Shown here one piece after another: positions 1 to 38,762 of a stretch of DNA of 38,762 nucleotides. Position numbers and translations under genes: made by a program. Within the stretch, counting starts at the first letter, position 1, and each line of letters begins with the position of its first letter. Source of the DNA: an uncultured Thiotrichales bacterium (GTDB lineage: Bacteria; Pseudomonadota; Gammaproteobacteria; CAZUMV01); NCBI GenBank assembly GCA_938042355.1, contig CALIRD010000120.1, forward strand, positions 1 through 38,762. The letters are read 5' to 3'. The notes beneath the pieces are model-generated. The model was given only the letters and a program-made list of their open reading frames with translations. It had not been told where the DNA came from and searched no databases.

Positions 1-1037
1 AAGCTATATCTGCAGTCAAAGCATTCATTCAACAAGCAAACAGCTACGGCCTTACCGGGGCAAAAACTGCTTCCACCCATGGCTATGAATTAGCAGCGTT
101 ACAAGCAGTAGATCTAAGTGATGGACTTACACTGAATATCGCCTCGAGTATGCGAACACCGGATGGACAAAGAGACACCCAACTGGATTACAATGCATTG
201 GAAAAAGCGCGCGACAAGTACGCAAGCCCACATTTGGACACACGTCATGTGAAACTATTTTTAGACGGGGTACCAACCCCGGCACGTACTGCTGCCATGC
301 TTGCCCCCTACATAAACGACGACAAGCACTCACATGACTATGACGGCGGTAGGCTACTGATTGATAAAGAAGCGTTAATTACAGACGTCATAGAACTCGA
401 TAAACGAGGCTTCACCATCAAGATGCACGCCGCCGGAGACCGTTCAGTCAGGGATGCGCTCGATGCTATCGCTGCTGCCAGGAAAGCGAATGGTAATAGT
501 GGTTTACGCCATGAAATAGCTCATGCTGGTTATATAGACAAAGAAGATGTGGCACGATTTGGAGAGCTTGATGCCGTAGCTGACCTGTCACCCGTACTAT
601 GGCATCCTTCCTCTATTATTAAAGCGATTCAAAAAGCTGTGAAAGAACCACGTGCTTCTCAGTATTTTCCGGTACGTGACTTAATAGACAACAACGCAAA
701 CCTGTTGGCGGGTTCAGACTGGCCCGCAGTCGGCATTAGCTCCAATCCCTGGGGCGGTGTTGAAGCACTGGTTACACGAAAAAGCCCAGCTAATAACAGT
801 GACGACACTTTATGGCAAGAACAGGCAATCACGCTCGCTGAAGCTCTGCGCATCTATACCTATGAAGGTGCAAAAGCACTACGCAAAGAAGACATTACCG
901 GCAGCTTGGAGACAGGAAAATCGGCCGACTTTATCATCCTCGAACACAATCTGTTTGAGCGACCTATTGAAGAAGTCAGTGACACCTTGCCGCTGGAAAC
1001 CTGGTTCGAAGGCAAAAAAGTTTTTCAGCGAAAATAA
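1..1037 (+). CDS. YtcJ-like metal-dependent amidohydrolase, 5' truncated by window edge
   Basis: The reading frame is open from base 3 to the TAA at 1035-1037, so the gene begins upstream of the window; the first internal ATG (150) is not the true start. The visible 344 codons match the C-terminal two thirds of the amidohydrolase-3 (YtcJ) family. Landmarks are VKLFLDGVPTPARTAAM, a metal-ligand segment MHAAGDRSVRDALDA, RHEIAHAGY with a second probable ligand His, and the late catalytic Asp in LAGSDWPAVG, followed by the usual GKSADFIIL tail strand. The HxH metal motif expected near the N-terminus lies off the window. Family members hydrolyse amide or related C-N bonds, often exported; substrate unknown here. 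It converges on the phosphatase-like gene at 1050, only 12 bp away. Confidence 0.9.
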   Translation, partial: AISAVKAFIQQANSYGLTGAKTASTHGYELAALQAVDLSDGLTLNIASSMRTPDGQRDTQLDYNALEKARDKYASPHLDTRHVKLFLDGVPTPARTAAMLAPYINDDKHSHDYDGGRLLIDKEALITDVIELDKRGFTIKMHAAGDRSVRDALDAIAAARKANGNSGLRHEIAHAGYIDKEDVARFGELDAVADLSPVLWHPSSIIKAIQKAVKEPRASQYFPVRDLIDNNANLLAGSDWPAVGISSNPWGGVEALVTRKSPANNSDDTLWQEQAITLAEALRIYTYEGAKALRKEDITGSLETGKSADFIILEHNLFERPIEEVSDTLPLETWFEGKKVFQRK

Positions 1038-1049
1038 TTTACTCGAGAG

Positions 1050-1592
1050 TTATTTAGGCACCAGCGTGAATTCACGCTCCATGACTTTTTCCAGCGGGCT
1101 CGGCCACCAACCTTGAGCATGCTGCAATGCCTCATCAACCGGCATGCCTTGATTCTCAATCAACCAGGCCACAGCTACGGCTGATGCACGATAGCCTGAG
1201 CCACAATGTAATAGTATTTTTTCACTTTCGCCACTCAGAATTTCGCTCAGCGCTGTTAGCTGTTTGCGGGTATAGGGATAATCGTTTCCGCCCATAGGAA
1301 TACTACTGTATTGAATACCCAGTTCATTCAACAGTGCCTGCTGATCAAAGTCCAAATCCTGCATTTCTTCAGGTGTTCTGAAACTGACCACATGTTTGAT
1401 ACCTGCTTCCTTGAGTGCAGCCATATCCATAGGCTTGGGCTGCGAACCAATCAGCATTAGATCATCTACAGCATGCACTTTTTCTTTCAGAAAATTGCTG
1501 ACTACTGGCTCTTCTTTGACTTGTTTCGTCGCACAAGCACTGACCAGTAATAAAATACCTATCGTTAAAACACCCCTGAATTGCTTACTCAT
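1050..1592 (-). CDS. Tyrosine-phosphatase-like (DUF442/dual-specificity fold) lipoprotein
   Basis: A 180-residue protein with a lipoprotein signal: hydrophobic stretch 7-17 and lipobox VSAC with Cys20. The body has the cysteine-phosphatase signature HCGSGYR at 129-135 (Cys130 nucleophile, Arg135 phosphate-binding) followed by a helix ASAVAVAWLIE, and an N-terminal strand-helix MLIGSQP...GIKHVVSFRTPEE as in the DUF442/beta-lactamase-hydrolase-like phosphatase group. It should therefore be a membrane-anchored, periplasm-facing phosphatase. It is the last gene of the acylase operon, 13 bp after the ligase gene. Physiological substrate cannot be told; the fold is sure, the activity is inferred from the intact CX5R loop. 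Confidence 0.8.
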   Translation of the reverse strand: MSKQFRGVLTIGILLLVSACATKQVKEEPVVSNFLKEKVHAVDDLMLIGSQPKPMDMAALKEAGIKHVVSFRTPEEMQDLDFDQQALLNELGIQYSSIPMGGNDYPYTRKQLTALSEILSGESEKILLHCGSGYRASAVAVAWLIENQGMPVDEALQHAQGWWPSPLEKVMEREFTLVPK

Positions 1593-1605
1593 GCTGACCT
1601 CCTTA

Positions 1606-3129
1606 TTAACTGGCTGCTAATATACCTTCAAACTGCTCACGCAGGATATTCTTTTGCACCTTCCCCATGGTATTTCTTGGCAGTGCCTCCACCTCAATGA
1701 TCTGTTTAGGTACTTTAAAACCAGCCACTCTCTCTTTTAAAATAGCTGTAGCAACCTGCTGATCAAAAGATCCCGATGAATCAATTACCACCACTGCAAT
1801 CACTGCCTCGCCAAAATCACTATGCGGAACGCCAATAACTGCCGACTCCTGCACTCCCTGCATCTTGTCAATAATCAACTCTAGCTCTTTTGGGTAAACA
1901 TTCAGGCCGCCGGTAATAATCATATCTTTGGCACGTCCAACAATAGACACATAACCATCTGTATCAATCACACCTTCGTCACCGGTATTAAAAAACCCGT
2001 CTGCAGTAAAATCTTCTGCTGTCTTTTCCGGCATTTTCCAATAGCCTTGAAAAACATTGTCGCCCTTTACTTGTAACGCGCCCGTTTTGCCTGCCGGTAG
2101 ATTATTACCCTGTTCATCAACAATACGAACCTGAACACCGGGCAAAGGGAAACCCACGGTACCAGCTCTTCGTTCACCATCTAAAGGATTCGAGGTATTC
2201 ATATTGGTTTCCGTCATACCATAACGCTCCAGAATCCTGTGTCCCGAGTGTTGCTCGAATCGCATAAATGTCTCTTCCAGCAATGGCGCCGAGCCGGAGA
2301 TATACAGTCTGGGTTTACTGGCAAGCTCAGCAGTAAAGGCGGGACAATCCAGTAAACGGGTGTAATACGTTGGTACACCCATTAACACTGAACACGCCGA
2401 TAGATTTTCACAAACTTTTTGAGGGTCATACTTGTCCAACCAACGCATTGAAGCGCCACTAAGAAAGACACAACCTAAAGCCACAAATAACCCATGCACA
2501 TGAAAAACAGGTAAAGCGTGAAGCAACACATCGTCTTCACGAAAAGCCCAGCTATCAACCAATGCCTCGGTATTTCGTAACAAATTACTATGACTAAGCA
2601 TAATTCCTTTTGGTAGACCTGTCGTACCTGACGAATACAGTAACGCCGCCAAATCATCTGCTTTGCTTGTAATCACATGATGTTCACTTGAATACTGTGT
2701 ACTAGCAGTTATCAAACTACCCTCACCTGCTTCATCCAGCGTAAAGATATTCGCTGTGAGTTCAGCATTAGCCAAACTTTCAAAGCTGGCTAACCCGGCC
2801 GGATCGGTGACTATCGCCGATGGTAATGCATTACCAATAAAATACTCAAGCTCGGATGGCTTATAGCCAATATTTAAAGGGTGATAGACCAGACCACTAC
2901 GCAAACAGGCCAAATAGAGGCAAAGAACTTGTGGTGATTTATGTACCTGTACTGACACACGATCACCAACAGACAACCCGATTTCTTTCATAAGGTTAGC
3001 CATTCTTGCTGAGGCTGCCTCTAATTCTGAATAGGTCCAGCTAGTACCGTCTGTGGTCACCAGTGCGTGTTTGTCGGCATGTTGTTCAAATTGCCTTTGG
3101 AAGTGCGCGTATAAATTACTGTTGGACAT
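1606..3129 (-). CDS. matB: Malonyl-CoA synthetase-like acyl-CoA ligase (AMP-binding)
   Basis: A 507-residue ANL-superfamily adenylating enzyme that activates a carboxylate with ATP and CoA in the cytoplasm. The P-loop LLYSSGTTGLPKG is at 163-174, the A5 motif ERYGMTETNMNTSNP at about 301-315, the GDEG hinge region follows, and the catalytic Lys is in RNTMGKVQK (about 490). The combination YGMTETNMNTSNP with the N-terminal SVQVHKSPQVLCLYLACLRSGLVYHPLN is typical of MatB, which makes malonyl-CoA from malonate; a related short dicarboxylate or other acyl substrate is possible. No signal peptide. It sits 19 bp downstream of an amidase and 13 bp upstream of the phosphatase-like gene, in one operon with the penicillin acylase. 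Confidence 0.82.
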   Translation of the reverse strand: MSNSNLYAHFQRQFEQHADKHALVTTDGTSWTYSELEAASARMANLMKEIGLSVGDRVSVQVHKSPQVLCLYLACLRSGLVYHPLNIGYKPSELEYFIGNALPSAIVTDPAGLASFESLANAELTANIFTLDEAGEGSLITASTQYSSEHHVITSKADDLAALLYSSGTTGLPKGIMLSHSNLLRNTEALVDSWAFREDDVLLHALPVFHVHGLFVALGCVFLSGASMRWLDKYDPQKVCENLSACSVLMGVPTYYTRLLDCPAFTAELASKPRLYISGSAPLLEETFMRFEQHSGHRILERYGMTETNMNTSNPLDGERRAGTVGFPLPGVQVRIVDEQGNNLPAGKTGALQVKGDNVFQGYWKMPEKTAEDFTADGFFNTGDEGVIDTDGYVSIVGRAKDMIITGGLNVYPKELELIIDKMQGVQESAVIGVPHSDFGEAVIAVVVIDSSGSFDQQVATAILKERVAGFKVPKQIIEVEALPRNTMGKVQKNILREQFEGILAAS

Positions 3130-3148
3130 TACTCAGGTCCTTCTGTCA

Positions 3149-4675
3149 CTAGTAACTATTCACGGGTGGGCGTTGCGTTATAAAGGGCAAACCCCTCTCC
3201 AGTTGAGCAGAGACTGACATCAATAAGGCATCTTTGCCCAACCCGCTGCTTAACATGGCAGCAACAGGCAACCCCTCGGAAGATAACCCTACCGGCAATG
3301 AAGCCGCTGGAACACCCGTCAAATTTTGTAATGGCGTATAAGCTGAGTAGGTTCTAAATCTTGTGGTATAGGACAAGGTATCATCGCCTGGTCTTTCTGT
3401 AATGACCCCTAGTTTAGGCGCAGGAGTTACTGTCACAGGACTCAGCATCAGATCCCACTGCTCAAAAAACTGCGCCATCTTTTGCGTCAGCCCTTGCACA
3501 TGGTAATACGCCTCGAGATATTGTGTTGCCGTAATATCTTTCCCTTCAGCCACAAACATTAGTGATGCTTCTTCCAGAGTTTTGCTATCCAGTGGTCGCC
3601 CAAGTAGTTTGGATAATTCGCGCATACCTTGTGAAAATTCCGAGAGCATAAGCGTATTTTGCGCGGCATTCATTTTTTCAAAGTCGACACCTGGTGAGGC
3701 GAGCTCAACAGTGTGACCAGCAGATTCCAGCGCCTCGGCAGTGCGCATAATCCCGCTCGCTACATCTGGATGGACCTGCAAATCCGGTTCGTTCATGACC
3801 AAAGCCACTCGTAGCGCTCGAGGTTTGCTGAGTGCTGCATTGAGATAACCACCAACAGGCTCTGGAGAAACAAAGGGCAAGCCTGGTTCATAGCCTGCTG
3901 TAACATCCAGCATAGCCGCGCTGTCACGCACCGAACGTGAGACCACATGCGATACTGACATCATACTCGGGCCGGCTCCGCGTGGTGTTAATGCCCGGGT
4001 TGGCTTGAACCCGAAAACACCACAGGCAGAAGCCGGTACACGTATCGAACCGCCACCGTCAGTAGCATGGGCAACAGGCACCACCCCTGCAGCAACTGCA
4101 GCTGCTGAACCGCCACTTGAACCGCCCGTACTATGCTCAAGATTCCATGGGTTTCGACAAGGCCCAAGTAAATATGATTCAGTGGTTAACGCCATTCCAA
4201 ATTCAGGTGTGTTGGTTTTGCCAAAGATAACAAGACCAGCGTCCTTATACCTTTTCACCAACACATCATCCGCTGGCGCTTGAATGCCATTTAACAGGTT
4301 CGATCCACCACTGGTAACTGTGCCTTCAAGTCGGGTGCCTAAATCCTTTAGCAAAAACGGAACACCGGCAAAAGCACCATCAAGCTCGGGGTTGGTTTTC
4401 AAATATTCGCGAGCCATCTCATAGTGTTTTGCCGTAACTGCATTAATCTCCGGATTCACAAGCTCTGCTCTGCGAATAGCTTCATCCAGCAACTCAAGCG
4501 CACTAACGCTCCGATTTCTAACCAATGCTGCCAGATCAGTAGCATCTGAGCGACTGTATAAGGCAGCAAGGTCACTTGTAGCCGTTACTGGTAAACTACT
4601 ACAGCCAGCAGTCAATCCTCCGGCACTGAGGAGCGCTGCTGTAGAAAAAGATCGTCGCGTTAATTGATTTGGCAT
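3149..4675 (-). CDS. Amidase-signature family amidase with Tat-type lipoprotein signal
   Basis: A 508-residue amidase of the Ser-cisSer-Lys family. The N-terminus has a twin-arginine motif [10 protein letters not shown] and a lipobox ending at Cys25, so it is likely exported folded and lipid anchored. The catalytic triad is complete: Lys110 in VPFLLKDLG, cis-Ser in [12 protein letters not shown] (about 186), nucleophile Ser210 in [13 protein letters not shown]; the Lys to Ser distance (100) fits the family. It cleaves a carboxamide to acid and ammonia or amine; the substrate is unknown. It lies 12 bp after the penicillin acylase gene and 19 bp before the malonyl-CoA synthetase-like gene. A second amidase of the same family is at 9637-11019. 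Confidence 0.9.
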
Positions 4676-4687
4676 ATTAATACTATC

Positions 4688-7183
4688 CTAGCGAACTTTG
4701 ACTAATGACAACACTTCCGTTGACGTAGAAAGCTCTTGTACTTCTTCTTTAGTAAAGGGCACTCGCTTGAGCTCAAAGGAAGAAAACATGTCGAGCTGAT
4801 CATCGTTGTTGGGGCTTTTGACACCTTGCTGATTAACGAAGCCACTCTGACCCGGTGGAATCACATCATACCCAATCAGGTTTCCATCTCGAGCAATAAA
4901 GTAGTTATTTTCACTACCACGATTGGCATAACTCGAGACCGACACTGCCGCGTTATCAAGTGCCTGAGGCACACCGCGAAAATTCTTTGGCTTCCAGGTC
5001 ATCGGTGCCGCTTTTAACGTCCAGCCCGTCATTTGCGGGGCTTGTTGCGCACTTAATTCTGCTACAACCTGTATAAAGCTCTCTCGCAAGGCCGTATTGT
5101 GATTAACGCCATTAAAGAAATCATAACGAGGTTGTTTGCCACTCGCCATATCATCAAGCGTGGCAATTAGTACTTTCGCACCAGGAGGTGTACCCATAGA
5201 TGCGCCCAGAGGATTATCGGGAGTATTGGTTGCCGCATAAAAAGGAAAATAGTCATTACCAATATCATCTTTAAGTGTATTCTCGATCACTTTTGACAAC
5301 CACCTGACAAAGATCAATTCTTCTGCACCATAATTGCCATTACTGTCTACCAGCCACTGGTGATCCCAGCCTTGTAATAAGTTAAGTGCTTGCTGCTCGG
5401 CTTCGCTAAGGGTTGCCGTTTTCGTTGCCGCATCCAGATGCGGCAACAAGAATGGCGCTGTTACATCAGCAAACGTAATGCTTTCGTTAATACCCCATAT
5501 CTCATCTGCTTTAAATTCCGGTTTTTCTTCAAGTGCATTAAACAGTAACGTCGCTCTGTCACCACGCGCCCAGGTATAGCTCCACAAATCTATACTGATC
5601 CAGTCTGCACTGGGGCGATTGTTCCAGTTGGCAATGTAGCCTTGCTCAGGATTACGTGTGGTCGGATTCTCGCTATAGGGTCTGAATCCTGTCCAGTCAT
5701 ACTCTCCAGTACCTGGCGCCGGTATACGTGGATCATGGTTGGCAACGCGTAGCGGATATCTACCACCATGGGTGTAACCCAGGTTACCCTGATCATCCAT
5801 GTAGTAAAAATTAATATTATTAACTACACCAGAGAGACGCTGCTGCACTTTGTCCAGGGTATTGTCTTTAGCAAGATTAACCCAGGCAAACAAACTACTT
5901 AGCTCACCACCTTCCCATGCTCTGGCACGCGTATTCGCACTACGTTGGACTGTATCAAAGTTGTGTACCATGCCGTGTACAGACTTTCTAGCCTGTACCG
6001 TTACTGGCTCTGCATCTTTAACTTTGATCGTTTCCGACCACATGTCAAAATTCTTGTACTCACCCTCATGTAAATACTGATTATCATTTTCGGGATGTAA
6101 TGTTTCGATATACACATCCACCTGATCACTCAAACCCGCCGTACTACCCCAACCGACATCGTTATTGTGAGCAAATAACAGGCACGGCATACCCAACAGG
6201 GTGTTGCCGACAACATTAAAACCACCGCCATGCAAACCAACCCCATACACATAGGAGGGAGTGCCCCAGTCAAACTGCGGCCCGTTAACCATCACACCAT
6301 CCGCGTCACTGAGCCGGTCAGCCTCAACCGCCCAAAAATTACTCGCAGGCGAAAACTCGGGACTGTACTCCGGACCAAATGATTCGATTTGAGATTTTTG
6401 TAATCTCGCCAACTTTGAGTCTGCAGTTGTGCCCAAGAAGCCACCAGACTGATCGCGTACTATGCGCGTAGTTGGTGAAACGCTTGCAAGCTTATCCAGA
6501 AATTCAGGACGATTGAAGTTCAATTCTCCCGGAAACTTGCGTTCCGATACCGGCACTGTGGTGGGAGAATCTTCATCAAGCAACCACTTACTGGCGCTAA
6601 ATATTTGCCATCCCTTTTCTTTACCATGCTGACTCTCCAGCGATTGTAATAAACCGAGGTTATCCAGTTCCGAATTAAAGTCAGAGTAACGATGTGCGAT
6701 TGAGCCCACAAATATCATTGCCACATCAAAAGCTGTCCAGCGTGAAGGTGTAAAGCCGTAATGCACAAACTCAATCGGTAGTAATTCAGACGGATTTTCG
6801 GCAACCACATCAAGATGGCGATTAAAACCATCAGCATAGCCTTGCAGCACATCTCTATCTTCAGCACTTAGCTCATCAATCTGTTGCTGTATGGTGCGAG
6901 TGTCATAAGCTGTTCTAATAAGCTTGTCAAGATCCAGATACTCAGCACCCAAAACTTCAGCGACCATTCCCTGGGTCGTGCGCTTGAGCATCTCCATCTG
7001 AAAAAGACGATCTTGTGCTACTGCATAACCGTAACCGTAGTACACGCCATAACCACTCTCAGCAAAAATATGTGGCGTACCATATTGATCGCGCTCAATA
7101 GTGACTACCGAGTCATCAACAGTATAGGTTTCACAGCCACTGAGCAGCATCGCTGTGAGTATGGTTAAAAACAATCGTCTCAT
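4688..7183 (-). CDS. Penicillin G acylase (Ntn hydrolase, family S45) precursor
   Basis: An 831-residue precursor close to the E. coli/Kluyvera Pac type. It starts with a signal sequence with possible lipobox LLSGC (Cys17). The alpha chain begins with the hallmark RDQYGTPHIFA and YGYAVAQDRLFQMEML. After a spacer peptide the beta chain starts at Ser281 (SNFWAVEADRL), the autocatalytic nucleophile. Counting from that Ser as B1, residue B241 is Asn521 in IANWNNRP, exactly where the oxyanion Asn of the E. coli enzyme sits. AHNNDVGWGSTAG is also typical. The expected reaction is periplasmic hydrolysis of phenylacetyl-amides, releasing phenylacetate, which fits the neighbouring paaK and paaZ. The Shine-Dalgarno AAGGGAG precedes the ATG. 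It heads the four-gene operon after the receptor terminator. Confidence 0.92.
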   Translation of the reverse strand: MRRLFLTILTAMLLSGCETYTVDDSVVTIERDQYGTPHIFAESGYGVYYGYGYAVAQDRLFQMEMLKRTTQGMVAEVLGAEYLDLDKLIRTAYDTRTIQQQIDELSAEDRDVLQGYADGFNRHLDVVAENPSELLPIEFVHYGFTPSRWTAFDVAMIFVGSIAHRYSDFNSELDNLGLLQSLESQHGKEKGWQIFSASKWLLDEDSPTTVPVSERKFPGELNFNRPEFLDKLASVSPTTRIVRDQSGGFLGTTADSKLARLQKSQIESFGPEYSPEFSPASNFWAVEADRLSDADGVMVNGPQFDWGTPSYVYGVGLHGGGFNVVGNTLLGMPCLLFAHNNDVGWGSTAGLSDQVDVYIETLHPENDNQYLHEGEYKNFDMWSETIKVKDAEPVTVQARKSVHGMVHNFDTVQRSANTRARAWEGGELSSLFAWVNLAKDNTLDKVQQRLSGVVNNINFYYMDDQGNLGYTHGGRYPLRVANHDPRIPAPGTGEYDWTGFRPYSENPTTRNPEQGYIANWNNRPSADWISIDLWSYTWARGDRATLLFNALEEKPEFKADEIWGINESITFADVTAPFLLPHLDAATKTATLSEAEQQALNLLQGWDHQWLVDSNGNYGAEELIFVRWLSKVIENTLKDDIGNDYFPFYAATNTPDNPLGASMGTPPGAKVLIATLDDMASGKQPRYDFFNGVNHNTALRESFIQVVAELSAQQAPQMTGWTLKAAPMTWKPKNFRGVPQALDNAAVSVSSYANRGSENNYFIARDGNLIGYDVIPPGQSGFVNQQGVKSPNNDDQLDMFSSFELKRVPFTKEEVQELSTSTEVLSLVKVR

Positions 7184-7216
7184 GAGAACTCCCTTTTACT
7201 TTTATGTCTTTTAAAA

Positions 7217-7244
7217 AACAATGCCGACTAGTGTCGGCATTGTT
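7217..7244 (-). terminator. Intrinsic terminator after the TonB-dependent receptor gene
   Basis: A perfect 12-bp stem (AACAATGCCGAC / GTCGGCATTGTT) with a 4-nt loop. Read on the minus strand it is followed directly by a T-rich run (TTTTTTAAAA), the form of a rho-independent terminator. It lies 28 bp below the receptor stop and 33 bp above the acylase start, so the acylase operon needs read-through or its own promoter in this short gap. Confidence 0.85.
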
Positions 7245-7272
7245 CTACATTATGAAATCAAACTAATCGATC

Positions 7273-9513
7273 TTAGAATTCCATAGTTGCCGTTACACCA
7301 TAAGTGGCTGGCGCGCCCCAGACCCCGATTACACCAGGGCCGATGACATAGGTATGTGAGATATAATCTTCGTCGGTAAGGTTCTTACCCCACAAAGCGA
7401 TCTCCCACGTCTCATTGCTCCAGCCAATTCTGGCATCCAGTAAATCAACCTCTTCGGCAATAGTACGCTGATCAATATAATCAGTCGTTACTTCATCGCT
7501 GTGGCTGAAACCGAGTCGGAAATCGAACGCACCTAACTCATAGGCCGCTACCAAATTATAGGTCGCTTCCGGTGCACGCGTCAGGCTTCGGCCTGAGGCA
7601 TCAAATCCGGTAGGAACAGCCGTAGTAGGAATGATTAAGTCATTCACTTCTGTATCGAGGTGGGCATAGTAACCTGACAAGCTGAAGTTGTCGGTCGGGT
7701 ACCAAGCGAAATCAATTTCTGCACCAGTGATGTCTGCAGTACCAATGTTAGTCGTCTGGAAAGTACCAAATGCAGAGCCAGGAACCGGTCCAAATCTAAC
7801 CACTTGGAGATCTTCAAGATCGGTATAAAACAGGGTGCCATTTAAACGCAGGGTATTGTCAGCCAAATCGCTCTTGAAACCAATTTCGAAATTTGTAGCT
7901 GTCTCTGGGTCTACTGGTCTTGAAGCCAGCGCCTGAAGACCCTGAGATCCGGCAAAACCACCACTCTTAAATCCTCGAGTGACCGAACCAAAAATCATGG
8001 TTGTGTCATTTGGTTGATACGAGAGTGTAACCTTGGGAGAGAAATCATCCCAGCTGTCGCTAGGGCTAACCTGGAAAGTCTCGGAAACGATACTCAAACT
8101 TCCACCTCTGCCCTGACACTCTGGGAAGTTGGCAAAGCCGGCCGCCGCTCGTGAGGCTTCCGTACCACCGCAATCTACAGCTGTTGCGGTATAGTCTTTG
8201 TCATCCTTGGTATATCGAGCGCCCAGGGTTGCAGACCATTGGTCATTCATAACCCATTCCAGTTGACCATAAAGCGCCCAACTGGTGGTTTCATTTTCAG
8301 TACGCGTATATTCGTTACCGATTACAACCTGACTACCAACTGCTGTTTGAGTTAAACCGTTATAAGTACCAGCAGCCGTAATCTGGAATTGTTCAGGTCG
8401 CCAGGTTTCCTCAGTGAAGAAATAGGCACCGGCCGTATAATTGAAGTTGCCATCCAGCTGCGAGGTCCAACGAAACTCTTGTGAAAAGGTATCAATCTCT
8501 TCCTGAATTTTATCGATTACCTCGTCAAATGGAAGTCCGATCGCGCCAAGGCCAACACCGACAGACTGCATTTCCCAGTCAGTCTCTGCTGTGCGATAAC
8601 CAGTAATTGAAGTCAGTGTCCCAGAATCACATTGGAAATCACCGGTCAGGCTAATACCTGATGCTTTACGATTTGAATACCCGTCATAAGGTGACGCGTT
8701 TTGTCTTGGACCGGTAATACCATTTGCCGCACCAATGGCGGAGAGTGGCGCGTTATCAGCAAACGGGGTACGACCCATATCCGCGCGGTCATCTTCCATA
8801 GTGTCAACAGACAGAAGCCAATCTGAATTTGCACCACTCCAGGCCAATTGGCCACGCAGTGAGGTCTGGTCTTCATCTTGCAATTCAGTTCCGAGAAGAA
8901 CGTTATCAACATAGCCATCGTGCTGACGATGATTGACCACCAACTTACCAGCCAAATTCTCTCCCAAGGCGCCATTAATGTAACCTTGAAAACGGGCAAT
9001 ACCTTCGTTACCAACCGTGATACCAACTTTACCACCAGTTTCTCCAGTAGGCTTGGCTGTGACAACACTGATCGCACCACCGATAGCATTACGACCAAAC
9101 AATGTACCCTGTGGTCCTTTAAGAATCTCCACTCGCTCAAGATCAAACATATCAAAATTAATACTGGCACCACGACCAATATAGATACCGTCCAGGAATA
9201 CGGAAACTGAATTATCCAATCCAGCACCGTCATCAGCAGAGTTGATTCCACGCATGGAAATATTAGCCTGACCTGGCGCGAACTCGGTGTAATTCATACC
9301 TGGTACGTTTGCTGCAATTGTGCCCGCATCAAAAATATCAGCTTTTGTCATTTCTTCTCCACCCAGAGTCGAAATGGTAATAGGAACGTCCTGCACATTT
9401 TGCTCACGGAATTGCGAAGTAACAATCACCTCTTCCAACTCAGCAATAGCGGCGACTGGCCAAACGAATGTGAAAGCAAATACAGCAATAAGAATTCTTT
9501 TTGCGAATTTCAT
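7273..9513 (-). CDS. TonB-dependent outer-membrane receptor
   Basis: A 746-residue outer-membrane transporter. The start is taken at the ATG 9511-9513, preceded by AGAGGGG and followed by a clean signal peptide (MKFAKRILIAVFAFTFVWP...AIA); a longer open frame to 9591 adds 26 residues without signal-peptide character. A TonB-box-like EEVIVTSQ is followed by the plug domain (VPITISTL, NISMRGINS, VFLDGIYIGR, VEILKGPQGTLFGRNAIGGAISVVT) and the beta barrel ending in an aromatic-terminated strand (ATYGVTATMEF). It has the general look of marine gammaproteobacterial receptors for small organic or siderophore-like ligands. Its place between an amidase/paaK pair and the penicillin acylase operon suggests import of an amide-linked aromatic compound; that ligand is inferred only. 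Confidence 0.93.
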   Translation of the reverse strand: MKFAKRILIAVFAFTFVWPVAAIAELEEVIVTSQFREQNVQDVPITISTLGGEEMTKADIFDAGTIAANVPGMNYTEFAPGQANISMRGINSADDGAGLDNSVSVFLDGIYIGRGASINFDMFDLERVEILKGPQGTLFGRNAIGGAISVVTAKPTGETGGKVGITVGNEGIARFQGYINGALGENLAGKLVVNHRQHDGYVDNVLLGTELQDEDQTSLRGQLAWSGANSDWLLSVDTMEDDRADMGRTPFADNAPLSAIGAANGITGPRQNASPYDGYSNRKASGISLTGDFQCDSGTLTSITGYRTAETDWEMQSVGVGLGAIGLPFDEVIDKIQEEIDTFSQEFRWTSQLDGNFNYTAGAYFFTEETWRPEQFQITAAGTYNGLTQTAVGSQVVIGNEYTRTENETTSWALYGQLEWVMNDQWSATLGARYTKDDKDYTATAVDCGGTEASRAAAGFANFPECQGRGGSLSIVSETFQVSPSDSWDDFSPKVTLSYQPNDTTMIFGSVTRGFKSGGFAGSQGLQALASRPVDPETATNFEIGFKSDLADNTLRLNGTLFYTDLEDLQVVRFGPVPGSAFGTFQTTNIGTADITGAEIDFAWYPTDNFSLSGYYAHLDTEVNDLIIPTTAVPTGFDASGRSLTRAPEATYNLVAAYELGAFDFRLGFSHSDEVTTDYIDQRTIAEEVDLLDARIGWSNETWEIALWGKNLTDEDYISHTYVIGPGVIGVWGAPATYGVTATMEF

Positions 9514-9552
9514 TAATAACCCCTCTTTATAAAAATAGTGACTTCTTAAAGT

Positions 9553-9594
9553 GTTACTACATTTTCTAGTAACCACACAATTGTGTATCATATT
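9553..9594 (-). promoter_or_regulatory. Dyad-rich leader of the receptor gene with motif shared with paaK-paaZ
   Basis: In the 123-bp gap before the receptor start are two adjacent palindromes: GTTACTA-N7-TAGTAAC (9553-9573) and ACACAATTGTGT (9575-9586). Overlapping the second is AACCACA-N6-TGTATCATATT (9571-9594). The same two blocks with a 5-bp spacer occur in the paaK-paaZ intergenic region (12364-12386). Such dyads near a start are typical operators; the regulator is not in the window. Confidence 0.55.
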
Positions 9595-9636
9595 GAAGCT
9601 AAACTCAAGCCGGATTCATACGAAAAATTCGATCAA

Positions 9637-11019
9637 TCAAGGCGCAAGAACGGCTTCAATACTCGCGGCAAGGTCTAACAATCGTCGATCACCATTAATC
9701 AAACCGTCTAAAGCCATTCCTATTGGTAAACCGCGGCTTGAAAAACCAGCGGGCAGCGTTATCGACGGAATGCCTGCATTACTTGAAGGATCAACATTGC
9801 GGATATAAGTAGGGAAAGTCGGCACTTGTTTACCATTAAGCTCTATAGTTTCATCACTGTTTTCACGCAAGCGAGCCGGCAAAGGAGTGGTTGGATAAAT
9901 AACAGCATCAACTCGATTTTCACTAAAATACTTTGCATAGAGCTGTTGTAGCTGTGGTCGCACGACCTTGATCACTTCTCGATACTGATCATCAGTAATC
10001 GGGTCAGTCATGATCATATCGATTGCGCCTTTTACATCTGGACTGGTAACACCCTCCTGCAACACCTTCATCGAGATATCTCCAGCGCTTGCTGCCAGAT
10101 ATTCAGGCAAGGTTCTGGATGTCTCATAAAACACAATAGGAAAACCAATTTCATTTAGTTTGGCTATATTGGCAAGATTTGCTCTTACCAGAGTAACCCC
10201 GGCTTGCTCCAGCTTATTCAAAGTCGCCGTTGCCACACGCTCAACATCAGGATCAAGGTCAGAATAAAAATATTCCTCCGGCACCCCTATTCTTACTGTT
10301 GCAAGATCAAACTTTCCCATTGTGTTATCGGTACCACTCATCACTGCATCGAGCAATGCTACATCGGCTACAGATCTACCCATCGGTCCTGCTGTGTCAC
10401 GGGTGTTGGAAATCATGATCATGCCGTCATTCGGGTAACGACCTGTACTCGGGCGAAAACCGACAATTCCATTAAGCGCCGCAGGTATACGACTGGAGCC
10501 ACCGGTATCGGTTCCGACACCCGCATCTGCCAGACCAAGAGCGACGGCGACACCAGTACCACCACTACTACCGCCGGGCAAGTAGTTCGGATTGATTGCA
10601 TTTTTTACCGGGCCGTAATTTGCATTATTACTGGTAATACCAAATGCGAGTTCATGCAGATTCGTTTTTCCTATAATCACAGCACCGGCGGATTTAAGTC
10701 GTGCGATTACGGTGGCATCTTGACCCGGAACATTGTCTTTTAGTACAGCTGTACCGCCCGTATTCGGTAAACCAGCCACATCAATATTGTCTTTAATCGC
10801 CAGAGTCATGCCATTCAAGACACCAGTATTCGCCTGATCGAATTCTGCTTTGGCATTTTTGTTGACAGTAATAAATGCGTTGTAGCTGGTACTGACACTA
10901 ATTTTCTCAAGCTGCTGCTGGATTGTAGAAACCTTCAATTCAGTCACTTTTTCCGTTTTCGCTGCGCACCCATGAAGCAGGAGTGCCAGTACAACGATTA
11001 GCCCCGTATTTTTATTCAT
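9637..11019 (-). CDS. Amidase-signature family lipoprotein amidase
   Basis: A 460-residue amidase with a lipoprotein signal (MNKNTGLIVVLALLLHGCA, Cys18). The amidase-signature triad is intact: Lys76 in MTLAIKDNIDVAG, cis-Ser in LPGGSSGGTG (about 151), nucleophile Ser175 in GTDTGGSSRIPAA; Lys to Ser distance is 99. GKTNLHELAFG and the late YPTTPLPA segment also fit. It is probably anchored in the periplasm and hydrolyses an amide; substrate unknown. Its ATG lies 2 bp after the paaK stop, so the two are almost certainly co-transcribed, which links this exported amidase to phenylacetate metabolism. It is a paralogue of the amidase at 3149-4675, but without the twin-arginine motif. Confidence 0.9.
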   Translation of the reverse strand: MNKNTGLIVVLALLLHGCAAKTEKVTELKVSTIQQQLEKISVSTSYNAFITVNKNAKAEFDQANTGVLNGMTLAIKDNIDVAGLPNTGGTAVLKDNVPGQDATVIARLKSAGAVIIGKTNLHELAFGITSNNANYGPVKNAINPNYLPGGSSGGTGVAVALGLADAGVGTDTGGSSRIPAALNGIVGFRPSTGRYPNDGMIMISNTRDTAGPMGRSVADVALLDAVMSGTDNTMGKFDLATVRIGVPEEYFYSDLDPDVERVATATLNKLEQAGVTLVRANLANIAKLNEIGFPIVFYETSRTLPEYLAASAGDISMKVLQEGVTSPDVKGAIDMIMTDPITDDQYREVIKVVRPQLQQLYAKYFSENRVDAVIYPTTPLPARLRENSDETIELNGKQVPTFPTYIRNVDPSSNAGIPSITLPAGFSSRGLPIGMALDGLINGDRRLLDLAASIEAVLAP

Positions 11020-11021
11020 AG

Positions 11022-12302
11022 TTATTTCCTGTTATCAATGACTCGTACTGCTTTACCTTCAGATCGAGGTAATGATCCTGGTTCTGATACTTCTACTTTG
11101 ACAGATATACCAATAAACGTTTTTATTTTATGACGTAGATCAGCAATGATATCTGCATCACTTCCCGAGCGATCACTACGCTCCACTCTGACACTAACGT
11201 TATCCATGTTTCCCTCACGATCAACTTGAATTTGATAGTGAGGAGCTAATACATCGATTGCCAGAATCTGCTCTTCTATTTGCGTCGGGAAAACATTCAC
11301 CCCACGGATGATTAACATATCATCACTACGACCTGTGATTTTATCCATGCGTCGCATACTTCGGCTGGTACCAGGCAGCAAACGAGTCAGGTCGCGTGTA
11401 CGGTAGCGAATTACCGGCATTGCCTGCTTGGTGATAGTAGTGAATACCAACTCGCCTTCCTCCCCATCCGGCAATACTTCACCACTAACCGGGTCGATAA
11501 TTTCGGGGTAAAAGTAGTCTTCCCAAATCGTTGGGCCGTCTTTACTCTCCACACATTCCTGCGCAACCCCCGGCCCCATAACTTCAGACAAGCCATAGAT
11601 ATCAACTGCATCTATTCCCAGACGAGCTTCAAGCTCCTGACGCATCGCATCGGTCCAGGGCTCAGCACCAAAAATACCGCAACGTAATTTTAATTGATGT
11701 GGGTCTATACCCTGCCGATCTATTTCATCAGCGATGTTCAACATATATGAGGGTGTGACCATAATGATGTCAGGCTGAAAATCCTGAATCAGTTGCACCT
11801 GTTTTTCAGTCTGCCCGCCTGACATCGGTATGACGGTACAACCCAGACGCTCAGCCCCATAGTGTGCGCCAAGACCACCCGTAAATAATCCATAACCATA
11901 GGAGACATGCACTTTATCTTTGGCTCGCCCGCCAGCAGCATAAATTGAACGCGCTACTACCTGCGCCCAATCATCGATATCAGACTGAGTATAGCCAACC
12001 ACTGTAGGCTTACCGGTGGTGCCGCTGGACGCATGCACTCGCACCACCTCTTCATCCGGCACACAAAACATACCGAAAGGATAGTTATCCCGTAAATCTG
12101 ATTTGACAGTAAATGGGAATTTACTCAGGTCGGAGAGGCTGTTTAAGTCGCTCGCATCAACACCGTGCTCTTTAAACTTCTCTCGGTAAACCGGAGAATT
12201 TTTTTGCACATGTTGCAGAGTCGCCTGCATGCGTTTTAATTGTACTGATTGCAGTTCATCAAGACTCGCAGTCTCGATCGCATCTAACCCTGCATGACTC
12301 AT
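11022..12302 (-). CDS. paaK: Phenylacetate-CoA ligase
   Basis: A 426-residue cytoplasmic AMP-forming ligase that converts phenylacetate, ATP and CoA to phenylacetyl-CoA, the entry step of the aerobic phenylacetate (Paa) pathway. Motifs: HASSGTTGKPTVVGYT (90-105) for ATP, the PaaK-specific SYGYGLFTGGLGAHYG (134-149) and PMSGGQTEKQ, YGLSEVMGPGVAQEC, RYRTRDLTRLLPG, and the C-terminal DMLIIRGVNVFPTQIEEQIL. Length matches the family. The Shine-Dalgarno GGAGTGAG precedes the ATG. It is divergent from paaZ across 118 bp and is followed after 2 bp by an exported amidase. A second CoA ligase of another type is at 1606-3129. Confidence 0.94.
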   Translation of the reverse strand: MSHAGLDAIETASLDELQSVQLKRMQATLQHVQKNSPVYREKFKEHGVDASDLNSLSDLSKFPFTVKSDLRDNYPFGMFCVPDEEVVRVHASSGTTGKPTVVGYTQSDIDDWAQVVARSIYAAGGRAKDKVHVSYGYGLFTGGLGAHYGAERLGCTVIPMSGGQTEKQVQLIQDFQPDIIMVTPSYMLNIADEIDRQGIDPHQLKLRCGIFGAEPWTDAMRQELEARLGIDAVDIYGLSEVMGPGVAQECVESKDGPTIWEDYFYPEIIDPVSGEVLPDGEEGELVFTTITKQAMPVIRYRTRDLTRLLPGTSRSMRRMDKITGRSDDMLIIRGVNVFPTQIEEQILAIDVLAPHYQIQVDREGNMDNVSVRVERSDRSGSDADIIADLRHKIKTFIGISVKVEVSEPGSLPRSEGKAVRVIDNRK

Positions 12303-12354
12303 GTTAACTCACTCCATACGACTGCTTTTTCAACCGCCGAAAACAATACACAAA

Positions 12355-12386
12355 TTTACATAAAACCACAAATCTTGTATCATATT
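12355..12386 (+). promoter_or_regulatory. Likely paaZ promoter overlapping a shared operator-like motif
   Basis: On the plus strand TTTACA (12355-12360) and TATCAT (12378-12383) form a good sigma-70 promoter with a 17-bp spacer, each hexamer 5 of 6, 38 bp before the paaZ ATG. AACCACA-N5-TGTATCATATT (12364-12386) covers the spacer and -10, and an almost identical arrangement lies in the receptor leader at 9571-9594. A protein bound here would block paaZ and probably the divergent paaK promoter. Confidence 0.6.
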
Positions 12387-12420
12387 AGAAATTTCATTCT
12401 CGACACAACATAGGATATTT

Positions 12421-14475
12421 ATGAGTATACAGAGTTTTGTGAATGATCAGTGGGTAACTGGAAGCGGTGATGGAGTTGAGCTTTTTAATGCTGTCGACTC
12501 AAGTCTTATTGGTAGTGCCAGTACCGAAGGCATCGACTTTGCTGAAGTCATAAAACACGCACGAGAAGATGGTGGACCTGCGCTGCGTAAACTCACTTTT
12601 CATGAACGAGCCAATCAACTTAAGGCGCTCGCAAAATACCTGATTGCCCAAAAAGAAGAACTATACAAAATATCTGCCTACACCGGTGCTACCAGAGCCG
12701 ACAGTTGGGTTGATATCGAAGGCGGCATTGGCACAGTATTCAGCTACTCAAGCATCACTCGTCGAGAATTTCCTAATCAATGTTTTCATGTTGAAGGTGA
12801 GGCAGAGCGTCTATCTGTCAACGGTACCTTTCTCGGGCGCCACATACTGACCCCCAAGCCTGGTGTAGCAGTACATATTAATGCCTACAATTTTCCTTGC
12901 TGGGGCATGCTCGAAAAAATTGCACCCAGCCTGCTGGCTGGGATGCCAGTGATTGTAAAACCCGCAACAGTGACATGCTATCTCACTGAAGCCATGGTGC
13001 GTATGATTGTAGATTCAGGAATCCTGCCCAAAGGTGCGATTCAACTTCTATGTGGCCGTACCGGTAACTTACTCGATTTACTGGATGAACAAGATGTGGT
13101 GACGTTCACGGGCTCTGCCAAAACCGGTCAAATGTTAAAAACTCATGACAACATAATCGCCAATAGCATCCCCTTTAATATGGAAGCAGATTCATTGAAT
13201 TGCTCCATACTCGGTTTATCCGTTGAACCAGGAAGTGAAGAATTCAAACTCTTCATTAAAGAGCTGGCCAATGAAATTACCAGTAAAGCCGGTCAGAAAT
13301 GTACTGCTATCCGACGTGCGATCGTACCCGCTAATCGGGTTCAAGCTGTTAGTGAAGCACTAAAAGACAGACTCAAAAAAATCCAGATCGGCAACCCCAC
13401 ATCCGAAGGGGTTCGCATGGGCGCATTAGCAGGTATGGACCAACGCAATGACGTCATTGAGCAAATTGAAAAGTTAAAAAACAGTAGTGAGATATTGTTT
13501 GGTGGCAGCACCAACAAAATGAACATACAGGATGCGAATGCCGATGACGGCGCTTTCTTTCCCGCCACAGTAATGTACTGTGACCAGCCATTAAGTTCTG
13601 ATGAAGTGCACAGTGTGGAAGCCTTTGGTCCAGTGTCAACGTTACTACCCTACTCTACCAATGACGAGGCAATAAAAATTGCCAGTCTGGGTAAAGGCAG
13701 CCTGGCAGGTTCAATCATTACCAATGATGAAACCGAAGCAACTGAATTAGTATTGGGTGTAGCCGCCTGGCACGGTCGTATGCTTGTACTTAACAGGGAG
13801 TGTGCAAAAGAATCAACCGGACATGGCTCACCACTGGCACAACTGGTACATGGTGGCCCGGGACGTGCCGGCGGCGGTGAAGAGCTGGGTGGTTCTCGGG
13901 CGATCAAGCACTACATGCAGCGAACCGCAATACAAGGGTCGCCCAGCATGCTTACCGCCATCACACAGGATTACAACCCGGGCTCGCGTCAAATAAAAAC
14001 AGACATTCATCCCTTTAGAAAAACGTTCGAAGAACTGCAAATTGGTGAGACACTGATAACCCATAAACGCACCGTAACCGAAGCGGACATCGTGAACTTT
14101 GGGTGCTTGTCGGGTGATCACTTCTATGCACACTTTGATGAAACGGCTGTGGAAGATTCCTTGTTTGGCAAACGCGTAGCCCATGGCTATTTCGTTATCT
14201 CAGCTGCTGCCGGAATGTTTGTTGACCCCGCCAAGGGACCGGTACTGGCAAACTATGGCCTGGACAACTTGCGCTTTATTGAACCCGTTGGTATCGGTGA
14301 CACTATACAAGTACGACTCACGGTCAAACAAAAGAACAAAAAAGATAAACGTGACGATGATGACTATTACACTGGCGTCGTCATTTGGGATGTCGAGGTC
14401 ACCAATCAACATCAAGATCCGGTCGCGCTCTATAATATCTTGACATTGGTAGAAAGAGCAGCAGATCCAGAGTAA
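12421..14475 (+). CDS. paaZ: Bifunctional oxepin-CoA hydrolase / semialdehyde dehydrogenase
   Basis: A 684-residue fusion as in E. coli PaaZ. Residues 1 to about 520 are an aldehyde dehydrogenase domain with catalytic Glu255 (FNMEADSLN) and Cys294 (KAGQKCTAIRR), and NAD-site signatures INAYNFPCWGMLEK and VVTFTGSAKTG. Residues about 535-680 are a MaoC-like hot-dog hydratase domain with GDHFYAHFD and RVAHGYFVISAAAG. The protein hydrolyses the oxepin-CoA ring and oxidises the resulting semialdehyde in the phenylacetate pathway. It is the first gene of a plus-strand run with the DUF485 protein and symporter, divergent from paaK. The ring epoxidase (paaABCDE) and beta-oxidation genes are not in this window. 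Confidence 0.94.
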   Translation: MSIQSFVNDQWVTGSGDGVELFNAVDSSLIGSASTEGIDFAEVIKHAREDGGPALRKLTFHERANQLKALAKYLIAQKEELYKISAYTGATRADSWVDIEGGIGTVFSYSSITRREFPNQCFHVEGEAERLSVNGTFLGRHILTPKPGVAVHINAYNFPCWGMLEKIAPSLLAGMPVIVKPATVTCYLTEAMVRMIVDSGILPKGAIQLLCGRTGNLLDLLDEQDVVTFTGSAKTGQMLKTHDNIIANSIPFNMEADSLNCSILGLSVEPGSEEFKLFIKELANEITSKAGQKCTAIRRAIVPANRVQAVSEALKDRLKKIQIGNPTSEGVRMGALAGMDQRNDVIEQIEKLKNSSEILFGGSTNKMNIQDANADDGAFFPATVMYCDQPLSSDEVHSVEAFGPVSTLLPYSTNDEAIKIASLGKGSLAGSIITNDETEATELVLGVAAWHGRMLVLNRECAKESTGHGSPLAQLVHGGPGRAGGGEELGGSRAIKHYMQRTAIQGSPSMLTAITQDYNPGSRQIKTDIHPFRKTFEELQIGETLITHKRTVTEADIVNFGCLSGDHFYAHFDETAVEDSLFGKRVAHGYFVISAAAGMFVDPAKGPVLANYGLDNLRFIEPVGIGDTIQVRLTVKQKNKKDKRDDDDYYTGVVIWDVEVTNQHQDPVALYNILTLVERAADPE

Positions 14476-14551
14476 ATCACTATGGCTTGTCGACACTAAT
14501 AACGGTTAAGCCGTATACTCAAATCAACCCCCACATAAGAGCAATAACAAC

Positions 14552-14869
14552 ATGAGTGATATCAACCTGGCAGGTGTCGTTAATTCTGACGCCTACAAAT
14601 CGCTTGCCTCAAAACGCAAACGCATTTCATACATCTTAACCGGGGTTAATGTGCTGGCTTACAGCATTTATGTCTTGTGCATGGGTTTTGCCAGAGACTT
14701 CATGAGCATACCAATCGGTAGCGGGCCAATAAACATTGGCATTGTGATGGTAATATTTCTTATAGTCTTTGCCGCCGTAATCTCCGGCTACTACGTCTGG
14801 TGGACCAACAAACGATATGACCCTGCTCTTAGAGACCTGCTCTCGAACCTGCGCAAAGGTAACAAATAA
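14552..14869 (+). CDS. DUF485 (YjcH-like) inner-membrane protein
   Basis: A 105-residue protein with two transmembrane segments (about 25-47 and 60-84) and a charged C-terminus, the usual size and layout of the DUF485/YjcH family. Members are commonly encoded directly before ActP-type sodium:solute symporters, and that is the case here: its TAA overlaps the symporter ATG by one base. Probably an accessory subunit or assembly partner of the transporter; the role is inferred from context. The N-terminus has YKSLASKRKRISY, a conserved-looking amphipathic lead-in. Confidence 0.82.
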   Translation: MSDINLAGVVNSDAYKSLASKRKRISYILTGVNVLAYSIYVLCMGFARDFMSIPIGSGPINIGIVMVIFLIVFAAVISGYYVWWTNKRYDPALRDLLSNLRKGNK

Positions 14870-16524
14870 TGAAATACATATTATTATTTACCACCGCACT
14901 TCTGCTTAGCAACAACCTCTTCGCCGCAGATGCACTGACTGGCTCGGTTGAAAAACAACCTCTAAATACGACAGCAATAACCATGTTTCTGGTGTTCGTC
15001 GTAACGACGCTATTAATTACAGTCTGGGCCGCCGTAAGAAGTAAAACCACCAGCGCATTGTATACCGGCGGTGGTGGCATCAGTTACTGGCAAAATGGTT
15101 TGGCCATTGCCGGTGACTTTATTTCTGCCGCCTCATTTCTCGGTATTACCAGTGCCTTGTTCTTCATCGGTCTGGATGGCAGCTTGCTGATTATTGGAGT
15201 AATGGGAAGCTGGCCGGTAATTCTATTTTTAATTGCCGAACGATTGCGTAATCTCGGCAGATACACTCTGGTTGACGTAGTGTCGTTCCGTTTAAAACAA
15301 CGCCCGGTAAAACTGGTTATTGCCACTGCGTCTCTGGCAGTACTAACCTTTTATCTAATTGGCCAGCTAGTCGGCGCTGGCAAACTGATACAACTCTTGT
15401 TTGGCCTGGACTATATATATGCCCTGATCATTGTCAGCACCTTAATGATCATCTACGTCAGTCTTGGCGGCATGCTCGCCACTACCTGGGTACAATTCAT
15501 CAAAGCCATCCTGCTTGTCTTGGGTGGCGGGATCACCAGCTTCCTTGTTTTGAAGTATTTTGATTTTGAATTTGGCAAGATATTTAATAGTGCCGTTGAA
15601 AGCCACCCCAAAGGCTTGGCCGCTCTACAACCTGGCATTGGATTCAAAAGCCCTCTCGGGGTGGTTTCACTAGGCCTCACCATGCTGTTGGGCTTTATAG
15701 GTTTACCACACGTATTAATGCGTATGTTTACTGTGAAAGATGCTGCGGCAGCACGTAAATCTTCTTTTGTAGCGATCAGCATTATGAGTTTATTTTATCT
15801 TATGGTCGTAGTGATAGGTTTTGGTGCTATCGCAATACTCAATGACAACCCTGAAGCGTACTATGACGCGGCAGGCAAACTGAAAGGCGGCGGAAACATG
15901 GTTGCCGTTCATATCGCCCACTTCGTTGGCGGAGATTTTCTGCTCGGTTTCATGGCTGCGGTAACTTTCGCTACTATCCTCGCTGTGGTTGCTGGGCTTA
16001 CACTGTCAGCGTCGGCAACCATTGCTCATGATTTATATCGTACTTTTGCTGGAGATAAGCATTCAGAACGCACCGAAATGATCATCATGCGTTCATCAGT
16101 CGTTGGCGTCGGGGTAATTGGCATCTTACTTGGTGTTATTTTTGAAAATCAAAATGTAGCATTTGTTACAACGTTTGCATTGGCAGTTTCTGCCAGCGTC
16201 AATGCCCCTATCTTGATTGCCTCAATGTACTGGAAAAATCTCACGACACGCGGTGTGGTCTGGAGCGGTATAATAGGACTGGTCAGCTCAATCATATTAA
16301 TTGTGCTTGGGCCATTGGTGTGGGTCAATGTACTCGCTAATGAAACACCCATCTTCCCTTATGGCTACCCTACTGTCGCCACCCTACCCATCACTCTACT
16401 TTGCCTTTATTTAATTTCGAAGTTTGATCAGAGTGATCGCGCTAAAGAAGATCGAGCGGGCTTTGAAGAACAGTACATACGTTCTGAACTTGGAGTAGGT
16501 GCAGCCAGTGCAAGCGATCACTAA
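14869..16524 (+). CDS. ActP-type sodium/solute symporter, probable carboxylate (phenylacetate or acetate) permease
   Basis: A 551-residue SSS-family transporter with a cleavable-looking signal (MKYILLFTTALLLSNNLFA) as in ActP and about 13 membrane segments. Typical ActP landmarks are ALYTGGGGISYWQNGLAIAGDFISAASFLGI, given here as its parts YTGGGGISYWQNG and GDFISAASFLG, then YTLVDVVSFRL, GKLIQLLFGLDY, GFIGLPHVLMRMFTV and SASATIAHDLY. E. coli ActP carries acetate; in pseudomonads relatives in phenylacetate clusters carry phenylacetate. Lying downstream of paaZ, the latter is the more likely role here. It is coupled to the DUF485 gene by a one-base overlap. Confidence 0.9.
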   Translation: MKYILLFTTALLLSNNLFAADALTGSVEKQPLNTTAITMFLVFVVTTLLITVWAAVRSKTTSALYTGGGGISYWQNGLAIAGDFISAASFLGITSALFFIGLDGSLLIIGVMGSWPVILFLIAERLRNLGRYTLVDVVSFRLKQRPVKLVIATASLAVLTFYLIGQLVGAGKLIQLLFGLDYIYALIIVSTLMIIYVSLGGMLATTWVQFIKAILLVLGGGITSFLVLKYFDFEFGKIFNSAVESHPKGLAALQPGIGFKSPLGVVSLGLTMLLGFIGLPHVLMRMFTVKDAAAARKSSFVAISIMSLFYLMVVVIGFGAIAILNDNPEAYYDAAGKLKGGGNMVAVHIAHFVGGDFLLGFMAAVTFATILAVVAGLTLSASATIAHDLYRTFAGDKHSERTEMIIMRSSVVGVGVIGILLGVIFENQNVAFVTTFALAVSASVNAPILIASMYWKNLTTRGVVWSGIIGLVSSIILIVLGPLVWVNVLANETPIFPYGYPTVATLPITLLCLYLISKFDQSDRAKEDRAGFEEQYIRSELGVGAASASDH

Positions 16525-16651
16525 GACCATGAATTGAGCTAATCGATAGCGACTTTCCAGGCTGGTGCTCACTCGCTCCATGGATACAGACAAGCTTGAT
16601 ATTTGCGTGACTAACAGGCGATAGGTCAAGCTAAAGAGTTTCCGCCTATCC

Positions 16652-16897
16652 TTACCCCATCAATTTCAATGCCACGTAAGGCACGATTGAGAGAAGCATT
16701 GTTAGCAACTTGTAGTTGGCCAGAAAATTAAAATATATTGCTTCAAGATTCTCTTCAGCCACACCGGAAAGCCTGGCGTGAATAGGCATCACGAAGCCTC
16801 TAAACAGGGTCAGCATGGCCGTGCAAAACATCAAGAAAATAATGTTCAGCACACTGCACCAGCCAAAAAATGTAGTCAGCAAAGATATATCATTCAT
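16652..16897 (-). CDS. DUF6868-like small inner-membrane protein
   Basis: An 81-residue protein with two membrane helices (about 7-33 and 60-79). The pattern TTFFGWCSVLN...FRGFVMPIHARLSGV...NYKLLTMLLSIVPYVALKLMG fits the small DUF6868 family as far as I can recall. No function is known. It is the first of a long minus-strand series of small genes and converges with the symporter gene across 127 bp, in which I see no strong terminator. Confidence 0.7.
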   Translation of the reverse strand: MNDISLLTTFFGWCSVLNIIFLMFCTAMLTLFRGFVMPIHARLSGVAEENLEAIYFNFLANYKLLTMLLSIVPYVALKLMG

Positions 16898-16926
16898 GAA
16901 GTGTTCCCCAGATGTAGAGCTTTAGT

Positions 16927-17163
16927 TTATGAGTCAGGTAAAGCCTCAAACTCTTGCCGTTTCTTTTCAAACCACGCTTCCATCGCGCCTGGTATTTGCA
17001 TCATTTCTTTCATTTCACCCATTACTTTTAAATGAGCCTCATCTTGTGCCTTGAACATTTCTGCAGCATGTTGCTTGCTCTGCTCAGCCATCTCCTTGAA
17101 TGTTTCTGCCTTGAACTCCACATCACACGCGCCGCCTAATTGACAACATTTCATGGTTTTCAT
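16927..17163 (-). CDS. DUF1059 family small protein
   Basis: A 78-residue soluble protein starting MKTMKCCQLGGACDVEF, the usual opening of DUF1059 proteins (MKTMxCxQLGGACDxEF), followed by a helix-rich charged stretch (FKEMAEQSKQHAAEMF, DEAHLKVMGEM). The Cys residues at 6, 7 and 13 are characteristic and may bind metal; no function is established. This copy is a little longer at the C-terminus than typical members. It is preceded by a Shine-Dalgarno-like GGAG about 8 bp before the ATG. Confidence 0.82.
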   Translation of the reverse strand: MKTMKCCQLGGACDVEFKAETFKEMAEQSKQHAAEMFKAQDEAHLKVMGEMKEMMQIPGAMEAWFEKKRQEFEALPDS

Positions 17164-17192
17164 AGTGCACTCCAGAATGATTATGTTGTTAC

Positions 17193-17212
17193 CCTACTCT
17201 TCAGAGAGTAGG
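17193..17212 (-). terminator. Stem-loop at the end of the DUF2164 gene, possible weak terminator
   Basis: CCTACTCT and AGAGTAGG form an 8-bp stem with a 4-nt loop over the DUF2164 stop codon (17201-17203). On the minus strand no T-run follows (GTAACAAC), so efficient intrinsic termination is doubtful; it may instead stabilise the mRNA end. Confidence 0.3.
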
Positions 17213-17446
17213 CATTTCCTGTTCTTGTATCAAGTAACTTAACTCGTCTGCCCTTGCATTGAACAGAGTTTGAGCGTCAGACAAACCACGATTGTAAAGA
17301 TGAGGTCCAAGTTCCCTGGCAAAGAAATCAATCAAGAACTCTGCCTCAAAGGCACCTATATCAGTGTCCAGTTCCTGATTGAAGTAGGCTTTTATCTTAC
17401 TGACTACCCGATCACTCTGGTCCTTGGATAACTTGAATTCTTTCAC
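17201..17446 (-). CDS. DUF2164 family protein
   Basis: An 81-residue protein matching the DUF2164 pattern: a basic start (FKLSKDQSDRVVSKIKAYF), then ELDTDIGAFEAEFLIDFFARELGPHLYNRGLSDAQTL, cited here by its parts LDTDIGAFEAEFLIDFF and GPHLYNRGLSDAQ. Small, acidic, probably cytoplasmic; function unknown. Its ATG overlaps the stop of the isochorismatase-like gene by 4 bases, indicating translational coupling. The last codon region folds into a hairpin. Confidence 0.83.
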   Translation of the reverse strand: MKEFKLSKDQSDRVVSKIKAYFNQELDTDIGAFEAEFLIDFFARELGPHLYNRGLSDAQTLFNARADELSYLIQEQEMPTL

Positions 17447-18015
17447 TCTAAAGCTCCTGTAAGCTCATCAACATCATTGCTAGTGAGTACCTGTGCATAC
17501 TCACCATGTAAGTTCGCCAGCGACATATTGTGCACAACATCAGCGTCATGATATTTACCAGAAAAATCTTTTTGACCAAACGTGTAGGTAGCATCTGAGA
17601 CCACAAAAGTTTCATAACCTAGATTGCCGGCCATTCTTGCCGTAGCCTCAACCGAGTTGTTGGTAATTACTCCTGTAATTACAATCTCGGATATACCTCG
17701 CTCGCTTAACATTTTATCAAGGCCTGTACCTATGAAAGCACTATTTGTACTTTTCTTCATCACTACTTCATTGGCTAAAGGCTCAGCTATTGTTTTAAAG
17801 TCATTTCCAGGTGTTCCTGGATAATATGTAGATGATGAATCTGTCGACATATGCTTGATATGAAGTATCGGCAACTTCAAATCACGCCAGGTATTTAATA
17901 ACTTGAGTATATTTTCTTCTGCCTCAGGGTTATTTCTAATCCCCCAGGATTCGTCATCAATCGCTTTTTGCAGATCTACAATCATTAATAATGGCTGCAC
18001 TGTAGTGAAAGGCAT
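17443..18015 (-). CDS. Isochorismatase-fold hydrolase with Ser in place of the catalytic Cys
   Basis: A 190-residue protein from the ATG at 18013-18015, which has GGGGA upstream; a GTG 18 bp earlier would overlap the preceding gene. The fold landmarks are Asp14 (MIVDLQKA), Lys88 (MKKSTNSAF) and the loop GVITNNSVEATARMAGNLG. Cysteine hydrolases of this superfamily have Cys where Ser121 stands here, so classic cysteine-based amidase activity is doubtful; isochorismatase proper also works without the Cys. I recall related proteins with TNNSVEAT, so this seems a subfamily feature, not a random mutation. Function unknown. Overlaps DUF2164 by 4 bases. Confidence 0.85.
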   Translation of the reverse strand: MPFTTVQPLLMIVDLQKAIDDESWGIRNNPEAEENILKLLNTWRDLKLPILHIKHMSTDSSSTYYPGTPGNDFKTIAEPLANEVVMKKSTNSAFIGTGLDKMLSERGISEIVITGVITNNSVEATARMAGNLGYETFVVSDATYTFGQKDFSGKYHDADVVHNMSLANLHGEYAQVLTSNDVDELTGALE

Positions 18016-18017
18016 AA

Positions 18018-18341
18018 CTAGATCAATCCCCACGTCCCTTTTTCTTGATGAACAATTTGATCACCAACATAAACGGTATACAACGGCCTTCTGAAAATTC
18101 CCGACTTGAACTTCACTCCCACACCAATGTCGTCATCCAGTTTTGCATTGAGCATCCATGCATAGTTTTTGAAATACTTATTGTATTCCAACATTTGAAT
18201 GTTAAAACTGGTCTCGTCATGCAGCACACCATTTACAAATAAACGAAATACTGCATTTTTATGATCTTTCTCAACCTTGCCTGTCAACATGATTGTATGT
18301 CTGCTTCCCTCAACGACAATTCTACGTGTGGCAACACCCAT
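18018..18341 (-). CDS. Small protein of an unrecognised family, copy A of three
   Basis: A 107-residue protein that I cannot assign. It shares a pattern with the products at 19688-20035 and 20042-20395: an N-terminal ATRRIVVEG..(T)IMLTGK, a middle F-RLFVNGVLHDETSF, then LDDDIGVGVKF and a C-terminal (P)LYTVYVGDQIVHQEKG. The alternating hydrophobic pattern suggests a beta-rich domain; there is no signal peptide or membrane helix. Alignment with copy B suggests the true protein may begin slightly upstream (…DYWTD before Met1), but no in-frame ATG is there. Its stop lies 2 bp before the isochorismatase-like ATG, so they are likely co-transcribed. Confidence 0.7.
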   Translation of the reverse strand: MGVATRRIVVEGSRHTIMLTGKVEKDHKNAVFRLFVNGVLHDETSFNIQMLEYNKYFKNYAWMLNAKLDDDIGVGVKFKSGIFRRPLYTVYVGDQIVHQEKGTWGLI

Positions 18342-18407
18342 ATCAGTCCAATAATCTTTACTATGATCACTTGCAATGCAAGCGTATAAAAGAACAATCC
18401 TTCTCTT

Positions 18408-18863
18408 CTACAGCTCATGCCATTTTTGCAACATTCCCAGTACATGAACCAATGCAAATATCAGACAAATCACCGAACTGATTAACCAAAAACCAGTGGT
18501 GTTTTGAGCAACATAGAGATTATCAGGGAAAAGTGGCGCCATTAAACCGGCAATGCCACGACATAAATAGACACAGGTTATCAGGAGGAGAATAATCTTT
18601 AGCAAGGGTAGCCTTGGTAGCATCCCCGCACCAGACCAGGCATAAATACCCCATATTGAAAGAACGACTGCTATCATCGCGGTCATCAAAACAGGCTGTA
18701 ACAAACCCTTTTCTGCCATCAATGCCATATGCTCTCCGGCACCAAAGAAACGATACCAGTCGGGGCCACCGATAATAATCGCTACGTGTAAAACCGCCGC
18801 TATAAAACTCAAGATACCGGCAAGTTTTAAATAATCTATGTTCATAGCCGACTCAAAACTCAT
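18408..18863 (-). CDS. Four-helix inner-membrane protein of unknown function
   Basis: A 151-residue protein with four predicted membrane segments (about 12-32, 55-77, 85-106 and 123-143). The segment IIIGGPDWYRFFGAGE between helices 1 and 2 is likely its conserved core; similar uncharacterised proteins occur in other proteobacteria as far as I recall. The ATG at 18863 overlaps the DUF4262 stop by 11 bases; Met7 (18845) is an alternative start with a GAG upstream. Function unknown. Confidence 0.7.
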   Translation of the reverse strand: MSFESAMNIDYLKLAGILSFIAAVLHVAIIIGGPDWYRFFGAGEHMALMAEKGLLQPVLMTAMIAVVLSIWGIYAWSGAGMLPRLPLLKIILLLITCVYLCRGIAGLMAPLFPDNLYVAQNTTGFWLISSVICLIFALVHVLGMLQKWHEL

Positions 18864-19341
18864 TATAAAGTTTAGGTAAATGCCAGATATAGTCGTGCGG
18901 CAGATTTTTGTCCCAAGGCCAGAGACCGGTAGTACTTGGGTAAATCAGTTGTAGTGCCTTGAAGTTGTCACCTTTGTACAAACGACGACCCAAACGAAAG
19001 TACTTATAGTAATGCTTTTTATCGACTTCTTTAAAAGTGACATCGAAACCATCAAGAAATCCGGAATAATATTTGTCAGGCTTGAAATGCTCTCCTGACA
19101 GGATGCGATTGTTAAATTGATCAATCATCCAATGCGCTATCTCATGTTTGAGCCCCGTTACAATAACGTCAGGGTGAGAGGATGTCTTATCTATACCAAT
19201 CGAATAGGTATAGCCCGGCTCATTTTCCTCTTCCACGATATGCAAGACATGACACCCATATTCCTCTATATCTTGCAATGCATTTTGTTCGTTTTTATCC
19301 ATCAAAATACCATCGCAAACTACGCAAGGAATGTCCAACAT
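18853..19341 (-). CDS. DUF4262 domain protein
   Basis: A 162-residue protein with start at the ATG 19339-19341, 16 bp after the ABM gene; the open frame continues to 19539 but that part overlaps the ABM gene and looks like random coding. The start carries a CxxC (IPCVVCDG). The rest fits DUF4262: ALQDIEEYGCHVLHI, YTYSIGIDKTSSHPDVIVTGL, then FLDGFDVTFKEV, KYFRLGRRLYKG and a C-terminal LQLIYPSTTGLWPWDK. No function is known for the family. Cytoplasmic. Part of the minus-strand small-gene series. Confidence 0.82.
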   Translation of the reverse strand: MLDIPCVVCDGILMDKNEQNALQDIEEYGCHVLHIVEEENEPGYTYSIGIDKTSSHPDVIVTGLKHEIAHWMIDQFNNRILSGEHFKPDKYYSGFLDGFDVTFKEVDKKHYYKYFRLGRRLYKGDNFKALQLIYPSTTGLWPWDKNLPHDYIWHLPKLYNEF

Positions 19342-19357
19342 AGCGACTTTGCATAAT

Positions 19358-19657
19358 TCAAAAATACTGCTCAACAAGCTCGGTATGCACAACCAAAGGC
19401 GGCTCCTTAAAGTATTCTTCAACCAGCTTTTTGCACTCTTGATAGCCCTCAGAATTCCTGAAAGTATCCATATGGGCGTCGAGGCTTGTCCATAGTATAC
19501 GTAACTGGTACTCGCCTTTTTTTTCAAGTGTCTTTTCAAGGGTCATCGAATGGCAACCCTCAGCGCGCTGAAAGATAAGTGCAGCTTTTGCAAAGGCTGC
19601 TTCAAAATCAGAAGCCTTTGTCACATCAATTTTCATCACCGCCAACTCATAGATCAT
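19358..19657 (-). CDS. Antibiotic biosynthesis monooxygenase (ABM) domain protein
   Basis: A 99-residue dimeric alpha+beta barrel protein of the ABM superfamily: AVMKIDVTKASDFEAAFAKA, FQRAEGCHSMTLEKTLE and YQLRILWTSLDAHMDTFR are the usual strand-helix-strand elements. The start is the ATG 19655-19657 with GAGAG upstream; a TTG four codons earlier is less likely. Members are small oxygenases or heme-degrading enzymes, but many have no known substrate. Cytoplasmic; precedes the DUF4262 gene by 16 bp. Confidence 0.83.
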   Translation of the reverse strand: MIYELAVMKIDVTKASDFEAAFAKAALIFQRAEGCHSMTLEKTLEKKGEYQLRILWTSLDAHMDTFRNSEGYQECKKLVEEYFKEPPLVVHTELVEQYF

Positions 19658-19687
19658 AAGCACTCTCAAATTTAAGATATTTTTAGC

Positions 19688-20035
19688 TTAAAGCCCACCC
19701 TCATTACCAAACTCTTTATGCACTAATTGATGTTCAACGTAAAAAGAATATTCTGGAATCGCGTACATACCCGGCTCACAATCAACCTTAACCATTACAT
19801 CCTCACGCAGATAGCCTGCTAATATCAGCTTCAAGCCATACAAATAACCCAATTCGTTGACATACTCTGCGAGCGGCGTGAATTCTATCTGATCGTACAA
19901 TGTTTTATTAATGTACAACTCGAGCAATGCACTCGTTTCACTCCTATTAAGCTTGCCAACTAATTCAATCTCATCATTTGTGCCTTGAACATTAATGCGG
20001 CGTGTTGCTCTATCTGTATATGTACGCTTGATCAT
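19688..20035 (-). CDS. Small protein of an unrecognised family, copy B of three
   Basis: A 115-residue protein related to those at 18018-18341 and 20042-20395. Shared positions include ATRRINVQGTNDEIELVGK, LLELYINKTLYDQIEFT, a KVDCEPG segment where copy A has VKFKSG, and the C-terminal IPEYSFYVEHQLVHKEFG. In the other two copies the last motif reads YVGDQ; here it is YVEHQ. No signal peptide, no membrane segment, beta-rich character. It follows copy C by 6 bp, so the two form a tandem pair. No function can be given. Confidence 0.7.
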   Translation of the reverse strand: MIKRTYTDRATRRINVQGTNDEIELVGKLNRSETSALLELYINKTLYDQIEFTPLAEYVNELGYLYGLKLILAGYLREDVMVKVDCEPGMYAIPEYSFYVEHQLVHKEFGNEGGL

Positions 20036-20041
20036 TCATTC

Positions 20042-20395
20042 TTAAAATCGACGTGGGAGTCCCTTGTGATTATAAACTTCTTGATCGCCCACATAAAAAG
20101 AATACTCGGGCCTGGTGTGACCATTATCTCTGCCTTTAACTATTACCGCGATATCGTCATCCGCATCACCATACAAGGTGCCTTGAAGAGTAAACGGATT
20201 ACCATCCAGAATACCCGCTAGTGGTTTATCACTTAGTGTATAAGTAATGACATCATGCCTGACATTATTGATGTACAGTAAAAATATAATAGTGTTTGGC
20301 TTTTTCCCTCTTCTGCCTATCAGCTCAATAATATCCTTTGTTCCTTTCACAACAACTCGACACTCCGATTGCCGAGGATTATCGCTGACTGACAT
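20042..20395 (-). CDS. Small protein of an unrecognised family, copy C of three
   Basis: A 117-residue protein, the third member of the family: CRVVVKGTKDIIELIGRR, IIFLLYINNVRHDVITYT, DADDDIAVIVKGRDNG and C-terminal TRPEYSFYVGDQEVYNHKG. It is the furthest upstream of the three on the minus strand and is directly followed by copy B; copy A is separated from them by the ABM, DUF4262 and membrane-protein genes. The copies differ widely, so the duplication is old or the members arrived separately. No function can be assigned. Confidence 0.7.
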   Translation of the reverse strand: MSVSDNPRQSECRVVVKGTKDIIELIGRRGKKPNTIIFLLYINNVRHDVITYTLSDKPLAGILDGNPFTLQGTLYGDADDDIAVIVKGRDNGHTRPEYSFYVGDQEVYNHKGLPRRF

Positions 20396-20432
20396 TTATA
20401 TCCACTCAGCTTCGATTTGGCGAATCAACACA

Positions 20433-20648
20433 TTATTCCTCTTCGTAAACTTCTTTCTTGGCAAAAAACATCACATGCTTACAATCTGCACATAAATGAG
20501 CCTTGAGTGGGTAGCGCACCCTCTCTTTAAAAATCAATGCCTCCGGTTTTCTATCTTTATACAGTGAGAAGTCTTGACCGCTACTACTATCAAGCATGAC
20601 CAAATCAGTCAGTATGTTATCGGAATTACAATGTACACAATGCATCAA
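20433..20648 (-). CDS. Small two-CxxC zinc-ribbon protein
   Basis: A 71-residue protein with MMHCVHCNSDN at the start and LCADCKHVMFF near residue 53-60, two CxxC pairs that should form a zinc ribbon, joined by a polar linker. The C-terminus is acidic (KKEVYEEE). The start is either Met1 or Met2. Resembles small uncharacterised zinc-ribbon proteins; could bind nucleic acid or protein, no direct evidence. Confidence 0.7.
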   Translation of the reverse strand: MMHCVHCNSDNILTDLVMLDSSSGQDFSLYKDRKPEALIFKERVRYPLKAHLCADCKHVMFFAKKEVYEEE

Positions 20649-20696
20649 TCACCTCGATTTAAACAGAAAGCAGATATCGATGTCTAGCCTCATCAA

Positions 20697-21065
20697 TCAA
20701 ACATGTCCTTCTTTGACATAGTAGTCATAACTTGCTTTGGCCAACTTCTTCAGCTCGGAAAAGAGTTTGTTATCAACCGCATTGAAGTTGAAGCAGGACT
20801 TTCCCTGCATTTGTTTTGTTAATGGCTCTCCAATGTCATCCAATAAAGAAGGATCCATATAAACTGGCATTAAATGAAAGCTGACATATTTCTTTTTGAT
20901 TTGCACTGCACCAAAAAACTGTGGCTTTCCATTTTTGCCATTTTTTTCCGTATTTAAATAATAGGTATCTTCCGTATCTTTGACGACCGTCATTTTTTTA
21001 GAGTGCCTGGATAGCAATGGCTTCAGGGAATCAAATACATCCTGGAAATTATTACTCTCAGACAT
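20697..21065 (-). CDS. DUF1801/YdhG-like small protein
   Basis: A 122-residue cytoplasmic protein. FFGAVQIKKKYVSFHLMPVY and QMQGKSCFNFNAVDNKLFSELKKL, here quoted only in part (MQGKSCFNF), are the characteristic parts; these resemble proteins of the YdhG/DUF1801 type, which have an iron-chaperone-like fold. The assignment is from memory of the pattern and moderately sure. Function unknown. It lies 37 bp downstream of the HAD-like gene. A clearer DUF1801 member is at 27308-27631. Confidence 0.6.
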   Translation of the reverse strand: MSESNNFQDVFDSLKPLLSRHSKKMTVVKDTEDTYYLNTEKNGKNGKPQFFGAVQIKKKYVSFHLMPVYMDPSLLDDIGEPLTKQMQGKSCFNFNAVDNKLFSELKKLAKASYDYYVKEGHV

Positions 21066-21102
21066 GAATACTCCTTATATCAGCATTATTGAAGCGTCAG
21101 TT

Positions 21103-21762
21103 TTACAGCAGATCGGCAGCCAAATCCAACAATGACGGATACGTAGCGACTGCTTCAGGAGCGGATTCACCTCCAACCAAGACGCAATCAATCCCGGCAG
21201 CGATCGCACCACCAAGATCTCTTCGAACAGAGTCCCCTACAAACAGACAATGCGCCTTGGATATATTCAATTCTTTAATCACCTGATTAAAACCAAGAGG
21301 TGATGGCTTGACAGAGCCATGATCAGATGAAAATGAGTACGCTGAGAATATTTTATCAATACCGAGTAATTTGAATGTATGCAACCAACGCTGTTTAGGT
21401 GACCATATGTCTATTACAGCCGCCAGAATATATTGCCTCCCCAAAGCTGTAAGCGTCGAGACATATTCCGATGGTATGTGGCCATGCTCATGATAGCTGA
21501 ATGTATCGATGACTTTTTCCAGTTCATTGGCGCTTAAAGTTTGATTCGCTACTGATGAGACCGCTTGTTCAAGAGATGGAAAATTGTCACGGTATTGCTC
21601 ATCAGGATATCGTGCTAACAAGTAGTTATAAGCTGACTCAACAATGTGGTGAAATTGAGATTCAGGTAGAGCACCGCCAACCTTATAGTAATATTCGTAA
21701 TAATTCTGATCTGGCCCAAAACGATCTTCACCAAACATAAACGTACTATTCATGTCCATCAA
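21103..21762 (-). CDS. HAD-superfamily hydrolase
   Basis: A 219-residue HAD phosphatase-like protein. Motif I is MDMNSTFMFGEDRFG at the extreme N-terminus (nucleophile Asp3), motif II lies near LAAVIDIWSPKQR, motif III Lys in GSVKPSPLGFNQV, and motif IV is FVGDSVRRDLGGAIAAG. The frame starts at a TTG (21762) next to an ATG (21759). Upstream codons in the same frame read KDKRTLL, which would supply beta-strand 1 before the Asp as in normal HAD proteins, up to a TGA, but without an ATG. A non-ATG start further up is therefore likely. Substrate unknown. Confidence 0.82.
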   Translation of the reverse strand: MMDMNSTFMFGEDRFGPDQNYYEYYYKVGGALPESQFHHIVESAYNYLLARYPDEQYRDNFPSLEQAVSSVANQTLSANELEKVIDTFSYHEHGHIPSEYVSTLTALGRQYILAAVIDIWSPKQRWLHTFKLLGIDKIFSAYSFSSDHGSVKPSPLGFNQVIKELNISKAHCLFVGDSVRRDLGGAIAAGIDCVLVGGESAPEAVATYPSLLDLAADLL

Positions 21763-21812
21763 CAGTGTTCTTTTGTCTTTAAAAAGAGTATTGATCAGCT
21801 CATACCACTCAA

Positions 21813-22466
21813 TTAGTTCTCATTCTTTAGAGTAACTTGTTTGACATAAACATATTTAGCGTAGAGACACAGTAATACAGGCGATGCGATTAAAGATGCA
21901 TAAGTAATTAACAGCAATATGATATAGGCACTATCATTTGCGGATTTCTCATGGTCTTCCAGACCTGCCATTACCTTAAACACAACATGTTCAAGATTTA
22001 AAATAGAAAGAGATGTGACTATCAATGCAAGCGGTAATAGAGTTGCTACTAATACACAAAGACCACTCAATCCAGCCACTCTTTTCAAGTACAAAAACAA
22101 AAGAATCACTCGCCACAGTGCGACTATTCCGAGAAACCAGACATTGGCTTGTTGCGCATCATTCAATGACAAGAAGCGTTCAACGGGTATTGCATACAAA
22201 ATTGCGGGTGGAGAGGTTAACGAAACAAACAATAAAACATTCTTGTAACTCCAATGCTTTGGCCTCAAAGGCCATACAAGTAACCAAAGGATCAGAGCAA
22301 GTACAAAAATATAGAATATCGAGCCTAACCCAAGATATTGCCAAAGCTCAGCTCTTGGATTATCCCAATAACGACCAACACCACACAACCAGGTAAAGAA
22401 AATACCGAAAACCAGATACCAATCGAAAATAGACGTATCTATTTGAAAACGACGAAATGTTAGCAA
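21813..22466 (-). CDS. Polytopic inner-membrane protein of unknown function
   Basis: A 217-residue protein with about six membrane segments (near 15-32, 43-66, 75-92, 107-125, 130-155 and 180-205). The N-terminal TSIFDWYLVFGIFFTWLCGVGRYWDNPRA resembles that of uncharacterised YIP1-like or related membrane proteins (quoted parts: IFDWYLVFGIFFTWL, VGRYWDNPR). No catalytic motif visible. It lies 58 bp below the 129-residue membrane-anchored protein. Function unknown. Confidence 0.75.
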   Translation of the reverse strand: MLTFRRFQIDTSIFDWYLVFGIFFTWLCGVGRYWDNPRAELWQYLGLGSIFYIFVLALILWLLVWPLRPKHWSYKNVLLFVSLTSPPAILYAIPVERFLSLNDAQQANVWFLGIVALWRVILLFLYLKRVAGLSGLCVLVATLLPLALIVTSLSILNLEHVVFKVMAGLEDHEKSANDSAYIILLLITYASLIASPVLLCLYAKYVYVKQVTLKNEN

Positions 22467-22523
22467 CTTTATTTCATCAGAAATTATTTTCTTGAGACTA
22501 TTGATTGCTATGCACCAATATAC

Positions 22524-22913
22524 TTACTTATCAGAACCAGCATTTTTCAAGATGTACTTAAGTAAATCTTGTCGTTCTTGTAGATAATATTGGGATATCT
22601 CTAAATGCTGATTAATAAATTGCTCTGGATGCAACATCTCTCGTGATAACAGTTTGTGCTCATCCTCGTTCAAACTCAGCTCCCCCTTCGCAGCAAACTC
22701 AATAATACATTCGTTAGCAAATGAGTTTTTCTGAGAATTTATATTTCTTTGAAGAACTTTCTTCACATAATCTTGCGCTCGATATTTATGTGATAAATTA
22801 AACTCTGATGAGTTTAGTTCATTGCGCCTCTGTTTTCGATGCGAATTAATAACAAAAATTGAAGCCACCAAGGCAATCATGAATAAACAAGTAAGCATTA
22901 TTAATTCAATCAA
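22524..22913 (-). CDS. Single-pass membrane protein of unknown function
   Basis: A 129-residue protein with one N-terminal membrane helix (about 3-23, LIMLTCLFMIALVASIFVI) followed by a basic patch (SHRKQRRNE) and a charged, helical cytoplasmic part rich in Gln, Asn and Glu. No family recognised. The neighbours on both sides are on the same strand. The 113 bp upstream hold no other gene. Confidence 0.6.
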   Translation of the reverse strand: MIELIMLTCLFMIALVASIFVINSHRKQRRNELNSSEFNLSHKYRAQDYVKKVLQRNINSQKNSFANECIIEFAAKGELSLNEDEHKLLSREMLHPEQFINQHLEISQYYLQERQDLLKYILKNAGSDK

Positions 22914-23026
22914 AACTACAAGCTCTTATGGTTATGTATTCATTATGGGGATTCAAAAAAAACTCAAACTATTTTCAGCTTTATTGTGACTAGCTTACTA
23001 ATGCAGACTTCATTTCCCAGTATAAA

Positions 23027-23740
23027 TTATACCTCGAGATCATTCCCCTGCCGTTTCTCCATTGCGATCCGGAAAACTTTCTCGGTACCAGGGATAAGCT
23101 GGCGGTAGAAGTATCGCAAAATCCAACCCGGCACCCATCTTCCTCTCTCCTCTTTACTGACGCGCGCCCGAGGATGATCAAGAAAAGCACTGACACCTTG
23201 TTTTATTGTGGGCAGTACCGAGTGAAACTCGATTTTCTTAAGATGTTTCAGATTCTTATAACCATAATGTGCAGGCGCCACTAATCGTAATGGCGCTCCA
23301 TGTTTAATTGTCAGCGGCTCAGCATTGAGAGTGTCTGCCAGCAAAACATCGTCCTGCATAAGATCTTCTAACAGCAATGATGTTCGGTACCCGTCTTGAG
23401 CACACAATACAGCTCCAGTGAGTTGTGGCTGATCAATATCCAATGGCCGCACATGCATGTCAAAAAAATCTTTGAACTTTACCCCGCCCCATTCAGCCCC
23501 TTGGTATGTCCATGTAGTCACGCAGTGAAAGTCTGCTTTATGTGTTATTCGCGGTAGATCTGCCAAAGCATCGTCTATCTTAAAACGCCCTTTGCCATTC
23601 ACCTCAAGAGTAATCGAACGATCATCTGGTCTGGACGGAAACCTGTCTGCATATTTGGGTAAACCAAATCGTGGAAAATCTATTCGAGGTTGTTGACCAG
23701 GAGCAATCACGTAATCACTGCTCGCCCTCAAAATGTGCAA
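23027..23740 (-). CDS. Sulfite-oxidase-like molybdopterin oxidoreductase
   Basis: A 237-residue protein of the oxidoreductase molybdopterin-binding (SUOX/YedY) fold. The molybdenum-ligand Cys73 is in ADFHCVTTWTYQGAEWGGV; further landmarks are AQDGYRTSLLLEDL, APLRLVAPAHYGYKNLKHL and KKIEF. It lacks a signal peptide and the dimerisation domain of true sulfite oxidases, so it belongs to the short bacterial group of unknown substrate. The start overlaps the GFA gene by 26 bases, indicating coupling; both may serve one redox step, but this is inferred only. Confidence 0.87.
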   Translation of the reverse strand: MHILRASSDYVIAPGQQPRIDFPRFGLPKYADRFPSRPDDRSITLEVNGKGRFKIDDALADLPRITHKADFHCVTTWTYQGAEWGGVKFKDFFDMHVRPLDIDQPQLTGAVLCAQDGYRTSLLLEDLMQDDVLLADTLNAEPLTIKHGAPLRLVAPAHYGYKNLKHLKKIEFHSVLPTIKQGVSAFLDHPRARVSKEERGRWVPGWILRYFYRQLIPGTEKVFRIAMEKRQGNDLEV

Positions 23741-24128
23741 ATACCTCGGCCCCCGTCATATTCTCTGTCTTGTTTGAGAATTCGTAGAAACTCGGCTTTT
23801 CTTCAATAAATATTTGATGTGTTAATTTCAAGTCAGCATCAGTTTGTAATAGCCCGACAGGCACATGATATTGATTCGCTGGCACCAATAAATAAAATAG
23901 ATGAGTACCGCAGGTAGAACAAAAGCCTCTTTGTGCCCAGTCAGAAGATTGATACCTGACTACCGAAGACTCATCAGAGATTTTCATAGAATCACCTGCA
24001 TCCATCGCTAACATCGGAGAACCAGACCAGTTTCTACACATACTGCAGTGACACGCAGCCACTTCCGTGTTTGGCAATCCAACTTCTACTTCAACGGCTC
24101 CGCAAAGACATTTACCTTCAGCTTTCAT
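23715..24128 (-). CDS. GFA-family zinc protein (CENP-V / glutathione-dependent formaldehyde-activating type)
   Basis: A 137-residue zinc protein: C7LC9G, ACHCSMC (Cys26, 28, 31) and FCSTCGTH (Cys70, 73) are the complete set of ligands for the two zinc sites of the family. ALMDAG-like segment and YHVPVGLLQTDADLK also fit. Members bind glutathione adducts such as hydroxymethyl-glutathione, but most have no proven activity. The gene is followed by a 26-bp overlap with the molybdopterin oxidoreductase. Confidence 0.88.
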   Translation of the reverse strand: MKAEGKCLCGAVEVEVGLPNTEVAACHCSMCRNWSGSPMLAMDAGDSMKISDESSVVRYQSSDWAQRGFCSTCGTHLFYLLVPANQYHVPVGLLQTDADLKLTHQIFIEEKPSFYEFSNKTENMTGAEVFAHFEGEQ

Positions 24129-24186
24129 AACTATTCTCCTCTATTTTCTATTATTTTACTGACCCATTACTCCTTGTCTAAAAGCA

Positions 24187-24639
24187 TCACCCCGGATCTG
24201 CTGGAGTAAAGTCACTGGGGAAATTATGGAAGTAAGAAAACTCTTCAGCACGATGCTGGATTCTCCAGCCAGCATCAGTTCGTACCAGTTTGTCTACGTA
24301 CCAAATTCCAACAAAAAACACATGTGGCTGACCTTCTCTATCGATTACCATGGGATTGAAACAAATCGTTCTAGCGTATGCTGCATCACCTTCTATGTTA
24401 ACTTGCGGCAGTCCCAACATATGTTGCATACCAGTGAATTTCTCCAGAGCAACAGAAAGATAAACCTTGGTTTCCTCCAGATTACCCTTGGCCCCACCTA
24501 CTGCGGTGTAATCAACTATGGCATCTTCAGTAAATATCTCGTTCAGTGCATCAAAGTTTTGTGTGTCAATTGCATGGCAATAATCCGCCAGCAAATCCTG
24601 AATTTCAAATCGGTCTGACAGTTCTTGGGCGGCTATCAT
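24187..24639 (-). CDS. SnoaL-like / NTF2-fold protein
   Basis: A 150-residue protein with the cone-shaped alpha+beta fold of the SnoaL_4 group: helix IQDLLADYCHAIDTQNFDAL, strand FTEDAIVDYTAVGGAKG, then VYLSVALEKFTGMQHML and the C-terminal strands FFVGIWYVDKLVRTDAGW and IQHRAEEF. Members include hydratases, isomerases and ring-hydroxylating dioxygenase small subunits. No substrate can be inferred. The 272 bp upstream (24640-24911) hold no convincing gene and probably its promoter. Confidence 0.85.
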   Translation of the reverse strand: MIAAQELSDRFEIQDLLADYCHAIDTQNFDALNEIFTEDAIVDYTAVGGAKGNLEETKVYLSVALEKFTGMQHMLGLPQVNIEGDAAYARTICFNPMVIDREGQPHVFFVGIWYVDKLVRTDAGWRIQHRAEEFSYFHNFPSDFTPADPG

Positions 24640-24911
24640 TGGTGTTCAAAGCTCCTTAATTTTCTCAATGCGTTTCATGTGTGGATAGATAGATGTATTG
24701 ATAATGTCTGATTTTACTAGCCTATGTATAAGATTACATTAGTACAGTCTTTTCTTCTGTCACTCGCGCCTTACTTAATAGCACCATCATGAATATCAGG
24801 GTAATTGAATTCAATTGGATGAAGTGTGTTGCCCTTTCACATACTCACTATACAAGTAATAGCATCAAAGACACGACAACCGTTTGGAACATCCTGACAT
24901 ACATGACACTG

Positions 24912-25286
24912 TTATTCAGACTCCCACGGCGAACATATATCGATCAAACAGCCGTCAGGATCTTTAGCAAGAAATCTACGCTGACCGTAAAACTCATTCC
25001 GTGGTTCTTGTAATATCGTCACCTTCATCTCGAGCGCTTTTTCATAAATGTCATCGACATCGTGAACTACAAATGTGATGTACATACCTGTAGGGGCAAC
25101 TTGATAATCTTCAGGCACCAATTCATGGTCACGTTGAATAATTCCGTATTCAATTTCAGCATCATCCGGCGAACATAACTGCACATACCAGTCACTGTCA
25201 TACTTAACATTAAAGCCCAGAAGTTTAACGTAAAATGCTTTGCTTTTATCCAGGTCACTGGAACAGATGTTGGCTAATATTCTCAT
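24912..25286 (-). CDS. VOC (glyoxalase/bleomycin-resistance fold) family protein
   Basis: A 124-residue protein with two beta-alpha-beta-beta-beta units: MRILANICSSDLDKSKAFYVKLLGFNV... (parts SSDLDKSKAFYVKLLGF) and YITFVVHDVDDIYEKALEM, ending with FLAKDPDGCLIDICSPWE, the standard C-terminal VOC strand. Probable metal ligands include the Glu near EIEYGI, not certain. Adjacent VOC gene at 25309 lies 22 bp upstream on the same strand; the two differ enough to have separate roles. Substrate unknown. Confidence 0.88.
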   Translation of the reverse strand: MRILANICSSDLDKSKAFYVKLLGFNVKYDSDWYVQLCSPDDAEIEYGIIQRDHELVPEDYQVAPTGMYITFVVHDVDDIYEKALEMKVTILQEPRNEFYGQRRFLAKDPDGCLIDICSPWESE

Positions 25287-25308
25287 GCTATCCTTTTATT
25301 TATTAACT

Positions 25309-25686
25309 TTAACCAAATGTCGACTCTTCACGTAATGAACACCTGTTACCGTCAGGGTCGAGAAAATCAGCGATGGTACCCCACACCTCTCTTCTAACCG
25401 TTATCTGCAAGCCTTTTTCCGTTAGCCTGGTTACTGTGTCATCCACACTTTCAACATTAAATCTCAACCAGGCAGGGTTTTGTGTCACTGTTTTTCCCAT
25501 TGCATGTGCTTCACGGCCTGTCTCAATCATTAGATAGTTATTGTCGCCAAAAGCAAGAGTCGTTAATTTGGAATGCGCATCATCCAACACATGCATAAGG
25601 GGCAATTCCAATACTTCTCTGTAGAACTTAACACACTCATCATAGTGCTCTGTGCAAAGAACGATTCCGGTTCGTGTATAGTGCAT
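25309..25686 (-). CDS. VOC (glyoxalase/bleomycin-resistance fold) family protein
   Basis: A 125-residue VOC protein: GIVLCTEHYDECVKFYREVL, LTTLAFGDNNYLMIETG, LRFNVESVDDTVTRLTEKG and FLDPDGNRCSLREE are the normal repeat elements. Tandem with the VOC gene at 24912-25286. Members are lyases, isomerases, dioxygenases or antibiotic-binding proteins; the substrate is unknown. The 180 bp upstream to the next gene hold no recognisable gene. Confidence 0.88.
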   Translation of the reverse strand: MHYTRTGIVLCTEHYDECVKFYREVLELPLMHVLDDAHSKLTTLAFGDNNYLMIETGREAHAMGKTVTQNPAWLRFNVESVDDTVTRLTEKGLQITVRREVWGTIADFLDPDGNRCSLREESTFG

Positions 25687-25866
25687 GTGATGTTTTCACT
25701 CCTGTATAAAATTCAATATAAGACTGACTCTAGTTTGTTGATTCTGATCATCATTAGATGCAAATAAGAAACACTAATACAACCAAACCCATTTGTGTTT
25801 AGAATTTTGGCAGCTTTCAGTGAACATTCATATATAAGATAAGGCAAGGCATTTTGCGTTACCGCC

Positions 25867-26451
25867 CTACTCTTTATTAGCGAAATGCCGCCATGCTACA
25901 TAGGCCACCAAATTGATGACTACCAAGCTTGACAATGAAGGTACTATAGCTGCCTTTCCTGCCTCCTTGCCTAACCCAATACTGACAATAATCTTGAGGA
26001 TCGTACCGGCATTGACTAACGCCAGTCCAAGCCATGGATTCCTGTGCCAAAAAGCAGAAAACAATGCCACTAAAAACACTATCACAACAAAAGTTAGAAC
26101 CAACAATGACAAAACAGATTCACTTGTGAAGAATAATTGTTTCTCCCATTCCAGATACCCACTCACATGCTCTGGCACGCTTATTGGCGCCGCAAACCAG
26201 AACAGGCTGCAGAAGAGCATCGCCATGAACCCAATGATCAACCAGAACTTTTGGCGAAAGGCATAGTAACAAGCAGGAATGAGAAATAGTGGACGCGAGT
26301 ACCAGGAGAATTGATTTTGGTGTCGTTCCCAGACCCAAGTAGCGAGGTTTTCGCCATCAAAGTAAGCCATTAACAATATAACGACCGAGTACAAAAGGAT
26401 CACTACAACAATGAGTCCTACTAAGCGGTCTAATTGTGCCAATTTTTTCAT
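25867..26451 (-). CDS. Polytopic inner-membrane protein of unknown function
   Basis: A 194-residue protein with about five to six membrane segments (near 8-30, 50-62, 70-90, 110-135, 142-158, 168-186). WERHQNQFSWYSRPLFLIP and WFAAPISVPEHVSGYLEWE (quoted separately) are the probable conserved loops. No family assigned with confidence. Isolated between VOC genes and the DUF1801-alkD pair, with 125 bp upstream. Confidence 0.72.
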   Translation of the reverse strand: MKKLAQLDRLVGLIVVVILLYSVVILLMAYFDGENLATWVWERHQNQFSWYSRPLFLIPACYYAFRQKFWLIIGFMAMLFCSLFWFAAPISVPEHVSGYLEWEKQLFFTSESVLSLLVLTFVVIVFLVALFSAFWHRNPWLGLALVNAGTILKIIVSIGLGKEAGKAAIVPSLSSLVVINLVAYVAWRHFANKE

Positions 26452-26576
26452 TCAGATCCTTTACCAATTAATGTCATACAACTTTTGCTTAATGGAAAAG
26501 CAAGACCGAAAGTTTTCAATGCAACAGGTTGTTAGTCACTCACTACAAATGTAGTAGTTCAGGCCCGGTCTGACAA

Positions 26577-27308
26577 TTACCGGCTTGTCCTTAGCGACGT
26601 TTTGTTATTCTTAGGCCTATACACCTGCCGCGGATAATCCAGAATGTTTACACCAGGCTTTTCAAGCTCACCAAGTGCGTTTTTAGCAATCCATTTTGCT
26701 GAATTTGATTCGGTAACTAGTAGTCTATTAGCAACTTCTATAGCGCTTCTATGTAAGTCAACATTCCTTTTACCAATATTTCTAAGCGCCCAATTTACCG
26801 CCTTTCTAACATAGATTCGGTCGTCATCAGCTTCTCTCTCAATTGGCAGAAAGAACGTTTCAAAAACATCATTATCTGCACTTTTATGCGCGAACCCATA
26901 CGCCGCCATAATGACAAAGCCTGCTCGTTTTACAAACTCCGGCTCAGCCTCAGACCATTTGTTTGCTTTGGTAAGGGCAAACCTACTTTTAGCAAAAAAG
27001 CCCATACAGAACGAGTCACAGACTTCCCAGTTTTCAAAGTCGGCGGACCATTTGTCCATCTGTTTTTCTGAAATATCATTCGGATCATAAATTTTGCTAC
27101 ACAGCAGTCTAGCCTCATAGATCCCCGTATCATAGAGGGCAAGTGCGAGCTCATTGTCTTGACCAATCTCCTTTGCTATAGCCTTTAAATCCTTATGATA
27201 GATACCGAGAGAGTTGTTGGCCTTGATACCAAATTTCTTCTGCTTGAGTTCTATTTTTTCAGGATTAGCCAGAACTTCTAATTTTTGTATGACCTGGTCT
27301 AAATTCAT
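26577..27308 (-). CDS. DNA alkylation repair protein (AlkD-like HEAT-repeat glycosylase)
   Basis: A 243-residue all-helical protein of the AlkD/ALK superfamily, which removes alkylated bases by a HEAT-repeat DNA clamp. Typical segments are GIKANNSLGIYHKDLKAIAK, YEARLLCSKIYDP, WEVCDSFCMGFFAKS, and DRIYVRKAVNWALRNIGKRN. The Asp and Trp/Arg positions of the catalytic cleft appear conserved (DSFC, KAVNWALR). Its ATG overlaps the DUF1801 stop by one base, so both are co-translated. Close to the small-gene island's right end. Confidence 0.9.
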   Translation of the reverse strand: MNLDQVIQKLEVLANPEKIELKQKKFGIKANNSLGIYHKDLKAIAKEIGQDNELALALYDTGIYEARLLCSKIYDPNDISEKQMDKWSADFENWEVCDSFCMGFFAKSRFALTKANKWSEAEPEFVKRAGFVIMAAYGFAHKSADNDVFETFFLPIEREADDDRIYVRKAVNWALRNIGKRNVDLHRSAIEVANRLLVTESNSAKWIAKNALGELEKPGVNILDYPRQVYRPKNNKTSLRTSR

Positions 27309-27631
27309 TATTTACTGGCGTTTATCATGATGGCTTGTTCAATGTAATATTCAAGTTCAACAGCATTCAACGCACGGATCGGGAGAACACGCATCACCTT
27401 ACCGGAGCCAGTTAGTAAGTCATATTCATCCTGCATACGGGCACCCTTTAAAAATCCAATATCAATACCATAGTTCATCGTTCTCATATGACAGATACCT
27501 CCCTGGTCATCTGAGTAGGTAGTAATACGTTCTTTTTTGGTTTCTTTCAGTTTAAATTTGTCGAGTAAAATTTTTCTGGCATCATTAAAAAGAGTTTTGT
27601 ACTCAGATTTCATATCAGTATCAAATTGCAT
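27308..27631 (-). CDS. DUF1801 domain protein
   Basis: A 107-residue protein with the DUF1801 pattern: a helical start (YKTLFNDARKILLDKFKLKE), TTYSDDQGGICHMRTMNYGIDIGFLKGARM (parts ICHMRTMNYGIDIGFL), and RVLPIRALNAVELEYYI. This fold is related to bacterial frataxin-like YdhG proteins; some are called iron chaperones, unproven. Coupled to alkD by a one-base overlap (TAATG), which hints at a stress or repair link. Confidence 0.8.
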   Translation of the reverse strand: MQFDTDMKSEYKTLFNDARKILLDKFKLKETKKERITTYSDDQGGICHMRTMNYGIDIGFLKGARMQDEYDLLTGSGKVMRVLPIRALNAVELEYYIEQAIMINASK

Positions 27632-27771
27632 AATCTATGCTCCACACGACCTAAGTAGCACTTGAAGCATACTGAAACCGCTAACAAAGCGCTAATAGGC
27701 TCCTGTGGCTATACTCAAAAACAATTAGTAGGTAGAATCCGCTGCTGATTTTAACCCCCGTAGAGTCGAAC

Positions 27772-29367
27772 TTGATCTCCACAGCAAATATCACCATGCA
27801 ATTTGGCTCTGAGCCTTTGTTTGAAAACATTTCAGCCAAATTCGATAAAGGCAGCCGCTACGGGTTAATTGGTGCCAATGGCTGTGGAAAATCGACGTTA
27901 ATGAAAATTATGAGCGGCGAATTAGCACCGAGCTCGGGAAATGTGTCGATAGTTCCCGGAGCCAAGATGGGTATCTTGAGTCAGGATCAGTTCGCTTTTG
28001 AAGAGTACAGCGTCATAGATGCGGTGATCATGGGTGACCGTGAATTATGGGCGATTAAGTGTGAGCGCGAACGAATTTATGGCTTGCCTGAGATGACAGA
28101 AGCCGATGGCATCAAAGTTGGAAATCTAGAGGCTGAATTTGCCGAGATGGATGGCTATACCGCAGAAAGTCGCGCCGGTGATATTTTACTCAATGCCGGC
28201 ATCGAAGAATCTCTGCATTTAGGATTAATGAGCCAAGTTGCACCTGGCCGCAAACTTCGGGTGTTATTGGCACAAGCCTTATTTGCCAACCCGGATATCT
28301 TATTGCTAGATGAGCCGACCAACAATCTGGATATCGAAACCATTAACTGGCTGGGTCGCGAATTGAATAAACGCACTTGCACAATGATCATTATCTCGCA
28401 CGACAGACACTTTCTAAATTCAGTCTGCACACATATGGCCGATATTGACTATGGTGAACTGAGAATCTACCCGGGTAATTATGAAGCCTACCAAGCTGCC
28501 GCCAGCCTGAAACGCGAACAATTACTGACAGGCAACGCCAGAAAGAGTGCTGAAATTGCTGAACTACAAGACTTCGTAAATCGCTTTGGAGCGAATGCCT
28601 CCAAAGCAAAACAAGCAAGTTCCCGTGCGAAAAAAATGGAAAAAATCAAGCTGGATGAGGTTAAGCCATCGAGCAGAAAGACACCAAAAATTCAGTTTAG
28701 CCAGCACAAAAAGCTGCATCGTAATGCGGTAGTGCTTGAAAACCTCTCGCATGGCTTTGATGGAGACACCTTATTTACGACTAAAGATGTCATCATGAGT
28801 GCTGGTTCACGCTGGGCAGTGTTAGGCGATAATGGCACCGGCAAAACGACGTTTCTTCGCTGCCTGACTGACCAGCTCACACCAAACAGCGGTAGTTATA
28901 AATGGTCTGAGAATGCAGCCATCGGTTACTGCCCTCAAGACAATACAACAGATTTTGATAACGACTTGACGTTGTTTGACTGGATGATGCAATGGCGTAC
29001 GCCCAAGCATGATGACCTGAAGGTGCTCGGCTTATTGGGCAGATTATTATTTACTAAAGATGACTTCAAAAAGAAAGCCAATCTCTGTTCAGGTGGTGAA
29101 AAAAATCGCCTGTTATTTGGCAAGCTAATGATGCAAGACACCAATGTACTCATATTGGATGAGCCTACCAACCATATGGATATGGAAGCGATTGAAGCCT
29201 TAAACAACGCCTTGAAAGTATATGAAGGCACCTTGATTTTTGTCAGCCATGATCGTGAGTTTGTGTCTACCCTGGCCACCCACATACTGGATATAAAAGA
29301 CAACAAAATGCTGGCCTATGAAGGCACCTATGACGAATATCAAGCCAGCAAACGACAAGCATCTTAG
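27772..29367 (+). CDS. ybiT: ABC-F family ATPase, YbiT type
   Basis: A 531-residue soluble protein with two ATPase domains and no membrane part. First Walker A is GANGCGKST (about 35-43), with signature region [15 protein letters not shown] and Walker [12 protein letters not shown]; second Walker A is GDNGTGKTT, signature [14 protein letters not shown] and Walker [13 protein letters not shown]. Identity to E. coli YbiT is obvious in [13 protein letters not shown] and [24 protein letters not shown] (in parts). The start is a TTG, which gives the same N-terminal length as E. coli. ABC-F proteins act on the ribosome. It is divergent from the DUF1801-alkD pair. Confidence 0.93.
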
Positions 29368-29644
29368 CGAGCACATTAAATAAGCGAGTTCATAAATCAA
29401 TCGGCTCCACGCTTTAATTTATTCTGCCAACTTGATTCAAAATGATAACTGGAAATGAATAATCAAAGGTTCATTTTACGCCAATGTTGATTTCTCAGTT
29501 CAGTAAACGTAATTATTGCTTATCAAGCAAATTGAACTTTGCCACTATTGGAATATTTCTAGGTTGAATTACTACAACCTAGATCAGTAAGTTGCCCGAT
29601 GCAGCCAGTTATTTCTAGTAGCAAAGTTCAAGAGCGGTGATTTT

Positions 29645-31801
29645 TTATATGCTTTTTGTAGACGTATAGTGCTTCGGCTTTTCTCCTTCATTTTTCTGTC
29701 TGACTATAGCCTCCGCTACCGTTTCTAACTCTTCGGCGCTCTTGATCGCATATTTGCGATTAACCAACACAACTTCTTTGGCATTGGGTGCAGGCATCAC
29801 GTTGGCAGAATAGTATGCAACTGGCGACCTCTCTCCTGTTGTATCCTTGTCGATATCGATATCACGCTCATTAACCCCTTTCGGTTTTACACAAACGTCG
29901 TCAACAACCTCTAAATCAAGCCACCATTTTTTTACAGGGTTCCGTTTGCCGTACTGTAACCAGTCATCAAAAAACACGGCGATTGGTACCATTACAGTCT
30001 TTAACCAACGAGCATGCACACCGAGCCAAGTCCCTACCCTATGCAGTAAAGCACCATCAATAGAAACCACTTTATTTAATGGACAGGTTTTCATGCAGCG
30101 GCCGCAAGCTGAGCCTTTTGAGTTAGTAACACGATAGCGTGTACAGCGCTCAACATCTGGCTTCCACATTTCATAGCCGTTAAACATGACTTTTTCTTTA
30201 AAGGGAATAGCGTTAACGGGGCACTCTCTGGCACATTTTAAGCAATTCCCACAGAAGGTCTGTAAACCAAAATCAACCGGTTTATCGACCTCGAGCGGCA
30301 GGTCTGTCGTTAAAACCACAGATTTAAATCGCGGCCCCACATAGGGATTTAAAACCAATTCACCTATGCGGCTAAGCTCTCCTAAACCAGCCCATAAAAT
30401 TAAAGGTATATGCAAGACATCGCTATCTGCCTGTGTGTGCGGCCTGGATGAATAGCCTTTATTTCTTAAAAACTCAGACATAACGCCGGCGATCTCGGCA
30501 CCACGCAAATAACCGCGCATGGATTGACCACCGGAAATCCAGTCATCACCGCTTGCACCTTCCATCGTACCATGGCCTTGATCTATCAACATGACTACGG
30601 CGTATCGATGGTAGGTGGGAATTTCGGTGCCATCCATTTGATGGCTGTACCAGGCATAATCAGGAATTTCACAGATACCGGTTAAATCAGCACCTAAATG
30701 GTATGCAAGAGATTTAATCGCCTTGGCATTAGCTTTAGGGTCATTTAATTCACTACCTTTTTGGGCCGCTACTTCGCCCTCTTGTTTCGACGCTAGAGCA
30801 CCAAATAAAGGCCCCATTCCTGCTGTTAATGGATGCTTCATCGCAAAGCGTGGCACTTGTTTTTGAGCCTTACTTCCCAGATCTCCTGATCTCGCTCTTA
30901 CGAAAAAATTAGCGCGCTTGGGAACTCGAGGCACTTCATCATCAAGAATCAGCGTGGTAGGACGATCAACTCGTTTTATCTGCTCCATTGGGTAGCGGCT
31001 AAGATGACTTTTACGCTTGCTACGACGATTGATTTCACGCAAAGAGGTTGCCCCATTGATGCCACGCCTATAGTGAAATTTATTGACCCTTGCACCTGTT
31101 TTAAAGGGCGTATCTATGGCTAACTCGTAGTCTGTTGTAATAACAGCCAAGGCAAATGCTTGGCCTAAAAAAGGGCTCTGAATCTCTAGTGCATTACCTG
31201 AATCATCGCTAGTACGCTCCGCAATACCCGACAGAACAGCGAGACGATCAAGGTCTACTAATGTATTTCCCTCGAAATGTGACTGAGCATTAAAACCCAG
31301 TTTTCGAATATAGCCTGATAGTGATGAACTAATTTCAATACCACGCAGCCGAGCAATATCATGCTCCGCGCCATTCAACCATTCATGCGCTAAATTATCT
31401 GACTCAGGTAGCCTTCCATAAGCAACAAGAAGCACAATAGCAAAAGCATGCTCAAGCGGTTTAGCATCGCTTAACCAGCAATTTTCGACAACATGACAAA
31501 TACCAACATGGGAGGTGTCAAGAAAGTAAGCAGCTCCTTTTACATCTGCACTTCGACGCTCAAAGGAGTCTGGTAGAGGAGCCTTTTGATTGGCCACTTC
31601 ACCTTTAAAAAACCGACCTAATGAAGACGAATAATCGTTGACCACCTTTGCTAAAAGTTTGTCTGAGCTCGTGTAGGGTGTGCTTGCGCTTGCTGGGATT
31701 TGAGCTTCCAACTCAATAATACTCGCATCTTTCTCTAAAGCTTCAAGAGGATACGTTCCAAGTTCGACTGGTCTATTGTGGCTTTTTTCATGAATTAGCA
31801 T
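29645..31801 (-). CDS. Reductive-dehalogenase-like iron-sulfur protein with internal duplication
   Basis: A 718-residue protein with no signal peptide. The C-terminal part carries two ferredoxin-type clusters as in reductive dehalogenases and epoxyqueuosine reductases: C517xxC520xxC523xxxC527P and C553 with C566xxC569xxxC573P. Residues about 366-508 (LAYHLGADLTGICEI ... SVVLTTDLPLEVDKPV) match the cobamide-binding RdhA/QueG-like fold. Residues about 90-233 (AAYFLDTSHVGICHV ... LAVITTDYELAIDTPF) repeat the same sequence pattern and look like a second, degenerate copy without clusters. Cytoplasmic location and lack of Tat signal differ from respiratory RdhA. The true reaction is unknown; B12-dependent dehalogenation is possible. 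A long 3' gap (29368-29644) holds nothing recognised. Confidence 0.8.
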   Translation of the reverse strand: MLIHEKSHNRPVELGTYPLEALEKDASIIELEAQIPASASTPYTSSDKLLAKVVNDYSSSLGRFFKGEVANQKAPLPDSFERRSADVKGAAYFLDTSHVGICHVVENCWLSDAKPLEHAFAIVLLVAYGRLPESDNLAHEWLNGAEHDIARLRGIEISSSLSGYIRKLGFNAQSHFEGNTLVDLDRLAVLSGIAERTSDDSGNALEIQSPFLGQAFALAVITTDYELAIDTPFKTGARVNKFHYRRGINGATSLREINRRSKRKSHLSRYPMEQIKRVDRPTTLILDDEVPRVPKRANFFVRARSGDLGSKAQKQVPRFAMKHPLTAGMGPLFGALASKQEGEVAAQKGSELNDPKANAKAIKSLAYHLGADLTGICEIPDYAWYSHQMDGTEIPTYHRYAVVMLIDQGHGTMEGASGDDWISGGQSMRGYLRGAEIAGVMSEFLRNKGYSSRPHTQADSDVLHIPLILWAGLGELSRIGELVLNPYVGPRFKSVVLTTDLPLEVDKPVDFGLQTFCGNCLKCARECPVNAIPFKEKVMFNGYEMWKPDVERCTRYRVTNSKGSACGRCMKTCPLNKVVSIDGALLHRVGTWLGVHARWLKTVMVPIAVFFDDWLQYGKRNPVKKWWLDLEVVDDVCVKPKGVNERDIDIDKDTTGERSPVAYYSANVMPAPNAKEVVLVNRKYAIKSAEELETVAEAIVRQKNEGEKPKHYTSTKSI

Positions 31802-31895
31802 GCAGTGAAGTTATCCTTCATATTAGTTTTGCCTTAGGCAATATTAACCTAAAACAGCCTGATCTAGAGTATCAATCAACCCGGTGTACACATAC

Positions 31896-31912
31896 ACGTA
31901 GCGCTAATGGGT
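31896..31912 (-). repeat. Probable attC fragment, left of the cassette array
   Basis: The 17 bases ACGTAGCGCTAATGGGT are identical to the L'-R' end of the attC at 37456-37545 (37461-37477). A match of this length by chance in 38 kb is very unlikely. The rest of the site is not recognisable. It sits 61 bp below the stop of the hydrolase gene, exactly where an attC would stand if that gene had been a cassette. Confidence 0.6.
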
Positions 31913-31972
31913 ACTCTCACTTTTAATGTGATCAATCGAGACTACCCCCTTTAACTATTTATATTCTGCGAG

Positions 31973-32866
31973 TTAATGCTTCAGAGTTTTTTGCTTTATC
32001 CAATGTATCATAATATCCAGAGGCTCTACTTTATTAGTATTGTGACCTAGCGATGGGAACAAGACATACTCAAATGGCTTGCCCTGAGCTTTTAGTACAT
32101 TAAGTTGCTCCATACACATTTTGACTGGGACCTGTATATCTTTTTCTCCATAAAGCCAAAGGCCTGGTATTGAGAGCGCATTCAAAGAATCTTTCGGGTC
32201 TGTGGCTTTAAACTGGTATTTATCCGGATCATTTTCAGTGTGCTCACGCGCATCTGCATCAGTATGATTTTCCCAAAATTCTTCTCTGCCATTAGTGTAA
32301 AACTGAAACCTTAGTTGCTCTAGTGTGGTGATTGTAGGGCTACTAAAATGCACCATAAATTCTACTAACGAATTTTCAAGTGAGGCAATTGGGATAATCC
32401 AGCCTGCTTGGCTCGCGCCAACAAGACCAATCGGTAAATCTTTGTCATGCTGGTGAATCACATTGATCGCTGCATTGGCGTCTTTTGCGAGCAGTGTTAA
32501 ATTATCAACGCTGATATTGTTGGTTCCCACCTGTGGTCCAACATATACTCCACCAGACTCTCCAACCCCACGCTTGTCATACGTCAAAACCAGAATATCA
32601 TTATTGGCTAAAAACTCTGCCAACTTTGACATACGAGGTACAGGATCAGATCCGTGCACTAATACAACCGCTGCATGAGCATCTTTCGGGACATATATGC
32701 TCCCTGCCAAGTTAACACCTTCGCTCTCAAAAACCACCTCTTTGATCAAGATGGAGTCATTAATCTGCTGTTTTGCTTGATTAAGAGCACTAGCTGTATA
32801 TTCGTCGTTTGTTATACAGCCTGACGCGAAAAATAGTAAAAATAATAAAGAGTTGAAGACTTTCAT
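31973..32866 (-). CDS. Alpha/beta-hydrolase lipoprotein (possible former integron cassette)
   Basis: A 297-residue protein from the ATG 32864-32866; a TTG three codons earlier is possible. Lipoprotein signal with Cys17 (LLFFASGC). The hydrolase fold shows oxyanion VLVHGSD (68-73), YDKRGVGES, nucleophile Ser152 in LVGASQAGW, Asp243 in GEKDIQVP and His275 in SLGHN, a complete triad. Likely periplasmic esterase or peptidase of the dienelactone hydrolase-like group; substrate unknown. The start lies 3 bp after the remnant of an acetyltransferase pseudogene, and an attC fragment lies 61 bp below its stop, so it may be the last old cassette of the array. Confidence 0.86.
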   Translation of the reverse strand: MKVFNSLLFLLFFASGCITNDEYTASALNQAKQQINDSILIKEVVFESEGVNLAGSIYVPKDAHAAVVLVHGSDPVPRMSKLAEFLANNDILVLTYDKRGVGESGGVYVGPQVGTNNISVDNLTLLAKDANAAINVIHQHDKDLPIGLVGASQAGWIIPIASLENSLVEFMVHFSSPTITTLEQLRFQFYTNGREEFWENHTDADAREHTENDPDKYQFKATDPKDSLNALSIPGLWLYGEKDIQVPVKMCMEQLNVLKAQGKPFEYVLFPSLGHNTNKVEPLDIMIHWIKQKTLKH

Positions 32867-32868
32867 AT

Positions 32869-33289
32869 TTAACAAATATTTTTGTGCATGTGTATTTTCT
32901 CTTCACTTTGGCTGAAACCTGTGATGCGTAAAGCCTCTTTGCAACATCTCTTTTTATAGAAAGAATGGTGCTCGAAAATTAAATGTACTTAAGTAGATTA
33001 ATTTGCAGCCTGTATTTAATGCTTCTTCTTCAAAATAATCCATAATTTCTGTTCCAGCATCTTTGATTCAATTCTGCATCAACCCTAATTTCTTGTATCT
33101 CGCAACACTCACCACAAGTTCTTACTATGGCGCCACGGTAAATCTTTCCATCATTGCCCGGGGTAATGATGTGTTAGGGTATAACATCAAAAAAATTATT
33201 TGAGTCATTGTTGAAGTTTTCTGACCGTTGTCAATCACTGCAATATCATCAGGATCAGCCGCTGTACTAATTTCAAAATTATGTTTCAT
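32869..33289 (-). pseudogene. GNAT acetyltransferase pseudogene (deletion and frameshifts)
   Basis: From the ATG 33287-33289 the frame reads MKHNFEISTAADPDDIAVIDNG, a GNAT start (shown in part: ISTAADPDDIAVID), then breaks. In a second frame NDGKIYRGAIVRT and GECCEIQEIRVDAELNQR are the central GNAT strands; in a third frame GTEIMDYFEEEALNTGCKL, IYLSTFNFRAPFF; after another shift FYKKR-like residues (YKKRCCKEAL) run to TAA at 32869. The order matches one acetyltransferase with an internal deletion and at least two frameshifts. Its ATG is 8 bp from a degenerate R' box, so it was once a cassette. Confidence 0.78.
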
Positions 33290-33296
33290 GCTCATA

Positions 33297-33361
33297 GCCT
33301 ACTTTTCACCGTATTTGGAATCGCAGTGACCGTAGGGAGCGATTTACGCGCCTGATTGGGC
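33297..33361 (-). repeat. Decayed attC site at the distal end of the array
   Basis: CGTATTTGGAATCGCAGTGA onward (33310-33361) matches the R''-L'' half of the standard attC of this array with scattered changes; the other half has been deleted, leaving a possible R' remnant GCCTAC at 33297. The R'' box reads GCCCAAT on the minus strand where intact sites have GCCTAAC, so it should no longer recombine. Confidence 0.8.
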
Positions 33362-33802
33362 ATCAAGGTATTTTTCGAAACAGACTGAACGGTTGTTATT
33401 CTTATATTTGCCGTAAGCAATGCACTCTTGATAATTGTGTTTTTTATAAAACTCAACCGCTTCTAAGTTAATTATTCTGGTAGATAGGAGCACATGATTA
33501 TAGTTAAATTCTTTTGCTTTTTTTTCTAATTCACGAAGTATGATATTACCGCAACCTTTTTTTTCGGAGTACATTCTTTTTATTTCACAAGTAGTGGCTG
33601 TTATTTTTCTTAGCGCTCCACATCCAATGGCACTACCATTTATCTTTAGAATAAGAAACGCGTCTGTAGCAACTGAAAATTCTTTCTCTTTATACGAACT
33701 GTTGCCACTATCACCGGTTATTGATTCTAATGTTTGACTTAGTTTATTGATTAATAGTTGAGCATCAGTGTCGTCAGGCGTAGTAAATATGATCTCATTC
33801 AT
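33344..33802 (-). CDS. Cassette ORF: GNAT-family N-acetyltransferase
   Basis: A 152-residue acetyl-CoA-dependent acetyltransferase: strands FLILKINGSAIGCGALRKI, CEIKRMYSEKKGCGNIILRELEKKA (parts) and the late EAVEFYKKHNYQE. In the acetyl-CoA loop, where the usual R/Q-x-x-G-x-G/A is expected, the protein has KKGCGNI. The stop codon TAA lies inside the adjacent decayed attC: the original R'' stop (TAA) appears to have mutated to CAA, adding QSGA before a new stop. It is the last intact cassette gene on the left. Substrate unknown; GNATs are common cassette cargo. Confidence 0.86.
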   Translation of the reverse strand: MNEIIFTTPDDTDAQLLINKLSQTLESITGDSGNSSYKEKEFSVATDAFLILKINGSAIGCGALRKITATTCEIKRMYSEKKGCGNIILRELEKKAKEFNYNHVLLSTRIINLEAVEFYKKHNYQECIAYGKYKNNNRSVCFEKYLDAQSGA

Positions 33803-33809
33803 TTAATGT

Positions 33810-33868
33810 GCCTAACGCTCCGCTCACCCGCAGTGTACGCGCTGTCGGCGTGCAGCGGCTTGTTAACT
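33810..33868 (-). repeat. attC site, divergent 59-bp type
   Basis: GCCTAAC and GTTAACT bound a 59-bp imperfect palindrome (CTCCGCTCACCCGCAGTG ... CGGCGTGCAGCGGCTT). This size and sequence are those of the attC of gammaproteobacterial cassettes from other integrons, and differ wholly from the seven other sites here, so this cassette (gene at 33863-34402) probably arrived from a foreign integron. Confidence 0.88.
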
Positions 33869-34402
33869 CAGCTTCTGCCAAACCATGGTAACTAATAAGG
33901 TTGCAACCAATATTACCGTAGGATAAAACGTTAATGTAAAACCTAGTGCCCTTGCTGGCGCACCGTTTTTATAAGTAGTAAATAACAGCAACCTACCTAG
34001 TACAAAAATAGCGGAACACGCTACTGGCGCTGACAGAGTATTTATAGGCATTACAAAGCACCACGCTGTGTATGCACCAAGCGCGATACAAAATTGCTCT
34101 AAAGTGTTTTGTATAAGGCTTTGCAATAATTTCGCTTTTTCCGTTCCTTTTGTCAGCGCGCCGCCATCTATGTCTTCTGGTGTGAAAAATCGATGTTTTG
34201 CTAAGCGCCCAATTGATATTACAAGAAGTAGGCAAGGCCATAGCACCACCACACCCAAAGTACTGACTCGCAGGCTTAATTCATCTACCTCTTCAACAGC
34301 TGTTGGGAAGAAGTAGACACTACCAAACACTGCAATTAGCGATATTAGGAGGCCTGCTGCCATACCTTTAGCCACCCCAGCTTGTTTATCTGTATATTCC
34401 AT
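33863..34402 (-). CDS. Cassette ORF: membrane protein, four helices
   Basis: A 179-residue protein with four membrane segments (about 12-33, 44-66, 98-118 plus 125-140, 150-172). KAKLLQSLIQNTLEQFCIALGAYTAW (parts) and GRLLLFTTYKNGAPARALGFTLTFYPT resemble the MAPEG family of small membrane enzymes (glutathione transferase/eicosanoid type), a likely but unproved assignment. The TAA stop is part of the R'' box of the 59-bp attC. The start ATG is 8 bp from the next attC. Confidence 0.78.
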   Translation of the reverse strand: MEYTDKQAGVAKGMAAGLLISLIAVFGSVYFFPTAVEEVDELSLRVSTLGVVVLWPCLLLVISIGRLAKHRFFTPEDIDGGALTKGTEKAKLLQSLIQNTLEQFCIALGAYTAWCFVMPINTLSAPVACSAIFVLGRLLLFTTYKNGAPARALGFTLTFYPTVILVATLLVTMVWQKLS

Positions 34403-34409
34403 ATTTTAG

Positions 34410-34499
34410 AGTTAACGTTGCGCGAAATGGTTCCAAAGACGCGCTAGCGTTTTTGGAATCGTAGTGACCGGAGAGAACGGTTTGCGCGCCTTGTTATAT
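34410..34499 (-). repeat. attC site of the array-type family
   Basis: GTTAACGTTGCGCG to CGCGCCTTGTTATAT. On the minus strand L'' (GCGCGCAAA) has one C more than the complement of L' (TTTCGCGC), the extra-helical base of attC. Central stem TTCCAAAAACGC pairs with GCGTCTTTGGAA-type bases. Confidence 0.92.
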
Positions 34500-34503
34500 T
34501 CTT

Positions 34504-35094
34504 CTACCAAAATTTCCACCATGGTTTTTTCTTTGTTTGTTTGCTTGATTCTGATGATGTAGATACTGGAGTAGGAGATATACTCGCGTACCTTGCTTCA
34601 GCAGCTTTCCAAAGATTTGGATATGTGGTCTGAAAATGATTTTCGTCCTCTTCATCCCATTCGTTTCCAGAAGGTTCTGAAGGTGCAGGAGACTGGCGTT
34701 CTGGGAGAGAACCTAATACTACTTCAACACCTTCCGTAACTGCATATTGGAATCCCTCAAAAAACCAAGAATCTTCATCAAATGACTCATCGGCCAATGA
34801 ATCTGGGTTATTCATAGCTTTTTCAAATGAGTTTTTTCCTCGGGAAATTAGAGATGACCTAAAATCATTAAAAGAGTCATCACTACAACCGCCATTTAAG
34901 ATATACGCGGCACCCCATAGTTCCCAGGAATAGGTCGTGTCCATTTTAGAGTCAAAAATTTGACTAAACTTTGTGGCGTCTTCTTTAGATAAATTTTTGA
35001 TCTTTTCAGTTAGCAGAGATGATTTTTCATCCATGTCACCATTTGCGGATTCATGAACATAATTAATTATTTTCCAAAATTCTGATTCATTCAT
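34504..35094 (-). CDS. Cassette ORF: DUF4240 domain protein
   Basis: A 196-residue cytoplasmic protein. The start is at the ATG 35092-35094 (MNESEFWKIINYV); the longer open frame begins inside an attC and is not real. The DUF4240 pattern is clear: EFWKIINYVHESANGD, WELWGAAYILNGGCSDDSF, NDFRSSLISRGKNSFEKAM, and FEGFQYAVTEGVEVVLGS, given in short parts. The C-terminal tail is Ser/Pro-rich and basic (QTKKKPWWKFW). No function is known. Its stop is 4 bp from the R'' box. Confidence 0.86.
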   Translation of the reverse strand: MNESEFWKIINYVHESANGDMDEKSSLLTEKIKNLSKEDATKFSQIFDSKMDTTYSWELWGAAYILNGGCSDDSFNDFRSSLISRGKNSFEKAMNNPDSLADESFDEDSWFFEGFQYAVTEGVEVVLGSLPERQSPAPSEPSGNEWDEEDENHFQTTYPNLWKAAEARYASISPTPVSTSSESSKQTKKKPWWKFW

Positions 35095-35115
35095 AAAGCG
35101 TTCCTGTTTGTTTGA

Positions 35116-35205
35116 ATATAACGTTGCGCGAAATGGTTCCAAAAGCGCGCTAGCGTTTTTGGAATCGTAGTGACCGTAGGAAACGGTTTGCGCGCCTTGT
35201 TAGCA
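35116..35205 (-). repeat. attC site of the array-type family
   Basis: ATATAACGTTGCGCG to CGCGCCTTGTTAGCA, with central AAAAGCGCGCTAGCG. Differs from the site at 36188 at few positions only. It follows the ORF at 35207-35698. Confidence 0.92.
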
Positions 35206-35206
35206 T

Positions 35207-35698
35207 TCATAGTTTGCCTAACACTAAATACTCACCGTCTATTGTATATTTTGCTATGGGCATATTTTTATTATGTGAATATGAGCCTATATTTTTTCCA
35301 TCATAAGACCACATAAATGCTTCTGTTAATTCTTTTGAGTCATGGCAAGTAATTACTCCATCCTTTTTAATAAAGTCACCGTTCATTTCAGGTCCAAAGT
35401 TTTGACAGTAACCACCATATCGCCCCCAATGAACGTCTGGCAATAAAGTCCCTTCATTTGTTACAGGTAGCCAATACACATAAAGTTTAGAATTATGGTC
35501 TTTAATCACCAAATAGGTCATTGGTTGATCTTCGATTATTTTAAACGTGCCATTTTGTATTTTTGAAATATTTAAATGGGGACGATTAGCCTCTGCCTTT
35601 GCAGAAGGTGCCAATGAACCTGTAAATACAGAGCCCAAAGAAATGATGCCAATTACACCTAGAATGCAGATTAGAATTGTAAGGTGTTTTTTGTTCAC
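35207..35698 (-). CDS. Cassette ORF: exported or membrane-anchored protein of unknown function
   Basis: A 163-residue protein with an N-terminal signal or anchor (MNKKHLTILICILGVIGIISLG). The mature part has FKIIEDQPMTYLVIKDHNSK, YVYWLPVTNEGTLLP, and a closing YTIDGEYLVLGKL; no family recognised. One pair of Cys in the mature part (YCQNFG, VITCHDS) may form a periplasmic disulfide. It ends 1 bp from the R'' region of its attC at 35199. Confidence 0.75.
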   Translation of the reverse strand: MNKKHLTILICILGVIGIISLGSVFTGSLAPSAKAEANRPHLNISKIQNGTFKIIEDQPMTYLVIKDHNSKLYVYWLPVTNEGTLLPDVHWGRYGGYCQNFGPEMNGDFIKKDGVITCHDSKELTEAFMWSYDGKNIGSYSHNKNMPIAKYTIDGEYLVLGKL

Positions 35699-35705
35699 TT
35701 TCAGA

Positions 35706-35795
35706 TGCTAACGTAGCGCGAAATGGTTCCAAAGACGCGGAGCGTTTTTGGAATCGTAGTGACCGATAGGGAACGGTTTGCGCGCCTTGTTAGGT
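35706..35795 (-). repeat. attC site of the array-type family
   Basis: TGCTAACGTAGCGCG to CGCGCCTTGTTAGGT. The central loop differs (GACGCGGAGCG) from the other copies. The R'' box supplies the stop codon of the ORF at 35790-36173. Confidence 0.92.
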
Positions 35796-36173
35796 GTTTG
35801 CATTATAGTAATCTAAGACCGGTTTGTGTTTATAGAAATAATATATTGTAAATGCCATATGTAGTGCTGTGCTAATAGATGCTTCAACTATGTGAATTGT
35901 AGTTGGGTTTTCACCTAGATATAAGAAAAAAGCAAAGGTGATTATTGGAATTACAGCAATTATATGTTTCGTGATTATTTTCTTTCGTAATACCCCAGTC
36001 CCTAAAATAAACAATAAAGTGCTAATAACTAGTGTTTGTAAGTTTACGTTTAAACTTTTTCCAGGCATGGAGAGTTCAAATAAGTTAATGGGCAATATTG
36101 CTACAAATATGAAAGTTATTACCCTTAAAATTACAGGCATAGAGCGCCATCTTTTTAGAGTCCAACGAAACAT
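35790..36173 (-). CDS. Cassette ORF: membrane protein of unknown function
   Basis: A 127-residue protein with four membrane segments (about 14-32, 42-61, 68-84, 98-113). A basic start (MFRWTLKRWRSM) suggests the N-terminus is cytoplasmic. The stop TAA comes from the R'' box of the attC. No family recognised. The gene is AT-rich like its neighbours. Confidence 0.72.
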   Translation of the reverse strand: MFRWTLKRWRSMPVILRVITFIFVAILPINLFELSMPGKSLNVNLQTLVISTLLFILGTGVLRKKIITKHIIAVIPIITFAFFLYLGENPTTIHIVEASISTALHMAFTIYYFYKHKPVLDYYNANT

Positions 36174-36187
36174 ATCTTTTTTTTCAC

Positions 36188-36277
36188 ACCTAACGTTGCG
36201 CGAAATGGTTCCAAAAGCGCGCTAGCGTTTTTGGAATCGTAGTGACCGGAGGGAACGGTTTGCGCGCCTTGTTAGGC
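36188..36277 (-). repeat. attC site of the array-type family
   Basis: ACCTAACGTTGCGCG to GCGCGCCTTGTTAGGC; both boxes fit RYYYAAC and GTTRRRY exactly, so this copy serves well as the reference for the others. Confidence 0.93.
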
Positions 36278-36302
36278 AGATAGTTATTTGATTGAATTTT
36301 AT

Positions 36303-36578
36303 CTATCCGCCAAATTTAACGTATAAGAATAATAAACTATAAAAGATCAAAGCTGGGCTAATTATCATAAATATGCCGAATATACGGGATGTTAGAGAAG
36401 TGGCATTACCAATTATATTGATACCGGTTAGTAACCCAGACAATGCAACTAAAACCAAACCAACCGGAATTAATATACCTAAAAAAATAAAGACAGGAAC
36501 AGCGAGCGATAGTATTCCCAATACTAGTATGCATATTCCGGTAACAAATAAAGCCGCAATTTTACCGGGTGAAATCAC
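36303..36578 (-). CDS. Cassette ORF: hydrophobic membrane protein
   Basis: A 91-residue protein almost entirely hydrophobic, with three probable membrane helices (about 6-27, 29-54, 66-87). It begins with GTG; no in-frame ATG precedes it after the attC. Composition resembles small integral proteins of no known family. It lies 25 bp above its attC. Confidence 0.6.
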   Translation of the reverse strand: MISPGKIAALFVTGICILVLGILSLAVPVFIFLGILIPVGLVLVALSGLLTGINIIGNATSLTSRIFGIFMIISPALIFYSLLFLYVKFGG

Positions 36579-36604
36579 AATTTACCTGCCCTCTGATAAT
36601 GTAT

Positions 36605-36694
36605 GCCTAACGTTGCGCGAAATGGTTCCAAAGACGCGCCAGCGTTTTTGGAATCGTAGTGACCGCAGGGAACGGTTTGCGCGCCTTGTTATGT
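36605..36694 (-). repeat. attC site of the array-type family
   Basis: GCCTAACGTTGCGCG to GCGCCTTGTTATGT, central GACGCGCCAGCG. Separates the 91-residue membrane ORF from the helix-hairpin-helix ORF. Confidence 0.92.
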
Positions 36695-36706
36695 GCCTTT
36701 CCCATA

Positions 36707-36946
36707 TTATGTGGCTTTTTGTTTTGCTAAAGAAATTGCGTTGCTAATAGCAGCTTTAGACTGAGGACTGTTTTTCCAGCATGTTGTATTTAACATACTT
36801 GCCACCATTTCAGTAATATCTTCCGTCTCGTGTTTTTTTAGTTCTTTAAAAGAATGTATTCCAATTTCCTCTAAGCGTTTTATTACAGTTGGCCCAACAC
36901 CTTTTAACTCTAGTAGAGCTTCTTTTTCTTCAATACTAAACTTCAT
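36707..36946 (-). CDS. Cassette ORF: helix-hairpin-helix protein
   Basis: A 79-residue protein from the ATG 36944-36946. LLELKGVGPTVIKRLEEIGI is a helix-hairpin-helix with the GVGP hairpin, followed by HSFKELKKHETEDITEMVAS. The HhH of the Cdd1/pathogenicity-locus type binds DNA non-specifically in larger proteins. Here it stands nearly alone with a short second half (NAISLAKQKAT), so a DNA-binding or single partner role is possible. An upstream ATG seven codons earlier is inside the attC border and less likely. Confidence 0.8.
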   Translation of the reverse strand: MKFSIEEKEALLELKGVGPTVIKRLEEIGIHSFKELKKHETEDITEMVASMLNTTCWKNSPQSKAAISNAISLAKQKAT

Positions 36947-36963
36947 TAATTTCTCTTTTATGC

Positions 36964-37053
36964 ACATAACGTTGCGCGAAATGGTTCCAAAGACGCGCTA
37001 GCGTTTTTGGAATCGTAGTGACCGGAGGGAACGGTTTGCGCGCCTTGTTATGC
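36964..37053 (-). repeat. attC site of the array-type family
   Basis: ACATAACGTTGCGCG to GCGCCTTGTTATGC, with central GACGCGCTAGCG. Its R'' box provides the stop of the ORF at 37048-37443. Confidence 0.92.
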
Positions 37054-37443
37054 ATTTGTAGATTTATTCTTGATATTACTTTTATTCAATAATTCGATAA
37101 TTTCATTTGAGTTACGTGTGTTTATAATTATTTTTCTTGGTAATGTACTTACATTGTGATGATATCTTATAAAATCACCAATTAAATACCTAGGTTTGCT
37201 GACTAAATTTATCTCGTTGAAATTTAGTTCTAACATTGTATTCCCATAAGAAATGATTACGAATTGATCATAGATAGCATGTCTTACAAGAGGGGGCATG
37301 AGGTTCGTAAAACCAAAACTGCCACCACATCTTTCAGTAAATAGTGGTGTTATTTCTTCTTCTCTAGGTGATTTCTTGAAGCTACCTAAGCCATAAAATA
37401 AAAATACAAAAAGAAGAAAAATTAATACAAAAAATATGTTCAT
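37048..37443 (-). CDS. Cassette ORF: membrane-anchored small protein
   Basis: A 131-residue protein from the ATG 37441-37443 (MNIFFVLIFLLFVFLF). One strong N-terminal membrane helix (about 1-20) and a soluble basic part with YDQFVIISYGNTMLELNF and PRKIIINTRNSNEIIEL, possibly a PH-like beta domain, uncertain. The longer open frame starts inside the attC. Stop TAA belongs to R''. No family recognised. Confidence 0.72.
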   Translation of the reverse strand: MNIFFVLIFLLFVFLFYGLGSFKKSPREEEITPLFTERCGGSFGFTNLMPPLVRHAIYDQFVIISYGNTMLELNFNEINLVSKPRYLIGDFIRYHHNVSTLPRKIIINTRNSNEIIELLNKSNIKNKSTNA

Positions 37444-37455
37444 TATATTTACTTT

Positions 37456-37545
37456 GCATAACGTAGCGCTAATGGGTTCCAAAATACGCGTAGCGTTTTT
37501 GGAATCCTAGTGACCGCAGGGAACGATTTGCGCGCCTGGTTAGAC
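37456..37545 (-). repeat. attC site of the array-type family
   Basis: GCATAACGTAGCGCTAATGG to GCGCGCCTGGTTAGAC. More diverged than the others (AATACGCGTAGCG centre) and shares 17 identical bases with the fragment at 31896-31912. Confidence 0.92.
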
Positions 37546-37554
37546 ATGGGATTA

Positions 37555-37890
37555 TTAGTCATCTAAAAACTTCTCTCCACATGAACTGCAGTTTCCTGTG
37601 GCTACGGCGATTTCTATCCCAACATTAGTGAGATTTTTACCGCACTTACTACAGCGTAATTTTGATTTTTTGGAATTAATAATACCAAAGACCAGTATGG
37701 CAACAATGGAGCCGATTAAGCCTAATAAGCAAATAGATGCAAAAAGGGTGTTGCGGTAATTTTCATTCTCGCCACCAAAAATCATTAATCCTATAACAGC
37801 GAGTAGAGCAAAAATAAACCAGCTAGCAAAAACACGCTTTCCACTCCGTTTTTCATTTTCCCAATTTTCAAGGAACTCAGTTCGATTCAT
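37555..37890 (-). CDS. Cassette ORF: membrane protein with C-terminal zinc ribbon
   Basis: A 111-residue protein with two membrane helices (about 20-38 and 46-70) and a C-terminal ribbon: RCSKCGKNL and NCSSCGEKF, a pair of CxxC knuckles. The N-terminal part is charged and cytoplasmic. The role is unknown; this arrangement resembles small membrane sensors or chaperone-like proteins. It is the first cassette after the IS on the integrase side. Confidence 0.74.
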   Translation of the reverse strand: MNRTEFLENWENEKRSGKRVFASWFIFALLAVIGLMIFGGENENYRNTLFASICLLGLIGSIVAILVFGIINSKKSKLRCSKCGKNLTNVGIEIAVATGNCSSCGEKFLDD

Positions 37891-37897
37891 TTTCTAT

Positions 37898-37935
37898 GTC
37901 TAACGTTGCGCGAAATGGTTCCAAAAGCGCGCTAG
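37898..37935 (-). repeat. attC site, half, interrupted by an insertion sequence
   Basis: GTCTAACGTTGCGCG and the L' arm to GCGCGCTAG are intact, then the IS begins at 37936. The R''-L'' half should lie on the other side of the element, beyond the window. Confidence 0.88.
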
Positions 37936-38762
37936 TGATCTTGCACCCGAAAAGTGGACACTCAGGAGATACATTGTTCATACTCCGATGGCGTTTTATA
38001 GTTAAGAGATGAGTGTAACCGCAGGTTGTTATAAAAGTCGATATAGTCGATAAATTCTTTTTCTATTTCAGCGGCGTTCTTGAACCGCTTTTGATAGTAC
38101 GACTCGGTTTTAAAGGTGTGGAAAAACGATTCTGCAGTGGCATTATCCAGACAGCGTCCTTTGCGGCTCATACTGGCTTTCAAGCTGGCCGCTTCGAGTG
38201 CTGTCTGGAACGTCTCAGCCACATACTCAACCCCTTGATCGGTATGGAACAAGGCACCGGGTAAAGGTTGCCGAGTATCCAGAGCTTTTTCCAGCGACGC
38301 CGTAGTGAAGTGGGTATTGCGTACCGTTGAGACGGCCCAACCAATGATTTTGCGTGAATACAGATCCATGATAGTCGCTAAGTAGACCCACTGAGCGGAG
38401 CGCGTTTTAAGGTAAGTAAAGTCAGCAACCCATTGTTGATTCATCTGCGAAGGTGGTTTCGCTTTACCCAAATGATTCTCTACCCGACGATAGACATCGT
38501 AGTGTTTTGGCCGGTATTTATAGAGCCCGACCACACTGGCTGTAATGCCATTTTCCCGCATAACACGGGCCACACGACGTCGACTACACGTTATACCTTG
38601 TCGCTTGAGGAGCTGATAGACACGTGGGCTACCGTAGCAACGTTGACGTCCCCGATGAACGTCTTTAATTTGTTCCAGCAAGCGAGCATCGCTAGTATTA
38701 GTCGGTTTGGTTTTCCGCTTTTCCCAGGCATAAAAGCCACTTCGAGATACGCCGAGGCGTAC
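37936..38762 (-). mobile_element. IS3-family insertion sequence, inserted into an attC (truncated by window edge)
   Basis: The end reads TGATCTTGCACCCGAAAAGT, with terminal TGA as in IS3-family elements. It follows GCTAG of the attC, that is, the loop apex. The 3-bp duplication cannot be verified since the right end lies beyond 38762. Confidence 0.85.
37962..38762 (-). CDS. IS3-family transposase OrfB (DDE integrase), 5' partial
   Basis: The frame is open to the window edge; the 266 visible residues start with VRLGVSRSGFYAW, the usual OrfB beginning. The HTH_21 segment is YGSPRVYQLLKRQGI. The catalytic triad of the rve domain is complete: Asp in VADFTYLKT, Asp in LFHTDQGVEY and Glu in NATAESFFHTF, with 35 residues between the second and third, the DD(35)E spacing. 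C-terminal YNNLRLHSSLNYKTPSEYE is also standard. It probably depends on a frameshift with an OrfA to the right. The TTG 38679-38681 is internal. Confidence 0.93.
   Translation of the reverse strand, partial: VRLGVSRSGFYAWEKRKTKPTNTSDARLLEQIKDVHRGRQRCYGSPRVYQLLKRQGITCSRRRVARVMRENGITASVVGLYKYRPKHYDVYRRVENHLGKAKPPSQMNQQWVADFTYLKTRSAQWVYLATIMDLYSRKIIGWAVSTVRNTHFTTASLEKALDTRQPLPGALFHTDQGVEYVAETFQTALEAASLKASMSRKGRCLDNATAESFFHTFKTESYYQKRFKNAAEIEKEFIDYIDFYNNLRLHSSLNYKTPSEYEQCIS

Follow-up and report, generated by a model that had tools for sequence, protein, structure and literature searches.

The gene rdhA in the window (the entire analyzed stretch of 38,762 nucleotides, contig CALIRD010000120.1 of an uncultured Thiotrichales bacterium) encodes a probable vitamin-B12-dependent enzyme which, by analogy with NpRdhA and JtRdhA, would take bromine or iodine off phenols. 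We consider it likely, with a probability of roughly 0.88, that the product is a cytosolic catabolic reductive dehalogenase (RdhA) of the NpRdhA type without a fused reductase, which by the same analogy would debrominate or deiodinate ortho-halophenolic compounds. It is an unremarkable addition to an enzyme class that has already been described, and its features are as follows:

29645..31801, minus strand: rdhA gene, 718 aa, probable reductase-less catabolic reductive dehalogenase (ORF, phmmer, TIGR02486, predicted structure)
31094..31543, minus strand: copy 1, residues 87-236, a cobalamin-type domain that is degenerate and devoid of the catalytic residues (repeat statistics, own fold model and PDB matches, lost S/Y/K counterparts)
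30266..30718, minus strand: copy 2, residues 362-512, putative active core for cobalamin binding, containing S427, Y431 and K493 (alignment, conservation, repeat statistics)
30218..30253, minus strand: first 4Fe-4S motif, C517-x2-C-x2-C-x3-C527-P (Pfam Fer4_7 above cut-off; invariant cysteines)
30083..30145, minus strand: second 4Fe-4S motif, C553...C566-x2-C569-x3-C573, containing the substrate-contact equivalent R557 (conservation; alignment with NpRdhA R552)

The ORF begins with an ATG and has no internal stop. A phmmer search against the PDB aligned residues 7-707 of its product with NpRdhA (4RAS/6ZXU; 704 aa) with an E-value of 1e-190 and 46% identity across 683 aligned residues, and the protein also passes the reductive dehalogenase model TIGR02486 (183.1 bits versus a cut-off of 160.35). 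This score and the end-to-end NpRdhA match bear out the reductive-dehalogenase-like identity proposed in an earlier note made from the DNA alone. The same search recovered weak hits to PceA (E 3e-21) and QueG (E 1e-4), which might make the protein a respiratory enzyme like the former or, like the latter, an epoxyqueuosine reductase; however, their E-values trail that of NpRdhA by more than 160 orders of magnitude, and this reading can practically be dismissed. We rejected QueG by its own model (TIGR00276, 26 bits versus a cut-off of 200), and a respiratory RdhA by the lack of a Tat signal and of RdhB. The N-terminus (MLIHEKSHNRPVELG...), read by eye, shows neither a twin-arginine (RR) motif nor a hydrophobic segment, and rdhA has no small rdhB-like membrane ORF as a neighbor, in line with the absence of a Tat signal and of RdhB stated in the earlier note.

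A duplicated cobalamin-type domain with one degenerate copy

Besides this homology, the protein itself displays an internal domain duplication, conserved catalytic and cluster residues and the degeneration of one domain copy. Residues 87-236 and 362-512 align with a local BLOSUM62 score of 168, against a mean of 31.2 (sd 5.0, maximum 59) in 1000 shuffled controls, and profile-profile comparison of the two copies, using alignments of about 80 relatives, gave a probability of 99.9% and an E-value of 5e-36. The repeat limits first proposed, 90-233 and 366-508, sit within these boundaries, and the duplicated B12-type domain claimed with them is upheld by both statistics. The full-length AlphaFold model, for which the window and locus sequences served as input, has a pLDDT of 86.7 and a pTM of 0.91, with low quality at about residues 414-418 and in the cluster region. 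It matches 4RAS (NpRdhA) with TM-scores of 0.90/0.93, respiratory RdhAs being the next best. A model without a second copy would have counted against the duplication; the prediction contains that copy, and the order of helices and strands is identical in both. Modelled on its own (pLDDT 88.9), copy 1 recovered from the PDB NpRdhA, followed by the membrane-complex RdhA 8q4h, PceA and QueG, and weakly CblD. Since the output is silent on which of the two NpRdhA domains was aligned, the matches to PceA and QueG, which are single-domain proteins, are more telling (TM 0.38-0.59 by query length). Thus, as modelled, copy 1 has a cobalamin-type fold.

The two copies differ sharply in their conservation, with mean values of 0.83 in copy 2 versus 0.59 in copy 1, and with 48% versus 10% of positions conserved at >95%. 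The counterparts of S427, Y431 and K493 in copy 1 are H147, R151 and A217, which are freely variable across the family. Given that the catalytic counterparts are lost throughout the relatives, copy 1 is degenerate and should not constitute a second active site. The cobalamin-type fold and the GIC motif, which is kept in both copies, could alternatively be taken to mean that each copy binds a cobamide. Against such a two-site enzyme stand the far lower conservation of copy 1, the loss of its S, Y and K counterparts across relatives, its lack of 4Fe-4S clusters and the report that copy 1 of NpRdhA binds no cobalamin (PMC10463259), which together render it very improbable. We rejected a second cobamide site on the grounds of the residue loss: none of the catalytic counterparts tested is present in copy 1, and a single site is to be expected. 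The earlier proposal of a duplicated B12-type domain stands as regards the duplication; two cobamide sites would be a stronger version of it. In NpRdhA the extra domain cannot bind cobalamin and instead imitates the contact between the two monomers of the respiratory dimer (PMC10463259). The doubled domain of the rdhA product is an already described hallmark of "catabolic" reductive dehalogenases.

Active-site residues and likely substrate

The two 4Fe-4S motifs are located after copy 2 only. Their eight cysteines (C517, C520, C523, C527; C553, C566, C569, C573) are essentially invariant in an 81-sequence alignment, and these near-invariant residues and the Pfam Fer4_7 match agree with the earlier claim of two ferredoxin-type clusters restricted to the second copy. 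The phmmer alignment equates S422, Y426, K488 and R552 of NpRdhA with S427, Y431, K493 and R557, which are invariant in the 81 sequences with the single exception of one gap at R557. In NpRdhA the hydroxyl group of the substrate is held by S422, K488 and R552, the proton is proposed to come from Y426, and mutating A419 to Met shifts the substrate preference (PMC7565698). The A419 position corresponds to G424 in the rdhA product and is Gly in 78 of the 81 sequences. This glycine may enlarge the substrate pocket, and in view of its prevalence the substrate may differ from that of NpRdhA. Taken further, the protein might be a corrinoid/iron-sulfur reductase that shares the fold but has another substrate, perhaps one without a halogen, in a subfamily that has drifted from NpRdhA. 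The G424 replacement would fit such a reading, as would the wide occurrence of the family in marine and soil bacteria and a neighborhood that is not conserved over the loci and holds no dehalogenation genes in common. Yet every NpRdhA substrate and catalytic residue, including the phenolate-binding set, is invariant, and we regard a different substrate class as unlikely.

For the favored catabolic dehalogenase, cofactor binding, mechanism, substrate class and monomeric state are carried over from NpRdhA and JtRdhA, the substrate class by homology at 46% identity. A single cobalamin would be bound by copy 2, and electrons would reach the cobalt through the two 4Fe-4S clusters; as their donor we guess at an external ferredoxin or flavodoxin reductase system linked to NAD(P)H. 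The reduced cobalt would then attack the halogen of an ortho-halogenated phenolic substrate positioned by S427, K493 and R557, with Y431 donating the proton, and the dehalogenated product would enter ordinary aromatic catabolism. Copy 1 would no longer bind a cofactor but take the place that a second subunit fills in dimeric respiratory RdhA, resulting in a monomeric enzyme.

Genomic context and electron supply

A C-terminal PDOR domain is absent: the ORF ends at residue 718, and Pfam detects no FNR or Fer2 match. Unlike in the NpRdhA cluster, no ferredoxin or reductase gene is found among the rdhA neighbors; adjoining ferredoxin reductase and ferredoxin genes have been reported for only some reductase-less catabolic RdhAs and are not a defining feature. 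In the genome, which is 72% complete, two FNR-type proteins are encoded away from rdhA. The one on contig C72 we take to be a ferredoxin-NADP reductase, and the one on contig C53, which has a 2Fe-2S domain and lies beside a PaaX-like regulator, is presumably PaaE. Either could supply electrons, with no tie of either to rdhA. Corrinoids appear to be used elsewhere in the same genome, which encodes what we take to be a corrinoid protein adjoining an MttB-like methyltransferase and, presumably, a fused B12-dependent acyl-CoA mutase. No cobalamin riboswitch or other RNA family was matched by Rfam within the window.

No aromatic-halide pathway gene is adjacent to rdhA. The higher-GC part of the window contains two divergently oriented phenylacetate catabolism genes, paaK (11022-12302) and paaZ (12421-14475), about 15 kb from rdhA. 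JtRdhA lets E. coli W grow on 3-bromo-4-hydroxyphenylacetate (PMC10463259), and a link of rdhA to phenylacetate catabolism is conceivable, if unproven. From about 18 kb on, the window has a lower GC content (~0.40) and cassette-like small genes (glyoxalase, GFA, SnoaL, AlkD), and its far part shows the remains of an integron:

31896..31912, plus strand: 17-nt attC remnant directly upstream of rdhA, separating it from the hydrolase gene on that side; identical to a segment of the attC at 37461
33308-33356: attC half site
34402-37943: eight attC-like repeats (one truncated) with minus-strand cassettes

The remnant at 31896-31912 has a half-profile E-value of 0.023, and chance is an unlikely explanation for the 17-mer that it shares exactly with the attC at 37461. 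The cassettes of the array (33308-37943) encode mostly small unknown proteins, rdhA is the first gene past its eroded distal end, and an integron-integrase-like gene is present on contig C90. An IS3-family-like transposase occupies the contig end (37962-38762). We rejected rdhA as an intact cassette, since no recognizable attC was found on its 3' side. Its position as the first gene beyond the last attC remnant, along with its patchy occurrence among relatives, raises the doubtful scenario that it spread as, or alongside, an integron cassette; if true, integron-borne accessory metabolism would then include a reductive dehalogenase.

Relatives and known systems

One scan of genome contigs recovered 155 relatives. 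The best 80 of these, with best-segment identities of 46-67%, come mostly from alpha-, beta- and gammaproteobacterial metagenome assemblies, with a few from Acidimicrobiales. In a quick tree the rdhA product groups with three gammaproteobacterial sequences (SH-aLRT 99), on long branches that leave the direct sister uncertain. We know of no characterized close relative (~57% identity). Among 56 genomes searched only three, including its own, gave a strong match; the other two, of the same genus (G001) and the same class (G053), encode catabolic RdhAs with a fused PDOR reductase (reading frames 1078 and 1125 aa long, ~42% identity), and hence the reductase-less form is not seen in near relatives. 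ORF clustering around the rdhA loci showed no conserved neighborhood, with no non-rdhA family in more than 11 loci; the most recurrent neighbor families are mostly distant or shadow ORFs, and Pfam analysis of family representatives indicated generic metabolism.

Shorter RDH-like proteins were also encountered. Contig C106 of genome G000 encodes two divergent single-domain versions of 330 and 333 aa (L002:1204-2196, L003:1420-2421), which lack the duplicated domain and, with 99 and 108 bits, fall short of the 160 required by TIGR02486; a true QueG was not found in this incomplete genome. Four loci (L004, L035, L039, L053) carry a second, short RDH-like gene (318-413 aa) near the large rdhA; in L035 and L053 it follows immediately, and in L035 it scores above the TIGR02486 cut-off.

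The rdhA product adds a well-conserved member to a large, little-characterized group of reductase-less catabolic RdhAs in marine and soil Proteobacteria, which may account for a substantial share of the oxygen-tolerant turnover of organobromines. The JBC 2023 paper on JtRdhA describes one catabolic RdhA clade without a fused PDOR reductase, and lists vestigial duplication, absence of Tat (in both JtRdhA and NpRdhA), the PDOR-less clade and ortho-halophenol specificity as features of the class (PMC10463259). As all sequence features of the NpRdhA class are present here, the architecture is already known. The earlier note rightly held it to be unlike that of respiratory dehalogenases, but the novelty this implied is not sustained, as NpRdhA (4RAS) has already been crystallized. 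Respiratory PceA of Sulfurospirillum multivorans (4UQU) shares the cobalamin core and two 4Fe-4S clusters, but has one domain copy and is a dimer, Tat-exported and anchored to the membrane by RdhB. T7RdhA from Acidimicrobiaceae TMED77, another member of the reductive dehalogenase family, is likened to the rdhA product by description only; binding of a corrinoid, together with two 4Fe-4S clusters, has been reported for it (PMC10008544). The self-sufficient JtRdhA (Jhaorihella thermophila) and BhbA (Comamonas sp. 7D-2) have the duplicated domain and no Tat signal, and the same key residues are reported for JtRdhA (PMC10463259); in contrast to the rdhA product, both carry a C-terminal PDOR reductase. 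NpRdhA of Nitratireductor pacificus (PDB 4RAS, 6ZXU, 6ZXX, 6ZY0, 6ZY1) differs in being 46% identical, in having A419 for G424 and a somewhat shorter C-terminal region, and in the ferredoxin and ferredoxin reductase genes adjoining its gene, but resembles the rdhA product in its length, in the duplication of its cobalamin-type domain, in having two 4Fe-4S motifs behind copy 2 but neither Tat nor a fused reductase, and in the S422/Y426/K488/R552 set.
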